Shown here: one piece after another, positions 1 to 64,000 of the stretch | How the letters are laid out: each line of letters starts with the position of its first letter | Position numbering within the stretch: position 1 is the first letter of the stretch | NCBI RefSeq assembly: GCF_000020485.1 | Contig: NC_011899.1 | Coordinates: forward strand, 2,140,501 to 2,204,500 | Source: Halothermothrix orenii H 168 | GTDB taxonomy: Bacteria > Bacillota > Halanaerobiia > Halanaerobiales > Halothermotrichaceae | DNA: 64,000 nt | Direction: 5' to 3' | Notes under the pieces: model-generated | What the model saw: the letters and a program-made list of their open reading frames with translations, nothing else | What the model was told of the DNA's origin: nothing | Databases searched by the model: none | Program-made: the position numbers and the translations under genes

Positions 1-374
1 ATCCCTTCTTTTATCCTTGTCAGGGTACTAAAGTCTTCCCACAACCGGAAGGTATATTTCCTGTTACCTTCAAAATCTCCTGCCCTCTTAAGTTTAATAA
101 ACTGGTTAATATAATAGTCATCCTTCATATTTAACAGTGAATTAACATCCTGGAGGTATTCATCCAGATCCTTCTGCATCCTGGAGACCACACCTTCGGA
201 GTAGGTTGTTATCCTTTCCTGAAGAGCCCCGAGGTATTTATTATAAGAAAAAAAGGCAAATATAAGAAAAGGAACGAGGCCAAATAGGAGAAAAGAAAAG
301 ACCAGCTTTGTTCTGAGGGTCTGTATCTGAAATAACGAAGATAATGTTTGCATGATTTTTTTTAAGGCCTTCAT
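1..374 (-). CDS. Sensor histidine kinase, YesM type (N-terminal part, cut by window edge)
   Basis: Read on the minus strand from the ATG at 374, the frame stays open for 124 codons to the left edge. A basic start is followed by one strongly hydrophobic segment at about residues 24-43 and then a polar region that would lie outside the membrane. This is the usual opening of YesM/LytS-like kinases with an extracytoplasmic Cache-type sensor. The kinase core lies outside the window, so the family call rests on the N-terminus and on context: the gene follows a sugar-binding protein gene by 27 bases, and an AraC-type response regulator gene (6971-8131) stands at the other end of the same gene string. 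A GGGG ribosome-binding stretch precedes the ATG. A chemoreceptor or another Cache sensor protein cannot be excluded. Confidence 0.6.
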   Translation of the reverse strand, partial: MKALKKIMQTLSSLFQIQTLRTKLVFSFLLFGLVPFLIFAFFSYNKYLGALQERITTYSEGVVSRMQKDLDEYLQDVNSLLNMKDDYYINQFIKLKRAGDFEGNRKYTFRLWEDFSTLTRIKEG

Positions 375-401
375 AACATCAACCCCTATCTGCCAGACAA
401 A

Positions 402-1364
402 TTATCTGACACCCCATGGTTTATGAACTTTAAGTAGCCTATCAATATTACTGGTGTTGGCATGCTCAATACCGGTTTTAATAATAACCGGGGGCTTCTG
501 CCCACTCCTCAAGAACCTGACCAGATAACGAAGACTCAACTGCCCCATCCCACTGAAATCCTGACCCACCAGGTACTGGATCATACCCTCCTTCTGTAAA
601 ACAAGGGCTGAATAAAAGATATCTATTCCTATCGCAATTCCCCCCTGTCGGGCCCATTTTTGAAAACGAGGCATGGCATCAGGGGGAACATAAAAGGGCC
701 ACCCGCCGACAAATAAAATAATGTCAATATCAGGATGGGACTTAATATAATTTTCTACCAGTTCATTGGCCAGCTGAAAATCGTCATTGCAGTATAAAAT
801 ATCCTTGATTTCGATATCAATCTCTTCTTCAACTGCTTTAGCAAAACCCTTAACCCGTTTTTTTAAATTTAAGGCCTCTTTACCGCCACTCAGTACCATT
901 ACCTTATATTTTTCAGTTTTTATCCCCTTTCGTTTCAGAACCTGAAGGAGGGCTTTACCCAGTTCGTAGCCTGCCCTCCAATTATCTGTACCAACATAAA
1001 AAAGCCTGTCACTCCCGGGGACATCAGAATCAAAAGTAGCTACAGCAATACCACTTTTTACTGCTTTATTTATTATTTCCTTAAGGGCATTGGAATCATT
1101 GGCACTAATAATGATGCCATCAACCCGTCTCTGTATTAAATTTTTTACTACTTTTATCTGGCCTTCTGTACTGGTGGTAAAGGGGGCTACCCATTCGAGC
1201 CTGACTCCAAGCCTCCGGGCTTCTTTCTGGGCAGCTTCGAGGGTATCCAGGAAAATGGGATTATCCAGGGATTTGGGAACAAAGGCAATGGTAAGGGGTT
1301 TAGGGGGTAGCTTCCCGGCACTAACAGATAGGGAGAGGGATAGAGGACAAACCACCATTAACAC
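402..1364 (-). CDS. Periplasmic sugar-binding protein, ribose/galactose-binding family; 5' end uncertain
   Basis: A type I periplasmic binding fold protein of about 320 residues. It opens its mature part with LTIAFVPKSLDNPIF and carries the two-lobe hallmarks VDGIIISANDSNAL and VATFDSDVPGSDR, as in ribose- and galactose-binding proteins. The GTG at 1364 gives a signal peptide that lacks a basic start. The same frame extends upstream through ARLKWLAKIIIFSV, a proper basic-hydrophobic start, but is closed by a TAG at 1404-1406. Beyond that TAG, a TTG at 1424 sits well spaced behind a GGGAGGGG sequence. The gene may therefore carry a nonsense codon near its start. It lies between the permease genes and the YesM-type kinase. 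Such trios (binding protein, kinase, regulator) are known to sense sugars outside the cell, so a sensing role is as likely as transport. Confidence 0.75.
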   Translation of the reverse strand: MLMVVCPLSLSLSVSAGKLPPKPLTIAFVPKSLDNPIFLDTLEAAQKEARRLGVRLEWVAPFTTSTEGQIKVVKNLIQRRVDGIIISANDSNALKEIINKAVKSGIAVATFDSDVPGSDRLFYVGTDNWRAGYELGKALLQVLKRKGIKTEKYKVMVLSGGKEALNLKKRVKGFAKAVEEEIDIEIKDILYCNDDFQLANELVENYIKSHPDIDIILFVGGWPFYVPPDAMPRFQKWARQGGIAIGIDIFYSALVLQKEGMIQYLVGQDFSGMGQLSLRYLVRFLRSGQKPPVIIKTGIEHANTSNIDRLLKVHKPWGVR

Positions 1365-1539
1365 TGAAAAGATTATTATTTTTGCCAGCCACTTTAACCG
1401 GGCCTATGACCTTTCAGTCAACAATTACATCCCCTCCCGGTTTATTTTTTTCTCCAAAAACCCAGTTTTTTAATAACTAAATAAATCGTACAGGAATATT
1501 AATGTTGATTAAAAACCTTTAACTATAACAAATATTAAA

Positions 1540-1564
1540 ATCCGGGAATAGAAATATCCCCGGA
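1540..1564 (-). terminator. Intercistronic hairpin after the MalG-type permease gene
   Basis: Arms ATCCGGG and CCCGGAT enclose an 11-base loop just downstream of the permease stop codon. On the minus strand an imperfect T-rich stretch follows. It may attenuate rather than end transcription, because the next gene is on the same strand. Confidence 0.45.
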
Positions 1565-1573
1565 TATATTATT

Positions 1574-2431
1574 TTATCCCTTGACACTCCCTGCTGTCAG
1601 TCCCTTAATAATGAACTTCTGGAATAACAGGGCCAGAATTACAGGGGGGAGAATGGCAATAAAACCTGCTGCAGATACCTGTTCCCAGGATGTTGTATAC
1701 TGGCTTCCCAGTTCCTGAATAAATAAAGTCAGGGTAATTGATTGATTACTTTTAGTGAAGATTAAAGCCAGCAGAAACTCATTCCAGGCCAGAAGAAAAG
1801 AGAAGATACCTGTAGCCACAAGGCCCGGGGCCGACAGGGGAAGAATTATTTTAAAGAGAACCCCCCAGCGGTTTAAACCATCTATTAAACCGGCTTCTTC
1901 AAGTTCTTTAGGAATTGACATGAGGTATCCCCTCATAATCCAGATATCAAAACCAAGAATAAAAGAAGTATACAGGATTATCAGGTTAATCCGGGTATCA
2001 TATAGCTGAACAAAGCTACCAACATAATACACTACCAGAACAAAAAAAGGTATGATCAGGGCTACGGTTGGTAACATTCTGGTTGAGAGCATACTCACCA
2101 CCAGAAACTTTTTCCCCTTGAATTCCAGTCTGGCCAGGGCATAGGCCGCCAAAGTACTGGCCGCCAGGCAAATAATGGTAACCGATGTGGCAATGATAAT
2201 ACTATTTCTCAGGGCCGAGAGAAAACTCTCCCCGGTATGGGTTGATAGATTAAAAAAAGTAACATAATTCTTCAGGGTAGGGTTTTCAGGTAGCCACTGC
2301 GAGGTATCAAGTAATTCTTTGTGAGGACTGATACTTGAAATAAATAACCAGACAACCGGGGCCAGGGTCCAGACCACTATTAAAACTACACCGGCGTATA
2401 AAAAGAATCGTTTTACCTTCTTTGACTTCAT
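1574..2431 (-). CDS. ABC sugar transporter permease, MalG/MsmG type
   Basis: Inner-membrane subunit of a carbohydrate ABC importer, 285 residues with about six membrane segments. The cytoplasmic EAA loop that docks the ATPase is visible in the second half (EEAGLIDGLNRWGVLFKIILP, without the last residue if trimmed), and the protein ends LTAGSVKG, a common MalG-type ending. Its ATG follows the stop of the MalF-type gene with no gap, so the two are translated as a pair. No ATPase gene occurs in this operon. Gram-positive systems of this class often share a general MsmK/UgpC-type ATPase encoded elsewhere, and the same is inferred here. The substrate cannot be read from the sequence. Confidence 0.9.
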   Translation of the reverse strand: MKSKKVKRFFLYAGVVLIVVWTLAPVVWLFISSISPHKELLDTSQWLPENPTLKNYVTFFNLSTHTGESFLSALRNSIIIATSVTIICLAASTLAAYALARLEFKGKKFLVVSMLSTRMLPTVALIIPFFVLVVYYVGSFVQLYDTRINLIILYTSFILGFDIWIMRGYLMSIPKELEEAGLIDGLNRWGVLFKIILPLSAPGLVATGIFSFLLAWNEFLLALIFTKSNQSITLTLFIQELGSQYTTSWEQVSAAGFIAILPPVILALLFQKFIIKGLTAGSVKG

Positions 2432-3403
2432 TTATTCATCACCTTCCTCAACATAGAGGAACTTCATGTATACAAAAGCCAGAGCCATAATGATAGTTCC
2501 AATGATAAAGGAAAGGGCTGCAGCCCGGCCAAACTTCAGGAAAACAAACCCGTTTTCATAAGTTAATATAGAAAGAACCTTAACCTGATAGGACATAATG
2601 ATGTAAAGGATGTCAAATACCCGGAAGAGTTCCATGGTTCTTAAAACCAGGATAACCAGGAGAACGGGCTTTAACCGGGGTAATGTAATATATTTAAATT
2701 TCTGCCACCAGTTAGCCCCATCAACATCTGCTGCTTCATAAAAGGAATCAGGAATTGTCTGCATTCCGGCCAGTAATAACAGGGCTACCAATGGAGTCAC
2801 CTTCCAGGTGTCACCAATGATAATCATATGGAGAGCCCGTGAGGCACCACACCATTCAAAGAATTTTGCCATAAGGCTTCCGGCAAATGGTGTGACCTCC
2901 CTGAGCCAGACCACATTTTCTTTAATAATGTTTAAACCCTTTAAAATTCTATTGAGGGCTCCAAAGTCATTGGCATTATAAATCCACTGCCATATCCTGG
3001 CATTAACTACGGTAGGAACAGCCCATGGTATCAAAATTAAAGACCTTACAATATTACGTCCCCAGAACTCCCTGTTGAGGATGGAAGCCATGAAAAAACC
3101 AAGAATCAATTCAATCACTAAAGAGACAACGGTGAAATAGGTTGTTACCCTTAAAGACTCCCAGAAGAGTGGGTTTTTAAAAAAATACAGGTAGTTTTCA
3201 AGCCCTTTAAAAGTATATTTAATTCCACCGGCAATAACCCTGACTTCATTAAGGCTCATATAAAGGGACATAAAAATTGGAAATACAATAACGGCCAGTA
3301 AAATTAGAATACTGGGGGCCAGCAAAATATATGGGTATATACCGTCTTTTTTTTCTGCCAACATAACAGGTTTATTAATTTTTCTGGATAATAACCCTTT
3401 CAA
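2432..3403 (-). CDS. ABC sugar transporter permease, MalF/MsmF type
   Basis: Partner of the neighbouring MalG-type permease, 323 residues. A short cytoplasmic start precedes six predicted membrane segments, and the EAA loop reads [20 protein letters not shown]. The start is a TTG at 3403 with GGAGGGG at good distance. The start overlaps the stop of the chemoreceptor gene in a TTGA arrangement, so permease synthesis is probably coupled to translation of the chemoreceptor. Together with the binding protein at 5615-6862 it forms a CUT1-type oligosaccharide importer lacking its own ATPase. Confidence 0.9.
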
Positions 3404-5484
3404 ACTATCCCCTCCTTCTCTTCTAGTTTGAATTCCCTGACCAGTTCGTTTAATTTATCGGCCATATTTGATAGTTCTTCAGATAATGAAGTAATCTCTT
3501 CAATGGAGGCTGTCTGTTCCTCACTGGCAGAAGCAACCTCCTGGGCACTGGCTGATGTCTGTTCGGAAATAGAGGCTATTGTCTCTACATTAGCAGCAAT
3601 CTTCTTACTGTCAGTATTAACATCCTTAATAGCCTCATTAGATGATTCAATTCCTTTTATAACATCACCGATAATTTCCCTTATTTCCGTAAATGCCTCC
3701 TTAGCCGATGTTACTACACTTTCCCCCCGTTGAACTTCTTCGGTTCCCTGGGTCATTTTGATACTTGCCCGTTCTGATTCCTGTTTTATCTGTTCAATTA
3801 AATCTCTGATGCGATCAGCTGATTTTACCGATTCTACAGCCAGGTTTCTGATTTCATCAGCCACAACAGAAAAACCCCGGCCGGCTTCACCGGCTCTGGC
3901 AGCCTCAATAGCTGCATTTAGGGCCAGAAGGTTGGTCTGTTCAGCAATACTATTAATGATAACTACAATATCATCTATCTCCTCTGAAATTGAAGTAAAA
4001 CTGCTTATCCCTGTAGCTACTTCCTCAATTGAATCCCTGATTTTATTCATCTGTCCACTTACTTTTTCTATCTCCTGCTGTCCCCGGGCCGTAGCCTTCT
4101 CCATAGTACCGGAGAGTTCTTTTAATTGAGTGTTTGTATTTTCCAGGTTTTCCACAACACCAGTTAAATTCTGCATTTTTTTGTTTATTTCATCTACACT
4201 CTCGGCCTGATTATCAGCCCCGGCAGCAACTTCCTGGATTGATTTTGCCACCTTTTCTGATATAATACCAACATCCCGGGAGTTTTCTTTCAGGTGATTG
4301 GAAGAACTATTAACACTGCTTGCGGCCCCGCTTATTGAGGTAATTATTCCCTGAAGCCGCCTGACCATATCATTAAAAGACCTATTCAAAATTCCCAGCT
4401 CATCACCACGGGTAACATCATTTCCTTTCAAATAGGTACTGTCAGTGATTTCACCTTCCTTCAGACGGTTAAACGAAGCCAGTAAACGTTTCAGCGGTTT
4501 TAATTGCCACCTTACCAGAAGATAGCCACCACCCAGGATAATAATGACACCCACCAGAGCAATACCCAGAATTGTAAATCCTATTTTACGGGCAGGATCT
4601 GTTAAAATAACTCTCGGCACATCTATTACCAGATAAAGCCTGCTACTCCGACCCAGCCTTTCCAGGGACTGGTATAAATCCTCTGTATATCTATAATTAG
4701 AGGAAACATTCTCTTTAATATTATTTATAATCCATTTATCCGTGACCTTTTTTCCAATTAAATCACTGTCAGGGCTATTAAGAATAATTCCGTCTCCATT
4801 TACAAGCTGCATGCTAAAACGGGAATCCAGTTCCATCTGAAATCGATTATAAATATTCATTAAAGAAATACCCATAACATAATGTCCAATGACTTCATCT
4901 TCCTTATTTATCTCTTTTTGAAAAAGAAGAACCGGTTTGTTATTAACTATAAAAACCTGGTCTTCCCTGGCTCCTTTATATTCTACTGTATCAAGCTTTT
5001 TTCCCACAAAATCATTAATTTGTTCTTTATTTTTGAGGCGTGAATCTGCTATTATTATTCCATCCTTATTGGTAATATAAACAAAGCTGGCCCCGTTAAT
5101 AATTTTCTGCTGATTAGCCAGTATTCTACTGGAGTCAACTACCGTAAATCCATATATTTTAATGAAACCTTCAAGGTCGCCATTTTTCAGGTTGTAATTT
5201 ACCATGTCCACAAAATGAAACAGGTCTTCATCTTTAGTAAAACTGGATACCTGTTTTCCCAGGTTTTCCATAAAATTATTTATAGTCTTTTTCTGTGAGG
5301 TTTTAACGGTCTCTATCTGTCCATTAACCTGTCTTAACACCATATTGGCCGTATAGTTATAGGTATAAAAAGAAACAAAGCCCATTACCAGAACAACAAC
5401 AAAGGCCAGTATAGAGCTAATCTTTAAACTTAAGCCAATCTTATTAAAAAAGCTTATTTTTTTAATAAATTTATTAAAGGCCAT
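3400..5484 (-). CDS. Methyl-accepting chemotaxis protein inside the sugar ABC operon
   Basis: Transmembrane chemoreceptor of 694 residues. Membrane segments lie at about 20-42 and 301-324 and enclose a roughly 250-residue extracytoplasmic region of Cache type. A HAMP region follows ([19 protein letters not shown]), then a long signalling coiled coil with the conserved hairpin tip [16 protein letters not shown] and glutamine/glutamate-rich methylation helices. The C-terminus (LEEKEGIV) has no NWETF-like CheR tether. The gene sits between a sugar-binding protein gene and its permeases and overlaps the first permease gene by four bases. This suggests that attraction to the transported sugar is expressed together with uptake. 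A GAGGTG site precedes the ATG. Confidence 0.95.
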
Positions 5485-5581
5485 GTCACCACACCTCTTA
5501 TTAAATGGCCTGTTTCAAGTGGCCTGTTTTTTAAACTATAAACCGGTAACAAGATTATAAAGATGGAGTTATGAAAATAAA

Positions 5582-5599
5582 GGGAGGGTCGCCCCTCCC
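5582..5599 (-). terminator. Intercistronic GC hairpin (attenuator) between binding protein and chemoreceptor genes
   Basis: Perfect arms GGGAGGG and CCCTCCC around a four-base loop lie directly behind the binding-protein gene. On the minus strand TTTATTTT follows. Such hairpins commonly let a binding protein be made in excess over the downstream genes. Confidence 0.65.
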
Positions 5600-5614
5600 C
5601 TCTTTTTTCAAGTA

Positions 5615-6862
5615 CTATTTCAGGTTTTTAATTTCCTTTACAGCAGCATCAAGGGCTTCTTCAGGTTCATATTTACCTTCCAGGCACTGGTGAATATATC
5701 TCTGTAATATGGAAGATACCTCCTGATAGTTGGGAACACGAGGCCTGTGATGAACACTGGCAATTTCTTTAGCTTTTATCTTGATGGTCGGGAAGTTAGA
5801 CTGGGCATAGGCACTATTTTGGACAGATTTCCAGACAGGCATTTCTACCAGGTAACCACGCTGAACAACAGGACTGGTAATAAAACGGATATATTTCCAG
5901 GCCAGATCCTTATGTTCAGAGTTAGCCATTATAGCTGCTCCCTGGAATCCGGATACTGATGCTGTATTATACTTATACTTACCGAGGACATCTTCAGCCA
6001 CCGGAATCAGTCCCATTTTACCTGAGTCTACTACCTGTGACTGTTCAGGATCTTTCATGGCACCATACTGGAAGGTCCAGTTGGTAGTAAAAGCAGCATC
6101 TCCGGCAATAAAGACATCTTTAGCCATATTTTCATTAAGTGTTAAAGACTGGGGATTAGCAAGTCCTTCATCCAGAAGCATCTTCATAAATTTAAGAGCC
6201 TCAAGTCCCGGTCCCCGGTTAAAAACGGGGTTACCATTTTCATCAAAAGTGTCTCCACCAAAAGCCCCGGTTAACCAGACATACTCACAGACCAGACCTT
6301 CTTTCTGGTTCCAGGAATCAACCAAGGGATACTCCACAATACCCTTTTCCTTCATAACCCTCATCTGTTCAACCATTTCTTCCAGGGTTTTGGGAGGTCC
6401 ATCAAATCCTGCTTTTTTAATCATGTCTTCATTGTAGAAAAATAACTGGAAGTTAGCCAGGTAGGGCATGGCCCAGAGCTTACCATTATAGCGAAATGCA
6501 TCGAGGATAGCTTTAGGTATATCATTTAAAATTCGATCATTAACACGGTCATCAATGGGCTCTACAAATCCATATTCTGCAAATTCAGCTGTCCAGATCA
6601 GATCTTCCAGTACAACATCATAAGTCCCGACAGGTACAGCAGCTGAAGTTACAATTTTATCGTGCATTTCATCATACTTTACAAAAGTAATATTTACCTC
6701 AACCCCGACAATTTCTTCAAAAACATCTGCCATCTGCCTGACTTCTTCAGGCTGATATCCTGCCTGGGCCATATAAAGGACATTTAACTCTTCCGCCAGG
6801 GCAGCACCACTTATTAACATAACCGACAGGACTACTACAGTTACCACAAGGAACCTCTTCAC
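5615..6862 (-). CDS. Extracellular solute-binding protein of a sugar ABC importer (MalE/MsmE type)
   Basis: High-affinity receptor of the importer, about 415 residues and of family 1 (maltose-binding-like) length. The start is taken as GTG at 6862, since GGGGGG lies at the right distance from it; the in-frame ATG at 6877 would overlap that site. The signal peptide (KRF, then VVTVVVLSVMLISG) ends ALA before EE. There is no lipobox cysteine, so the mature protein should be free in a periplasm. This is unusual for single-membrane Firmicutes but expected in a diderm. Motifs such as FFYNEDMIKKAGFDGPP are typical of the family. A hairpin downstream and a promoter upstream suggest strong expression. 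The sugar is not identifiable. Confidence 0.9.
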   Translation of the reverse strand: MKRFLVVTVVVLSVMLISGAALAEELNVLYMAQAGYQPEEVRQMADVFEEIVGVEVNITFVKYDEMHDKIVTSAAVPVGTYDVVLEDLIWTAEFAEYGFVEPIDDRVNDRILNDIPKAILDAFRYNGKLWAMPYLANFQLFFYNEDMIKKAGFDGPPKTLEEMVEQMRVMKEKGIVEYPLVDSWNQKEGLVCEYVWLTGAFGGDTFDENGNPVFNRGPGLEALKFMKMLLDEGLANPQSLTLNENMAKDVFIAGDAAFTTNWTFQYGAMKDPEQSQVVDSGKMGLIPVAEDVLGKYKYNTASVSGFQGAAIMANSEHKDLAWKYIRFITSPVVQRGYLVEMPVWKSVQNSAYAQSNFPTIKIKAKEIASVHHRPRVPNYQEVSSILQRYIHQCLEGKYEPEEALDAAVKEIKNLK

Positions 6863-6895
6863 GTAAATACCCCCCATTTATTGGATTCTATATTA

Positions 6896-6924
6896 ATAAT
6901 ACAAATTTTCTAAATTTTAAACAA
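6896..6924 (-). promoter_or_regulatory. Likely sigma-A promoter for the sugar importer operon
   Basis: On the minus strand TTGTTT is separated by 17 bases from TATTAT, about 35 bases upstream of the binding-protein start codon. It lies between the response regulator gene and the importer and could allow importer expression independent of the regulator gene. Confidence 0.45.
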
Positions 6925-6970
6925 TTGAATATTTTTAAGAATCCTCGGATTATTTTAAGATTTTGGAGGG

Positions 6971-8131
6971 CTATTCAAATAAAATAAAATTTTCCCGGTA
7001 AGTAGTTGGGGATACACCTGTTCTCTTTTTAAACCAGGAACTAAAATAATAGGGGTCATCAAAACCTATTTCATCTGCAATCTCGTATACCTTTTTACCT
7101 GTTGTTTTTAAAAGCTCTCTGGCTTTATTTATCCTGATATCATCAAGATATTCACTGAAATTCTTTCCTGTATATTTACGGAAGAGTTGACTCAGACTGC
7201 TGTTGCTTAAATTAAACTCTTCAGCCAGCTGGTTTAACGTTAGGCCACTTGACAGGTTTTTATTTACCGCCTCCTTAACCTTTAAGACAAGTTCCCTATC
7301 TTCTGATTTTTGCTGAGCTATGTACTGACTAACCTTTACTAAAAATCCTGTTAACCAGGTTTCCATGGTTTCTTTTGAAACCTTTTCTACATCTATTGAT
7401 TTGTTACCAAGCTCCATAAAATCTATAATCTCCTTTAAATCAAAACCCATTTCTTTTATATTTTTCAGAGTTAAAAGAACAACAGTATGGATAATAAACA
7501 GGGCTGACTCCTGATTTATATTTAACTCGTTTATATCTTCAAATAGTTTTTTAATAGCTATAATTAAATCCTCTTCACGTCCATTTTTAAGTTCATTAAA
7601 CATATTCTCATTTTTAATTATTAAAGAATACTCCCTGAAAAATTCATCACGGTCTCTGTTAAAAAACATCTGTAGTTTACTGTCTAACTGGTCATTCTCT
7701 TTCAATATTTTATTTAGTTCCTGTTTAAATCTCTTCAAATCTTCCTTCTCTTTTCTCTTTTTAAGTAACTGTTTCCGGGCCCGGTTTACAACCTCTAATA
7801 ACCTTGAAGAATGAAAGGGCTTGAGAAGATAATCAGTAACCCCCAGCCGAATCGACTTCTGAGCATATTCAAATTCAGCATGACCCGAAATGATAATAGT
7901 AGACATATCGGCCTTATTATCTTTAATTTCCTCAATTAACCTTATCCCTGATATGTCGGGCATTTTAATATCAGTTACCAGGATATCAATCCTGACATTA
8001 TTCAATATTTTAAGGGCTTGTTTGCCATTCCGGGCTGTGTACACTTTATAACCGTTATCCTCCCAGTCAACATGACAGGCAATTTTCTCCAGTAAAGGCT
8101 TTTCATCCTCTACCAGCAGCAGGTTATACAA
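6971..8131 (-). CDS. Two-component response regulator, YesN type (receiver plus AraC DNA-binding domain)
   Basis: A 386-residue regulator. The receiver domain covers residues 1-120, with the phosphorylated aspartate at D54 (LVTDIKMPD) and the conserved lysine in LLKPF. A helical linker follows, then a C-terminal AraC-type double helix-turn-helix (about 285-383, with ADEIGFDDPYYFSSWFKK). The start is a TTG with GGGAGG six bases upstream. It is the first gene of the sugar operon and should act with the YesM-type kinase encoded at the far end (1-374). It probably activates the importer genes in response to an external sugar, which is inferred from location. Confidence 0.93.
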   Translation of the reverse strand: MYNLLLVEDEKPLLEKIACHVDWEDNGYKVYTARNGKQALKILNNVRIDILVTDIKMPDISGIRLIEEIKDNKADMSTIIISGHAEFEYAQKSIRLGVTDYLLKPFHSSRLLEVVNRARKQLLKKRKEKEDLKRFKQELNKILKENDQLDSKLQMFFNRDRDEFFREYSLIIKNENMFNELKNGREEDLIIAIKKLFEDINELNINQESALFIIHTVVLLTLKNIKEMGFDLKEIIDFMELGNKSIDVEKVSKETMETWLTGFLVKVSQYIAQQKSEDRELVLKVKEAVNKNLSSGLTLNQLAEEFNLSNSSLSQLFRKYTGKNFSEYLDDIRINKARELLKTTGKKVYEIADEIGFDDPYYFSSWFKKRTGVSPTTYRENFILFE

Positions 8132-8497
8132 TATTCTTCCCTCCCATGATTAAATTAATAAAACTAATACCCAATTATCATAAAAAACAATCTACCGGAA
8201 TATTTAATCTAAACCTGAATTTTTTATTATTAAATTCCATTATTTTTATCTATATTACATATATTCTACATTTTTTAAGTATAACCTGTTAAAAATTGTA
8301 TTCTTTTGTGTTGTGGATTTACTCCCACCTCCAGAATCTGATTGCCACAATCAGGGAAACCATAAGCCACCCTCCAGGAAATTAATAATTGATATAACCA
8401 TTTAATAATGTTAAAATTAACATAACTTAAAAGTTATATTAAAGGACTTATTTTAAACCTTAAGGCCTGACATTAAGACTATACTGTGGTGATTTTT
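8132..8497. other. Intergenic region between divergent response regulator and FliK-like genes
   Basis: An AT-rich stretch of about 360 bases without a convincing gene. It contains a short perfect hairpin (CTGATTG, 3-base loop, CAATCAG at 8338-8354) and one DnaA-box-like TGTGGATTT at about 8312-8320. No known riboswitch was recognised. It should hold the promoters for both flanking genes. Confidence 0.4.
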
Positions 8498-9580
8498 ATG
8501 AAAGTTTCTAATTTTAACGAACTTTATAACAAATTAATTATCGATTTCTTAAAAAACCTGGAATTATCAGATGTAAAAACCGAAACTACTGGAAAACACG
8601 CCAAATCAAACACAACAACTCCTGACTTTCCGGTAAGGGTTGATAAAATATCTATACCCACTGATATAAAAAATATATTAAAGGGTTTAGACCCCTTACT
8701 CCAGGAAAAGTTAATAAAATACTGGATTAACCATAAACTCCCTCTGGACATCAAACTTTTGACCACATTTATTAAATTAATTAAAAAAACAAGACCCGGA
8801 GCAAATCTCAATACCATGGTTAAAAGCTTTGCTCTGTTAGTTAAAAATAAATTACCCCTGGCTTCGGAGCTCTTCAAAGGGTTAATACTCTCATATAATT
8901 CCAGGGAATCAAATTCTAGCGAATCTTATGTATTTCAAATGGGGGGATTAAGGGATCAACTCCCCCGGAAGTTAACCAGAGAGTTCCTTTTTTATCATCA
9001 TGATTCCCCGACCCGGATAGAAGCTAAATTAAGTAATTATACAGAAAAACTTAACGAACTATTACAAACCCTTGAAAATTTAAAGGAAAATAACAGTCAA
9101 TATAAAAAGCTGTTTAACCAGATTACTGGAAATAAGTTAATTAACCTGACCTCAAATGAAAACCTCCTGTTATCCCTTGAATTACCACTGACCTTTCCAG
9201 ATCAAAACCGGCCTTTGCCCCTGTACTGTCAGATCTGGAACCAGCCCCGGTCAAAAAAAGGAGGTAACCAAAATGGAAAAAATAAATCATACCAGATTGT
9301 TTTCTTAATTGAACTACCCCGTAAAGGACTGATTAAAGCCCAGATTATATATAAATCTGGCCACATAAAAAGCTCATTCCAGACCGGTTCTAACCGCACC
9401 GCCGAACTCATCAAACAAAATCTACCACAGCTTATTACCAGGTTAGAAGAAAATGGTTTTTCAATAGACCCACCCGTAGTAGAAACCATTAAAGAACACA
9501 GATTTGATTCCGGGTATAAAAAGTCCGGAACCAAATCGATAACTGAAAACTTCAGGGGTCATTTTGACTTAAGAATCTAA
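8498..9580 (+). CDS. Flagellar hook-length control-like protein (FliK/YlqG type)
   Basis: About 360 residues. The N-terminal two thirds are lysine- and leucine-rich helical sequence. The C-terminal part (about residues 225-335) is a compact beta-rich region with LLLSLELPLTF, YQIVFLIELPRKGLIKAQIIY and a closing helix, resembling the FliK C-terminal domain that talks to FlhB. The ATG at 8498 is preferred because the GGTGAT just upstream matches the ribosome-binding site of the next gene; a GTG at 8486 lies inside this site. In Bacillus, ylqG precedes ylqH, and here the next gene is the YlqH-like FhlB homolog, which supports the call. The function is inferred from family and context. Confidence 0.65.
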   Translation: MKVSNFNELYNKLIIDFLKNLELSDVKTETTGKHAKSNTTTPDFPVRVDKISIPTDIKNILKGLDPLLQEKLIKYWINHKLPLDIKLLTTFIKLIKKTRPGANLNTMVKSFALLVKNKLPLASELFKGLILSYNSRESNSSESYVFQMGGLRDQLPRKLTREFLFYHHDSPTRIEAKLSNYTEKLNELLQTLENLKENNSQYKKLFNQITGNKLINLTSNENLLLSLELPLTFPDQNRPLPLYCQIWNQPRSKKGGNQNGKNKSYQIVFLIELPRKGLIKAQIIYKSGHIKSSFQTGSNRTAELIKQNLPQLITRLEENGFSIDPPVVETIKEHRFDSGYKKSGTKSITENFRGHFDLRI

Positions 9581-9776
9581 ATACATAACTTTGTTATACT
9601 CCAACCAATTCTGTTGTAAGTACTTCTTTTATTATAGGTACTTCCCTATAATCAATTATGTAATAAGAGTCAATTAATCAAATTTTATAATAACAATTTA
9701 TGAGCCCGGTTTTACAGCCAGAAGTATGGAAAACCCCGGATGATGAAAGATCCCTAATTGCAAAGGTGATTTTTAT

Positions 9777-10064
9777 ATGGATAAAAAAGTAGATAATAAA
9801 AAACAGGACAAAATAAAAAAGGCAGTAGCCTTAAGATATAATACCAGTAAGGATAATGCCCCCCGGATTGTAGCCTCCGGTAAAGGAACAATAGCAGAAA
9901 AAATAATGGAAACAGCCCGGAAACATGATATCCCTATAGAAAAAGACCAGGACATTGTTGATGCCCTGATCCGGCTCAATATCGGAACTGAAATTCCTCA
10001 AGAATTATATAAAGTAATTGCTGAAATATTAAGCTTCATTTATAAACTCGAAGGTCTCAAATGA
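9777..10064 (+). CDS. FlhB C-terminal domain homolog (FhlB/YlqH family)
   Basis: Small cytoplasmic protein of 95 residues matching the cytoplasmic domain of the flagellar export-gate protein FlhB. The pattern KAVALRYN, PRIVASGKGTIAEKI, AREHDIPI-like (here ARKHDIPIEKD) and LNIGTEIPQELYKVIAEILSFIY is characteristic. The NPTH autocleavage motif of full FlhB is replaced by DNAPR, as is usual in these stand-alone homologs. GGTGAT precedes the ATG. No other flagellar structural gene is in view. The pair with the FliK-like gene suggests a role in the switch of export specificity, but the role of stand-alone FhlB is not settled. Confidence 0.88.
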   Translation: MDKKVDNKKQDKIKKAVALRYNTSKDNAPRIVASGKGTIAEKIMETARKHDIPIEKDQDIVDALIRLNIGTEIPQELYKVIAEILSFIYKLEGLK

Positions 10065-10076
10065 AAGACCTTTATT
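10051..10076. terminator. Bidirectional terminator between fhlB-like gene and ltaE
   Basis: Arms AAGGTCT and AGACCTT enclose an 8-base loop that contains the fhlB-like stop codon; TTATT follows on the plus strand. The two convergent genes end on either side. Confidence 0.6.
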
Positions 10077-11106
10077 AACTACCGGTCACTTCTTTAATTA
10101 CCGTTAAAGCATAATCAATATCCTGACGATTAACATCCAGGTGAGTAACCGCCCGGAGGGTATCTTTAGCGATTATACTGACCCTGACCCCTCTCTTAAT
10201 CAATTCTTTAGAAAATTGTTCTGCTGTCAGGCCCTTAACCTTAAAGATAACGATATTGGTCTCAACTGTCTCCGGATCAATCTCTATATTTTTAAGCCGG
10301 GCCATCTCTTCGGCCAGATACCTGGCATTATCATTATCTTCCTGTAAACGCTCAAGGTTATGCTTCAGGGCATAAATACCTCCGGCAGCAATTATCCCCG
10401 CCTGACGCATAGCCCCTCCCAGCCTCTGTTTCCAGTATCTTGCCTCTTCTATAAAATCCCTGGAACTGGCCAGTACTGAACCAACCGGAGCCCCTAACCC
10501 TTTACTGAGATCAATCCAGATAGAATCAAAGTGTTCAGCATACTTCGAAGCTGGAATACCGGTAGCGGCAACAGCATTTAAAAGACGAGCTCCATCCATA
10601 TGGGTCTTTAGATTATGCTCCCGGGCCAGCTGGCAAATATCTTCAATTACATCCAGGGGCCAGATGGTACCTCCTCCCAGATTTGAAGTCTGCTCAATGG
10701 AAATAAGCCGTGTCCTGGGGTGGTGGTAATCAGATGTCCTGATGGCCTTTATAACCTGTTCAGTGGTAAATATACCATTCTCACCATCTAAAGGGTTAAT
10801 TGATGCACCACTGATAACACTGACCGCTCCCCCCTCAAAATGAATGGGGTGGGCTGTTTTATCCATGATAATTTCATCACCCGGCCGGCAGTGTACGGCA
10901 AAGGAAATCTGATTGGCCATTAATCCCGATGGTAAATAGATAGCGTCTTCTTTTCCCAGTAATTCTGCTACCATTTCATTCAGGCGATTAACAGATGGAT
11001 CTTCCCCCAGTTGCTCATCGCCAACCTCGGCTTTAGCCATAAATTCTCTCATTTCCTTAGAAGGTCTGGTTCCAGTATCACTGAATAAATCGACTTTAAG
11101 CTTCAA
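10075..11106 (-). CDS. ltaE: Low-specificity L-threonine aldolase
   Basis: PLP enzyme that splits L-threonine (and allo-threonine) into glycine and acetaldehyde. The 343 residues show the family landmarks in order: VDLFSDTGTRPS at the start, GDEQLGEDPSVNRLN, the HMDGARLLNA aspartate that contacts the cofactor, and DLSKGLGAPVGS with the PLP-binding lysine at K202. The length is normal for the family. The ATG has an AGGAGG-like site. It stands alone on the minus strand, downstream of the NTPase gene with a 114-base gap, and converges on the flagellar pair. Confidence 0.95.
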   Translation of the reverse strand: MKLKVDLFSDTGTRPSKEMREFMAKAEVGDEQLGEDPSVNRLNEMVAELLGKEDAIYLPSGLMANQISFAVHCRPGDEIIMDKTAHPIHFEGGAVSVISGASINPLDGENGIFTTEQVIKAIRTSDYHHPRTRLISIEQTSNLGGGTIWPLDVIEDICQLAREHNLKTHMDGARLLNAVAATGIPASKYAEHFDSIWIDLSKGLGAPVGSVLASSRDFIEEARYWKQRLGGAMRQAGIIAAGGIYALKHNLERLQEDNDNARYLAEEMARLKNIEIDPETVETNIVIFKVKGLTAEQFSKELIKRGVRVSIIAKDTLRAVTHLDVNRQDIDYALTVIKEVTGS

Positions 11107-11220
11107 TGAATTACCTCCTTTATGAAATAAAGTTCTTACATATATTTTCTCCAGACAAAAATTTTGCTATCTATTTGTTCTCAATTATAACTTTTTTTAT
11201 TGTTTAACTAATAGTATTCC

Positions 11221-11763
11221 TTACAGTATATCTTTTACCCTTTCCAGAACCTCATTATAGACCCTTTCCCGTGACTCTTTACTTACTACAAAAAACTCAC
11301 AATCCCTTCTTTCCATTAAATTATTTATAAAGGGATTATTTTTAACGTTGACAGCTCCCAGGACGGGTTTAGGGGTATCGAGTAAGCCTTCTATTTTATT
11401 TATAAAGACATTTGCTTTAAGTTCAAATTCTCCCAGTCTATCTATAACGAGAATGTCACTGGATACAAAACCCCTGGCCAGGAGTTCTACCCCCTTTTTA
11501 TCATAAACACTGCTCCTTATGTGCCAGGTCTCATCTCCCTGCCGTCTGGCAACAATATTCTCAGGATCAAGCTCCGGAACCTGGTTATTTCCACACAAAA
11601 CCCTGGCGTCAATCAGAAAACATTCTGTCCAGTCTCTCTCTTCTTCTACTATTTCCTTGATAATAAACCCCCCGGAATTTAAACCGAGTTCCTGAATTAC
11701 ATTTTTGATAATGGTTGATTTACCACTCCCGTCATCACCACTTAAAAAAATATTGTTAGGCAT
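11221..11763 (-). CDS. THEP1-type nucleoside-triphosphatase / DUF2478-like P-loop protein
   Basis: Small P-loop NTPase of 180 residues. Walker A is GDDGSGKST at residues 9-17, and the Walker B-like strand DILVIDRLGEFEL takes the place of the usual DEIGKMEL of THEP1 proteins. The fold, length and motif spacing match archaeal and bacterial THEP1, which hydrolyse NTPs in vitro with unknown cell role. The gene lies between a sugar kinase and ltaE with gaps on both sides, so context gives no clear function. Confidence 0.75.
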   Translation of the reverse strand: MPNNIFLSGDDGSGKSTIIKNVIQELGLNSGGFIIKEIVEEERDWTECFLIDARVLCGNNQVPELDPENIVARRQGDETWHIRSSVYDKKGVELLARGFVSSDILVIDRLGEFELKANVFINKIEGLLDTPKPVLGAVNVKNNPFINNLMERRDCEFFVVSKESRERVYNEVLERVKDIL

Positions 11764-11979
11764 AAAAACCTCCCCCCAGCCTGTCTAATAAAAAAGTATT
11801 AACCAAAGTCAACTTAATGCCAGTAACCAGATTGGTATATTTAATATATTCATGGCCTTTTATTAAAAATCCTGCAATAATATTACAAATTTTAGACTTT
11901 TATGAAAATAAAAATAAGATATTAGTGGCCGGTGTTAGAGTTAGAAAAATCAATTATGAAAAAAACCTAAATTAAAAAA

Positions 11980-12005
11980 ATGACTGCCAGTTTGGAAGCA
12001 GTCAT
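11980..12005 (-). terminator. Terminator of the sugar kinase gene
   Basis: Arms ATGACTGC and GCAGTCAT with a 10-base loop, followed by seven T on the minus strand, 47 bases past the kinase stop codon. Confidence 0.85.
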
Positions 12006-12051
12006 TTTGTAAACCCATGTAATAATCCAGTAATTAAGAAGGTCTGATTAA

Positions 12052-13023
12052 TTAACTACCTCCTTCAACTTCATCAATAAAGGGAAGGGATGGAATTCCT
12101 CCATTCCTGGTAACAACAATAGAGGCAACTTTATTGGCAAAGGTTAATATTTCTTCAAGTTTTTTTGTACTTAAGCCTTGTAGGTTAGTAAGATCAGCTT
12201 TCACCAGACTGCTTAATACTGCAGCCACAAAACTGTCCCCGGCTCCGGTAGTATCTATAGCTTTTGTCTTAAATCCTTCTACCATTCCATAACCAGCTGA
12301 TGAATAATAAAAACAGCCTTCTCCCCCCAGGGTTACAATTATTAGCTCAGGCCCCTTTTGATAAAACTCCTGACAGGCCTTAAGTATACTTTCCTCTTTT
12401 AAATCATTCAACCCTGTCAGTACCTTTAACTCCTCTTCATTTATTTTTAGAATATCTGCCTCTGGTATAACCTGATTAATTTGTTTTACCGCTTCCTCAA
12501 GAGAACCCCAGAGAGGAGGTCTAATATTAGGGTCAAAGGAAACAGTAACCCCTTTACTACGGGCCTGTTTTATAAGTTTAAGGGTAGTCGTTTTTGACGG
12601 ATCAGTAATCAATGAAATAGAACCAAAATGGAATATATGACTCCCCTCCAGATAGTCAAAATCTACCTCTTCAACCCGGTAAAGCATGTCAGCCCCGGGT
12701 TTCCTGTAAAAAGCAAAATCCCGTTCCCCATCACCCCTCAAGGAGACAAAAGCCAGGGTTGTCATGGCTTCTTCAGTCAAAACCATCTGGGAGGTATTGA
12801 CCTTATTATCCTCAAGAGTCTTTTTTAAAAAATAACCAAAAGCATCATCACCAACCTTTCCCATAAAACCGGCAGACACCCCCAGGCGGGCCACCCCGAC
12901 CGCTACATTAGCTGGCGCCCCACCGGCCGCCCGGTGAAAATCACTTACCTCATGGAGGGCACAATTTACCTGGCGGGGTACAAAGTCAATTAAAGCTTCT
13001 CCCATGGTTATAACTTCTGGCAC
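12052..13023 (-). CDS. PfkB-family sugar kinase, probable fructokinase
   Basis: Ribokinase-fold kinase of about 323 residues. The N-terminal motif GGAPANVAVGVARLG and the C-terminal PfkB signature DTTGAGDSFVAAVLS, with catalytic Asp in GAGD, are both intact. VSFDPNIRPPLW and FHFGSISLI are typical of fructokinases of this family, but 2-keto-3-deoxygluconate kinases look similar. The GTG at 13023 is chosen because GGGGAG stands eight bases before it; a TTG at 13059 has no such site. It is a single-gene unit bounded by terminators on both sides. A crystal structure of a Halothermothrix orenii fructokinase of this family is known to exist, consistent with the proposed host. Confidence 0.88.
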   Translation of the reverse strand: MPEVITMGEALIDFVPRQVNCALHEVSDFHRAAGGAPANVAVGVARLGVSAGFMGKVGDDAFGYFLKKTLEDNKVNTSQMVLTEEAMTTLAFVSLRGDGERDFAFYRKPGADMLYRVEEVDFDYLEGSHIFHFGSISLITDPSKTTTLKLIKQARSKGVTVSFDPNIRPPLWGSLEEAVKQINQVIPEADILKINEEELKVLTGLNDLKEESILKACQEFYQKGPELIIVTLGGEGCFYYSSAGYGMVEGFKTKAIDTTGAGDSFVAAVLSSLVKADLTNLQGLSTKKLEEILTFANKVASIVVTRNGGIPSLPFIDEVEGGS

Positions 13024-13089
13024 AATAATCACTCCCCGGTATAAATCATTTTTTATCAAAGATAACCTATAGAAACAATCATAAACAAA

Positions 13090-13120
13090 ATAAAAGGGAG
13101 TATTACTACCTCCCTTTTAT
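13090..13120 (-). terminator. Terminator upstream of the sugar kinase gene
   Basis: Perfect 11-base arms ATAAAAGGGAG and CTCCCTTTTAT around a nine-base loop. It ends transcription coming from the ABC operon before the kinase gene. T-rich sequence follows on the minus strand. Confidence 0.75.
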
Positions 13121-13303
13121 ACTATACCATATGTTTTCTGAATAATACATACCTGTTTCTAAATTAAATGATTTAATAAAAGATTTACGACCAGAGTTTT
13201 GCAACCAGAAAAATCCATTATAAAAAACTCAGAATTTAAAAAGTTAAATAGAGAATAAATAAATTATTTAAATACTTCCAGAACAGAACAGGAATCCATC
13301 CTG

Positions 13304-14101
13304 CTATCTACTTAATAAAACCCGGTCATCTGTAAAATCGTGGCCACTTTTTTCGTTAAACTTTTTAAGAAGCCCCTCAACAGTTGTATTCTCCCGCTCC
13401 TTATCTTTCAAATCGAGGATTATTTCTCCCCTGTCCATCATTATGGTCCTGTTTCCCATCTCCAGAGCCTGTTTTAAATCATGGGTTACCATCAATACTG
13501 TGAGGTTATTCCTGTCCACAATTTTCCTGGTTATCTCTATAATTTTTACAGCAGTCTTGGGATCAAGGGCAGCGGTATGTTCATCCAGCAAGAGGATTTC
13601 AGGATTACCGGTGGTTGCCATCAATAAAGTCAGGGCCTGCCTTTGTCCTCCTGACAGTAATTTTACTTCGTCGTTTAATCTATCCTCCAGGCCCAGACCC
13701 AGCCAGCTTAAGGCCTCACGATATTGGGACCTTTTCTCCCGGTTTAGCCCCAGTTTTAATCCACGCTTTCTACCCCTTTTGTCAGCCAGGGCCAGGTTCT
13801 CTTCAATAGTCATTTCAGAGGCTGTTCCCTTTAAAGGATCCTGAAAAACCCGGCCTATTAAAGACGCCCTTTCATAAACAGTTAAATTGGTAACATCCTG
13901 ACCACCTATCCTTACTTGACCCCGATCAGGTAAGTAAGTTCCGGCCACAATATTTAAAAGAGTAGATTTACCGGCACCGTTACTCCCGATTATGGTTACA
14001 AAGTCTCCCTTTTCCAGTTTTAAATTAACTCCCTTAAGGGCATAGTTCTGGTTTACCTTCCCAATATTAAATACTTTATGGATATTAGTTAATTCCAGCA
14101 T
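13304..14101 (-). CDS. ABC transporter ATP-binding protein of the TrpX-type importer
   Basis: ATPase subunit with Walker A (GSNGAGKST), the signature LSGGQRQ and Walker B with catalytic glutamate (LLLDEHTAALDP), plus the switch histidine in VTHDLKQAL. The start is taken at the ATG of MLELTNIHKVF (14101), which has GGGGGCG behind it; an upstream in-frame ATG at 14140 adds residues foreign to the family. The start overlaps the permease gene by 17 bases, so the two are coupled. Family COG1101 ATPases pair with COG4120 permeases and COG2984 lipoproteins, exactly the set found here. Confidence 0.92.
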   Translation of the reverse strand: MLELTNIHKVFNIGKVNQNYALKGVNLKLEKGDFVTIIGSNGAGKSTLLNIVAGTYLPDRGQVRIGGQDVTNLTVYERASLIGRVFQDPLKGTASEMTIEENLALADKRGRKRGLKLGLNREKRSQYREALSWLGLGLEDRLNDEVKLLSGGQRQALTLLMATTGNPEILLLDEHTAALDPKTAVKIIEITRKIVDRNNLTVLMVTHDLKQALEMGNRTIMMDRGEIILDLKDKERENTTVEGLLKKFNEKSGHDFTDDRVLLSR

Positions 14102-15005
14102 GCTGATCGCCCCCTTCCAGCAGGTGTTCAGCGAATTCATCCTGAATCATAATCTTTCTTAAGGAAGGGGCCCCTAAAGCCAGAATAACCAGCAGAGCCG
14201 TTACAATTTTAAGATCAGTCGGAGCAAACCCCAGCTGTAAGGCAATTGAAATAGAGAGACGGTAGATGATAGACCCGGTAATAACGCCAAGAGTTGCCAG
14301 AGGTATTTTACGGGACCTGATAACCACCTCACCGATAATGACTGAAGCCAGACCAACTATAATCATACCCATACCCATTCCAATATCGGTAAACCCCTGA
14401 TACTGGGCTACCAGGGCCCCTGACAGGGCAACCAGCCCATTGGCCAGGCTTAACCCTAATATTTTTATAACATCAGTATTGACCCCGAGGCTTTCCACCA
14501 TTACTGGGTTATCTCCTGTCGCCCTCAGGGACATCCCTATTTCTGTAAAAAGGAAATAGTCAACCAATAATTTAATCAGTAAAACTATTATTATAAAGGC
14601 CACAAGTGATACATAAGATGAATCTATCCCCCACCCCTCCAGAACAGAAATGATGGTTTTTGTTCTCAGGAGGGGAATATTGGATCTTCCCATAACCCTT
14701 AAATTAATAGAGTATAATGATGTCATTGTCAGTATACCGGCCAGAAGGCCTGCTATTTTCAGTTTGGTATTAAGAATACCGGTTATAACCCCGGCCAGGG
14801 CCCCAGCTACAAAGGCCAGAAAAGTAGCTAAAAAGGGATTTAAGCCAGAAACAACCAGAATAGCAAGAACAGCACCTCCCAGGGGAAAACTTCCCTCAAC
14901 AGTAAGATCGGGGAAGTCCAGTACCCGGAAGGTTAAAAAAACCCCCATTGCCAGAAGACCATAGGCCAGGCCCTGCTCAAGGGTTGGTATTATTAATCCT
15001 AACAA
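14085..15005 (-). CDS. ABC transporter permease of the TrpX-type importer
   Basis: Inner-membrane protein of about 306 residues with eight to nine hydrophobic segments and a branched-chain-amino-acid-permease-like pattern (FRVLDFPDLTVEGSFPLGGAV near the start, RATGDNPVMVESLGVN in the middle). A TTG at 15005 is best spaced behind AAAGGAG; a GTG at 15014 sits too close to it. A 140-base gap with no promoter seen separates it from the lipoprotein gene, and it overlaps the ATPase gene downstream. Relatives in streptococci import aromatic amino acids; here the substrate is not known. Confidence 0.9.
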   Translation of the reverse strand: MLGLIIPTLEQGLAYGLLAMGVFLTFRVLDFPDLTVEGSFPLGGAVLAILVVSGLNPFLATFLAFVAGALAGVITGILNTKLKIAGLLAGILTMTSLYSINLRVMGRSNIPLLRTKTIISVLEGWGIDSSYVSLVAFIIIVLLIKLLVDYFLFTEIGMSLRATGDNPVMVESLGVNTDVIKILGLSLANGLVALSGALVAQYQGFTDIGMGMGMIIVGLASVIIGEVVIRSRKIPLATLGVITGSIIYRLSISIALQLGFAPTDLKIVTALLVILALGAPSLRKIMIQDEFAEHLLEGGDQHAGIN

Positions 15006-15145
15006 TATCCTCACTCCTTTAAAAATAACCGAGCTTAAGGGCTGTTATCTCAAATCAGGTTAAACAACCCCTGCCCGGTTTAATAATTGAATACAGACCG
15101 ACCGTAACGGCCGTATAATTAGGCTTGTTAATAAAATATATCTAA

Positions 15146-16123
15146 TTAATAGATTTTTGCCGCCTCATTCTTAAGCTCAGAAGAAATGGTAACTCCCATT
15201 TCTTCAGCCGCCTTTTCATTTATTACCAGCCTGACCTTATCCTGTTTCTGTATTGCCATCTCTTCCGGTTTAGCATCATTCTTAATAACCTCCAGGGCCA
15301 TCTCCCCTGTTTGATATCCAAGCTCGTAATAGTTAATACCTACAGTAGCCAGACCTCCCCTTTTGACCGAGTCCTCTTCCCCGACAATAAGTGGAATATC
15401 ATTCTCTTCGGCAACTTTAACCACCGATTCAATGGCAGAAACCACTGTATTATCGGTTGGAACATAAATGGCATCTACTCTGTTTATTAGAGACTGGGCC
15501 GCCTGATATACACTACTACTATTACTGGCAGTTGCCTCTACCAGTTCTATATCAAGCTCCTTGCAGACTTTACGGGCTAAATCCACCTGGACAACTGAAT
15601 TAACCTCACCGGCATTATAAACCACTCCGATTTTAGTGGTATCAGGTTTAAACTTCAAGAGGAGATTAATCTGTTTTTCTACCGGTGTCATATCAGTAGT
15701 CCCGGTCACATTGGTTCCCGGTTTCTCCATAGACTTAACCAGGCCAGCTGCTACGGGGTCGGTTACTGCCGTAATAAATATCGGTATATCCTTTATCGTA
15801 TTGGCAACAGCCTGGGCTGTTGGAGTAGCAATTGCCAGGATCAAATCAGGTTTTTCCCGCTTAAACTTTCCGGCAATCGTCCTGGCCAGAGACATATCGC
15901 CCTGGGCATTCTGATAATCGTATTCAATATTTTCTCCTTCCTTATACCCATTATCAGCCAGGGCATCGATAAAGCCCTTACGGGCTGCATCCAGAGCCGG
16001 GTGTTCAACAATCTGAACAATACCTACTTTTAGTACCTCTGATTCCTTCTCACAACCTGCTGCAAACAACAATAAAAAAAAGACCATTCCTGCCAGAACT
16101 ACTTTCCTACTCACCTTCTCCAT
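15146..16123 (-). CDS. ABC transporter substrate-binding lipoprotein (TrpX/COG2984 family)
   Basis: Lipoprotein receptor of the importer. The signal peptide ends in the lipobox LFAAGC, so the mature protein is anchored by a lipid, unlike the sugar-binding proteins at 402-1364 and 5615-6862. The family pattern is clear: KVGIVQIVEHPALDAARKGF, DLILAIATPTAQAVAN, IPIFITAVTDPVAAGLV and NVTGTTDMTPV. It is the first gene of the three-gene unit, with a strong promoter 60-90 bases upstream. Known members bind tryptophan or other amino acids, while many are unassigned. Confidence 0.92.
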   Translation of the reverse strand: MEKVSRKVVLAGMVFFLLLFAAGCEKESEVLKVGIVQIVEHPALDAARKGFIDALADNGYKEGENIEYDYQNAQGDMSLARTIAGKFKREKPDLILAIATPTAQAVANTIKDIPIFITAVTDPVAAGLVKSMEKPGTNVTGTTDMTPVEKQINLLLKFKPDTTKIGVVYNAGEVNSVVQVDLARKVCKELDIELVEATASNSSSVYQAAQSLINRVDAIYVPTDNTVVSAIESVVKVAEENDIPLIVGEEDSVKRGGLATVGINYYELGYQTGEMALEVIKNDAKPEEMAIQKQDKVRLVINEKAAEEMGVTISSELKNEAAKIY

Positions 16124-16182
16124 TATCAAAAATCCCTCCAGTAAATTTGAATAAAATTATGTAATTGTTAATATTTATAAAG

Positions 16183-16211
16183 ATTATAACATGGGTTATT
16201 TTGGTTGTCAA
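16183..16211 (-). promoter_or_regulatory. Sigma-A promoter of the TrpX-type ABC operon
   Basis: On the minus strand a perfect TTGACA and a perfect TATAAT are separated by 17 bases. Transcription should start near 16176, leaving a leader of roughly 50 bases, too short for a T-box or riboswitch. Confidence 0.85.
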
Positions 16212-16377
16212 ACACATTATAACAGCCCGAATAACAGGTTTCACCTGGCCCCGATGCCCCCCTTTTATCCTCTTTTTACTACAATCCATTCAATCCCTTA
16301 AAGTATATTTACTTTTAAATAAGTTATTGACATGACGGGCATTAACATTACCTTTAAAGTAAGTTTTCTTTAAGTTC

Positions 16378-16411
16378 ACAGGATACAATAATTGACAGGA
16401 TACAATAATTA
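16378..16411 (+). repeat. Tandem 17-bp duplication
   Basis: ACAGGATACAATAATT plus one base occurs twice in direct succession (16378-16394 and 16395-16411), differing only at the last base. It lies in the 370-base divergent region between the ABC operon promoter and the aminotransferase gene. Its role is unknown. Confidence 0.8.
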
Positions 16412-16581
16412 AATGTTTTTATTAAAAAACAGAGGTATATACCTGGTTTGTACCATAAAAACCCGGGGGTTATTTAAGATTATTTTTATAAAGATTTCTT
16501 TTCGACGTTATATTTATGCACAGTAACGATACATGTTGAATATACTAATCTGAGATATAATTATAATTCAGGGTGATAGTT

Positions 16582-17910
16582 ATGAACACTTATAAAAAAT
16601 GGAGAGGGCAGGTTGTTGGTGTTAACAAAAAGGTCCCCCTCAGTAATAACAGGCTTTCCACCTATGTTAATTTTGATAACGCGGCCACAACCCCACCATT
16701 TAAATCGGTAATAGAGCGGATTACTGAATTTGCAGGCTGGTATTCCTCCATTCACCGGGGAAAAGGCTATAAATCAAGATTATGTTCTACAATTTATGAA
16801 GAGGCCCGCGGGGATATTCTTAATTTCGTTAAGGCTGATCCCGATTATTATACCCCTATCTATGTTAAAAACACCACCGAAGCAATTAATAAACTGGCCT
16901 ATACCCTGGGTCAGGATACTGATAATAGAAATATTATAATTACAACCTCAATGGAACACCATTCCAACGATTTACCCTGGAGAAAATACTTTAAGGTAGA
17001 ATACATAAAGCTGAACGAAAAGGGGCAACTATCTCTTGATGACCTTGAATCAAAACTAATAAAACACCGGGGCAAGGTAAGACTGGTTACCGTTGGTGGG
17101 GCCTCTAATGTAACCGGTTATCTCAACCCGATTTATCAAATTGCCGGCCTTGCCCATAAGTACGGGACTGAAGTAATGATCGATGGAGCCCAGTTGATTC
17201 CCCACCACCCTGTCGAAATGAGTCCAAAAAAAGCGGGAGAAAGACTAGATTACCTTGCCTTTTCAGGACATAAAATGTATGCCCCTTTTGGAACGGGAGT
17301 CCTTATAGCCCCTCAAAAAACCTTTGCATCAAATACTCCAGACCAGGTCGGTGGGGGAACAGTTGATATAGTAACCCCTGATTTTGTGAGGTGGCATACC
17401 CCCCCACATAAAGAAGAAGCTGGCTCTCCCAATTTAATGGGGATAGTAGCCCTGACTGAAGCCATTAAAATTTTAAATGAATTCGGAATGGAGTCGATTT
17501 TGAATCACGAAAAACGGCTGACTGATTATACCCTGAAAAGATTAAATAAAATACCTGATGTCATCCTTTATGGAAATAAATTTAATAGTAAGGATAGATT
17601 AGGAATTATCCCTTTTAATATTGACGGGTTATCCCATGAATCAATAGCCACTATACTGGCCGGTGAAGGTGGTATCGCCGTAAGAAATGGCTGCTTTTGT
17701 GCCCAGCCCTATGTCCAGCAGCTCCTCAATATATCTGAACAGGAAATACGGGCCAGAATAAACAATCCTGACCTACCCCATCCCGGTCTGATAAGAATTA
17801 GTTTTGGACTATACAATACATTTCAGGAGATTGATAGGTTAATAGATATGGTTAAAGTAATAGTCTCAAATAAAGAGTATTATTACAGAAAAACAAAAAT
17901 TAATTTTTAA
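16582..17910 (+). CDS. Aminotransferase class V, cysteine desulfurase-like
   Basis: PLP enzyme of the NifS/SufS superfamily, about 442 residues. It opens YVNFDNAATTPP, has TSMEHHSNDLPW with the cofactor-stacking histidine, MIDGAQLIPHHPV with the cofactor aspartate, the PLP lysine at K231 (FSGHKMYAPFGTG), and a cysteine in RNGCFCAQPY in the position of the catalytic loop. The start is the ATG at 16582, since GGGTGAT before it serves as binding site; the GTG at 16573 lies within it. No IscU or SufU partner gene is adjacent. A DsrE-family gene follows on the same strand, which hints at sulfur transfer, but selenocysteine lyase or another C-S lyase activity is possible. Confidence 0.85.
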   Translation: MNTYKKWRGQVVGVNKKVPLSNNRLSTYVNFDNAATTPPFKSVIERITEFAGWYSSIHRGKGYKSRLCSTIYEEARGDILNFVKADPDYYTPIYVKNTTEAINKLAYTLGQDTDNRNIIITTSMEHHSNDLPWRKYFKVEYIKLNEKGQLSLDDLESKLIKHRGKVRLVTVGGASNVTGYLNPIYQIAGLAHKYGTEVMIDGAQLIPHHPVEMSPKKAGERLDYLAFSGHKMYAPFGTGVLIAPQKTFASNTPDQVGGGTVDIVTPDFVRWHTPPHKEEAGSPNLMGIVALTEAIKILNEFGMESILNHEKRLTDYTLKRLNKIPDVILYGNKFNSKDRLGIIPFNIDGLSHESIATILAGEGGIAVRNGCFCAQPYVQQLLNISEQEIRARINNPDLPHPGLIRISFGLYNTFQEIDRLIDMVKVIVSNKEYYYRKTKINF

Positions 17911-17991
17911 CAGGAAAATTGCGAGCATTATTTAACTAAATGTATTTTTCACAAAGTATTATCTATTTTTGAAGAATCAAAAATACCCTCC

Positions 17992-18111
17992 ATGATAATA
18001 ATAATAGTAGTTAATGATAAGGAGTTAAATACGGAAGAAGTTGTTGTTAAAAAACATAATACTAAATTACTCCTTAATTTTTTAAAGCAGAACTTGAGCA
18101 AATTAACATAA
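17992..18111 (+). CDS. Possible small open frame between the desulfurase-like and DsrE genes
   Basis: An ATG-started frame of 39 codons rich in I, V, K and L (starting MIIIIVVNDKELNTEE). The same frame is open all the way back to the aminotransferase stop codon, about 67 codons in total, which is long for such AT-rich sequence. There is no ribosome-binding site. The beta-strand-like start followed by a helix is reminiscent of small sulfur-carrier folds, but the C-terminal Gly-Gly they need is absent. It may be chance or a decayed reading frame. Confidence 0.2.
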   Translation: MIIIIVVNDKELNTEEVVVKKHNTKLLLNFLKQNLSKLT

Positions 18112-18137
18112 TATTTAAACTCTGGAGGTTATTTATA

Positions 18138-18614
18138 GTGACAAAGAAATTAAACATCCTCATGTTCAGCTGTGAATATGATAAGGCCCTGGCTGCCTTT
18201 ATTCTTGCCGATTCTGCCAGGGCTATAGATATGGAAGTATCTATGTTTTTTGCCTTCTGGGGCCTCTTTTTATTAAGAACACCCGATAAACTGGACTATA
18301 AAGACAAAACAAACTTAGAAAAAATGTTTGGGGCAGTAACCCCGAAGGGACCAGATGAATTACCTTTATCCCGGATGAACTTTAGTGGTTTTGGTAAATT
18401 TATGCTGAAAAAAATGATGAAAGATGACGACGCTCCAACCCTTAAAGGTCTTCTTGAAGAAGCACATAAAAAAGGGGTCAATTTTTACTGCTGTAAGCTT
18501 TCCAGTGAAGTTATGGGGATAAAAAAAGACGAGTTGCCATACAAAACCAAAATAATGACAGCAGAGGATTATTTGAATGATGCTCTCAATTCAGATATTC
18601 AACTTTTTATATGA
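18138..18614 (+). CDS. DsrE/DsrF-like family protein
   Basis: Cytoplasmic protein of 158 residues in the DsrE/F family. LNILMFSCEYDKALAAFILADSARAIDMEVSMFFAFWGL is the typical first half (strand, helix, strand leading to FFAFWGL), and PTLKGLLEEAHKKGVNFYCCKLSSEVMGI carries the cysteine region near the end. Family members act in sulfur relay or bind small thiols, but many are uncharacterised. The start is a GTG with GGAGGT at ideal distance. Its position after a cysteine-desulfurase-like gene on the same strand suggests a joint role in sulfur handling, which is an inference. Confidence 0.88.
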   Translation: MTKKLNILMFSCEYDKALAAFILADSARAIDMEVSMFFAFWGLFLLRTPDKLDYKDKTNLEKMFGAVTPKGPDELPLSRMNFSGFGKFMLKKMMKDDDAPTLKGLLEEAHKKGVNFYCCKLSSEVMGIKKDELPYKTKIMTAEDYLNDALNSDIQLFI

Positions 18615-18663
18615 AAATTACTACTGTCTTATCACCCTGGTAGTGGTAAAAATCAAAAATTTT

Positions 18664-19341
18664 CTAAACCGATCTTATTAACTCTGGAGAGGGGGTATTT
18701 TTTAAGAAATTCACCAGCTCCCTCTCATTATTAATCTCTCCATCTATAATAATACCACCCCTGGCAACATCCTCTATCTGATGAAAGTCAGATCCTGATA
18801 TTAACTTGAGCTCATTATTAATAGCAAACTGGTAGGCCAGATCATTATAGGAATCATGCCTGGGGTTACCATTATAGACTTCTATTCCATCAATTAAAGA
18901 AGGATTGACCGGATTGAGTCCCGGTCTGAAGGGATGGGCCTGATAGACAAGAATATCATTATCATTAACCAATGTTTTAAAGTCTTTAAGAGTTAATGTA
19001 AAGAGCCTGGGATTATTTATCAAAAATTCCGGGGTTATACCATAGACCAGAAAGTCATTGGGACTCTCTTCAAAGGTTAATTCTATTCCCAGAAAAACCT
19101 TTAGACCGAGCTCCCTACCTCTATTGAAGGCTGTACTATAACCAGTAAGATACCTTTTTATCTGTTCTTCCCAGCCCAGTGATTCTATATTATCAAAAAA
19201 ACCCCGTTTATAATGGTCAGTAATTACCACACCATTATACCCGGCTTCCTTATATAATTCAACCATCTGTTCTGCCCTTACCTTGCCACACCTGCTTGTC
19301 TCTGCTGTATGAACATGCATATCGAGTTTGAATCCTGACAT
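18664..19341 (-). CDS. PHP-domain phosphoesterase-like protein
   Basis: Metal-dependent hydrolase fold, 225 residues. The HxH pair (DMHVHTAETS), the ITDHYKRG motif, a conserved glutamate (GIELTFEE), YQAHPFRPG and the final GSDFHQ give a full set of metal ligands. It resembles PHP proteins fused to or near polymerases and histidinol phosphatases, but the substrate is not known. It is transcribed with the YkgJ-like gene upstream (40-base gap) and converges with the DsrE gene. Confidence 0.85.
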   Translation of the reverse strand: MSGFKLDMHVHTAETSRCGKVRAEQMVELYKEAGYNGVVITDHYKRGFFDNIESLGWEEQIKRYLTGYSTAFNRGRELGLKVFLGIELTFEESPNDFLVYGITPEFLINNPRLFTLTLKDFKTLVNDNDILVYQAHPFRPGLNPVNPSLIDGIEVYNGNPRHDSYNDLAYQFAINNELKLISGSDFHQIEDVARGGIIIDGEINNERELVNFLKNTPSPELIRSV

Positions 19342-19381
19342 ATGTCCTCCCTCATTTATGACTACATTCGCAAAATTTATT

Positions 19382-19894
19382 TTACCACAATTCAGCCTTC
19401 AAATCCTCTATTACATTATATACAATGGGACAAATATAGGTGTTATCAATCATTTCCAGAAACCTGTGGTTAAACATTTTTTTTGTTAAATGTGGATATG
19501 ACCGGCAGGAATCGGGTCTTACAGAATAAATTGTACAGGTATTACCATCTAAAAAGGGACAGCTCTCACCCTTTAAAGCAAAACCGGTTTGCTGCTCTCT
19601 AGATACATATTTATTCTTAAAATCATTAATACTTATCCCCAGTTGCTCAGCAATTCTTTTTATATCATACCTGGTAAATCTGGGACTTAAATTCCTACAA
19701 CAATTACCACAATTCCGGCAATCAAAAGAAGAAAAATACTTATTATTCAACTCCCGGACCAGGTTGTCCACTTTCCAGGGATTACAACCCCTGATAAAAA
19801 TCCTGAATTCCCGGTTTTCATCCTCTTTTTGCCGGGCCAGTTCCTCAAGCCTTTTCTGATTAATAACCATGTTAATAAGTTTTAACACTCCCAC
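19382..19894 (-). CDS. YkgJ-family cysteine cluster (putative iron-sulfur) protein
   Basis: About 160-170 residues. Cysteines come in the pattern CRNCGNCC, then CPFLDGNTCTIYSVRPDSCRSYP, the hallmark of the CxxCxxCC family (UPF0153), thought to bind zinc or an iron-sulfur cluster. Some relatives act in flagellin or other methylation, but no role can be assigned here. The start is uncertain: GTG at 19894 overlaps the GGTGGGAG site, GTG at 19888 is very close to it, and ATG at 19870 is distant. A set of DnaA boxes lies about 95-125 bases upstream. Confidence 0.85.
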   Translation of the reverse strand: MGVLKLINMVINQKRLEELARQKEDENREFRIFIRGCNPWKVDNLVRELNNKYFSSFDCRNCGNCCRNLSPRFTRYDIKRIAEQLGISINDFKNKYVSREQQTGFALKGESCPFLDGNTCTIYSVRPDSCRSYPHLTKKMFNHRFLEMIDNTYICPIVYNVIEDLKAELW

Positions 19895-19987
19895 CTGAAA
19901 TATGATAAAAACTTAAATAAATTCTGATATCCAGTTAAAGATATATTAAACCATTTTTAGTAAAATGTCAACAAAACTGAGAGTTTT

Positions 19988-20018
19988 TGTGGATAACTTG
20001 TGGACAAATTGTGGATTT
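19988..20018 (+). promoter_or_regulatory. Cluster A: three DnaA boxes in 11-bp phase
   Basis: TGTGGATAA (perfect box), TGTGGACAA and TGTGGATTT begin at 19988, 19999 and 20010, so the spacing is exactly 11 bases, about one helix turn. The cluster lies between the YkgJ-like gene and the terminator of the surface lipoprotein gene. A second cluster with the same design is at 23238. Confidence 0.75.
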
Positions 20019-20037
20019 ACTGTTAATAATTAAAAAG

Positions 20038-20072
20038 TAACAAAGAGGCCCCGGGACAGGACCTCTTTGTTA
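20038..20072 (-). terminator. Terminator of the surface lipoprotein gene
   Basis: Perfect 11-base arms TAACAAAGAGG and CCTCTTTGTTA. On the minus strand ACTTTTTAATT follows. It stands 50 bases past the stop codon. Confidence 0.9.
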
Positions 20073-20122
20073 CAATTTATACTTAATTTAGCTCTGACAC
20101 ACAAAAATGTAAACCATTTTTC

Positions 20123-22489
20123 TTATTTAGTGACAGCATTAACACTGGCAGGAGTCATAATATAATCAGTCAGGATGTCCAGGGTTACTGACCCTGATTC
20201 TGGTATAACTGCATTGGGTTCACCTGGTATATCGGGGGGAGTTACTCCATAATAACCCATTGCCTCTACATACTCAGAGTTATTATCCAGGTCTACCATG
20301 GCATAGACATAATAGGTCCCTGGAGTAACAGAAGCAGAATAACTGATCTGGTCTTTATTAGTATACTCCCCGGCTATAAATGCCTCCTGTCCATTCCCGC
20401 TATCAGTATCAGTATCAATAAACACAATATAAAACCCTGTTGCCACTTCCGGTAATGTTATAGTTCCATTAACGTTAAGCTCCTTTGTGGCATACATATC
20501 AACATTAAAGTTAACTTTGCCGGTATCAGGAACACTTGCCGTAGGGGATGTCGGTAAGGTTCCGTCAGAGGCCTGGCCATGCACTCCTTCATAAATACCT
20601 GATTTTGCATAAATATAATAGGTTCCCGGGGCAACATTGTCAAAACGGAAAGGTGCCTCAGTAGTTGCTGTCTCCACAAAATAGTCAAAACAATCAACAT
20701 ACCCATCGGTTTCATCCAGGTTGTCATCCAGGAAGACAGTATACTCCTGGTAAGATACAGATTCCGGGAAGGTTAAAGTCCCTTTAACATTATAGGGGTC
20801 ACTTACTTCTACTGTAACCGTACCTGTAGCCGTTTCCCCAAAGGGATCACTTACCGTATAAGTGAAGGAATCTGTACACGGACTGGTGGGGGCTTCATAC
20901 ATTAAATCCCCATACTCATCTACATAAACTAAACCATAAGTGGGCTGGGTAAAGCTATCCAGGGTCAGTGAATCACCGTCAGGATCACTCGTATTATACT
21001 CATAGTCAATCCATATTGTACCATAAACATTAGCAGTTTCCACAATGTCCCCAGCTACTGGAGGGGCATTTTCGGTAACTACTTCGATAAATACCGTACC
21101 TGTATCTGATCCATTACCATCACTAACTATATAATCAAACTGATCTGAACCGGTATAATCAGTATCAGGAGTATAGGTTATCGTATAATCAGGGTTAACT
21201 GTTACACTACCATGGACTGGGTTTGTGCTTATACTAACCTGTAAGGTTTCAAATTCAGCATCATAGTCATTTTCAAGGACATTTATCGTAAGAGGGTTAT
21301 TCATCATGGCATTGACATTATCATCATAAGCCTCAGGTGGGTCATTTACAGGTAATATTTCAACAGTAACTGTCGCTGAATTTGAAATATTATTGTTACT
21401 ATCAACAATGGTGTAAGCAAAGGATGCATTTCCATGGTAGTCAGTATATGGGGTAAAGGTGACCGTCCCATCATTATTATTAATGACAATCCCCATAGTA
21501 GCTGAATCATTAATTTCATAAACACTTATGGGGTCCCCTTCCGGGTCAGTATCATTGGCCAGAAGGTCAATTGTGGTTGTAGTGTCTTCGTCCATAGTAA
21601 TAGAGTCATCGTTAGCTGTAGGAGCAGCATTACCACTACCAATGGTAACATTTACAGTAGCCTCAGCTGTTAACTCACCATCACTTACAGTATAAGTAAA
21701 GCTGTCAGAACCTGTATAACCATTGTCAGGAGTGTAGGTTATAGTTCCATCACCATTTTTTACAGCTGTTCCATTTGATGGAGCAGTAACACTCTGTAAG
21801 GTCAGGGTATCCCCGTCTACATCAGTATCATTAGCCAGGACATCAACTACTACTGGTTGATCTGCAGTAGTGGTTACATTATCATCTTCTGCAAGGGGGG
21901 CATTATTATCACTGCTACCAACAGTTACTGTAATTATGGCTTCTGTCTGAAGGTTTTTATTATCAGCTATTATATAAGTAAAGGTATCTGTTCCGCTAAA
22001 AGCAGGATCAGGGACATACTTTATTGTCTCTCCATCAACTATTGAGGCCCTACCATGGGAAGGTTGTCCCACTTTAATTATTTCCAGGGACTGTTTTTCA
22101 GGGTCGGAATCATTTGTAAGGGGTTTAATGGTTACCGGTGTGCCAACATCTGTTTCAACTGAATCATCCTGGGCTACCGGAGGCTGATTTTCGCTGATAA
22201 AAATTGCCTTGATAGATTTATTACTATCCATGACAATCTTGTTTTCAACTACATCCTTTCCATCAGGGCCACCCCAGCTATCAAACAACCAGCCTTAATC
22301 AGGACTGGCCTTAAGACTTACAGTTGTCCCTTCAACGAACTTCTGACCACTTGAAGGGTTAACCTGTCCCTTGCCCTCAATTTCAATTGTAAGGGTGTAT
22401 TTCTTATCAGATAGTATGTCATTATTACTACAACCAACCATCGCTACCAACATTACCAGTACTGCTATTATAATGGTTTTTTTAAACAT
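20123..22489 (-). pseudogene. Ig/cadherin-repeat surface lipoprotein gene interrupted by an in-frame TAA
   Basis: The frame starts at 22489 with a lipoprotein signal peptide (lipobox VAMVGC) and runs 64 codons into an InlB-B/bacterial-repeat domain (TLTIEIEGKGQVNPSSG...SLKASPD). There TAA at 22295-22297 stops it. The same frame continues at once with GWLFDSWGGPDG, the second half of the same domain, so only the stop separates the parts. Five tandem Ig-like repeats of about 95 residues follow, each opening with a DD pair and containing NDTDxDGD-type acidic, probably calcium-binding motifs and FTYTVSDG. Two C-terminal beta domains (PGTYYIYA in each) complete 788 codons. If the stop is real, the surface protein is lost unless read through. 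A sequencing error is the alternative. Confidence 0.85.
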
Positions 22490-22692
22490 TATCTTTCCCC
22501 CCTAACATAGAATAAATTAAAAACTAAATAATTTATAGATATTTTTTTATATTAAACTATATATTAAACTATATATTTAGTTAACTTTAACAGGTATGAA
22601 TCAACCACACAATAAGGATTAATAAATCGTCTTATAATTTAATAACACCGGGGAATAATAATAACAGAAACCAAATTAGATTGGAGGTAATT

Positions 22693-22857
22693 ATGGAATA
22701 CGATAAAAAGAAAAAAAATAACAAGAAAAACCAGAAAAATAAAACCGATGAAGAGTTTTTGGTACAATCCCCCAGTATAAACCCAGATGACATAGAAATA
22801 GATGATGAGATATCTCCAGATGAACGATTAAGAAAGAAAAAGAAAGAAGACCATTAA
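22693..22857 (+). CDS. Small highly charged protein of unknown function
   Basis: A 54-residue frame with a strong GGAGGT site seven bases before its ATG and a terminator-like hairpin just after the stop. The first third is almost pure lysine and asparagine (MEYDKKKKNNKKNQ), the middle is acidic (PDDIEIDDEISPDE), and the end is basic again (RLRKKKKEDH). No family is recognised. It is divergent from the surface lipoprotein gene. The RBS and terminator make it likely to be a real gene. Confidence 0.6.
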   Translation: MEYDKKKKNNKKNQKNKTDEEFLVQSPSINPDDIEIDDEISPDERLRKKKKEDH

Positions 22858-22869
22858 TTTAACTTTCAA

Positions 22870-22897
22870 GAGGAATCCTTGCTTCAGGGGATTCCTC
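22870..22897 (+). terminator. Terminator of the small charged-protein gene
   Basis: Arms GAGGAATCC and GGATTCCTC with a ten-base loop, then ATTCTTTATCTT, 12 bases behind the stop codon. Confidence 0.75.
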
Positions 22898-23357
22898 ATT
22901 CTTTATCTTATCCCGTCTTTAACTACATAACTTAATTTAAATAACCATTTATTTAGAGATAACTAAAAAATTATATCTAGAGTTAGTTATACAAGTTCTC
23001 ATAATTATCTACTGTTCAGTAACTTTTGAGTGAAAATTACATAAGTTTTATCCATTGACTCTTATATTATCTTTAATGTTTTAATTTGTCTGTTAAGTTT
23101 AAAAATCATAATTTAGTTAAACAGTTGGTTAAATTATATACTTTTTTTAATAACCTGTCAAGATTTGCTGAAATAAATACGTTTTTCTTTTATATAAAGT
23201 ATATATAAAATTTAATGTATTTTATTTCTCTAAAATTTGTGGATAACCTGTGGGAAAAATGTGGAATCATTGTTATTAACCTGTTAATAAAAAGTTTAAA
23301 TGGTATTTTTAAAATATAATTACTCTTAAATAACAGATTTTTAACGTTTAACCTGAC
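22898..23357. other. Gene-free AT-rich region
   Basis: About 460 bases without a gene in any frame. The only clear signal is the second DnaA-box cluster at 23238-23268. No terminator for the DUF6544 gene was found in it. Confidence 0.5.
23238..23268 (+). promoter_or_regulatory. Cluster B: three DnaA-like boxes in 11-bp phase
   Basis: TGTGGATAA (perfect box), TGTGGGAAA and TGTGGAATC begin at 23238, 23249 and 23260, again exactly 11 bases apart and in the same orientation as cluster A. Both clusters are followed by a similar TGTTAATAA-like AT-rich sequence. Confidence 0.65.
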
Positions 23358-24209
23358 TTAATAAATAGTAAGTTTGTTATACTCTATATCAGTTACTTTA
23401 AATTTATAATAACTAAAATCACCGGTATCCAGTCTCCATATTGCTTCAGCCCTGGTAGGAATTTTAAATCCACCCCGGTCTTTATAATCTTCAACTAAAA
23501 CTAAATAATCTTCCAGAGTAGCTCCTCCGGCTCTGGACATATACCTCTTACAGGTATAACTTATAACTTCACCCTTATGATTGAAATTAAAAATCGCTGA
23601 TGCTGATAACCCACCATAACTCATAATAGCCCTGGCAGAGTTTGAATCTACTTCTTCCCATTCTATATAGTTACTCAAGGCAGCTTGCGGAAACCATACT
23701 ATTTCCCCTAAGTACCTGAGCAAAGTTCCCTGGTCAATTTCCTTTCCTTCAGCATTTACAACAGGAACTAATGCCATAAGTTTTATGAGCATGTTACCTT
23801 TTCCCTTATAATACCTATCTCTTCCATTAAAATATAAAAAGGGAGCCATCCTGACTTTTACCTTCCAGACAAACCCGGGTTTGTCAACTGTAAAATACTG
23901 TTCAGCCCGGGCCGACATCCATGGCTGGTCTTTTTCAGTCCTTATCATACCCTCCTGTTTTAACCTCACCGAATATATTTTTTTGCTACCATTAACTCCT
24001 GAATACCTCAACCACTTCTGGACAGGCTCAGGTAAACTTTTTAATTCATGTTCATTTATATGCCAGCTTGATTTATAATTGTCAACAAATAACTGGTTGA
24101 CTTCCTCTTCAATTTTTTTGTTAAAGGTTATATTTCCCAGGCTAATTACCACTAATCCAATGACCAGACTTATTACTATTATCTTAAAAACTAAAATTAA
24201 TATTTGCAT
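23358..24209 (-). CDS. DUF6544 family protein
   Basis: 283 residues with one N-terminal membrane anchor (about residues 5-27) and a soluble domain. The family pattern is recognisable: LPEPVQKWLRYSG, the QEGMIRTEKDQPWMSARAEQYF region, PGFVWKVKVRMAPFLYFNGRD, and EIVWFPQAALSNYIEWEEVD. The biochemical role of the family is not known. It is encoded 26 bases downstream of a TetR-type regulator in the same direction, so it is probably that regulator's main target. Confidence 0.8.
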   Translation of the reverse strand: MQILILVFKIIVISLVIGLVVISLGNITFNKKIEEEVNQLFVDNYKSSWHINEHELKSLPEPVQKWLRYSGVNGSKKIYSVRLKQEGMIRTEKDQPWMSARAEQYFTVDKPGFVWKVKVRMAPFLYFNGRDRYYKGKGNMLIKLMALVPVVNAEGKEIDQGTLLRYLGEIVWFPQAALSNYIEWEEVDSNSARAIMSYGGLSASAIFNFNHKGEVISYTCKRYMSRAGGATLEDYLVLVEDYKDRGGFKIPTRAEAIWRLDTGDFSYYKFKVTDIEYNKLTIY

Positions 24210-24234
24210 TAGCTCCCGCTCCCCTTACTTCTTT

Positions 24235-24852
24235 TTATTCTTCCTTTAGTAGACCACTGAATATCAGATTAAAATGGTGTTCTATTAATCTATTAACCTG
24301 ATCTTCAGAAATATCTTTTTCAACAATTAACTTAATAATTAATCCAAAAGTAGCGGTCCAGATAACCTGAGCCGTAAGTTCAGGGTCCCATTCTTTAAAA
24401 TATCCCTCACTAATTCCCTTTTTAATATTATCAACCAGCATCTTTAAAGCCAGACTATCCTCTGAAATCCCCCTGCCCAGTATAGCTGTCTTCTTGATTA
24501 TATCTTCGTTACTACTGAGCATAAAAGTTTTGTAGATATCAGGTGAATCCAGGGCTGCTTTTATGTAACAGGTAAAGGCATCTTTTATTTCTTTTTCAGG
24601 CCTGCCCTCATTTTGTATAACTGATTTAACGGAGTTAATAATATTTTTATAACCTTTACTTAATAACACCTGAATAATTTCATCTTTGTCCTTAAAATAG
24701 TGGTAAATAATGGCCGGGGAATAGTCCATTGACCTTGTGATTTTTCGTATAGATAATCCCTCAATACCTTCATTAGCTATTATACCCCGGGCCACTTCAA
24801 GAATTTTTTGTTTAATTTCCTGATGTTTTTGCTGCTGGCGTTCTTTCCCCAT
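24235..24852 (-). CDS. TetR/AcrR-family transcriptional repressor
   Basis: A 205-residue one-component repressor. The N-terminal helix-turn-helix (residues about 12-60) reads ARGIIANEGIEGLSIRKI with SPAIIYHYFKDKDEIIQVLL, the classic TetR pattern. The rest is a ligand-binding helical domain typical of long-chain or drug sensors, with no identifiable ligand. Its promoter and two AACACTGTT operator elements lie directly upstream, so it probably represses itself and the co-transcribed DUF6544 gene. Confidence 0.93.
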   Translation of the reverse strand: MGKERQQQKHQEIKQKILEVARGIIANEGIEGLSIRKITRSMDYSPAIIYHYFKDKDEIIQVLLSKGYKNIINSVKSVIQNEGRPEKEIKDAFTCYIKAALDSPDIYKTFMLSSNEDIIKKTAILGRGISEDSLALKMLVDNIKKGISEGYFKEWDPELTAQVIWTATFGLIIKLIVEKDISEDQVNRLIEHHFNLIFSGLLKEE

Positions 24853-24882
24853 AGCAGGATACCACCTCTGGAAATAGTTTTT

Positions 24883-24909
24883 AACACTGTTTATTTTTTG
24901 AACACTGTT
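24883..24909 (-). promoter_or_regulatory. Putative TetR operator: twin AACACTGTT elements
   Basis: AACACTGTT occurs at 24883-24891 and 24901-24909. Each copy is a near palindrome (AACA-C-TGTT), with centres 18 bases apart. They sit between the promoter -10 box and the TetR gene start, where bound repressor would block transcription. Confidence 0.7.
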
Positions 24910-24916
24910 AAATTAT

Positions 24917-24945
24917 ATTATAAACCTGATTGATTTAATTGTCAA
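24917..24945 (-). promoter_or_regulatory. Sigma-A promoter of the TetR-DUF6544 operon
   Basis: On the minus strand TTGACA and TATAAT, both perfect, are separated by 17 bases. The twin operator elements lie just downstream of the -10 box. Confidence 0.85.
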
Positions 24946-25012
24946 GTTTTTCTGTATTTTATTGTTTTATATGTAAAATAACTTCACTATCTTACTTTTG
25001 TAGACATAAAAA

Positions 25013-25035
25013 AAGGCCCCGTTTAAGGGGGCCTT
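25013..25035 (-). terminator. Terminator of the ArsR-permease-thioredoxin operon
   Basis: Arms AAGGCCCC and GGGGCCTT followed on the minus strand by seven T, ten bases beyond the thioredoxin-like stop codon. Confidence 0.9.
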
Positions 25036-25044
25036 CTTTTACAT

Positions 25045-25278
25045 TTATTCAAACCATGATCTGATTTCACTACTGGAAGGAACCTTCCCCTCTACCTTTA
25101 TTTCACCGTCTATGACAACAGCCGGGGTCATCATAACCCCCCTGTTTACAATTTCATCCAGTTCCTCCACTTTAACTATTTCGGCCTCAACATCTAAGTT
25201 CCTCAATTCATTTTTAATCAAATCTGTAGTTTTCTGACATTTAGGGCAACCACTACCAAGGACTTCAATCTTTTTCAT
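25045..25278 (-). CDS. Small thioredoxin-like redox protein (CPKC active site)
   Basis: 77 residues with the compact thioredoxin/glutaredoxin-like fold of 'redox-active disulfide protein 2'. The active site is GSGCPKCQK near the start and the cis-proline region is MMTPAVVIDGE. GGAGTG precedes the ATG. It is the last gene of the ArsR-permease operon, a frequent gene neighbour of YraQ/ArsP-type permeases. It may reduce a metal(loid) substrate or the permease cysteines, which is an inference. Confidence 0.88.
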   Translation of the reverse strand: MKKIEVLGSGCPKCQKTTDLIKNELRNLDVEAEIVKVEELDEIVNRGVMMTPAVVIDGEIKVEGKVPSSSEIRSWFE

Positions 25279-25313
25279 TTTACTTCACTCCTTTAAATTT
25301 ATATAATTTTATT

Positions 25314-26486
25314 TTAAACTACTATGGCACCATAAATTAGTCCACTGATTGTAGCCATAGCTACAACTAAACCTATAAAAACAAGTGTCTTTTTAGTTCC
25401 CATAACACTGCGAATAACAAGCATATTGGGTAGACTTAAAGCCGGTCCGGCAAGTAAAAGGGCCAGGGCTGGTCCTTTACCCATTCCCAGACCAAGAAGT
25501 CCCTGTAAAATAGGTACTTCAGTCAGGGTAGCAAAATACATAAATGCTCCCAGAATCGATGCCGTGAAATTTGCTAAAATAGAATTACCTCCCACAAACC
25601 TGGTAACCCAGTCTGGCGGAATAATACCAGCATCGGTACCGGGACGTCCCATTAAAAAACCGGCTATTAGAACCCCGGCAAACAACAGGGGTAATATCTG
25701 GGCAGCAAAATCCCAGGTAGAATCTATCCAGTCTTTAAGTTCTCCCTTAGTAAACCAGCTCTTTAAGATGATTACCATTATTATTAGTAAAGTAATAGTA
25801 ATTATCCATTTAATATTAAATATTTTCACCCAGAAACCTGTTGCCTGTTGGGGTTTACCCCAGGCGGCAAAAATTAAAATTAAGACCAGGGTCATAAAAT
25901 ATATTAAGTTCTGAAGACCAGTTCTACCCGCAACACCCTCAGTATTTTTACCCATTACTCCTTCAAGCCTCTCTTTATCTTCTTTACGGAAGATTACTGC
26001 CATCAGTAAGCCAATCACCAGAGCAAAGATAACTGCACCAATAGCCCTGGCCAGCCCCATCTGCCACCCCAGTATCCTGGCTGTCAGAATTATAGCCAGA
26101 ACATTAATGGCTGGACCTGAATACAGGAAGGCCGTAGCTGGACCAATCCCGGCTCCCCTCTTATAAATACCGGCAAAAAGGGGTAAAACAGTACAGGAAC
26201 AGACAGCCAGAATGGCACCTGATACAGAAGCTACTGTATATGAAACCCATTTTTTAGCCTGGCTTCCGAAGTATTTAATTACGGCCTGTTGTGAAATAAA
26301 ATTGGCAATAGCACCGGCAATAAAAAATGCGGGTATCAAACAAAAAAGAACATGTTCCCTGGCATATTCCTGTAGCATTAAAAAGGACTCGACTATTGCC
26401 TCCTGAATTTTTAAATTATGAAATGGAACAAAATAAGCCATCATAAATATGGTGACATATAATATAAATTTTTTTAGTCTGGTCAA
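25314..26486 (-). CDS. YraQ/ArsP-type permease (DUF318), possible metal(loid) exporter
   Basis: Integral membrane protein of about 390 residues with eight to ten membrane helices. The glycine-rich, cysteine-containing motif AVCSCTVLPLFAGIYKRGAGIGPATAFLYSGPA (positions 26125-26225) and the second-half motif FATLTEVPILQGLLGLGMG are hallmarks of the permease family that includes the methylarsenite exporter ArsP. The CSC pair in helix 3 fits metal(loid) binding. The TTG at 26486 is the better-spaced start behind AAGGAG; the GTG at 26495 overlaps it. The ArsR-type regulator upstream and thioredoxin downstream support metal(loid) export; the exact substrate is open. Confidence 0.88.
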   Translation of the reverse strand: MTRLKKFILYVTIFMMAYFVPFHNLKIQEAIVESFLMLQEYAREHVLFCLIPAFFIAGAIANFISQQAVIKYFGSQAKKWVSYTVASVSGAILAVCSCTVLPLFAGIYKRGAGIGPATAFLYSGPAINVLAIILTARILGWQMGLARAIGAVIFALVIGLLMAVIFRKEDKERLEGVMGKNTEGVAGRTGLQNLIYFMTLVLILIFAAWGKPQQATGFWVKIFNIKWIITITLLIIMVIILKSWFTKGELKDWIDSTWDFAAQILPLLFAGVLIAGFLMGRPGTDAGIIPPDWVTRFVGGNSILANFTASILGAFMYFATLTEVPILQGLLGLGMGKGPALALLLAGPALSLPNMLVIRSVMGTKKTLVFIGLVVAMATISGLIYGAIVV

Positions 26487-26498
26487 ATTTATCACTCC

Positions 26499-26840
26499 TT
26501 AGTTTATTCCCAGTTCCTGTTGTTTCCTTTTTAAATCTTCCTGTAGTACTTTATCAAGGCACCCGAAAAATCCACTGACACAAGGGGTTCTCAAAAAATA
26601 TGTTACTTTTAAACCTTCTTTTCTGAAATCGATGAGCCCGGCATTCTTTAAAACCTTAAGGTGTTTTGAGACTGTTGGCTGGCTAACACCCAGAATCTCT
26701 GTCAACTCACATACACAATGTTCCCCTTTTTGACCCAGGATATCTATTATCTGTAATCTTGTTTCATTAGCAAGGGCTTTAGCAATTGTAGCTCTGGCTT
26801 TATATATATCTTTATTAATAAATATCACCACCTTTATCAT
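26499..26840 (-). CDS. ArsR/SmtB-family metal(loid)-responsive repressor
   Basis: Winged-helix repressor of 113 residues. The DNA-binding region reads VCELTEILGVSQPTVSKHLKVLKNAGLI and includes the ELxVCxL-type metal box (GEHCVCEL) used by As/Sb/Cd sensors; two further cysteines stand near the end (TPCVSGFFGCLD). The ATG at 26840 lies only about eight bases behind the predicted transcription start and has no ribosome-binding site. An AAAGGTGG site inside the first codons could instead serve a start a few codons later. It heads the permease-thioredoxin operon and should repress it through the palindrome in the promoter. Confidence 0.92.
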   Translation of the reverse strand: MIKVVIFINKDIYKARATIAKALANETRLQIIDILGQKGEHCVCELTEILGVSQPTVSKHLKVLKNAGLIDFRKEGLKVTYFLRTPCVSGFFGCLDKVLQEDLKRKQQELGIN

Positions 26841-26854
26841 ATTTCTTATTAACT

Positions 26855-26883
26855 ATATTACTATATTGGAATATAGTTGTCAA
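26855..26883 (-). promoter_or_regulatory. ArsR promoter with operator palindrome in its spacer
   Basis: On the minus strand TTGACA and TAATAT are 17 bases apart. The spacer is filled by the palindrome ACTATATT-CC-AATATAGT (plus-strand 26860-26877), two perfect 8-base arms. Binding there would block RNA polymerase directly. Confidence 0.85.
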
Positions 26884-26922
26884 TAAAAAATACTAAAGAA
26901 TATTAATATATTGATAAACCAA

Positions 26923-26957
26923 AACCCTGGCCCGTGTTTTTACCCGGGACCAGGGTT
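26923..26957 (-). terminator. Terminator of the MFS transporter gene
   Basis: Arms AACCCTGG and CCAGGGTT with inner CCCG/CGGG pairing, then GGGTTTTGGTTT on the minus strand, 67 bases beyond the stop codon. Confidence 0.7.
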
Positions 26958-27023
26958 ATCTGGAATTATAGCAATCATAATATCTTTAACATTATACTTT
27001 AGTATTATATTCCGTTTTTGTTT

Positions 27024-28271
27024 TTAACCGGTTCTATATTGTAGTTCTTTCTGTTCCAGTTCTCTGAACGATTTTACAAAAAGTAAGGCACTTATAAAAT
27101 AAAAACAGAAAGTCAGGAAGTAAGTAGCCTGATATCCAAAGTGGTTTATAATCCAGCCAGCAGCTGTGGCACTACCTCCATGGGCAATACTTTTACTGGT
27201 TCTCATAAGGCTACTGGCTATTGTCTGCTGGGTATCAGGTGTTATCTCCATAGCAAAATCAGAAGCTATTGGCCGGGCCATATTTACTAAAGCTCCCCGT
27301 AATAAAAAAGCCATACTGACAACGGCAAAATTCGGTACAAGAACTATTGCCAGAAGGAAAGGTAGGGAACCAAACTGGGCCACTCCGACCGATTTTACTT
27401 TCCCGAATTTGTTGGTAAGGAGCGGAGTTAGAAATAAAGCAAGAGCTATAGCAGCCCTGTATAAAAACATTATAGTACTTACTCTTTCAGACCCAGCCCC
27501 CAGATTTTTAGCAAGAAAAACACTAAAAAAGGGAGCAATCATTCCACTACCGATACCAAAAAACAACTGGTAGAGACTCAATCTCCTGATACGTTTTTTC
27601 TTCAGACTAGTGACTAATCTTGCTTTCTTTTTACTGCAATTAAATTTATTTTCCTTTTCATAAATAAACAGGGCTGGAATTATTGCCCCCAGAGAAATAA
27701 TTCCCAGTGTAATTAAGACATATTGATAGGCCAGAACTGTATTTGTTTTACCTGCTAATATAGTATTGAAAAAAAGTGGTGGTAAAAACCCAACTAAAAG
27801 GGTACCGATTGTTCTGGCTGCAGTCATCAAGATAAAATTAAAGCTAAATAATTCCTCCCTTTCATTATCATCACTATTGTTAGACAGAAAAGGAGCCATC
27901 ATTACCAATAAAATAGCAAAGGCTGAACCATATATAAGATTTGCCCCTATTAAAATAATCTTGTTGGAAGTAATTCCCTGGACGATTAAAGAGCTCCCTA
28001 TTAGAAAACTGGCCATTAATAATATCCTTTTTGGTCCCATCTTCTCAATTAAAGCTCCCGCGGGAATAGCCAGGATACCTGTAGCCAGAGTCCGGGCAGC
28101 TACCGCTTTACCTACAAAACTCTCTGTATAACCCAGCTCTAAAAAATACAAACCTAAAATGACCTGCATAGCCCCGAGACTGATAAAACTAAGGACAACA
28201 CAACCGAGAAAACTCCTGGCATTAACAGAAAAATTCCTGATACGATGAACATAATTTGTTAATTGTGACAT
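27024..28271 (-). CDS. Major facilitator superfamily transporter
   Basis: Membrane carrier of about 415 residues with twelve predicted helices in two halves joined by a basic loop (SKKKARLVTSLKKKRIRRLS). The first loop has GALIEKMGPKRILL, a version of the MFS motif A. The ATG at 28271 (MSQLTNYVHRI) fits the family; an in-frame ATG at 28370 adds a stretch without family features. A GGAGGG lies 19 bases before the chosen ATG, longer than usual, so the start is not settled. It is a single-gene unit and the substrate is unknown. Confidence 0.85.
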   Translation of the reverse strand: MSQLTNYVHRIRNFSVNARSFLGCVVLSFISLGAMQVILGLYFLELGYTESFVGKAVAARTLATGILAIPAGALIEKMGPKRILLMASFLIGSSLIVQGITSNKIILIGANLIYGSAFAILLVMMAPFLSNNSDDNEREELFSFNFILMTAARTIGTLLVGFLPPLFFNTILAGKTNTVLAYQYVLITLGIISLGAIIPALFIYEKENKFNCSKKKARLVTSLKKKRIRRLSLYQLFFGIGSGMIAPFFSVFLAKNLGAGSERVSTIMFLYRAAIALALFLTPLLTNKFGKVKSVGVAQFGSLPFLLAIVLVPNFAVVSMAFLLRGALVNMARPIASDFAMEITPDTQQTIASSLMRTSKSIAHGGSATAAGWIINHFGYQATYFLTFCFYFISALLFVKSFRELEQKELQYRTG

Positions 28272-28641
28272 TGTAACTGTGTTAGTTTGACCCTCCAGTT
28301 TAAAATAAATTATTATACGGTGATTTATCTTAACATACTGAGTAAGAAAGTCAAACTGCCACAGCATCAATTATTTTTTTCTGGTTATACTCAACTCTTT
28401 CTACCCCTGTAATCCTTCAATAAATGACGATATTCAGGTTTATGCTTCGTAAGATTATTTGTCATACTCTTTGCTTTATTAAAAAAAGACTTACTAAATA
28501 ATTTTGAAGATTTGCATTATTTAAAATATCACATTTTGATAAATGGTTTACAGTTACCTACAAGGATTAAAATATAATTATTATGGATTTAGTATAATAC
28601 CTTATTAACAACTATTTAACTGTAAAGGAGATGGTTCAACT

Positions 28642-28833
28642 ATGAAATTAAAGGGAATCAAAATTGTAAAAGAATACTGTCCTCAAAACCACCCCTGCCC
28701 TTCAAAAAGCATATGCCCTGTAGGTGCTATTAAACAGAAGGGATTTGGAGCTCCGACAATTGATGAAGAGAAATGCATCTTATGTGGTAAGTGTTTAAAC
28801 ACCTGCCCGGTTTTTCAACCAATACCAGCTTAA
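28642..28833 (+). CDS. Small 4Fe-4S ferredoxin-like protein
   Basis: 63 residues. The second half holds a canonical cluster motif CILCGKCLNTCP; the first half has CPQNHPCPSKSICP with altered spacing and may complete a second cluster. It is an electron carrier typical of anaerobes, partner unknown. AAAGGAGAT precedes the ATG. It is a single-gene unit with a hairpin after it. Confidence 0.88.
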   Translation: MKLKGIKIVKEYCPQNHPCPSKSICPVGAIKQKGFGAPTIDEEKCILCGKCLNTCPVFQPIPA

Positions 28834-28861
28834 ACCTGAGTTTTTGTTTGCTCTCCTAAAG

Positions 28862-28878
28862 GGGCAGTTTTTCTGCCC
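28862..28878 (+). terminator. Probable terminator of the ferredoxin gene
   Basis: Arms GGGCAG and CTGCCC with a T5 loop, followed by ACTTTATT, 28 bases past the stop codon. Confidence 0.6.
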
Positions 28879-28981
28879 ACTTTATTACATATTTGTTCAT
28901 AACCAGAATTAAATTCTCCTGTTTCAGGTAAAAATCAAATTAAAACAAAAGGAAATTAAATTTACAGGAATATATTTTTAA

Positions 28982-29010
28982 TTGACATTGCTTTAATAAC
29001 ATATTATAAT
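28982..29010 (+). promoter_or_regulatory. Sigma-A promoter of the riboswitch-controlled exchanger gene
   Basis: TTGACA, 17 bases, TATAAT, all consensus. Transcription should start near 29017 and produce a leader of about 220 bases that carries the riboswitch. Confidence 0.9.
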
Positions 29011-29065
29011 TATTTTTAGCTGTTAAATAGTTTATTTTATTTAAAAATAATAAAACTTGTTTTAA

Positions 29066-29186
29066 CCACAGGGGAGTAGTTCAAAAAAGTAAAGTCAACA
29101 ACCGGCATCCTGGCCTGGCTTTACTTGCATAATGTAAATTATGTGAACAAGACCTATGGCAGTATCTGTCATCAGGTCTTTTTTTG
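29066..29186 (+). ncRNA. yybP-ykoY (Mn2+) riboswitch with terminator platform
   Basis: The leader shows the conserved loop GGGGAGTAG (29071-29079), GTCAACAACCGG followed by its pairing partner ending CTTTACTTG, and the second conserved loop AACAAGACCT (29146-29155). CCACAGG and CCTATGG can close the basal helix. GACCT then also pairs with AGGTC at 29174 to form a terminator hairpin followed by a run of seven T. The pieces and their order match the yybP-ykoY family, known to bind Mn2+ and turn on export genes by preventing termination. The same layout is inferred here. Confidence 0.9.
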
Positions 29187-29236
29187 TTTTGCCAATACTG
29201 GTGGACAAAGTATCCCATGAAGAAAGGGAGGTTTTT

Positions 29237-30307
29237 ATGGAAGCATTAATACATAATTATTTAGTTTCATTTCCCACCCTTGCTCTACTTATAACGATTG
29301 CTATAATGCTTTACATTCTCAGTAAAGGTGCTGATATCCTGGTCGATGAAGCAGTTAAGCTTTCTCTACAGTTAGGTGTTCCTAAAGTAATTATTGGGGC
29401 TACTATTGTCTCCCTGGGTACAACCCTGCCCGAAGCTGCTGTCTCTGTTCTGGCTGCCATTAACGGCAATCCTGATCTGGCTTTGGGAAATGCAGTTGGT
29501 TCAATTATTGCTGATACCGGCCTTATAATTGGTGTGGCGGCCCTTTTAGGATCTCTACCTGTTAGTAAAATGATTGTCAATCGTCAGGGACGTATCCAGG
29601 TCTGGGCTGGTATTTTACTTGCTCTTGTTAGTCTTCCGTTAGTATCTGGTTCCAATATACCTCAGTGGATAGGGTGGGTATTCATTGTGTTGCTGATATT
29701 GTATATCTATTCCTCTATTAAATGGACCCAGAAAACCGATACAGGCCAGACTGCGGCTACCAGTATTTCCCGGGGGAGTAACGCTAACCAGCCAACCCCT
29801 GCCCAATCAGACGTTTCTGTTGAAATCACTATTAGTGAAGATAGTGACTCATTGGTTTTAAGGATATTTAAACTGTTTGCAGGCATTTTCCTGGTTATAG
29901 GATCATCAAAGGTTCTTATCCCGGCGGTAGAGATAACAGCTATTCGTATTGGAATTCCCGAGAGCATTATTGCAGCGACTCTTGTCGCTTTCGGAACCAG
30001 CTTACCTGAACTTATGACTGCCATTACTGCTGTCAGAAAGGGGCACGGAGAACTGGCTGTCGGCAACATAGTGGGGGCAGATATTTTAAATGTACTGTTT
30101 GTAGTTGGTAGCGCTGCCTCTGTCACCGCGGGAGGGCTAAATGTGCCGGCTAATTTTTACAGGCTTCAAATACCAACTATGGTCATTATTCTGGTAACAT
30201 TCAGGTTATTCTCCCGGGGAAGAAATGAAGAGATTACTAAAAAGGAAGGCATTGTTTTATTTCTTCTATATGTTATCTACCTGATTTTAAACTATACCTG
30301 GGTTTAA
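29237..30307 (+). CDS. CaCA-family cation exchanger, probable Mn2+/Ca2+ exporter
   Basis: Membrane antiporter of 356 residues with about ten helices in two homologous halves, each with the alpha-repeat: GATIVSLGTTLPEAAVSVLA in the first and AATLVAFGTSLPELMTAITA in the second. These glutamates bind the cation in Na+/Ca2+ exchangers. A hydrophilic loop with runs of S, T and Q lies between the halves. The start is the ATG at 29237, well placed behind GGGAGG; the frame is open further upstream but that part belongs to the riboswitch. Control by a Mn2+ riboswitch makes manganese export the most likely task, although calcium exchange by family similarity is possible. Confidence 0.9.
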   Translation: MEALIHNYLVSFPTLALLITIAIMLYILSKGADILVDEAVKLSLQLGVPKVIIGATIVSLGTTLPEAAVSVLAAINGNPDLALGNAVGSIIADTGLIIGVAALLGSLPVSKMIVNRQGRIQVWAGILLALVSLPLVSGSNIPQWIGWVFIVLLILYIYSSIKWTQKTDTGQTAATSISRGSNANQPTPAQSDVSVEITISEDSDSLVLRIFKLFAGIFLVIGSSKVLIPAVEITAIRIGIPESIIAATLVAFGTSLPELMTAITAVRKGHGELAVGNIVGADILNVLFVVGSAASVTAGGLNVPANFYRLQIPTMVIILVTFRLFSRGRNEEITKKEGIVLFLLYVIYLILNYTWV

Positions 30308-30328
30308 AAAAATAAACTGTTCAAAAAA

Positions 30329-30356
30329 GACCGGCGCTATCTATTGCCGGTCTTTT
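30329..30356 (+). terminator. Terminator of the exchanger gene
   Basis: Arms GACCGGC and GCCGGTC with a ten-base loop, followed by TTTT, about 20 bases past the stop codon. Confidence 0.9.
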
Positions 30357-30377
30357 AAGCTTTTTTTACCGATTTTT

Positions 30378-30862
30378 TTAATTTTTAACTGGATAATCTG
30401 AATTAGTTTTTATTTTTTCTATAGTTTGAAATAATATGTATACCAAAATGGAAAAAATAAGAATAATAACTGATGGTAATATTTTGTTAATGGGTACGAA
30501 TACCATCAGAAATGAATTGGCAAATGCATGTAAAATTATACATAAGAATATACTTCGCCTTGCTAAATATACTATTGACAGCAAAAATGATAATGACATA
30601 ACAAAAATTGCAAAATGGAGAAAGTTCATATCAGCCTGATTAGTACCTTTAATAAACCATAATGGTATATGCCAGGCAGCCCAGACAAACCCCACCATCT
30701 AGCACTTACAGCTGGCATAAATCCTCCAGCAATATAAAAAATCATCATCAAAGGTGTTCCATACTGAAGAAAGTTATATTGATTGGCAACAGCAATACTC
30801 CCCCATAAAATCCAGGTTAGCCCAAATGTAAAAACTAAATACTTTTTTACTTCCCTATTCAT
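30378..30862 (-). pseudogene. CPBP (CAAX-type) intramembrane protease gene with internal deletion
   Basis: The first part (from 30862) reads as the start of a CPBP protease, with a basic start and two membrane segments up to AGGFMPAVSA. The frame then slips. In another frame the typical second half appears: VGFVWAAWHIPLWF, the next helix, and LHAFANS with the second conserved histidine. The joint lies near 30690. The middle third of the protein, including the catalytic EExxxR motif, is missing, so the product cannot be an active protease. The deletion has removed sequence rather than adding a stop, so this is not a simple sequencing error. Confidence 0.85.
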
Positions 30863-31009
30863 TAATATTACCCTTCCATTTTGAATTTAAAAAATATTTT
30901 TGCAAAAAATCCTGGAGATTGTTAGAATAGTTTCCCAAACATCTTGAGAATCCCCTCTTATAAAGAAAAAAACAGGTGTCAGTACGGTGGGAACACACAC
31001 TAAAAAAAA

Positions 31010-31029
31010 AGGCTCCAATTTAGGAGCCT
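31010..31029 (-). terminator. Terminator of the pts genes
   Basis: Arms AGGCTCC and GGAGCCT with a six-base loop and nine T on the minus strand, 78 bases past the ptsI stop codon. Confidence 0.9.
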
Positions 31030-31106
31030 CATAAATAAGAGATAATGACATTAGCAAGTTTAAACTATAATTTGGGGACCAGAAATAACCCGGATCTCCG
31101 TATAAG

Positions 31107-32830
31107 CTACATCTGAGGTAGATTTAATAACTGTTGTTCCAAATACTCTTCCACTTCTTTTGCGGTAGATAAACTTAAAGCCTCTCTTGCCATCTCTTTA
31201 GCTTCCTCTAAGGTCATATTTCTAATAATATTTTTAACTTCTGGAATTGAAACTGCACTCATACTAAATTCGTCAAGCCCAATTCCTAATAAATAAGGAA
31301 CCATCCGCTTATCTCCCGCCATTTCTCCACACATTCCAACCCAAATTCTTTCTTGATGAGCAGCATCTACTACTCGCTTGATTAATCTAAGCAAAGCAGG
31401 ATGAAATGGCTTATATAAGTGCGATATATTTTCATTCATTCTATCTGTAGCAGTTGTATACTGAATTAAATCATTCGTTCCAATACTGAAAAAGTCTGCT
31501 TCTTTAGCTAAAATATCAGCCGTCATAGCCGCTGCTGGAACCTCAACCATCATTCCTACTTCTAAATCAGAATCAAATTTAACTCCTTCTTCCCTTAAAT
31601 CAGTTTTCACTTCTTCTAAAACCTGATTAGCAGCTCTTAATTCTTCTACTGAGGAGATCATTGGATACATTATTTTAACTTCCCCATAAGCACTGGCCCG
31701 TAAAATTGCTCTTAATTGAGTTTTAAAGATATCCTTTTTATCTAGACACATTCGAATAGCCCGATAGCCTAAGAATGGATTCATCTCCCCTGGCAAATCT
31801 AAATAAGGTAGCTCTTTATCCCCACCTATATCTAAGGTTCTAATTACTATTGGTCCGTCTAGCTTAGTTGCTACTTCTTTATAGGCTTTAAATTGTTCTT
31901 CTTCTGTAGGTAAGGAGTTACGGTCCATGTATAAAAACTCACTTCGATAAAGTCCAATTCCTTCGGCTCCGTTATCCAAAGCTCCTACTACATCATCAGG
32001 AGTCCCAATATTTGCGGCAACTTCCACCTGATGACCATCTTTAGTCTTAGCTGGTAACTCTTTAAGTTCCGCAAGTTTTGCCTTATGTTCTTCATATTCT
32101 TTCTTTCTTTATATTTTTCTACCACTTCTGAAGTAGGGTCAATAATTACTTTCCCATCTAAACCATCCACGATCACCGTTACTTCTTTCTCAACTTCAGT
32201 CAATAAATCATTAACTCCTACCACAGCAGGAATTTCTAAAGACCGTGCCATAATAGCCGTATGGGAAGTTCGACCTCCAATCTGAGTTACAAATCCTAAT
32301 ACTTTATTCTTATCTAATTGAGCTGTATCTGAAGGAGCTAAATCTTTAGCCATTAGAATAACTTCTTCATCTAAATTCATTAAAGAAACAGTATCATGTC
32401 CTAATAAATTCTTTAAAATTCTATCTCCTACATCTTTAACATCTGCAGACCGCTCCTGCATATATTCATTATCCATATTAGCAAACATAGTAGTAAACCT
32501 ATTCACTACTTCATCTACTGCTGCTTCAGCATTAACATTTTCTGTATCTATTTTTTCTTCCACTGCTGAAATCAATTCTGGATCGTCTACTACATTAAGA
32601 TGAGCCGCAAAAATTTCTGCCTCATCGGCTCCCATCTCTTTATTAACTTTTTCTTTTATCTTCTCTAACTGTTCCCTGGAAGTTGCAACAGCATCATGAA
32701 ATCTCTGTTTTTCTTCTTCGGGATTATCAACTACTTCTTTTGAATAAGATAAGTCTTCATCATTCATAATTACTACTTTGCCAATTGAAATTCCCGGTGA
32801 AGCTGCTACTCCTGTTAGGTCTCTACTCAT
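31107..32830 (-). pseudogene. ptsI: PTS enzyme I gene with a frameshift at a tetranucleotide repeat
   Basis: Enzyme I passes phosphate from PEP to HPr. The N-terminal part is intact from the ATG at 32830, with the phosphorylated histidine in GGRTSHTAIMARS. After VVEKYKERK the frame slips and the natural continuation ([17 protein letters not shown]...) is found in another frame. It runs to the stop at 31107 with the PEP-binding domain intact ([35 protein letters not shown]). The slip lies within (AAAG)3 at about 32096-32110; one extra AAAG would restore the frame and give 575 codons, the usual length. The gene is either inactive, phase-variable, or misread in sequencing. It follows ptsH by 12 bases. 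Confidence 0.88.
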
Positions 32831-32842
32831 CTTATCAACTCC

Positions 32843-33127
32843 TTAGTTCTTTTCTCCAAATTTATCTTCTATTAAACCAACCAGAGCATCAACTGCTTGA
32901 CTGGCATCTGCTCCCTTTGCCAGAATAGTTATTTCAGTATTCTGATCAATTCCTAAACTCATTAGGCCAATAATACTTTTAGCATTAATTTCCTGGGAAT
33001 CTTTAACTACCTTGATGTCTGCATCATACTTTTTTGCCATCTCCACAAACATAGAAGCCGGTCGAGCATGTAAACCTGTTTTATTGGCTACTACTACTTT
33101 CTGCTTAACAACTGAATTTTTTTCCAT
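32843..33127 (-). CDS. ptsH: PTS phosphocarrier protein HPr
   Basis: 94 residues. The active histidine is in NKTGLHARPAS (His20 with the start used here), and the regulatory serine region is NAKSIIGLMSLG, as in Firmicutes HPr. The ATG at 33127 has AGAGGTGAG before it; the GTG at 33136 is inside that site. It is transcribed with ptsI. It should deliver phosphate to the EIIA domain of the neighbouring PRD regulator and to an EIIA for the ascorbate-type EIIC, none of which is separately encoded here. Confidence 0.95.
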   Translation of the reverse strand: MEKNSVVKQKVVVANKTGLHARPASMFVEMAKKYDADIKVVKDSQEINAKSIIGLMSLGIDQNTEITILAKGADASQAVDALVGLIEDKFGEKN

Positions 33128-33205
33128 TAAACTCACCTCTTATATAAAATTAATAAAAATATTTTAGTAAATAAAACACGATGCAACGCTAGTGAAAGAT
33201 TATTA

Positions 33206-35431
33206 TTACTTAATTAACATTTCTTCTATCTTAATTAAAACATCATGTTGGTTATCTACTGTCAGCATTTTCTCTACAAAACCATATTCATTAATTAATT
33301 TCAAAAGTTCAGATAAAGCAGAGAGATGGGAAACTTCATCTATAGGAGCTAATGTAAAAATTAAATGAACAGGATCATAATCATGACCAAAATTAACTCC
33401 CTCTTTTATAATCCCTAATCCCATACTCTTTTTTACAACTCCATCTTCAGGTCTAGCATGTATTAAACTAATATGAGGGGATATTACTACGTAAGCACCT
33501 TTTTGTTCAATGACTTCTATCGTTCGCTCAACATATTCTTCTAATATATGACCCTGATCTACTAAAGGCTTTGCTGCTACTCTAACTCCTGTTCTCCAAT
33601 TATCTACCTTATCAATTACTGCTATATTATTTTCAGTTAACAATTCTAATAGTCCTTTACCACTCTCTTCTATACTTTGCCTGTCAGCTGTATCATCTAT
33701 TTTATCTAAAACTTTAACTCCTTTAGAAGCAAAAAAATCTCTTAAATCTTTTTTTAGGCTATCTTTATCTCCTACAATTGCTTCTTGCTCTATAACCTCA
33801 ATTACTTCTTCAATATCAAAGGAATAATCTGTTATAGATTCAGAGTCCTCTTTAATTTCAGTGGAATCAAAAATATCTCGCTTACTTTGAATAATAGCTT
33901 TAACATTTTTCTTATCCTTCTGGCTTAATAGAGGATTAACCTGTAATACTAAAATATCATCAATATCTAACGGGATAGTTGTAATAATTAAATCAATGTT
34001 TTTTAAATCAACTTCATTATTCTCTAATTGAATAACAGAAACAACATTACAAATTTTGATCTCAGAAAATTCTTTACTTAATCTAGAAGATAACAAGTTA
34101 GTTGTTCCTACTCCACTTGAACAAACTAAGACTACCCTTAATTTTCTGCTAGATTTACTCCTCTCTAAAGCAGCTCCAAGATGAAGGGTAATATACCCAA
34201 TTTCATCTGAACTAATTGATTTTTGCAACTTGCTCTGTAATATCTTAGCTGCCCTTTTAGCTGCTTTAAATATTTCCCCGTACCTGCTTTTAACATCTAA
34301 CAGTAAGGGATTTTTTAATGGTAGGTCATATTTTATACGATTAATAGTTGGTTTTAAATGTAACGCCAGACCAATTATTAATTGAGTATCATCAATTAAC
34401 TTAACCCCTAAATAGTCTTCAGCTACCTTAACCATTTCTTTAGTTAAAATAATCAGCTCCTGGTCTAAATCCTGGTTGATAAGTTTTTTATAATCGTCAT
34501 CACCTATCTTTTGCCATAATTTAGCCCCCATTAAATGTAAGGTAACATAACCTATCTCCGAATCTGGAATGCTTATGTCAAAAATTTGCTCCATGATCTT
34601 TCCTATCTTCTTGGCTATCTTATATTCATCACTTTTTTTAATAACCTTTAATCGTTCCTCGGGTAGCTGAATATCTTTTCCTTCTAATAATCTGCTTATT
34701 GCTAAAGCTAAATGAACTAACAAACTAGCATACGCTTCATCAGCAAATTGAAATCCTAATTGCTTTTCGGCAAAAGAAATTACACTTTCAATCTTGGTCA
34801 AATCAATACCAGATACTAATTTATCAAATTCTTTAAAAAACCCCGGCTCTAAATTTCTTTCTTCCAATGCTTTTTTCTGAATTTGTCGTAAAAATCCAAC
34901 TAATTCTTTTTCATTTGCTGTTTCTTCTAAAACATTCATCATGGCATGTCTAATATCTATCTCGTCACCTTTTATTTCTAAACCATAATTGGTCTTTCTA
35001 ATAAGAATTAAATTGTGCTTTGATAACCAGTTTTCAACTTCATCTAAATCTTTAATTATTGTTGACTTACTGATGCGTAACATTATTTCTAATTCTTTGA
35101 TAATAATCGGTTCATTAGCCTGAAATAGTCTAAATAAAATTAGATGCTGACGCTCTTTAGGAGATAAAATTCTTTCAAGGCCATAAAGATTAGCTAATTC
35201 TTCTTGTATCTTATTTAACTCTTCTTCTTTTCCCTCTAAATAAACCCCAATTCGTGTTTTTCTTATTAATTTAGCATCATAGGAAGAGATACTAGATTCA
35301 ATATCATCTAGATCATACCTGATCGTTCTACTACTAACATTAAATCTATCAGCCAATTGTTTAATAGAGACAGCTTTCTCCTGGTCAATTAAATATTTCA
35401 ATAATTGACAAACCCGGGGTTTTAAACTCAA
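33206..35431 (-). CDS. BglG/MtlR-family transcription activator with PRD, EIIB-like and EIIA domains
   Basis: A 741-residue PTS-controlled regulator. Two N-terminal helix-turn-helix domains (VSIKQLADRFNVSSRTIRYDL and a second near residues 90-140) are followed by two PRDs with phosphorylatable histidines (LLVHLALAISR, YVTLHLMGA; IGLALHLKP, YITLHLGAA), a GatB-like EIIB domain (LVCSSGVGTTNLL) and a C-terminal EIIA of the fructose/mannitol type (ISPHISLIHARPEDGV). The TTG start has GGAGG nine bases upstream. It should activate the PTS permease genes when their sugar is present. A strong terminator lies between this gene and the EIIC gene, so it is transcribed separately. Confidence 0.92.
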   Translation of the reverse strand: MSLKPRVCQLLKYLIDQEKAVSIKQLADRFNVSSRTIRYDLDDIESSISSYDAKLIRKTRIGVYLEGKEEELNKIQEELANLYGLERILSPKERQHLILFRLFQANEPIIIKELEIMLRISKSTIIKDLDEVENWLSKHNLILIRKTNYGLEIKGDEIDIRHAMMNVLEETANEKELVGFLRQIQKKALEERNLEPGFFKEFDKLVSGIDLTKIESVISFAEKQLGFQFADEAYASLLVHLALAISRLLEGKDIQLPEERLKVIKKSDEYKIAKKIGKIMEQIFDISIPDSEIGYVTLHLMGAKLWQKIGDDDYKKLINQDLDQELIILTKEMVKVAEDYLGVKLIDDTQLIIGLALHLKPTINRIKYDLPLKNPLLLDVKSRYGEIFKAAKRAAKILQSKLQKSISSDEIGYITLHLGAALERSKSSRKLRVVLVCSSGVGTTNLLSSRLSKEFSEIKICNVVSVIQLENNEVDLKNIDLIITTIPLDIDDILVLQVNPLLSQKDKKNVKAIIQSKRDIFDSTEIKEDSESITDYSFDIEEVIEVIEQEAIVGDKDSLKKDLRDFFASKGVKVLDKIDDTADRQSIEESGKGLLELLTENNIAVIDKVDNWRTGVRVAAKPLVDQGHILEEYVERTIEVIEQKGAYVVISPHISLIHARPEDGVVKKSMGLGIIKEGVNFGHDYDPVHLIFTLAPIDEVSHLSALSELLKLINEYGFVEKMLTVDNQHDVLIKIEEMLIK

Positions 35432-35460
35432 CTTTTTGCCTCCTTACTTATTTAAAGGGA

Positions 35461-35695
35461 AAAGCTCTTGTAATTAATTGCTAGAATTTTAAAACATTTT
35501 TAACAAATTTATTTGTAATATTCTTAGCAATTTTTTCTAAAATCGAAGAAATAACTCTTCTTTCATTTTCATTCCTTTAATTTCCTCTCTATCTAAGGAA
35601 TCATCATAAGCTGCTCCAGTATGCTTTTTTATTGAATCACGTTGTAAGCCTCTAAATATTAGCTATTCTCTCCAACAACCCTATTACCTCCTTGT
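35461..35695 (-). other. Degenerate reading frame between the PTS regulator and EIIC genes
   Basis: The 410-base gap between the regulator and EIIC genes holds, on the minus strand, AAGGAGG followed by a TTG start that gives only eight codons. Coding-looking pieces in two other frames follow (RGLQRDSIKKHTGAAYDD and ILEKIAKNITNKFVKNVLKF). Joined by two frameshifts they would give a helical, lysine-rich protein of about 65 residues. No family is recognised. It is best read as a decayed small gene. Confidence 0.3.
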
Positions 35696-35784
35696 AAATA
35701 ATACCAACTTATCCTATTACTATTTTTGTTGCCAGACTTTTGAAAAACTCGCAATACCAGTATCAGTTAATGATATTAACTTTT

Positions 35785-35824
35785 AAAGAGTAAAGAAGGG
35801 TATTAATGCCCTTCTTTACTCTTT
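35785..35824 (-). terminator. Strong terminator of the EIIC gene
   Basis: Perfect 16-base arms AAAGAGTAAAGAAGGG and CCCTTCTTTACTCTTT around an eight-base loop, 16 bases past the EIIC stop codon. The U-rich 3' arm serves both strands. Confidence 0.9.
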
Positions 35825-35839
35825 AGATTTAAAAAATTA

Positions 35840-37105
35840 TTAACTAAATAATTTAGCTATCGTTCCAATAATAATACCTACAACTCCAAAATCAGCATCT
35901 CCAAAAGTAATATTAGCAAATCCTAAATTTCCTAACACCGGAAGTAATAAAGCTGGCAAGAAAGTAATCATAATTCCATGAACAAATGCTCCTAAAACAG
36001 CTCCCTTTTTCCCACCAGTAGCATTACCAAATACTCCAGCAGTAGCCCCACAGAAAAAATGAGGTACTAGTCCTGGAATAATTAAAGCCAGTCCTAATGG
36101 CCCTAGCAAAAACATTCCTACAATTCCACCTAAAAAACTAGATAAGAAACCAATAGTTACAGCTGTAGGAGCAAAATTGAAAGTAACCGGGCAATCTAAT
36201 GCTGGTTTAGCATCTGGAACTACTTTTTCAACGATTCCTTCAAAAGCTGGGACAATTTCTCCCAAAATCATTCTTACACCTGACATGATAATACTAACTC
36301 CTGCAGCAAAAGTAATCCCTTGCATTACAGCAAACATAAATAAGCTCTGGTCTCCTGCATATTTACTAACAATTTCTGGACCAGCCTTTAGAACAATAAT
36401 TAAAAAGATAACTGTCATTGTTATAGCAGTCGACAATAATGACTGTTTTAAAAAGCCCAATGACTTTGGAACTTCAATATCTTCTGTAGAATCTTCTGGA
36501 TTCCCTACTAACTTGCCTATAAAACCAGAAACAACGTAAGCAGTAGTTCCAAAATGTCCTAAAGCAATATCATCACTGCCAGTTATTTCTTTCATAAACG
36601 AGTCAGCCAATGCCGGCATCAAAACCATTAGAAAACCTAATATTGCTGACCCTACAATTACTAATGGAGCTCCAGTTAAGCCTGCAGTTCCCAATACAGC
36701 TGCCAATAAAGCCGCCATAAAGAACGTATGATGTCCTGTCAAAAATATATACTTCAATGGAGTAAAACGAGCATAAGCCAGATTGGCTAGAAAGCCAAAT
36801 CCCATAATTAAAGCAGTTTCTTTTCCTAATGTTTTTTGTGCTACAGCTACTACAGCTTCATTAGTTGGAACTACCCCATGAATATTAAAGGCTTCTGTAA
36901 TGATTGGCCCTAAATTATTTAAACTTTGAACTAAAACCCCTGCCCCTGCCCCCAGGATAACAAAACCTATAATACTTTTAAAAGTCCCTGACATAATTTG
37001 AGAGAAGTTCTTTTTAGCAGCTACCAGACCAATAAATGTCATTACTCCAATTAAAACAGCTGGCTCACTTAATATATCATTAACTAAAAAATCTAAAAAT
37101 TGCAT
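35840..37105 (-). CDS. PTS ascorbate-type EIIC permease (SgaT/UlaA family)
   Basis: Membrane permease of 421 residues with about ten helices. The family features are clear: FLDFLVNDILSEPAVLIG at the start, GFLANLAYARFTPLKYIFLTGHH, and the pair PVTFNFAPTAVTIGFLSSF and PHFFCGATAGVFGN. Such permeases need an EIIB and EIIA. No EIIB gene of this type is adjacent, and only the regulator carries B- and A-like domains. The ATG stands directly behind the truncated antitoxin gene, whose last codons (GAG GAG GAA TAA) supply its ribosome-binding site. The EIIC is therefore probably transcribed from the HigBA promoter. Substrate unknown. Confidence 0.92.
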   Translation of the reverse strand: MQFLDFLVNDILSEPAVLIGVMTFIGLVAAKKNFSQIMSGTFKSIIGFVILGAGAGVLVQSLNNLGPIITEAFNIHGVVPTNEAVVAVAQKTLGKETALIMGFGFLANLAYARFTPLKYIFLTGHHTFFMAALLAAVLGTAGLTGAPLVIVGSAILGFLMVLMPALADSFMKEITGSDDIALGHFGTTAYVVSGFIGKLVGNPEDSTEDIEVPKSLGFLKQSLLSTAITMTVIFLIIVLKAGPEIVSKYAGDQSLFMFAVMQGITFAAGVSIIMSGVRMILGEIVPAFEGIVEKVVPDAKPALDCPVTFNFAPTAVTIGFLSSFLGGIVGMFLLGPLGLALIIPGLVPHFFCGATAGVFGNATGGKKGAVLGAFVHGIMITFLPALLLPVLGNLGFANITFGDADFGVVGIIIGTIAKLFS

Positions 37106-37106
37106 T

Positions 37107-37793
37107 TTATTCCTCCTCGTTTGTTTTTAAATGATGAGGAACCAAAACAAAGGCAACTCCACAATTAGCTAAAATACTTATCAAATCAGAATAAAAACTG
37201 GCAGGTTCTTTGTTAGTCATCCTACGAAACCTGGGAATATTCTCATTTAATTTTTCCTTCGAAAATGATTCTGTATCAATTTTATTAGCAAGGCTTATAC
37301 CCTTTTCTAACCAGGCAGCTAAAGCCAGTGATGAAGCCTTATCTGCTTGTGTAGTTCTAAAGGCTGCATTATAAGCTGGAGTTTCAAAAATCAAAGTAAG
37401 ATTAGATACTCGAAAAAAATTTCTTAAATTAGATATCTTCTCTTTCAATTTGCGTGTTTTAGGAACCCAGTTATAACCTGCCATTTCAGAATAAGGTATA
37501 CTTTGGGCAATCTTTTTTTCTTCATCACTCTGCTTTTCATCTATTCTAGCTAAAGTCTCTCTATAATTAGCTTCTAAATTAATCCAGAAACTGGCCGGAA
37601 GAGAAAAAATATTTTCCAGTTTAATAGCAGTTTCAGCAGTAATGGCTGCTTTTCCTTTAATAATTTCATTAATGTGCTTTTTTGAAAAACCAATTCTTTT
37701 AGAAAGTTCTGCCTGTGTCATATGATTTGTTTCTATCAATTCTAATAAGGTTTCACCTGGAGGTATTGCAATATCTGGATAATATTCAGTCAT
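37107..37793 (-). CDS. higA: HigA-type antitoxin with Xre domain, C-terminally truncated
   Basis: 228 residues. An Xre helix-turn-helix (MTQAELSKRIGFSKKHINEII, split here after 20 residues for length) lies at about residues 25-80, followed by a helical linker and the beginning of an ImmA/IrrE-like domain (CGVAFVLVPHHLKT). Family members continue here for about 130 residues with a zinc peptidase HExxH segment; this one ends TNEEE. Its last codons overlap the ribosome-binding site of the PTS EIIC gene, so the gene has been cut at a recombination joint. The start overlaps the higB stop by eight bases. DNA binding and toxin neutralisation may survive, since they rest in the N-terminal half. Confidence 0.85.
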   Translation of the reverse strand: MTEYYPDIAIPPGETLLELIETNHMTQAELSKRIGFSKKHINEIIKGKAAITAETAIKLENIFSLPASFWINLEANYRETLARIDEKQSDEEKKIAQSIPYSEMAGYNWVPKTRKLKEKISNLRNFFRVSNLTLIFETPAYNAAFRTTQADKASSLALAAWLEKGISLANKIDTESFSKEKLNENIPRFRRMTNKEPASFYSDLISILANCGVAFVLVPHHLKTNEEE

Positions 37794-38118
37794 GATAATC
37801 AGTCACCTCCCAAATTTCAATTTTATTAATTTCATGCAAAGGAATCTCCTCAATATCTCTATCTGAATCTATAATCGGTTTGAAGACTATTCTATATCCA
37901 CCTATAACATCTACCGCAAAAAAACCTTTATACTTACCAGATAATTTATGTCTCCTATATGGTGGTTTATGTGGAACTTGTGCAAGGTTTTCAAAGGCCT
38001 GCAATTCATTTAGCCTTCTAACTAAAATCCTTGCGGTTTTTACTCCAAATTTTTTTTGCGCTTTTTTATGTTTTGTATATAATTTTAATAGTTTTTTACT
38101 TTTAAACTCTAGAATCAT
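37786..38118 (-). CDS. higB: HigB-type toxin (RelE/ParE superfamily)
   Basis: About 110 residues, a ribosome-dependent mRNase type. KARILVRRLNELQAFENLAQV, PPYRRHKLSGKYKGFFAVDVIGGYRIVFKP and INKIEIWEVTDYH follow the HigB fold, with basic residues for RNA contact. The ATG at 38118 is chosen behind GGAGG; an in-frame ATG at 38145 lies upstream of that site. It precedes the antitoxin gene, the usual order for higBA. A 29-base palindrome lies 28 bases upstream of the ATG. Confidence 0.9.
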   Translation of the reverse strand: MILEFKSKKLLKLYTKHKKAQKKFGVKTARILVRRLNELQAFENLAQVPHKPPYRRHKLSGKYKGFFAVDVIGGYRIVFKPIIDSDRDIEEIPLHEINKIEIWEVTDYHD

Positions 38119-38145
38119 TATATTATAAAAACCTCCAGATGTCAA

Positions 38146-38174
38146 TTTTAATTAACCTATTAGGTTAATTAAAA
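38146..38174. promoter_or_regulatory. Palindromic operator of the higBA operon
   Basis: Two perfect 14-base arms (TTTTAATTAACCTA and its inverse) around a single central T. Its position just before higB fits autorepression by the Xre domain of HigA. Confidence 0.85.
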
Positions 38175-38234
38175 TATATAACACTCATCAGCTATTAAAA
38201 AAATTATCTGATTGTCCAGCATTTAATAATATAG

Positions 38235-39932
38235 TCACTCAAATAATTTCCTTTGTAAAGATTTCATTAATAACTCACTATTATTTCTATTTTTATTAAT
38301 TTGGTTTTCTAGTAAATTACATAAGGCCATTAATTTGTCTATTTTTTTGACAATTTGTTTCTGTTCATTTAACGGAGGTAAACCTATAACAAAATTTTCT
38401 ATAAAATCTTTTCTAATTCTTTGCTGTCCAGCTGTTCCAGTAAAAGTTGAAACCCCTTGATTAATAAAATTCTTTGCTTTTACAATGTAGAGGAAAAATT
38501 TCATATCTATTTCTTTTAAGTAGCTGGTAAGAACATGCAATTCAGTTGTCCCAGCTCCATAACCTGAATATAAATTTTTCATGATTGCTGATTTTCTATT
38601 TTCAAAGCAAGGAGTAATCTTAGCTACTACCAAATCATTTTCTTTAAAATGAGTATAACCTTTTTTTACTTCTTTCCATAACTTCTTTTTATGACTGTGT
38701 TTACTTAAATAACCATCTTCAATCAGCTTCATTGGAACAAATGACACTTCTAAATTATCATTTAATTTATTTCGTTGATTAATTATCATTATTTCTCCCA
38801 ACCTCACCCATTCCCAGCCTTTAGGTAATTCAAAGGGAATTTCAGCTTCTTTTATTGGTGGTAAGGGTTTGGTTTTTCTAATTTTCTTTTCTTTAATTAA
38901 TCTTTCTTTTTCTTTATTTATTTTTTCAATTAATACTGATGCTGGTTCATCATCCGGATCCTGAGGCACAAGCTTACCCTGAATAGCCAACTGGAGAATG
39001 ATATCTTTTAAATCATTTAAATTTTCAGGTGTTGTATATACTTCTTTAAGGTTTCTAATTATAAATGTTATATTCTTATCTAATTCTTCTTTACTCTTAC
39101 TCTTTTGAATTCTATTTGAAATACTCTTTGATACTAATTGTTTTGCGTTAGCCTTTTTTTCTAATGATACTTCAAGTTGGTCACAAAAGGTCATTAACTC
39201 ATCCAATTTGTTTACGATACGTTTCTGTTCATTAAGAGGTGGTAATGGGAAAATAAAATTTGCGACCTCTTTCCCAGATACTTCTTTAAAAGTAGTCCCT
39301 GAAGCATTATCATTTATTCTTTTGGCATCATACATCAAAAAATAATAAATATATTGATTCATATCCATAATATATGGAACACATGATTTAAATCCTTGAT
39401 TTGTTGCTAAATCATTTTGTGCAATTGCTACATACCCTATAGGAGCTCTACTTGAAAACAATACGCTTCCTTTGGGCAAAAGTTTTGCTGAACTATTTTG
39501 CAAACCCAATTTAGTAATATTTCTCCGTCCCCTAGAAATATACTTTGATTTAAGCCCGTTTAAATCTGCTGGGGTTAACCATGCAATATTACCATTTTCC
39601 CAATACGCATGTACTTTAGTTTTAGGAGTTCCACCTCCAACTATCCTTCCGATATTCCCTAACCTCACCCATTCCCAGCTTTCAGGTAATTCAAAAGGAA
39701 TTTCTTCTTCTTTGATTGGTGGTAAGGGTTTCTTTTTTCTAATTTTCTTTTCTTTAATTAATCTTTCTTTCTCTTTTTTTATTTTTTCAATCAATACTGA
39801 TGATGGTTCATCATCCGAGTTCTGAGGCACAAGCTTTCCTCTGACAGCTAAATTTAAAATTAAATTTCTTAATTCCTGAATCTTTTCCCTGGAATCAAAG
39901 ATTAACTGAAAATTATCTATAATTTTTTTCAT
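38235..39932 (-). CDS. hsdS: Type I restriction-modification specificity subunit
   Basis: DNA-recognition subunit of 565 residues with two target-recognition domains, each about 190 residues, ending PPLNEQKRIV/PPLNEQKQIV, and two coiled-coil conserved regions. Each half starts with the near-identical block LVPQ..DDEP.SVLIEKI, KEKERLIKEKKIRK and ELP..WEWVRLG. At DNA level these blocks are 176-base direct repeats (38800-38975, 39661-39836) of equal length. Such repeats allow exchange of recognition domains. It follows hsdM by eight bases. The recognised sequence cannot be read from the protein. Confidence 0.95.
   Translation of the reverse strand: MKKIIDNFQLIFDSREKIQELRNLILNLAVRGKLVPQNSDDEPSSVLIEKIKKEKERLIKEKKIRKKKPLPPIKEEEIPFELPESWEWVRLGNIGRIVGGGTPKTKVHAYWENGNIAWLTPADLNGLKSKYISRGRRNITKLGLQNSSAKLLPKGSVLFSSRAPIGYVAIAQNDLATNQGFKSCVPYIMDMNQYIYYFLMYDAKRINDNASGTTFKEVSGKEVANFIFPLPPLNEQKRIVNKLDELMTFCDQLEVSLEKKANAKQLVSKSISNRIQKSKSKEELDKNITFIIRNLKEVYTTPENLNDLKDIILQLAIQGKLVPQDPDDEPASVLIEKINKEKERLIKEKKIRKTKPLPPIKEAEIPFELPKGWEWVRLGEIMIINQRNKLNDNLEVSFVPMKLIEDGYLSKHSHKKKLWKEVKKGYTHFKENDLVVAKITPCFENRKSAIMKNLYSGYGAGTTELHVLTSYLKEIDMKFFLYIVKAKNFINQGVSTFTGTAGQQRIRKDFIENFVIGLPPLNEQKQIVKKIDKLMALCNLLENQINKNRNNSELLMKSLQRKLFE
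38800..38975 (-). repeat. hsdS internal direct repeat, copy for second half
   Basis: This 176-base block encodes the conserved region before the second recognition domain. It matches 39661-39836 closely and without insertions. Confidence 0.85.
39661..39836 (-). repeat. hsdS internal direct repeat, copy for first half
   Basis: Same block before the first recognition domain. Homologous recombination between the two copies could delete or swap a domain. Confidence 0.85.
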
Positions 39933-39940
39933 ATTACCAC

Positions 39941-41395
39941 CTACAATAACTTTCTTAGTTCAGCAATGATTTTTTCTTGAATTTCTTCTACCTCTTTAAC
40001 AGCTTCATTATATTTTTTTAAAATAACCTCGGGGTGATCTAAATCCTCTTCTTCTACATTGCGATTTTTAAAATCCAGATTATAATCACGCTCAATTATT
40101 TCTTCTTTTGATACCTTCCAGGCAAATTCATTCTCTTCCCTTTTATCCCACCACTCTTGCTCTGCTTTAAACTCTTCCATACGAATTGGTTTGGTTTTGG
40201 TATACTTTTTATAACCCTCAGGTAGTTGATGCTCATAATACCAGACTTCTTCTGTACCAGTCCCATTGTAATCAAAAAATAAAAGATTGGTATTAATATC
40301 TGTATAAGGCGCAAAAACACCATTAGGTAACCTTACAATAGTATGAAGGTTAAACTCGTTTAATAATTTTTTCTTTATAACTATTTTAGCATTATCATTA
40401 CCAAATAAAAACCCATCAGGTAAAACAATACCTACCCGGCCTCCTTTTTTAATCCGGTGAAGAATAAGGGTCATGAACAGATCAGCTGTTTCAGATGTTC
40501 TATACTCTGCAGGAAAATTCATTTTAATACCTTCTTCTTCAGTACCGCCAAAGGGAGGATTCATTGCAATAACATCATATTTTTTTTCTTCTGGATAATC
40601 TCTAACATTTGTTGCCAAGGAATTTTGATGAAGAATATCCGGGAAATCTATGTCATGGAGAATCATATTTGTACAGCATAGTAGATGAGGCATCGGTTTT
40701 TTTTCAATACCATGTAAAGAATTTTTAATAGTTTCACTTTCCTCAGTAGTTAAATTTTCTTTACTTGCTTTCATATGCTCTAAAGCTGATATTAAAAAAC
40801 CTCCTGTACCACAGGCAAAATCTGCTACCTTTTCACCAATCTGTGGATTAAGTCTATCAATAACAAAATCAGTAACTGCCCGGGGTGTATAATATTCCCC
40901 TGCATTTCCTGCCGATTGAAGATCTTTAAGTATTGTTTCATATATATCATTAAAAGCATGTCTTTCTTTATAGTCCCCAAAATCAATTTCATTGATCTTA
41001 TCAATTACTTGCCATAGTAAAACACCTGACTTCATGTAGTTATTTGAGTCTTCGAATACATCTCTTACCAATATTTTTCTCCTGTCAGTATGTTCATCAA
41101 CAGAGAGATTTTTTAGTTCCTTAAATAACTCTTCCACAAACTCTATAAGCTCATCTGAACTCATTCTATCAGCTTTGCGCACACCAGCCCAATTACCCCA
41201 TTGATATTTTTCAGGTACAAAAGGGCCTTTAAGATCATAGTCATCTTCAAAAGCCCATTCTTCCTGTTCTTTTGTATCAAAAATTTTTAAAAATAGCATC
41301 CAGGTGAGTTGACTAATTCTTTGAGCATCCCCATCAACACCAGAATCCATTCTCATTATATCTTGAACATTTTTTACAAAATTTGTTAAAGTCAT
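39941..41395 (-). CDS. hsdM: Type I restriction-modification DNA methyltransferase subunit
   Basis: Adenine-N6 methyltransferase of 484 residues. An N-terminal helical domain is followed by the SAM site DFACGTGGFLISAL and the catalytic NPPFGG motif (N-P-P-F), with GRVGIVLPDGFLFG downstream. It partners hsdS and hsdR in the same operon, separated from hsdR by a single base and from hsdS by eight bases. With hsdS alone it would methylate and protect host DNA. Confidence 0.97.
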   Translation of the reverse strand: MTLTNFVKNVQDIMRMDSGVDGDAQRISQLTWMLFLKIFDTKEQEEWAFEDDYDLKGPFVPEKYQWGNWAGVRKADRMSSDELIEFVEELFKELKNLSVDEHTDRRKILVRDVFEDSNNYMKSGVLLWQVIDKINEIDFGDYKERHAFNDIYETILKDLQSAGNAGEYYTPRAVTDFVIDRLNPQIGEKVADFACGTGGFLISALEHMKASKENLTTEESETIKNSLHGIEKKPMPHLLCCTNMILHDIDFPDILHQNSLATNVRDYPEEKKYDVIAMNPPFGGTEEEGIKMNFPAEYRTSETADLFMTLILHRIKKGGRVGIVLPDGFLFGNDNAKIVIKKKLLNEFNLHTIVRLPNGVFAPYTDINTNLLFFDYNGTGTEEVWYYEHQLPEGYKKYTKTKPIRMEEFKAEQEWWDKREENEFAWKVSKEEIIERDYNLDFKNRNVEEEDLDHPEVILKKYNEAVKEVEEIQEKIIAELRKLL

Positions 41396-41396
41396 T

Positions 41397-43709
41397 TCAA
41401 CTTACCTCTCCTTTATATATTTCTGCTTCTAATTCCTTAATCGCTTCTAAATATTTTTTCTTTCCGCCAAAGAGTTTAAATATTCTTCCTGGCATACCTA
41501 TTTGCTTAAATTCATCAAGTTTAAGGATTTTTATATCTTCTATTTCTGTAATGTTGCTGTTTTTATACTTATCAAGAAGAATCTCAAGGACTTTTCTTGC
41601 TTGCTCTCCATATTTAGTGAAATAATTTCGCTTTTTAACATTATTTATTCTTTCTGACTTTGTTAAAGGCTTGGCATCAAAAACTATATGACAAATTAAA
41701 TCAAAATCATCTATATCCTCTTTGCCTACCTCTTTTCTAAGTTCATCAAGTATAATTCCCTGTTCCAGTAACTCATCATATATAACCTGTTTTTTTTCTT
41801 CTTCAGTCCATCTCCTTATAAAATCGTCAAGTGTAGCATATTGTTTTCTAATATTTTTCTTTGTATAGTCTACATAGGATTCAGAAACAAGTTTACCATT
41901 AGCATCAAGATACTGAACCCTTTTATTAATTAAATTAACCTCGACATCATCCACATAGTATTTTACTCTTCCTTCTTCATCCCCACCTTCATCATTTCCA
42001 GGTATTCTATTACCACCATTAACATCATTTCCTGGGTAGTTATCACCATCTTCATCGTCAGGTATTGGATATCCATCAAAGTCAGGGTCAGCAAATAACC
42101 TTGTAGCTCCCCTAAAATCTAAAATAGTAAAATAATATTTACCATAATCAGGCCTTAAACGTGTCCCCCGCCCTATTATTTGTTTAAACTCAGACATAGA
42201 ATTGATCGTCATATCAAGAACAATAAGCTTACAGGTTTGAGCATCAACGCCAGTTGTCATTAATTTAGATGTAGTCGCAATAACTGGATAAGTCTCAGAA
42301 GGTTCAATAAAATTATCCAGCTGAATTTTAGCCTCTGGATTATCCCCGGTAATACGCATTACATATTTATAATTTTGCTTTACAAGATCTGCATTTTCAT
42401 TCACTAATGCCTGTCTCATATTCTCAGCATGTTCAATATCCTGGCAAAACACAATAGTTTTAGCAAATCTGTCTTGCAACTCCTCTTTTAAATACCTTGT
42501 AATTTCTTTTGCAACTAATTCATGTCTTTTTTCTAAAATTAATTCTCTATCAAAATCATTAACATAATACTCTCTATCTTCCATAACTCGCCCATACTTG
42601 TCAGTCTGACCTTTAATTGGTCTAAATCCCATTAAATCCTTATCTAGTCCCATTCTTACTACCTTATATGGTGCTAAAAAGCCATCCTCAATCCCCTGCT
42701 TCAACGAATATGTATAAATTGGTTCTCCAAAATAACCTTGAGTTGATACATCAGCATCCTCTTTTGGAGTAGCAGTTAATCCAAGATGTGTTGCCTGATC
42801 AAAATACTCTAAAACCACTCTCCAGGCACTATTTGCCCTGGCACTTCCTCGATGACACTCATCTATTACAACAAGATCAAAAAAATCAGGACTGTATTCC
42901 TCAAAGGTCTTTTGCCATTCTTCAGGACCCGTCATTGACTGATATAGGGCAAGATAAATCTCATGGGCATGAGAAACATTTCCTCTTTGAATCTTAATCA
43001 TCTTGTCACCAAAAGGACTAAAGTCACCCGTTATTGTCTGGTCAACTAAAATGTTACGGTCTGCAAGAAAGAGGATTCTTTTCTTTTTACCCGCTTTCCA
43101 CAATCTATGGATAATTTGAAAGGCTGTAAAGGTCTTACCGGTTCCAGTAGCCATAACAAGCAGAATACGTTTTTGCCCTTTGGCAATTGCCTCAACTGCC
43201 CTATTTATGGCCACCCTCTGGTAGTATCTAGGGGTTTTATAATTTATTTGATAAAAATAATCTTGTAAGTACAACTGCTCCTGTTCTCTGGTAAATTCTT
43301 TCTGCTTACTAAAACGACCCCACAATTCCTCTGGAGAAGGAAAATCTTCCAGAGCAATTTCTTTTTCTCTACCACTATTGCGGTCATGCTCAATGAAACC
43401 TTTGCCATTGCTAGAATAAACAAAGGGAATATCTAAAATTTCAGCATACTCCAACGCCTGTTGCATTCCTGCACCTATAGGAAGGGTGTCTTTTTTAGCT
43501 TCAATAATTGCAAGGGGTATATTACTTTTATATTGAAGAATATAGTCTGCTCTTTTGGGCTTAGCCCTATTAACAAGCTTACCACGAACAATCACCCGTC
43601 CATCAGTAAAGCTATACTCTCTAAGCACCTGTTTATTTATATCCCAGCCTGCATTCTGAATAGCAGGTGTAATATACCGCATACAAACTTCAGTTTCTGT
43701 AAGAGCCAC
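41397..43709 (-). CDS. hsdR: Type I restriction-modification endonuclease/translocase subunit
   Basis: About 770 residues. The N-terminal nuclease domain (YILQYKSNIPLAIIEAKKD, with the D...ExK catalytic pattern) is followed by the SF2 helicase motifs: Walker A MATGTGKTFTAF, DECHRGSAR (motif II), GLTATPKED (III) and QIIGRGTRLRPD (VI). A repetitive acidic, glycine-asparagine linker (PGNDVNGGNRIPGNDEGG) stands near residues 560-590, an unusual insert. GTG at 43709 is preferred as start, six bases after GGAGGTG; a GTG at 43718 falls inside that site. It is the first gene of the hsdRMS operon. Confidence 0.96.
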   Translation of the reverse strand: MALTETEVCMRYITPAIQNAGWDINKQVLREYSFTDGRVIVRGKLVNRAKPKRADYILQYKSNIPLAIIEAKKDTLPIGAGMQQALEYAEILDIPFVYSSNGKGFIEHDRNSGREKEIALEDFPSPEELWGRFSKQKEFTREQEQLYLQDYFYQINYKTPRYYQRVAINRAVEAIAKGQKRILLVMATGTGKTFTAFQIIHRLWKAGKKKRILFLADRNILVDQTITGDFSPFGDKMIKIQRGNVSHAHEIYLALYQSMTGPEEWQKTFEEYSPDFFDLVVIDECHRGSARANSAWRVVLEYFDQATHLGLTATPKEDADVSTQGYFGEPIYTYSLKQGIEDGFLAPYKVVRMGLDKDLMGFRPIKGQTDKYGRVMEDREYYVNDFDRELILEKRHELVAKEITRYLKEELQDRFAKTIVFCQDIEHAENMRQALVNENADLVKQNYKYVMRITGDNPEAKIQLDNFIEPSETYPVIATTSKLMTTGVDAQTCKLIVLDMTINSMSEFKQIIGRGTRLRPDYGKYYFTILDFRGATRLFADPDFDGYPIPDDEDGDNYPGNDVNGGNRIPGNDEGGDEEGRVKYYVDDVEVNLINKRVQYLDANGKLVSESYVDYTKKNIRKQYATLDDFIRRWTEEEKKQVIYDELLEQGIILDELRKEVGKEDIDDFDLICHIVFDAKPLTKSERINNVKKRNYFTKYGEQARKVLEILLDKYKNSNITEIEDIKILKLDEFKQIGMPGRIFKLFGGKKKYLEAIKELEAEIYKGEVS

Positions 43710-43900
43710 AATTTTCACCTCCCTATTTTAAATATAAATTTACACGTTTACATATTCATCTATCATTTATATTCTTGTATCCTTTAATTAATAATTTTCT
43801 CCAATAATTACATATTTCCTGCAACTTTTTATACTTTACAACAACACCATTACTTTCACTAAATAGATTTTTTAAAGCTTTATGAATATTTTTCTATTAA

Positions 43901-43930
43901 AAATAAACCTCCTCTAGGGAGGCCTTATTT
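43901..43930 (-). terminator. Terminator of the rlmH transcript
   Basis: Stem of AAATAA/TTATTT plus CCTCC/GGAGG around a small loop. On the minus strand TTTATTTTTAAT follows, 18 bases past the rlmH stop codon. Confidence 0.75.
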
Positions 43931-43947
43931 CATTAAATTTTTATGCA

Positions 43948-44427
43948 TTATTTATGATACGGTTCACCTTTAATTATTTTAAAAGCACGATATAACTGCT
44001 CCAGCAATATCAGCCTTATCATCTGGTGGGTAAAAGTCATATGGGAAAATGATAAAATATAATCTCCGGTATCCAGGACCTTCTGGCTTAACCCCAGGGC
44101 CCCTCCAATAATAAAAGTTATATTACTGTAACCTTGCAATTGCAGATTTTGAATAGATTTAGCCAGTCCCTCTGAAGTCATTGGCTTCCCTTTAACATCC
44201 AGTACGATAACATAGGAGTTTTTGGGGACATTCTTTAATAGCCTCTCCCCTTCTTTTTCTTTGACTTTTTCTATCTGGGCTCCACTGGCATTGGGAGGGA
44301 TTCTTTCATCATCTACCTCGATTACATTTACTTCGGTATAGGGCTTTAGTCTTTTTAAAAATTCTTTTATTCCAGCATTAATGTAGTCCTCCTTTATTTT
44401 TCCTACCGCCATAATATTAATCTTCAT
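43948..44427 (-). CDS. rlmH: 23S rRNA pseudouridine-1915 N3-methyltransferase
   Basis: SPOUT methyltransferase of 159 residues. MKINIMAVGKIKEDY at the start, ITFIIGGALGLSQKVL in the SAM knot, and the closing LLLEQLYRAFKIIKGEPYHK-type end are diagnostic. It modifies the intact 70S ribosome at helix 69. It is the last gene of a yycJ-htrA-rlmH string, the same order as near the Bacillus origin, but the walKR two-component genes that usually precede it are not here. GGGAGG precedes the ATG. Confidence 0.97.
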   Translation of the reverse strand: MKINIMAVGKIKEDYINAGIKEFLKRLKPYTEVNVIEVDDERIPPNASGAQIEKVKEKEGERLLKNVPKNSYVIVLDVKGKPMTSEGLAKSIQNLQLQGYSNITFIIGGALGLSQKVLDTGDYILSFSHMTFTHQMIRLILLEQLYRAFKIIKGEPYHK

Positions 44428-44457
44428 AGCCCTGTCCTCCCTTTATAAATAATTTTT

Positions 44458-45252
44458 TTATAAATAATTTTCTAAAAAACCCCTGACAGTACTGATAGGA
44501 ATAGCAAAACCTATGCCAAATCCCTGCCTTATAATAGCAGTATTTATACCTATAACCTGACCCTGATCATTTAAGAGAGGGCCACCACTGTTTCCGGGAT
44601 TTATGGCAACATCTACCTGAATCAGGTTTCTTAACTTCTGTCCATTTTCTGTATATATATTCCTGTTGAGGGCACTTACCACTCCAACAGTCAGGGTATT
44701 TTCTAACCCGAGGGGATAGCCCAGAGCAATAACAAGTTCACCGGCCCTCAACCGACGAGAGGTTGATAATTCAAGAAAGGGTAATTCCTTTTCATTAATC
44801 TTTATTAAAGCCAGGTCATTTTTAGCATCGGCTCCAACCATTTTTCCTGAATAGACCTTCTCCCTGTCGGGGATCACTACACTTATTTTCTCAGCTCCCT
44901 GAACCACATGGTAATTTGTTAATATATAACCTGTATCAGTAATTATAAACCCCGACCCAAACCTCTGCTCACTTTTTAAAAAAAGAAACGAAGGCTTTTT
45001 TCCAGTAGTTATTTTAACCACGGCCCGGGACACATTTTTTGAGATTTCAGTTATATTACCCCTGCTTTTTACCTTATTCTCAGACTCATCTTCAAAGATA
45101 ATGGGTATTCTCTTAACACCGGGTCCTTTAAACATTGATGGGAAGACAAAGTAAATGATTAATATACCTGCTAACAGAGCAATAATTACAAACCAGAGAA
45201 ACGAATACCAGTTAATCTTCTTTCTATTATTTTTGTTAAACAAGGAATCCAC
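44458..45252 (-). CDS. HtrA-like trypsin-type serine protease without PDZ domain
   Basis: Membrane-anchored protease of about 264 residues. One membrane segment at about residues 15-37 is followed by an extracytoplasmic trypsin-like domain with the catalytic histidine in TNYHVVQG, aspartate in NDLALIKI and serine in NPGNSGGPLL. Most HtrA/DegP proteins have a C-terminal PDZ domain; this one stops right after the protease domain (VRGFLENYL). GTG at 45252 has AGAGGTG before it, six bases away; the GTG at 45261 overlaps that site. It lies between yycJ and rlmH. Confidence 0.9.
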   Translation of the reverse strand: MDSLFNKNNRKKINWYSFLWFVIIALLAGILIIYFVFPSMFKGPGVKRIPIIFEDESENKVKSRGNITEISKNVSRAVVKITTGKKPSFLFLKSEQRFGSGFIITDTGYILTNYHVVQGAEKISVVIPDREKVYSGKMVGADAKNDLALIKINEKELPFLELSTSRRLRAGELVIALGYPLGLENTLTVGVVSALNRNIYTENGQKLRNLIQVDVAINPGNSGGPLLNDQGQVIGINTAIIRQGFGIGFAIPISTVRGFLENYL

Positions 45253-45267
45253 CGATGACACCTCTTT

Positions 45268-46059
45268 TTACCCCACCCTATAAAGGCGGGTAGGCTTTTC
45301 TCGATACGCAAAATCCACTTCAAGGTCTCTACCAATAATAAACCCTTCTTCCTCAAGACCATTTTTAACAGTTATATAGGCCAATTCCGGTATATTATTA
45401 TCTTGACTTAGATGAGCCAATAATATGCGGGGAAAGTTATCTTCTATTAATTCTGGTAATATGGCAGCCGTATCGTCATTGGAAAGATGGCCCTGTGCAC
45501 TCCTGATTCGCTTTTTTAAAAACCAGGGGTAGGAACCGGTCATCAACATATCGAGGTCATGATTGGCCTCGATAATAAGAAGGTCTGAACCTTTAAGGTA
45601 TGCTTTAGCTTCATCTGGCATTATACCCATATCTGTGGCCAGCCCCAGTTTTAAATTTCTGCATTTAAATACAAAACCGACCGGGTCTTCGGCATCATGG
45701 GAAGATGAAAAAGGAATTACCCCCAGATTACCGATTGAAAAATCCCCATCAAATATTTTACAGTTATTACTTTTTATTTCACCGAGACAGGGTTCAGCTG
45801 CCTTCCAGGTAAGTTCATTGGCAAATACAGGAATATCGTACCTCCTTGATAATATTCCAACCCCTTTAATATGGTCCTTATGTTCATGGGTAACCAGTAT
45901 GGCATCTATATTCCCAGGATCCACCCCTACTTTTTTTAATCTTCTGGCTATCTCTTTACCACTTAACCCGGCGTCAACCAGGATATTAACCTTTCCATCT
46001 GTAATATAAACACAATTTCCTGAACTACCACTGGCCAGAACCGATACATTAACACTCAT
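45268..46059 (-). CDS. MBL-fold metallohydrolase, YycJ/WalJ type
   Basis: Metallo-beta-lactamase fold of about 263 residues. The zinc motif is VTHEHKDHIKG (HxHxDH), and GLSGKEIARRLKKVGVDP, SSHDAEDPVGFVF and SDLLIIEANHD, LLAHLSQDNN follow in the order of the YycJ family, thought to be a 5'-to-3' exonuclease linked to DNA metabolism. ATG at 46059 stands behind GGAGTG; a GTG at 46068 lies inside it. First gene of the yycJ-htrA-rlmH string. Confidence 0.92.
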   Translation of the reverse strand: MSVNVSVLASGSSGNCVYITDGKVNILVDAGLSGKEIARRLKKVGVDPGNIDAILVTHEHKDHIKGVGILSRRYDIPVFANELTWKAAEPCLGEIKSNNCKIFDGDFSIGNLGVIPFSSSHDAEDPVGFVFKCRNLKLGLATDMGIMPDEAKAYLKGSDLLIIEANHDLDMLMTGSYPWFLKKRIRSAQGHLSNDDTAAILPELIEDNFPRILLAHLSQDNNIPELAYITVKNGLEEEGFIIGRDLEVDFAYREKPTRLYRVG

Positions 46060-46215
46060 AAAATTCACTCCAATATTTGCAGGATTTTATAAAGAAAAAA
46101 CAGAATTATTTATTTAAATCAAATAAAATTTATTATAAAATAAGTAACACCGGTAAATTTATGAAACCAGTATAATTAAAATAAATATATAATACCACTT
46201 AGGAGGTTACACAAT

Positions 46216-47235
46216 ATGATAAAAGTAATGGTTGTAGATGACTCTGCCTTTATAAGGCAAATTATGAAAAAAACCATTAATCAGGAAGACGATATTGAAG
46301 TTATTGCTGTTGCCAGAAATGGTCAGGAATGTCTCGACCTGATTGAAGAAAAACACCCTGACGTAATCACTCTGGACATTGATATGCCCGGTAAAGACGG
46401 GCTGGAAATACTTAAAGTATTAATGGATAAATACAGTAATATTCCTGTTATTATGTTAAGTGCTATTGACAACCGGGATACAGTTATGAAAGCCCTGAAA
46501 CTGGGGGCCTTTGACTTTATTCCAAAACCCTCCGGGAACATTTCTTTAAATATTAATGATGTTTCAAAACAGTTAATAACTAAAATAAAGGCCGCAGCAG
46601 GCAGTAATATATCCTGTAGTAAGCAGGGTAAGCAAAAGGCCACTGAATTTGATCATAAGCCAGGAGATTTCCCGGTTATTGCCATCGGTAGCTCCTCGGG
46701 AGGGCCAAAGGCCCTGAAAGAAATACTACCTGTTTTTCCGAACAATCTAAAGGCAGCTCTGGTAGTTGTCCAACATATGCCACCCGGTTTTACAGCGTCT
46801 CTGGCCAAAAGGTTACATCAGGAGTCGAAGATTACCGTAAAAGAAGCCAGCGAATATGATTATCTGCAACCGGGGGTAGCCCTGATAGCCCCGGGGGGCT
46901 ATCACCTGGAATTTAATCCTGAAGGAAGAGTTGTTTTAAACCAGAAACCACCGAAATGGGGTGTCCGTCCCTGTGTAGATTATATGCTCAAATCGGTAGC
47001 AGACATTTATAAAGAACGGGTCATCGGAATAATTTTAACCGGCATGGGCAGAGACGGGGCTGAAGGCATGAAACAGGTAAAAAAATATAATGGTTATGGA
47101 ATTGTTGAGGATAAAAGCACTGCCCTCGTTTATGGAATGCCCGGAGCTACTATTGAAGCCAGAGCTTATGATGAAATTCTTCCCCTTCATCAAATACCAT
47201 TAAAAATAATAGACTTAATAGAAAGGAGAAAATAA
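46216..47235 (+). CDS. cheB: Chemotaxis response regulator / protein-glutamate methylesterase
   Basis: 339 residues with the receiver domain first (VVDDSAFIRQ, phosphorylated D54 in LDIDMPG) and the esterase domain from about residue 155: the active serine in IGSSSGGPKAL, histidine in VVQHMPPGFTASLAKRL and aspartate in LTGMGRDGAEGM. It removes methyl groups from chemoreceptors such as the one at 3400-5484. AGGAGGT precedes the ATG. It overlaps cheR by one base. Confidence 0.97.
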   Translation: MIKVMVVDDSAFIRQIMKKTINQEDDIEVIAVARNGQECLDLIEEKHPDVITLDIDMPGKDGLEILKVLMDKYSNIPVIMLSAIDNRDTVMKALKLGAFDFIPKPSGNISLNINDVSKQLITKIKAAAGSNISCSKQGKQKATEFDHKPGDFPVIAIGSSSGGPKALKEILPVFPNNLKAALVVVQHMPPGFTASLAKRLHQESKITVKEASEYDYLQPGVALIAPGGYHLEFNPEGRVVLNQKPPKWGVRPCVDYMLKSVADIYKERVIGIILTGMGRDGAEGMKQVKKYNGYGIVEDKSTALVYGMPGATIEARAYDEILPLHQIPLKIIDLIERRK

Positions 47236-48026
47236 TGGGCCTGAGTTTCAACGAATTTAAAGATGAAGCAATTAAAATTCTGAACATTGATCTTGATAGT
47301 TATAAAATAAAAAGGGTAAAAAGGCGGACCGACAGCCTGATGCGCCGCCACAACATTAAAACCTATGACGACTGCCTGGAGCTTATAAAAAGAGATACAG
47401 ATTTCAGGGCAGCCTATTTAAACCATTTTACCATAAATACCTCGGAGTTTTTTAGAAACCCCGAAAACTTTGATTACTTACGTGATAAAGTCCTCCCCGG
47501 TCTTTTTAATAAACAGGAAAAAGTCAAAATATGGAGTGCCCCCTGTTCCAATGGGGCAGAACCTTATAGTATTGCTATCATCCTGGAAGAAATGAATATC
47601 AAGCCTCATCGCTACGAAATCCTGGCCAGTGATATTGACCCGGATATTTTAGAAATGGCCAGGACCGGTATATACAGTAATAATATACTACAAAACGTTT
47701 CCCCTGAATTACTTAAAAAATATTTCTCTCCTGTTCAGAAAAATAGTAACAGCAAATATCAACTGACTAAAGATATTATTAACCGGGTGACTTTTGAAAG
47801 AAAGGACCTCCTTAAAGAAAACTATTCCTCTGACTGGGATTTGATATTAAGCCGAAATTTCTTTATTTATCTAACCAGGGAAGTCAAAGAAAGATTAACC
47901 AGGAAATTTACCATGGCCCTCAAACCAGGTGGCTATTTGTTTCTGGGGAATACAGAATTTATCTTTGACCCCAGAAGATATGGCCTGACAAAACTGTATT
48001 CTTCTTTTTATAAAAAGGAAGACTAG
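47235..48026 (+). CDS. cheR: Chemotaxis protein methyltransferase
   Basis: SAM-dependent enzyme of 263 residues that methylates receptor glutamates. The short N-terminal helical domain (RRTDSLMRRHNIKTYDDCL) precedes the catalytic domain with WSAPCSNGAEPYSIAI and ILASDIDPDILEMARTGIY, then LILSRNFFIYLTREV. Its start codon shares a base with the cheB stop. Its stop TAG and that of the convergent rex gene fall on the same CTAG palindrome. No other che genes are in view. Confidence 0.96.
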   Translation: MGLSFNEFKDEAIKILNIDLDSYKIKRVKRRTDSLMRRHNIKTYDDCLELIKRDTDFRAAYLNHFTINTSEFFRNPENFDYLRDKVLPGLFNKQEKVKIWSAPCSNGAEPYSIAIILEEMNIKPHRYEILASDIDPDILEMARTGIYSNNILQNVSPELLKKYFSPVQKNSNSKYQLTKDIINRVTFERKDLLKENYSSDWDLILSRNFFIYLTREVKERLTRKFTMALKPGGYLFLGNTEFIFDPRRYGLTKLYSSFYKKED

Positions 48027-48670
48027 GCATCAAGTTTATCCTGCCAGCTTAAATGGTAGATTAAACTAACAATCCCGACCGCAAGGTCTTCATTCCTGAC
48101 AACAATTTCATCAGGGACAACAATCCGGGTGGGGGCAAAGTTCCAGATGGCTTTAATCCCCGCCCTTACCAGTTTATCAGCTACTTCCTGGGCAGCACTG
48201 GCCGGTACAGTAATTATCCCCAGGTTAATGTTACCTTCCTCCACTACTTTATCCAGATCTTTCATGCTCTCAACCGTAATAGGACCAATTCTATTACCAA
48301 TTTTATCGAGGTCAACATCAAGAACATTTGTTATCTTTAAACCCATTTTTTCGAAACCTTCATAATTTACCAGGGCCCGGCCCAGGTTACCGGCCCCTAT
48401 TAATACAGCAGGCCATGTCTTATTTACCCCCAGAATCTTTCCGATAGATTTTTTCAGGTCATGGACATCATAACCGACACCACGTCGCCCAAATTCACCA
48501 TAGTATGATAAATCCTTTCTTACCTGGGTAGAAGGAATACCGAGCCGACCACCAAGCTCTTTTGATGAAATAACTTCAATGTTCTCAAATGTAAGTAATT
48601 TATCCAGACACCTGTAATAAAGGGGTAACCTTTCTATAGTTGCCTTGGGTATAGAATCTATATTCTTCAT
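48023..48670 (-). CDS. rex: Redox-sensing transcriptional repressor Rex
   Basis: NADH/NAD+ sensor of 215 residues. The N-terminal winged helix (TIERLPLYYR, LGIPSTQVRKDLSYYG) binds DNA; the Rossmann domain has GAGNLGRAL at residues 92-100 and a C-terminal helix for domain swapping. In anaerobic Firmicutes it controls fermentation genes such as alcohol dehydrogenases; the iron-type adh at 50998-52161 is a plausible target, though no Rex site was found by eye. AAAGGAG precedes the ATG. Confidence 0.97.
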   Translation of the reverse strand: MKNIDSIPKATIERLPLYYRCLDKLLTFENIEVISSKELGGRLGIPSTQVRKDLSYYGEFGRRGVGYDVHDLKKSIGKILGVNKTWPAVLIGAGNLGRALVNYEGFEKMGLKITNVLDVDLDKIGNRIGPITVESMKDLDKVVEEGNINLGIITVPASAAQEVADKLVRAGIKAIWNFAPTRIVVPDEIVVRNEDLAVGIVSLIYHLSWQDKLDA

Positions 48671-48877
48671 GACTCCACTCCTTTCAAACCTTCCTTCTTA
48701 AACGTCCAGTATGCCAGATAGGCAAGGGAAAATTTATCAAAATTATCATTAAAATTATACCATACAAGGTAATTAGCTGCAATAAATGAGCTTATACCAA
48801 ATAAAATTCTGATAACCCCGGGTCAGACCCAACCATTTGAAAAATCATCATGGTACCAGTATAATCATCGATATTAA

Positions 48878-48911
48878 AAACCCACCATCCACAGAAAAGG
48901 CTGGTGGGTTT
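48878..48911 (-). terminator. Terminator of metG
   Basis: Arms AAACCCACCA and TGGTGGGTTT with a 14-base loop and further T on the minus strand, 28 bases after the stop codon. Confidence 0.9.
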
Positions 48912-48938
48912 TAAACTCTACTTCCTGAAAAAGTTTAA

Positions 48939-50900
48939 CTATTTTACCTGACTACCACTGGATATATCCTTCTCAACTGTAGTCAGAGTTAATTCACCAC
49001 TGTCATTGGAGGCAGCCAGCACCATACCTTCTGATTTTACCCCAAAAATAGTAGCCGGTTCAAGATTAGCCACCAGGATTACTTTTTTACCAACAAGTTC
49101 CTCAGGATTATAGTGTTTGGCTATACCGGCAACCACCTGTCTTTCCTCGTCTCCCAGAGACACTTTTAGCTTTAAGAGCTTATTACTCCCCTCTATTTTT
49201 TCTGCTTCCTTGACCTCAGCTACCCTTAAATCAAGTTTAGTAAAATCATTAAACGAAATAGTTCCTGTATTTTTATCCTGTTCTGCCATATCATTACCTC
49301 CTTTTCCTTTATTATCACTGGTTTCCTTATTTTCATTGTTGTTCAGTCTTTCAAAATATTCTTCTATATCAATCCTGGGATAAATCGGTTTACCCTTTTT
49401 TACTTTTCTTCCCGGAGATAGTAGACCCCATTGTTTTAAATCACTCCATGATGCTTTCTCTATTAAATCCCTGGCATTAATCTGTTCACCAATCATGTAT
49501 GGTGTTTCCACCAGAAATGGTTTCAGCATACCGGCAATAATTCTCAGGGCCTCAATTAAATTATACAGAACAGTCCCCAACCGGTCTTTTTTATCCTCAT
49601 CCCGGGCCAGAATCCACGGGGTTGTCTGGTCTATATACTTATTACTTCTCCTGATAAAATTCCATAATGACTCCAGAGCTACTGCATATTTGAGGTTGTC
49701 CATACTGTTATCAATTTCATCCAGGGTTTTCAGGGCATAATTCTTAAGGTCTTTATCCACCTCTTTCTCAACACCTGGTTCAGGTATTACCCCGTCAAAG
49801 TACTTATCAACCATAGTAACAGTCCGGTGCAGAAGATTCCCGAGGTCATTGGCCAGATCAGAATTAATTCTCTTAATTAAAGCCTCAGTTGAGTATGTCC
49901 CGTCCTGGCCAAAAGCAACTTCACGTAACAGATAATACCTTATCGGGTCTACCCCGAAATCATCTATAAGTTTATTGGGATCAACAACATTCCCCTTAGA
50001 TTTTGACATCTTCCCGGTTTCAGTTAAAAGCCAGCCATGGCCGAACACCTTTTTAGGTAAGGGCAGGTCGAGGGCCATTAAAATTATAGGCCAGATAATG
50101 GTATGGAATCTCAGAATATCCTTACCAACAATATGGACATCAGCCGGCCAGTAATGATTAAACTTTTTATCATCAGATAAATACCCAATAGCGCTTATAT
50201 AATTACTTAAGGCATCAAACCACACATAGATAACATGATCATCATCTATGGGAACCGGTATTCCCCAGTCAAAGGTTGTTCGGGAAACACTGAGGTCTTC
50301 AAGGCCAGATTCAATGAAATTTATCATTTCTTTACGACGGCTTTCAGGTTGAATAAATTCCGGGTGTTTTTTAATATGTTCCAGAAGACGGTCAGCATAT
50401 TTACTTAATTTAAAGAAATAGCTCTCTTCTTCTACCCATTCAACCGGACGTCCACAGTCAGGACAGACCTTTTCCCCTTCTAACTGCCTTTCAGTCCAGA
50501 AAGTTTCACAGGGAGTACAGTACCATCCTTCATATTTCCCTTTATAAATATCTCCCTTCTCATATATCTTTTTGAAAATCTCCTGGACCACCTTTTCATG
50601 GTCAGGGTTGGTTGTCCTGATAAAGTAATCATAATCCACCCCAAGTCTCTTCCATAAATCCTTAAAAGTAGCAACAATTTCATCAACATATTCTCCGGGT
50701 TTTTTACCCGCTTCACTTGCTTTTCTCTCAATCTTCTGACCATGTTCATCAGAACCTGTCAAAAACATGGTATCATAATCCTGCATCTCTTTGAATTTGG
50801 CCAGAGTATCAGCTGCTACAGTGGTATAGGCATGACCAATGTGTAATCTGTCACTGGGATAGTAAATAGGAGTTGTCACATAAAATGTTTTTTCGGACAT
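48939..50900 (-). CDS. metG: Methionyl-tRNA synthetase
   Basis: 653 residues. HIGHAYTTVAADTLA carries the HIGH motif, TGKMSKSKGN the KMSKS loop, and CTPCETFW/CPDCGRP four zinc-binding cysteines. After residue about 545 a lysine/asparagine-rich linker leads to a C-terminal tRNA-binding domain (FTKLDLRVAEVKEAE). ATG at 50900 is used behind AAGGAGAT; an ATG at 50909 is inside that site. The 90-base upstream gap leaves no room for a T-box, unlike many Firmicutes synthetase genes. It lies near rsmI, trmN6, yabA, ricT, holB and tmk as in the Bacillus origin region. Confidence 0.97.
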   Translation of the reverse strand: MSEKTFYVTTPIYYPSDRLHIGHAYTTVAADTLAKFKEMQDYDTMFLTGSDEHGQKIERKASEAGKKPGEYVDEIVATFKDLWKRLGVDYDYFIRTTNPDHEKVVQEIFKKIYEKGDIYKGKYEGWYCTPCETFWTERQLEGEKVCPDCGRPVEWVEEESYFFKLSKYADRLLEHIKKHPEFIQPESRRKEMINFIESGLEDLSVSRTTFDWGIPVPIDDDHVIYVWFDALSNYISAIGYLSDDKKFNHYWPADVHIVGKDILRFHTIIWPIILMALDLPLPKKVFGHGWLLTETGKMSKSKGNVVDPNKLIDDFGVDPIRYYLLREVAFGQDGTYSTEALIKRINSDLANDLGNLLHRTVTMVDKYFDGVIPEPGVEKEVDKDLKNYALKTLDEIDNSMDNLKYAVALESLWNFIRRSNKYIDQTTPWILARDEDKKDRLGTVLYNLIEALRIIAGMLKPFLVETPYMIGEQINARDLIEKASWSDLKQWGLLSPGRKVKKGKPIYPRIDIEEYFERLNNNENKETSDNKGKGGNDMAEQDKNTGTISFNDFTKLDLRVAEVKEAEKIEGSNKLLKLKVSLGDEERQVVAGIAKHYNPEELVGKKVILVANLEPATIFGVKSEGMVLAASNDSGELTLTTVEKDISSGSQVK

Positions 50901-50997
50901 GATATTCATCTCCTTTCCTTCACAATTCAGTTGTCTACAACATTATGCAAACATGTTAATGGATGCTTTCTATACCTCTTTCTCACTATACATTTTT

Positions 50998-52161
50998 CTA
51001 GAGACTCATTTTTAGAATCTGGTAGACATCATCTTTAGTGAGTTTTTTATACCCACCCAGTTCTTTATTAGAAACAGCACTCTCGGCCATTATTTCAAGT
51101 TTTTCTTCACCTATATTATAATCAGCAAGCCGGGAAGGGGCTCCCATCTCGTTAAACCACTGCCGGGTTTTCTCAATACCCTCCAGGGCAACTTCCCGGT
51201 CTGTTTTATCATCAGTTGAGACCCCGAAAACCCTGACCGCATACTGGACAAATTTATCGAGCCCTTCATCCATTACATACTTCATCCAGTTGGGAAAGAT
51301 TATAGCTAATCCTCCACCGTGGGGGATATCATAAAAAGCGCTGAGCTCATGTTCAATAGCATGAGAAGCCCAGTCGGTCTCCTTCCCCATAGCAATTAAC
51401 CCATTCAAAGCCATAGTACCACATAACATAATGTTGGCCCGGGCCTCATAATCTTCAGGATTATCGAGAACCTTCTTGCTTTCCTCCCTCAGAGTTATTA
51501 AAATACTCTCAGCCCACCTGTCCTGAACAGGGGTACCCGGAGTATGGCTAAAATACTGTTCATAGACATGAGCCGCAATATCGACAATACCGTAAACTGT
51601 ATGTTCCTCAGGAACTGTACAGGTATAAACGGGGTCAAGTATGGAAAATCTGGGGTTTACTGCCGGGGTATGTATAGCAAGTTTCTCATTAGTTTCAAGG
51701 TTAGAAATAACAGCGTTTCCGTTCATCTCAGTACCTGTCGCTGCCAGGGTTAAAACAGCCCCAACCGGAATAGCCTTATCAGGCTCTCCGTCCATAGTAA
51801 ACATCTCCCATGGGTCTCCATCGAACTTAACACCGGCGGCAATTGATTTAGCAGTGTCAATGGTACTCCCACCACCGACCCCGAGTACAAGGTCAACATT
51901 ATTTTCACGACAGATTTTAACACCTTCGCGAACCTTGTCTATTCGTGGATTGGGCTTGACCCCACTTACTTCATGGATGTCTATCCCATTTTCATTTAAA
52001 ATGCCAATAACCTCATCATAGAGCCCTATCCTCTTAACACTACCTCCCCCTGTAACCAGGAGAACAGAATTTCCAAATTTTTTTACCCTGTCTCCCAGTT
52101 GTTTAATCATGCCTTTACCAAATAAGAGCTCTGTAGGGTTATGAAAAGTAAAGTTATTCAT
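50998..52161 (-). CDS. Iron-containing alcohol dehydrogenase (butanol dehydrogenase type)
   Basis: 387-residue group III alcohol dehydrogenase. NAD(P) binding is at VTGGGSVKRIGLYDEV and GVGGGSTIDTAKSIA; the iron ligands are an aspartate and histidine in VDIAAHVYEQYF and two histidines in the HAIEHELSAFYDIPHGGGLA stretch. Relatives (BdhA, YqhD) reduce aldehydes with NADPH in fermentation. GAGGTG precedes the ATG. It lies between rsmI and metG on the same strand, an unusual insertion into the conserved core string, with short gaps (about 55 and 97 bases). Confidence 0.95.
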   Translation of the reverse strand: MNNFTFHNPTELLFGKGMIKQLGDRVKKFGNSVLLVTGGGSVKRIGLYDEVIGILNENGIDIHEVSGVKPNPRIDKVREGVKICRENNVDLVLGVGGGSTIDTAKSIAAGVKFDGDPWEMFTMDGEPDKAIPVGAVLTLAATGTEMNGNAVISNLETNEKLAIHTPAVNPRFSILDPVYTCTVPEEHTVYGIVDIAAHVYEQYFSHTPGTPVQDRWAESILITLREESKKVLDNPEDYEARANIMLCGTMALNGLIAMGKETDWASHAIEHELSAFYDIPHGGGLAIIFPNWMKYVMDEGLDKFVQYAVRVFGVSTDDKTDREVALEGIEKTRQWFNEMGAPSRLADYNIGEEKLEIMAESAVSNKELGGYKKLTKDDVYQILKMSL

Positions 52162-52216
52162 ATCACTTCACCTCTTTACTATATTATTCTAATTCTATAA
52201 AATTTAATTCTCCCTG

Positions 52217-53077
52217 TCAACGTTTTTCGGGCCTGGCTTTAATAACTACTGCTTTTTTATAAACCTCCTTTTTGGGGAGGCCTCTGACTCTGGAGACTTC
52301 TTTAATAGCCTTTTTCTTGGTATAACCCTTATCCATTAACATTTTAATATGATCTACTACACTTAATGATCCAAAATCCCTGCCAGTTTGATTCTCCTTT
52401 ACTCCCCCCTCGATTACTATTACAAGCTCTCCTTTTATCTTACGTTTAGTGGCTTCCTCTAAAAGTTCAGATGGAGTCCCGTACATCTTTTCCTCATAAA
52501 CCTTTGTTAACTCCCTGATTAAAGCAATTCTCCTCTCAGGAATATATGTATGTAAATCCCTTAAAGTCTTTTTTAAGCGATGCGGGGATTCATAAATAAT
52601 AATGGTCCTCTTTTCATTCTTTATATCTTTTAACCTTTCCTCCCTGGTTTTCCCTCTCCGGGGTAAAAACCCTTCAAAAACAAACCGGTCAGTATCAAAC
52701 CCTGAAACAACAAGGGCACTAACAGCAGCTGTGGGACCGGGTACCGGAATAACCTTAAACCCCCTGTCTATCACCTTCTGGATCAATATTAAACCAGGAT
52801 CAGAAATGCCGGGCATTCCAGCATCACTGACCAGGGCTATCTTCTGACCTTCTTCCAGTTTATTTATTAATTCCTCTGATTTTTTCTCTTCATTGTGTTC
52901 GTGGTAACTTGTTAACGGGGTAGAAATATCATAATAATTTAATAATTTAACCGTGCGGCGGGTATCTTCAGCCGCAACTAAATCAACCTCCTTCAGGGTT
53001 TTTATAGCCCTGAAGGAGATATCCTCGAGGTTGCCCAGCGGAGTCCCACATATATATAGCTTCCCTATTTTATTCAT
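52217..53077 (-). CDS. rsmI: 16S rRNA (cytidine-1402-2'-O)-methyltransferase
   Basis: SAM-dependent tetrapyrrole-methylase fold, 286 residues. ICGTPLGNLEDISFRAIKTL, AAEDTRRTVKLLNYY, ALVSDAGMPGISDPG and VPGPTAAVSALVVSG follow in the order of the RsmI family. The ATG at 53077 stands behind GGGGATGAT; an earlier in-frame ATG at 53086 overlaps it. The start overlaps the trmN6 gene by eight bases, so the two RNA methylases are translationally coupled. Confidence 0.97.
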   Translation of the reverse strand: MNKIGKLYICGTPLGNLEDISFRAIKTLKEVDLVAAEDTRRTVKLLNYYDISTPLTSYHEHNEEKKSEELINKLEEGQKIALVSDAGMPGISDPGLILIQKVIDRGFKVIPVPGPTAAVSALVVSGFDTDRFVFEGFLPRRGKTREERLKDIKNEKRTIIIYESPHRLKKTLRDLHTYIPERRIALIRELTKVYEEKMYGTPSELLEEATKRKIKGELVIVIEGGVKENQTGRDFGSLSVVDHIKMLMDKGYTKKKAIKEVSRVRGLPKKEVYKKAVVIKARPEKR

Positions 53078-53810
53078 TATAATCATCCCCGCTGTAACCG
53101 TACATTCTCTTAACAGTATCAGTATACTCCTGAGTATTCCCTTTATAGACCACTAAATTGGGTTCAACCTCAAGACCGAGACCTCCCCCTTTTTTAGCCT
53201 CAATCAGAACGGTTTTGGGATTCAAATTTTCCCGGGACTGAACAAAACAGAGCCTTTTCGGCTCCAGTTTATTTTCCCTCATCAGGGTTATAATTTCCGG
53301 CAAACGCCAGGTCCTGTGAACCATGGCCATCCTTCCCCCCAGTCTTAAGACCCGGGAACCCTGTTTAATAACGTCTTTCAGGGTTATAAGTATTTCATGC
53401 CTGGCAATAGCCTTTTCCCTGTTTTTAGTAATCTTTCCCTTGTCAGGAGGCATATAGGGAGGGTTACAGACCACCAGATCAACACTTTCTAATTCTATAT
53501 AGTCATCTATCTCCTTTATATCCCCTTCGATAAATTCAATAATTTCTTCCAGCCCATTCATCCGGGCACTCTTTTTAGAAAGCTGAACCAATTCGGGGAG
53601 TATTTCCAGGCCAATAACCCGGCCAGGCTTCTGTTTGAAAGCCAAAAGCAGTGGAATTACTCCACTGCCACTACCCAGGTCAACAACAGATTCACCATCC
53701 TTAACCTTTACAAAATTGGCCAGGAGCACGGAATCTGTTCCAAATTTAAAATAATCTGTATCCTGTATAATCTGAAGTTTTCCCGGTATTAAATCATTTA
53801 CTTCTTCCAT
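53070..53810 (-). CDS. trmN6: tRNA1(Val) (adenine-37-N6)-methyltransferase family protein
   Basis: SAM-dependent methylase of 246 residues. VVDLGSGSGVIPLLLAFK is the SAM motif and VVCNPPYMPP the catalytic NPPY motif. DTDYFKFGTDSVLLANF at the start is typical of the YabB/TrmN6 group. It lies directly downstream of yabA (seven bases), in the yabA-yabB-rsmI order conserved in Bacillus. Confidence 0.93.
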   Translation of the reverse strand: MEEVNDLIPGKLQIIQDTDYFKFGTDSVLLANFVKVKDGESVVDLGSGSGVIPLLLAFKQKPGRVIGLEILPELVQLSKKSARMNGLEEIIEFIEGDIKEIDDYIELESVDLVVCNPPYMPPDKGKITKNREKAIARHEILITLKDVIKQGSRVLRLGGRMAMVHRTWRLPEIITLMRENKLEPKRLCFVQSRENLNPKTVLIEAKKGGGLGLEVEPNLVVYKGNTQEYTDTVKRMYGYSGDDYNE

Positions 53811-53817
53811 AATAGAA

Positions 53818-54126
53818 TTACTCCTCTATCTGGTTTTCTAACAACTGCAAACAAAAGAGACAGTCACCTTTTCTTTTTTCTCCAAAACTTAAATGACAGA
53901 CATGATAGCCTTCATTATAAAGATGGATAAGATTTGAATAACCTTCCCGGGATTGCTCATTCTTTCTGTCAAAAACAATCTTCTTCAACTCTTCATTCTC
54001 TTCCCGGAGAGTCTGATTCTCTTTATATAAATTGTAGGTTATATCCTTTAACTTCTGAAACTTAAAAGATAATTCCTCTATCTGTTCCTGAAAATAGGCC
54101 AGGGCACTCAGTATTTCCTCGTCCAT
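53818..54126 (-). CDS. yabA: Replication initiation control protein YabA
   Basis: 102 residues. A leucine-zipper coiled coil (about residues 5-55) is followed by a C-terminal zinc-binding domain with His and Cys ligands in HVCHLSFGEKRKGDCLFCLQLL (trimmed here by two at either end in effect; key residues His-x-Cys-His and Cys-x-x-Cys). YabA binds DnaA and the sliding clamp and restrains initiation. ATG at 54126 overlaps the ricT stop (TGATG). Its presence is of interest beside the two DnaA-box clusters at 20.0 and 23.2 kb. Confidence 0.93.
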   Translation of the reverse strand: MDEEILSALAYFQEQIEELSFKFQKLKDITYNLYKENQTLREENEELKKIVFDRKNEQSREGYSNLIHLYNEGYHVCHLSFGEKRKGDCLFCLQLLENQIEE

Positions 54127-54992
54127 CAATGGTCACCCCATTCATTTTTGCTCCCTTTCATTACCTTTGCCACTACTATTTTCATCGGTCTATCAATCTC
54201 AACATCGGTTTCTTCAAGGTCAACTTCAACGTATTCACCTTCACCAACATCTACTTTAATGGTCTTCTTAACCAGATTGCGGTCTACAATTTCACCTTCA
54301 CCGATATCAAGTTCAACTGTATCTCCAACCTCGGGCATCTCTTCTTTTAACATTTTATATATCTTTGATTCAAACTTAATACAGCACATTAACCGACCAC
54401 ATACTCCAGAGATCTTGGCAGGATTGAGGGAGAGATCCTGTTTTTTGGCCATTTTAATAGTAATGGGGTCAAAATCACGTAAAAACTGAGCACAACAAAG
54501 TTTTCGGCCACATATGCCAATACCCCCCAGCATTTTGGCCTCATCCCTGACACCAATCTGCCTTAGTTCAATTCTGGTCTTAAAGACCCGGGCCAGGTCT
54601 TTAACAAGCTCCCTGAAATCTACTCTGCCATCAGCTGTAAAATAAAAGATTATCTTGTTGTGGTCAAAAGTATATTCTACATCGATTAGTTTCATGGGTA
54701 ATCCATGCTTATTAATCTTCTGAAGGCATATCTGGAAGGCCTTTTTCTCCAGCCTTTTGTTCTCTTCATATTTTTCTTTGTCTTTAAGGTTTGCCTTCCT
54801 GATAACTTTTTTCAAAGGGGGCACTATTTCGTCTTCACTAACCTCTTTTTTTTCAGTTACTACTTCACCGTACTCTATACCACGGGAGGTTTCTACAATA
54901 ACATGATCACCCTTTTTAAGTTCAATATCTCCCGGGTCAAAATAATATATTTTTCCAGCTTGTCTAAAGCTTACTCCTATTACTGTATACAT
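54126..54992 (-). CDS. ricT: PSP1-domain protein RicT (YaaT)
   Basis: 288 residues with the PSP1 domain. The conserved cysteines are in GGIGICGRKLCCAQFL and GVCGRLMCCIKFE, which hold iron-sulfur clusters in the Bacillus RicAFT complex, a factor for RNA maturation by RNase Y. GAGGGTG precedes the ATG. It follows holB by five bases and overlaps yabA. Confidence 0.95.
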   Translation of the reverse strand: MYTVIGVSFRQAGKIYYFDPGDIELKKGDHVIVETSRGIEYGEVVTEKKEVSEDEIVPPLKKVIRKANLKDKEKYEENKRLEKKAFQICLQKINKHGLPMKLIDVEYTFDHNKIIFYFTADGRVDFRELVKDLARVFKTRIELRQIGVRDEAKMLGGIGICGRKLCCAQFLRDFDPITIKMAKKQDLSLNPAKISGVCGRLMCCIKFESKIYKMLKEEMPEVGDTVELDIGEGEIVDRNLVKKTIKVDVGEGEYVEVDLEETDVEIDRPMKIVVAKVMKGSKNEWGDH

Positions 54993-54997
54993 AATTA

Positions 54998-55978
54998 TTA
55001 CACCCTCTTAGCTCTAATTTTCAATAACATAACCTGTAAAGCCAGGTCTTTCCTGACATTTGCTTTTATATATTTCCTGGTTTCTCCGATCAATTCAATA
55101 ATAGAGATCAACTCTTCAGTTCTATAATTTCGGGCCTGAACCTCTATTTTATCAATAAAATCATAATTTACTATATTATCTTTAATTCCCTGATTATAAA
55201 ATATTATATCTTTAAACCAGCCAGATATCAAATCAAACAGAGGTAAATCTTGCTGAAACCAGTCAACCATTTGCTGGCTTTTATTGAAAATATCAACTGC
55301 CCTGAGATGGGTTAAATTACACAAAAAATCAAACAATTCTTCTCTGATTAACAGAATATCTTCCTTTTCCACTAATTTAAGGGCATCACCAATGCTCCCC
55401 CTGGCCAGTGTAGCAATCAAATGAGCCTTTTTATCCCCGATACCTTTATTAATCAGATATTCCTTGATTATTTCCCGGGCAATATTGCTTAGCTGAATTT
55501 GCTGGCACCTAGATATTATGGTTGATGGCAGTTTATTTAAATCTTCTACCAGTAAAATAATAACTGCATAATGGGGTGGCTCTTCCAGTGTTTTTAATAG
55601 ACTATTGGCTGCTTCTAAAGTCATGGTATCGGCCCCGTCTATTATATATATCTTTTTCTTGCTTTCATAAGGTTTATAAACTATCTCTTTCTGGAAATTT
55701 CTTATCTGGTCTATTTTAATACTATTATTTACCGGCTCAATTAATTTTAAATCAGGATGATTAAAATGATCAATTTTTTTACAGGCCATACACTGACCAC
55801 AGCTGTCATCTACTTTATTATGGCAATTAATTGCCCTGGCAAACTGAAAAGCCAGGAGTTTTTTCCCAACCCCATCCCTACCGTTGAAAAGGTAGGCATG
55901 ATTTATTCTATTATCCCTTAATTCTTCCTTTAAAATCTTTATAGCCCCATTTTGCCCGATAATTTCATTAAACCCCAT
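54998..55978 (-). CDS. holB: DNA polymerase III delta' subunit
   Basis: Clamp-loader subunit of 326 residues. The Walker-like loop is GRDGVGKKLLAF, the zinc module has CHNKVDDSCGQCMAC, then ADTMTLEAANSLLKTLEEPP and the SRC motif in STIISRCQQ. GGGG precedes the ATG. Together with tmk, darA, ricT and yabA it forms a conserved Firmicutes core string. Confidence 0.96.
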   Translation of the reverse strand: MGFNEIIGQNGAIKILKEELRDNRINHAYLFNGRDGVGKKLLAFQFARAINCHNKVDDSCGQCMACKKIDHFNHPDLKLIEPVNNSIKIDQIRNFQKEIVYKPYESKKKIYIIDGADTMTLEAANSLLKTLEEPPHYAVIILLVEDLNKLPSTIISRCQQIQLSNIAREIIKEYLINKGIGDKKAHLIATLARGSIGDALKLVEKEDILLIREELFDFLCNLTHLRAVDIFNKSQQMVDWFQQDLPLFDLISGWFKDIIFYNQGIKDNIVNYDFIDKIEVQARNYRTEELISIIELIGETRKYIKANVRKDLALQVMLLKIRAKRV

Positions 55979-56304
55979 ATTTGATACCCCTTAGTAATTA
56001 TTAACTATATTCTATCTATTGAAACTTTTGTAGCCTGGTTTCTTTTAAATGAGTACTTTTCTTTTATATGAATACTTATAGAATATCTGTTTACAGAAAT
56101 ACCTTTTTACAAGAACAGTCCTGTATATCTACCCACAGTCGACCTGACATTAAAACTTAAAGTAAATTCAATCAGAAGAATTTTAACCGAATATCAGAGG
56201 TGTTTATTTCTGACGACTATGGGGTTTAGGTCTCCTACCGAAATATAACCCACTATTTAGTAGTGGGTTTTTGATATTTAAACATATTTATTTTTATGAC
56301 AAAA
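55979..56304. other. Gene-free region between holB and darA with a plus-strand terminator-like hairpin
   Basis: 326 bases without a gene. At 56247-56269 the arms AACCCACTA and TAGTGGGTT enclose a five-base loop and are followed by T on the plus strand. No plus-strand gene precedes it, so it may be the end of a lost mobile element, an antisense RNA, or a structural element. On the minus strand it has only a weak T tract. Confidence 0.45.
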
Positions 56305-56634
56305 TTATAATTTAATATATTTCTCTACATCTATAATGAAAACAGTAGCCCCACCAACCTGAACCTGCATGGGAAAGGAATAATAACCTTCCAGGGAACT
56401 GGCAACAGGTGACATGGGGGCAATTGTTTTCTCCCTTGATTTACATTTGCTTTTTATTATATCAAGTAATTCTTCAATGTGTTCTTTATCTGTTCCAATA
56501 AGAAGGGTGGTATTCCCTTCCCGTAAAAAGCCACCGGTACTGGCCATCTTGGTAAATTTATAGCCAGCTGTAGTTAACTAATCTATTAAATCATGAGCAT
56601 CATGGTCATTAACCACCGCAATAACCATTTTCAT
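56305..56634 (-). pseudogene. darA: Cyclic-di-AMP receptor PII-like protein gene with an in-frame TAG at codon 19
   Basis: The frame from the ATG at 56634 encodes a full DarA/PstA (YaaQ) protein of 109 codons, the family's normal length, except for TAG at 56578-56580 after residue 18 (VNDHDAHDLID-stop-LTTAGYKFTKMASTGGF). Downstream the family's ligand loop and core are intact (ASTGGFLREGNTTLLIG, CKSREK, VQVGGATVFIIDVE). Without readthrough, only a start inside the gene (ATG of MASTGG at 56547) is possible and that lacks a ribosome-binding site and the first beta strand. A Glu codon GAG would differ by one base. It lies 20 bases downstream of tmk, its usual neighbour. Confidence 0.88.
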
Positions 56635-56654
56635 ATTCTCGCTTCTCCCTTCTC

Positions 56655-57278
56655 TCATTTAATTAAACACCCCTTTACCTTATGATATATTTCCCGGTGT
56701 ATTTCTTCACGGGAACGATCTGCATCCAGCATAATAAATCTCCTATCCTCTGCAAGCTGATGATAGGCCTGTCTTACCCTTCTATGAAACGTTACTAATT
56801 CCCTTTCCAGCCTGTCTCCCTGGTTGTCTGGAGAATAACCCCTGGCTCTCTCTAATCCCTTCTCTACATCCAGATCCAGAACAAAAGTAAGGTCAGGCCA
56901 GCACCCATCAATTACCCATTCATTTACAGTTTTAACTACATCTATATCGAGCCCTCTTCCATAACCCTGATAGGCAATACTTGAATCGATAAACCTATCA
57001 GCAAGGACAACCTTTCCACTCTCCAGGGCTGGCTTTATCAGCTCTACTACATGCTGAGCCCTGTCAGCAGCATATAATAAAAATTCAGCTTTAGCCCCCA
57101 TAATGTTATCAGGATCTAATAAAAGCTTCCTTATTTCTTTCCCAATTGGGGTGCCACCTGGCTCCCTGGTTATAATAACATCAAAACCGTCCTTTTTTAA
57201 CCTCTTATAAAGCATTTCTATCTGAGTAGATTTCCCGGAACCCTCTATACCTTCCAGGGTAATAAATAACCCTCTCAC
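56655..57278 (-). CDS. tmk: Thymidylate kinase
   Basis: dTMP kinase of 207 residues. The P-loop GIEGSGKST lies at residues 9-17, ITREPGGTPIGKEIR follows, the substrate site reads DRFIDSSIAYQGYGRGL and a LID-like part has LERARGYSPDNQGDRLE. The start is GTG behind AAAGGAG. It is the first gene of the tmk-darA-holB-ricT-yabA string. Confidence 0.96.
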   Translation of the reverse strand: MRGLFITLEGIEGSGKSTQIEMLYKRLKKDGFDVIITREPGGTPIGKEIRKLLLDPDNIMGAKAEFLLYAADRAQHVVELIKPALESGKVVLADRFIDSSIAYQGYGRGLDIDVVKTVNEWVIDGCWPDLTFVLDLDVEKGLERARGYSPDNQGDRLERELVTFHRRVRQAYHQLAEDRRFIMLDADRSREEIHREIYHKVKGCLIK

Positions 57279-57334
57279 TGTTGTTCTCCTTTCTGTATTA
57301 TATAGTGTATATTCTACAAAATCTATTTAAATCC

Positions 57335-57423
57335 TTTTTTCATCCCCCACTGAAGGGGTAACCATCAACAATTCCAGGTTTTTTTACTTAACCGTTTTTC
57401 ATCACCCATCGAGAGGGGTAACC
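57335..57423. repeat. Imperfect direct repeat at the 3' end of the ECF S-component gene
   Basis: CATCCCCCACTGAAGGGGTAA at 57341 is echoed 59 bases later by CATCACCCATCGAGAGGGGTAA-like sequence at 57400 that contains the end of the ECF gene. This looks like a partial duplication of the gene end. Confidence 0.5.
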
Positions 57424-57911
57424 CCTTTTTTATCAAGATACTTAACCAGTAGTGGAATTAATACAAGCTGAGCTATTATACCCGGTAAGCCTTTTACAAG
57501 TATACTCCAGATATATATTAAGGGGTTATCTACCAGCTTTAAAAACACCGCCATTACAATTGAAGCCCCGAACCTTCCAGTTACCATACTCAGAATCAGA
57601 CTGAAATAAATGTTTGAATTTTTTCTTCTGTAAAAATAACCCATAATCAGGCCATAAAGGCCCAACTCAACCACCATTACCGGAAGCATCGGGAAAACCG
57701 GTGGCATACCGGTTATAAGACTACTTAATAAAGGTGTTAAAACCCCGACTATGGCCCCGTACAGGGGTCCCAGAAAAACTCCACTTACAAACACCGGTAT
57801 ATGCATGGGTAAAAACACCTTTCCCAACCCTGGCCAGTAATGAAAAATCATCGGTAATAAAATACCAATTGCCACAAAAATAGCTCCATGTATAACTTTT
57901 TTTATATTCAA
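57402..57911 (-). CDS. ECF transporter S component (substrate-binding membrane protein)
   Basis: 169 residues with five to six membrane helices. The start (KKVIHGAIFVAIGILLPMIF) has the alanine-rich first helix that docks the ECF T subunit, and PMHIPVFVSGVFLGPLYGAIVG in the second helix is typical. Substrate not identifiable; vitamin or nucleobase families are possible. The ATPase and T genes of the ECF module are not adjacent, so it presumably uses a shared module. The start is TTG with GGGGG eight bases upstream. No riboswitch was recognised in the 400 bases before it. Confidence 0.85.
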   Translation of the reverse strand: MNIKKVIHGAIFVAIGILLPMIFHYWPGLGKVFLPMHIPVFVSGVFLGPLYGAIVGVLTPLLSSLITGMPPVFPMLPVMVVELGLYGLIMGYFYRRKNSNIYFSLILSMVTGRFGASIVMAVFLKLVDNPLIYIWSILVKGLPGIIAQLVLIPLLVKYLDKKGVTPLDG

Positions 57912-58315
57912 ATTTTTTTCCCCCTTTTTTATAACCTATAAATTTAACCTGAATGTTAGTAATATTATTTTAAAAATAACATTAATAAATAGATCTATGT
58001 AACTACCATATATATGTTATCATATTTGGTAAATTTACTCTACTATTTGATTAAATATAACAGGTTAAAATGTAGATAAAAACCCATCCAGGAAAAAGTA
58101 TAGATAATTTAATAGATAATTTAGAGGATAGCATCTCTATAATTCCTGTATTTGTTATAGTTTCTTATTTTTTGTATTTTCTGAATAAGATATTTTCAAT
58201 AACAAATAATATAAGTAAGACCCATGAGCGCAAGATTAGTTAACCACCAAAACTATCGGGGCTATGTTATAAAAATATCCTGAGGCCATTTAATCAAAAA
58301 AGAAAGGGTGGTAAG
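57912..58315. other. AT-rich region upstream of the ECF gene
   Basis: About 400 bases with no gene and no known leader structure recognised. It should contain promoters for the divergent ECF gene and the small HTH-like gene. Confidence 0.4.
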
Positions 58316-58495
58316 ATGGTTTTGAAAAACACCACTGGAGAAAATCCAAATTTAACCCAGTATGAAAAAATAGACCAGCACGAATTCCTCGTAGCCTGGT
58401 CTATGGGAATGAATGATGAAGAAATCGCCAAAAAACTGGGGGTTTCAGTACCCCTGGTTAAAGAATTTAAAGCCAGCTTATTTTCCAACAATTAA
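58316..58495 (+). CDS. Small helix-turn-helix-like protein
   Basis: 59 residues. The C-terminal part AWSMGMNDEEIAKKLGVSV is a typical helix-turn-helix (first helix, turn at MND/KLG, recognition helix VPLVKEFKASL). GGGTGG stands five bases before the ATG. The stop TAA overlaps the convergent trxB stop on a TTAA palindrome. It may be a small DNA-binding regulator; no family name can be given. Confidence 0.65.
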   Translation: MVLKNTTGENPNLTQYEKIDQHEFLVAWSMGMNDEEIAKKLGVSVPLVKEFKASLFSNN

Positions 58496-59427
58496 TCTTC
58501 AATGGTTTCTAAATATTTCCCTGCCTCCATAGCGGCTATGGCACCACTGGCTGCAGAAGTAACAACCTGACGGTAATGGGGGTCCTGAACATCACCTGCT
58601 GCAAAAATTCCTTCCTTACTGGTCATTAATCTGTCATTGGTTATAATGTAACCCCTGTCATCTACTTCCAGCTGCCCTTTAAACAGATCTGTATTTGGTT
58701 TATAACCTACAGCAATAAATAAAGCTTTCACATTTTCAAGTCTGGTTTCTTCTCCGGTCTTATTATTTTCTACCAGCAGGCCTTCAACTTTATTGCCTCC
58801 AAGTAATTCCCTTACTTCTGTATCCCATAATATTTCAACTTTAGAATTATTTTTAACCCTGTCACCAAGAATTTTAGTACCCCTGAACTGATCCCTGCGG
58901 TGTATTAAATAAACTTTAGAGCAGAAATTAGTCAGGTAATTAGCCTCTTCAAGGGCAACATCTCCACCACCAACAACAGCCACTTCCTGATCTTTAAAAA
59001 AGGCCCCATCACAGGTGGCACAGTATGAAATACCTTTACCGATAAAGTCCTCTTCCTTCTCAAGACCGAGTTTCCGGGGGGAAGCACCGGTAGCTATTAT
59101 TATAGAATCTGCCTGATATTCTCCCCCATCAGTTTTTATATTATAAGGACTGTTATTAAAATCAACGTTTTCTACCACTTCATACTGTAAGCGAACATCA
59201 AACTTTTGAGCCTGTTCAATAACCTTTTGCATTAAATCAAAACCAGTAATTCCCTCAGGGAATCCCGGGTAATTTTCAATTTCAGAAGTAGTTGTTATCT
59301 GACCTCCGGGCTCAGGACCAACAATCACCATCGGATTTAAACCTGCCCTGGCCGCATAGATGGCGGCTGTCAAACCAGCTGGTCCTCCACCTATTATAAT
59401 CATTTTTTCTTTATTATTTCCTGCCAT
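58492..59427 (-). CDS. trxB: Thioredoxin reductase
   Basis: FAD/NADPH enzyme of 311 residues. FAD binding at IIGGGPAGLTAAIYAARAG, the redox pair in CATC (YCATCDGAFF), NADPH binding at VVGGGDVALEEANYL, and FAAGDVQDPHYRQVVTSA near the end are all intact. ATG at 59427 stands behind AAGGGGG; the frame is open further upstream but that part is not conserved. It reduces thioredoxin and perhaps the small CPKC protein at 25045-25278. Confidence 0.96.
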   Translation of the reverse strand: MAGNNKEKMIIIGGGPAGLTAAIYAARAGLNPMVIVGPEPGGQITTTSEIENYPGFPEGITGFDLMQKVIEQAQKFDVRLQYEVVENVDFNNSPYNIKTDGGEYQADSIIIATGASPRKLGLEKEEDFIGKGISYCATCDGAFFKDQEVAVVGGGDVALEEANYLTNFCSKVYLIHRRDQFRGTKILGDRVKNNSKVEILWDTEVRELLGGNKVEGLLVENNKTGEETRLENVKALFIAVGYKPNTDLFKGQLEVDDRGYIITNDRLMTSKEGIFAAGDVQDPHYRQVVTSAASGAIAAMEAGKYLETIED

Positions 59428-59578
59428 TTCTATGACCCCCTTAATATTCCTGCTTATTAATATATCCTCTGTACAGATAAAATAATAATATTTTTTTGAT
59501 ATTGATGCTGTAAACCTGACTACATCTAGATTAATACCACTACTACTAAAACAGTTCCACCCCCCATAAAAAAATAAG

Positions 59579-59595
59579 GGCCGCACAATGCGGCC
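59579..59595 (-). terminator. Terminator of the large exported-protein operon
   Basis: GGCCGC, five bases, GCGGCC, then TTATTTTTTT on the minus strand. The stem touches the stop codon of the gene. Confidence 0.85.
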
Positions 59596-62500
59596 TAAAA
59601 GTTATAATCTTTACCGGTAATATTAATGTAAAACCCTTTTTCCAGAACAGGAACCAGAGCATTGTCATTAAGGAGGGAATTATTACGATACCCCACCTTT
59701 AGTTCTAACCAGTCTTTTACAGGTATTATTACTCCCAGGTCAGCAACCAATTCATTAAAGGAAACCACATCCTGTAACCAGTGCTGGGTTTTAAAACTAA
59801 TAATTACCGGTTTAATGTCATATTGTAATCCCAGAGAAGTTGCCGCGGTATTTATATTATATCCCTTCTCGGTATTATTTCTCCAGATAAGACCACCATT
59901 CACCTCTAAATTATTCTTGCTGAATATATTTCCTTTATCAAATACTTTACCAGCCCACATTGAAAGGATTAAGTCACCCTGTTTTTGCTTCCCAAAAGTT
60001 CTATCGGCACTGATTTTTTCTTTTAAATAATAATTCTGTTCAGGTAGATATAGCCCTTTCTGTTCCAGATAGAGATCCAGGACATGTGCTACCATATCAT
60101 AATTGATGTTAACCTGACCGTCAGTCTTTAATTTATCCTGTCCGGAAGTCATCCTGGCAGTTAAACCCAGCTGATTCCGGTCCCAGTCATAGGCTATGGT
60201 AGACTCATAATTTATGCCGTGATCACCCTTATAGTCCAGGCCAACATCCACAGTATTCTTGGCCCCCAGCTGAACCTCATTTTCAATCTGATAGCCCTGT
60301 TTCAGATCTGCTTCACCATGATACATCAGTAAAGGCATCCAGTCTTTTTCCTGAGAAAGAGTTAGGGAAACATGCTGCTTCCAGTCTTTAATCCTATCAA
60401 TCTCAATCAAACCGGTCAGAATGAGATTGTCCTCTCCATGGGACCTTCCTTCCCAGGCTAGAGAAGCCGAATATATATCCCTGGTGTAAACAAACTCTGT
60501 ATTTAATAATGACTCAATTATACCTTCTGAATTCCTGACCAGACTGATATCGTTTTTATTTTTTAGTTGAGGTAAAATATTCCATGAATCCTGTAAACCA
60601 ATCCCGGTCTCGTTTCCTGAAACCCCCGGGGGTTCAATAACCATATCTTCAATATTGCTATGTTTATGCCACAATTTTAGATTTAAATCATGCCCCTTAA
60701 CCTGGAAATTGTAGGCGCCATTCCCTTTCAAATTCATGGCATTTCCATCTGTTTCCTTATTGGCCCGGTAATCTACCTCACCTGTAAGGGTCAGGACACC
60801 TTTTTCTATATTATTACGATATTCACCTTCTATATTAACTGCATGGCCCGAATCATTTAACGAACCCTCTCCCGTAAGTCTGGCTTTATCATCTTCAGTA
60901 GTTATATTAAATCCATAATACCTGGTGCAATCCAGAAAACCAGTTTTATAACGATATTTAATCCGCATTACCTTTCTATAATTACGGTAGTCAATATAAG
61001 TATAATGTTTATTAAAATATACCTTGCCTTCATAATAATCAAGGTAATATTCAGGTTTAAAGGCATTGATCAGATTACCATCCTGGTCAAACTCACATAT
61101 ATATAATTCTTCACTTCCGGAAACCACCGGGAAATGGTCGAGTTGATAGGGACCACTGAAATTATCAAGAGGAATTTCCTCCAGGGCTTCTCCTACTTCA
61201 CCGGCCCCGGCATAAACATTTAATTTTTTATTATCAAGCTCCCTTGTCCAGGCCATGCCGAGGACACCTGAATCAACTTCTCCCATTTCAACAATATCTT
61301 TTTCCCTACTGGCTGTTATTTTTAACGGGGAACCCTGTAATATATCTATACCATTACCATCCTGCTCCCTGTTTTTACGACTCCTGGTTGATGATATTAT
61401 CGATAAATCCCAGTCTTTCACCCCTGTTTTATATTCTAAATCAAGCTCACCACTCATTTTGAGTCCATTGTTAAAATTAAGGTCAAGTTGAGCTACACCA
61501 TAATAGGACTGCTCTTTGTTATCAGCTTTTACAAAATCACCTTTGCTTATATAAAAATCTTTCCTTACAGCCAGACCACCTGCTACCCTGATAGTTTCAG
61601 GCTTTGTAATATTAACAAATCTACCGTTTCGTTTTTGCACTATCCAGATCAGGTAATTCCCCTCAGGGATACCCTCAAGGTAGTATTTACCATCATGTAC
61701 AGAGGCCAGACTACCATTACTTAATTTTACGTAAATATTTTTATCTAATGGTGAATCATCCAGGTCTTCCCGGTAGCCAGTAATTCTACCAAGAATATCG
61801 CCACAACTGGCAAATACTCCTCTGCTTATAATCACAGGAGCACTTCCCTCTCTAGCTACATAACCCCCATAATCACCTTCAGCCGTGCCACTGACAGTAA
61901 CCCTGTTTCTCAATTCACCTTCCGGGGCAGCCGGAGTCACCACCACAGAATATTTTACTTCAAAAAAGTCACCAGGAGCCAGGCTACCAAATTCCCACCT
62001 GAGACTATCCTTGTAATCACTAACGGAAAGATCCCGGGTTGATTCAAAACTTCCTTCCAGATAGGCCAACCCTTCCGGTAACCTCTCCTGAAGACAGGTG
62101 TTATTGACTCTGGATGTCCCTTTATTTTCAACGTAAACACTGTATGTAATAACATCACCTGGTCTGGCCTGGGTCTTATCAGCCTTAACATCTATATAAA
62201 GGGATGAATTATGGCTCAGAATAATATCCTTTTTGAGATTAGATTTTTCCTCAAGGTAAAACACAGGGGTACGGTACGGCAGATAATTTTCCCGGGAAAG
62301 TTCCAGGTAATAATAACCACCGGCCAGGTCATTTATTCTAAACTTGCCCTTAGAATCGGTTATTGTCTCTGTTACCTTGATACCACTTTCACTGTAAAGG
62401 TCAATACTAACTCCGGGTAAAAAACCACCTTCTTCACTAAAAACCCGACCTTTAATGGAAGAATCACCGGGGGCCGTATTATTACTAATCTCGAGCGTTC

Positions 62501-63341
62501 CTACCCCGATAACTTTAAACCAGTCAAGCAAAGGCCAGGTATCGGACAAGGAAAAAGCCTCAATAATATAATAATACTGTCCATCAGGCAAGACTTCATT
62601 ATCAAAACCCTGGCCGTCCCAGGATATTTTATATATCCCCGTTTTATCAAAGTACTTAAACCACAGGTCATCAAAAATACTTACCATATTTCCATCAACA
62701 TCAACTATATAACCAAAAACCGGGATATTCACAAACTCTTCTGTAATATTAAACGATATTTCAGTTGTATCCTTAATTCCATCACCATTTGGTGAAAAAG
62801 GATTGGGATAAGCAAGGCTTGAAGATAAAGACCCTGCTGTTAAATTAAACCTTATTGCCGTCTCATAAATTGCTTTCGGGGAAGAAGAAGCTTTAACTCC
62901 CGGATTTATAGCCAGTTTATAATCAAATGATGCAACATAACCCGGTGACTTACGGGGAAGTCCTTTACTTACAAGGGTTGGTTTTGTTTTAAGGGGCCTC
63001 CAGTTGGTTTTACCATTGTCGCTATGTAAAGCCCATGAAAGGTTACTGATCGGTATCCTGGTCCCGTCATTATTATTGACAAGATCACCGGTAGCTTCTA
63101 TATATAACTCCCATTTACGAAGGGGGGAAACTATACTGAGATTGGTAGCATATGGGATAATATATCCACTGCCATCAGGACTAATGTTAACAAACTTAAC
63201 AGTAGAACTGGAAAAATCAACATCTATATAATCATCGGTATCACTGGCAAATACCCTGGAAAATTGGCAGGCCCAGGTTATAAATAACAGGAAAATAAGT
63301 ATGAGGAAAAATTTATCCCATCCAGGTTTTTTACCCCCCAC
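59595..63341 (-). CDS. Large exported protein with Ig-like and beta-rich C-terminal region, possible outer-membrane barrel
   Basis: 1248 residues with a signal peptide (about 1-32, ending VFAS). In order: a beta domain, a FlgD-type C-terminal domain (AYPNPFSPNGDGIKD at about residue 175), a carboxypeptidase-regulatory-like domain (SIKGRVFSEEGGFLPGVSI), a DUF11-type repeat (VKADKTQARPGDVITYSVYVENKG), a second regulatory-like domain, and from about residue 620 a long region of alternating amphipathic strands (LKLWHKHSNIEDM, ASLAWEGRSHGED, VDVGLDYKGDHGINYES). It ends FYINITGKDYNF, with terminal Phe as in outer-membrane barrels. GTG start behind AGGGGGG. It is transcribed with the exported protein upstream. 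The barrel interpretation is inferred from the pattern. Confidence 0.75.
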   Translation of the reverse strand: MGGKKPGWDKFFLILIFLLFITWACQFSRVFASDTDDYIDVDFSSSTVKFVNISPDGSGYIIPYATNLSIVSPLRKWELYIEATGDLVNNNDGTRIPISNLSWALHSDNGKTNWRPLKTKPTLVSKGLPRKSPGYVASFDYKLAINPGVKASSSPKAIYETAIRFNLTAGSLSSSLAYPNPFSPNGDGIKDTTEISFNITEEFVNIPVFGYIVDVDGNMVSIFDDLWFKYFDKTGIYKISWDGQGFDNEVLPDGQYYYIIEAFSLSDTWPLLDWFKVIGVGTLEISNNTAPGDSSIKGRVFSEEGGFLPGVSIDLYSESGIKVTETITDSKGKFRINDLAGGYYYLELSRENYLPYRTPVFYLEEKSNLKKDIILSHNSSLYIDVKADKTQARPGDVITYSVYVENKGTSRVNNTCLQERLPEGLAYLEGSFESTRDLSVSDYKDSLRWEFGSLAPGDFFEVKYSVVVTPAAPEGELRNRVTVSGTAEGDYGGYVAREGSAPVIISRGVFASCGDILGRITGYREDLDDSPLDKNIYVKLSNGSLASVHDGKYYLEGIPEGNYLIWIVQKRNGRFVNITKPETIRVAGGLAVRKDFYISKGDFVKADNKEQSYYGVAQLDLNFNNGLKMSGELDLEYKTGVKDWDLSIISSTRSRKNREQDGNGIDILQGSPLKITASREKDIVEMGEVDSGVLGMAWTRELDNKKLNVYAGAGEVGEALEEIPLDNFSGPYQLDHFPVVSGSEELYICEFDQDGNLINAFKPEYYLDYYEGKVYFNKHYTYIDYRNYRKVMRIKYRYKTGFLDCTRYYGFNITTEDDKARLTGEGSLNDSGHAVNIEGEYRNNIEKGVLTLTGEVDYRANKETDGNAMNLKGNGAYNFQVKGHDLNLKLWHKHSNIEDMVIEPPGVSGNETGIGLQDSWNILPQLKNKNDISLVRNSEGIIESLLNTEFVYTRDIYSASLAWEGRSHGEDNLILTGLIEIDRIKDWKQHVSLTLSQEKDWMPLLMYHGEADLKQGYQIENEVQLGAKNTVDVGLDYKGDHGINYESTIAYDWDRNQLGLTARMTSGQDKLKTDGQVNINYDMVAHVLDLYLEQKGLYLPEQNYYLKEKISADRTFGKQKQGDLILSMWAGKVFDKGNIFSKNNLEVNGGLIWRNNTEKGYNINTAATSLGLQYDIKPVIISFKTQHWLQDVVSFNELVADLGVIIPVKDWLELKVGYRNNSLLNDNALVPVLEKGFYINITGKDYNF

Positions 63342-63364
63342 TAAAATCCCCCCTAATTAACTTC

Positions 63365-64000
63365 CTACGGTTGAATCATAAAACTGGTATTTTTGCGTAA
63401 CGATTTATCACCGTAAATAACGGTAATAATTCCTTCATACAATCCGGCCGGTATACCCCCCTGCCATGTATATACCTTTTCAAGGCTCTGGCCAGGTTCA
63501 ACTTTTAATCCCTTAAGGGGTAAGAAACCAACCCGGTTACCATCAAGATCTTTAAACTCCAGCATACCCTGTAATTCGAGTAATGTATTACCCTCATTGG
63601 TAAATACAACTGTGGCCTTGACAGGTTTTCCTTCCTTAAAATTAGGAATTGAAAATTTGCTTATAGCCAGTTTTACTACAGGTTTTTCAAGGAGTAATTC
63701 AAATTCCCTGCTCTCCATAATTTTATTGAAATTATTAACTACCTGAAAAACATACTGGCCTGTCTTTAGGTCAGAGGCATCAAGACTATCTTCTACTAAA
63801 CTACTACTACCCGGTTTTATTTCCGGAACAGAAACCCTTTTATTAATTAAAGTGTTACCGTTTTTCTTACTAACTATCCTGATTTCCCCTTTAAATGTAT
63901 CCTCAATATTACCTTCATTGCTGACAAGCAATCTATAGTTTATCCCTTCCTTGACAGAGGCTAAAGGAATCCCTACCCTGGTTAATTCAAGATTACGCCT
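63365..64000 (-). CDS. Exported CARDB/COG1361-like beta-sandwich protein (C-terminal part, cut by window edge)
   Basis: The frame is open from the right edge to the stop at 63365, 211 codons. At least two repeated Ig-like modules are seen (NYRLLVSNEGNIEDTFKGEI; PVKATVVFTNEGNTLLELQGMLEF), each with the pattern of conserved NEGN followed by a strand, as in CARDB and related adhesion modules. The start is outside the window; an in-frame TTG at 63931 is not a likely start because the domain begins before it. It ends 24 bases before the next gene, so both form one unit, perhaps a cell-surface assembly. Confidence 0.75.
   Translation of the reverse strand, partial: RRNLELTRVGIPLASVKEGINYRLLVSNEGNIEDTFKGEIRIVSKKNGNTLINKRVSVPEIKPGSSSLVEDSLDASDLKTGQYVFQVVNNFNKIMESREFELLLEKPVVKLAISKFSIPNFKEGKPVKATVVFTNEGNTLLELQGMLEFKDLDGNRVGFLPLKGLKVEPGQSLEKVYTWQGGIPAGLYEGIITVIYGDKSLRKNTSFMIQP

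Follow-up and report, generated by a model that had tools for sequence, protein, structure and literature searches.

Clusters of DnaA boxes that lie away from the replication origin have been described in Bacillus subtilis, where removal of six such extra-oriC clusters leads to early initiation (PMC5295017; PMC13220808), and where YabA limits DnaA oligomers (PMC5295017). DnaA of the same organism also acts on transcription, as an activator of sda and as a repressor of several further genes (PMC4447404). The Escherichia coli locus datA is IHF-dependent and about 1 kb long (PMC5295017). E. coli DnaA favors pairs of boxes 2-3 bp apart and loses binding at wider spacing (PMC11317965), and Thermotoga DnaA binds same-direction boxes best when these are separated by 2 bp (PMC10316083). 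Here, we describe two clusters of DnaA-box-like sites in Halothermothrix orenii H 168, for which the reading that we favor, at a probability of roughly 0.55, is that they are extra-oriC DnaA-box clusters of the oligomerization type, forming a DnaA sink and perhaps also modulating promoters. The chromosome is a single contig of 2,578,146 bp, and the window, meaning the whole 64-kb stretch of DNA that was analyzed, corresponds to bases 2140501-2204500. Positions are those of the window unless stated otherwise.

Two phased arrays of DnaA boxes

Pattern searches and an array scan of the sequence define the two clusters as follows:

19988..20029, plus strand: cluster 1, four DnaA-box-like sites in 11-bp phase
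23238..23290, plus strand: cluster 2, five DnaA-box-like sites in 11-bp phase

The sites of cluster 1 are, in order, TGTGGATAA (19988), TGTGGACAA (19999), TGTGGATTT (20010) and TGTTAATAA (20021), which in 11-bp steps reads TGTGGATAAct TGTGGACAAat TGTGGATTTac TGTTAATAA. Those of cluster 2 are TGTGGATAA (23238), TGTGGGAAA (23249), TGTGGAATC (23260), TGTTATTAA (23271) and TGTTAATAA (23282), or TGTGGATAAcc TGTGGGAAAaa TGTGGAATCat TGTTATTAAcc TGTTAATAA. Both arrays are head-to-tail and in exact register, leading from a perfect TGTGGATAA box through two further TGTGG boxes to weak TGTTA(A/T)TAA sites, one in cluster 1 (20021) and two in cluster 2 (23271 and 23282). A preliminary description of this DNA had placed TGTGG boxes at 19988/19999/20010 and 23238/23249/23260, with the first of each three being perfect. 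These triplets are real and are found in the sequence at exactly those starts, but the count of three boxes per cluster was too low, as there are four and five phased sites. Given that TGTTAWTAA occurs at only about 1e-4 per base in window DNA, the three phased copies are not accidental. The arrays are 3.25 kb apart with a lipoprotein gene in between. Duplication of a larger segment as the source of the pair was rejected because only the 44-bp array is common to both clusters, the flanks beyond it being unrelated.

Genome-wide counts were obtained by pattern searches of the genome. The pattern TGTGG-N6-TGTGG-N6-TGTGG matches twice in the whole chromosome, both times at these clusters, compared with approximately 0.0015 matches expected from the frequency of TGTGG in the window and none for the reversed pattern. 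The two clusters therefore exceed chance, as had been proposed, and triplets of this kind are not common across the genome; in both clusters, several DnaA boxes are grouped far beyond chance and outside oriC. When 398 genomes of the phylum are searched with a stricter form, TGTGGATAANNTGTGGN6TGTGG, six contain it (reversed control, 0), and H. orenii is the only one with two copies. Lone perfect DnaA boxes are not rare, since the genome has 51, including seven upstream of dnaA, and therefore it is the arrangement that stands out. In the window, the array score at a pitch of 11 bp is 56 and 50 for the two clusters, whereas it does not exceed 36.5 at pitches of 9, 10, 12 and 13 bp; this score is hand-weighted, with weights picked once the boxes were known, such that only comparisons between pitches are meaningful. 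A loose search for three TGTK sites at pitch 11 finds, genome-wide, oriC (122-147), both clusters and two sites that are apparently due to chance. A near-match at 473 kb was set aside, as it contains a single box only and lies in seemingly coding DNA. A mixed pattern gave 11 matches in genome contigs, of which an estimated seven or so would be expected by chance, and the match in Fuchsiella was the one taken further.

Two other groups of boxes were seen in these searches. At genome positions 1237411-1237614 (locus L099, 7412-7615), about opposite the origin, three perfect DnaA boxes form a loose group in AT-rich DNA adjoining a resolvase-like gene. In genome G034 (contig C42; locus L031, 2940-3003), a 3-kb contig has six perfect TTATCCACA boxes in exact 11-bp register. 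Its genes resemble, by eye, those of filamentous phages, although a putative Zot-like protein encoded there has no Pfam match. This array, on so short a contig with phage-like genes, was set aside.

Relation to origin arrays

The dnaA gene is located at genome positions 593-1984, placing the clusters 414-418 kb away around the circle, in agreement with the earlier statement that neither is next to dnaA or dnaN. The phased TGTK sites of H. orenii oriC, at 122-147, are upstream of dnaA. Across 30 dnaA-downstream regions of the order, the best array scores 31.7 on average at pitch 11, whereas other pitches give means of 22.6-25.9 and shuffled sequences about 19; judged by these scores, the 11-bp pitch is a mark of the intergenic DNA between dnaA and dnaN in this order. 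An equivalent TGTGG triplet is found in this intergenic region (oriC2) of Fuchsiella alkaliacetigena and of another member of the class (G197), in the same 11-bp register as in H. orenii, and the Fuchsiella array ends in TGTTAATAA, as do the H. orenii clusters. However, the Fuchsiella and G197 arrays are inside oriC and are accompanied by DnaA-trios, neither of which is true of the H. orenii clusters. Outside oriC, there are similar triplets, one close to a pyruvate:ferredoxin oxidoreductase gene in G008 and one after thiamine genes in G025 (gene names assigned by eye from translations). The 56-bp array of G025 is 84% identical to that of Fuchsiella oriC2. No such triplet was found in most genomes of the order. 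Because the clusters lack a conserved position and the triplet is absent from most of the order, any role is not a general one. By sequence, the arrays share the native origin design of the order and have no fixed chromosomal place between genomes. The variable position would be consistent with binding by another protein that recognizes TGTGG/TGTTA repeats at 11-bp intervals, or with arrays that have no function, but we regard this as quite improbable, since consensus, pitch and orientation are those of the oriC arrays and the rarity is far past chance.

Given this resemblance, could the clusters themselves be an origin? The preliminary description had listed origin remnants among the possibilities, and two arrays on either side of a gene recall oriC1 and oriC2 around dnaA, as a dormant, accessory or remnant bipartite origin might. 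The boxes form ordered arrays, as in origins with a basal unwinding system, the arrays are of oriC type, and the surroundings of cluster 2 are 80-84% A+T. Nevertheless, a DnaA-trio is needed for unwinding, and neither cluster is accompanied by four or more trios in a row, compared with runs of six in oriC2 of Fuchsiella and G197. This test is weaker for H. orenii because its native oriC2, in the dnaA-dnaN region, has a shorter run (TTACTACTA / TATTACTACTATAAGTACT) that is itself under the four-trio threshold; by inspection, neither strong box is followed by anything resembling TTACTACTA. To the left and right of the clusters, GC skew is -0.15 and -0.20, respectively, and hence is negative on both sides with no lasting switch, and the location is not that of dnaA-dnaN. 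In addition, the flanks of the two clusters are unrelated, and the published origin of H. orenii is upstream of dnaA (PMC2626281). The missing trio and skew switch indicate that the clusters are not origins, and an origin of any of these kinds is very unlikely.

A related idea, which we consider unlikely, is that the pair is a decoy origin, in which ATP-DnaA would join the two arrays by looping of the 3.25 kb between them, without unwinding, and so set the timing of initiation in a Firmicute. The arrangement of two arrays about a gene would again mirror that of oriC1 and oriC2 about dnaA, and Hda and SeqA are assumed, from B. subtilis, to be absent.

Promoters and neighboring genes

The following features surround the arrays:

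18664..19341, minus strand: PHP-domain gene, probably in the same transcription unit as the YkgJ-like gene
19382..19894, minus strand: CxxCxxCC (YkgJ-like) gene, the nearest one downstream of the cluster 1 promoter
19943..19971, minus strand: sigma-70-type promoter TTGACA-N17-TAATAT, 16 bp past the perfect box of cluster 1 and directed away from the array
20123..22490, minus strand: surface lipoprotein gene between the clusters, with signal peptide and Big_9/cadherin-like repeats
22693..22857, plus strand: small lysine-rich ORF of 54 aa, between cluster 2 and the lipoprotein gene
23133..23161, minus strand: perfect sigma-70 consensus promoter TTGACA-N17-TATAAT, 76 bp past the perfect box of cluster 2

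The window has five promoters that match the consensus perfectly, among them the one at cluster 2, which is directed towards the lipoprotein gene, about 640 bp from its start. This gene is flanked by the clusters as previously described, and is interrupted by an in-frame TAA (22295-22297) that splits it after the signal peptide part (ASPD*GWLFDSWGG), for which a pseudogene, a sequencing error and a recent mutation are alternative explanations. A strong hairpin followed by a T run on the minus strand (20037-20075) ends beside cluster 1 and is the probable terminator of the lipoprotein gene. The 54-aa ORF belongs to no Pfam family, and no credible Rfam match to an RNA element was detected at 17-27 kb of the window.

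DnaA boxes are thus located at promoters: read on the minus strand, each array is a short way upstream of a strong sigma-70-type promoter (TTGACA-N17), which its strong box faces. This raises the possibility, which we hold as tentative, that the arrays serve primarily in transcription control, with DnaA activating or repressing the YkgJ/PHP unit and the transcript that runs toward the lipoprotein gene, thereby tying both to the replication cycle. The behavior of B. subtilis DnaA at sda and the genes that it represses offers a precedent, and in three other genomes of the phylum (G174, G127 and G048), a longer 11-bp array immediately precedes a sigma-like HTH gene and divIC. However, promoters are to be expected in intergenic DNA anyway, the cluster 2 promoter is far from the start of a gene that contains a stop codon, and the arrays of G008 and G025 adjoin gene ends with no obvious promoter, by inspection. 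Furthermore, none of five clear YkgJ-like orthologues from other genera of the order has a box array upstream. A conserved link between DnaA and YkgJ was therefore rejected (0 of 5), and no conserved regulon is seen.

The arrays in G127 (locus L097, 9147-9270), G048 (L098, about 9300-9410) and G174 (L095, 9436-9512) consist of seven to ten sites in 11-bp phase and are located just after yabQ, the small HTH gene downstream of them being sigma-70-region-4-like. TGTA-type sites are followed by TGTGGATAA-type sites and, in G127 and G048, by TGTGGTTAA-type sites. The three arrays have the look of a DnaA array that is conserved at an operon for cell division/sporulation.

A candidate DnaA sink compared with known systems

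The DnaA of H. orenii has a full, intact C-terminal DNA-binding domain, and the window also encodes a regulator of DnaA oligomerization, as the preliminary description had pointed out:

about 53818-54126, minus strand: yabA (Pfam YabA, 4e-23), not physically linked to the clusters

From the sequence, it is very likely that DnaA binds the arrays, moderately likely that the arrays sequester it, and possible that they affect the adjacent promoters. Of the roles first suggested, namely titration, control site and origin remnant, the first two are well supported, to the extent that sequence allows, and the last is weakened by the trio, skew, position and flanks described above. In the reading that we favor, DnaA would anchor on the perfect box of each array, extend head-to-tail over the same-direction sites 2 bp apart, seeding ATP-DnaA oligomers, and stop at the weak TGTTAWTAA sites, of which each array has one or two. 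Such a complex, having no DnaA-trio, would probably be unable to open DNA, and so the array would mainly hold DnaA. The arrays would then be a chromosomal sink for DnaA and would delay initiation at oriC in the manner of the six clusters of B. subtilis acting together, although nine sites in two clusters may be a small sink relative to the 51 perfect boxes of the genome. A second role may be modulation of the promoter past the strong box, which is 16 bp away in cluster 1 and 76 bp away in cluster 2.

If DnaA does bind, these would be, within a limited literature search, the earliest sites in the Halanaerobiales to be named as candidate sinks or control sites for DnaA, and of unusually clean design, with a single pitch, a single orientation and a strong-to-weak order. 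With such simple natural arrays, one could ask whether the spacing is by itself enough for DnaA to oligomerize off the origin, and whether DnaA sinks are of consequence in Firmicutes. The rule of 11-bp arrays is also a precise search pattern for DnaA targets elsewhere, and already points to the array adjacent to divIC.

Among known systems, E. coli datA and DARS are similar in being non-origin DnaA-box loci, and the role in DnaA control proposed here is theirs, but their box arrangement differs from that of the H. orenii clusters. Boxes 3-5 of the Thermotoga maritima oriC and the left DOR of E. coli consist of close, same-direction boxes for head-to-tail ATP-DnaA oligomers (PMC10316083), and the Thermotoga boxes are 2 bp apart, as in H. 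orenii, whereas the H. orenii clusters are off the origin and have no DUE or trio. The extra-oriC clusters of B. subtilis (Okumura 2012, as given in PMC5295017 and PMC13220808) are alike in lying away from oriC in a host with YabA. In H. orenii, by comparison, only two tight clusters were found, 3.25 kb apart, and these follow a strict 11-bp, same-direction, strong-to-weak arrangement; the likeness to B. subtilis concerns location and host. Extra-oriC DnaA-box clusters are already known from B. subtilis, to which the H. orenii pair, as read from its sequence, adds a genuine and well-defined case.
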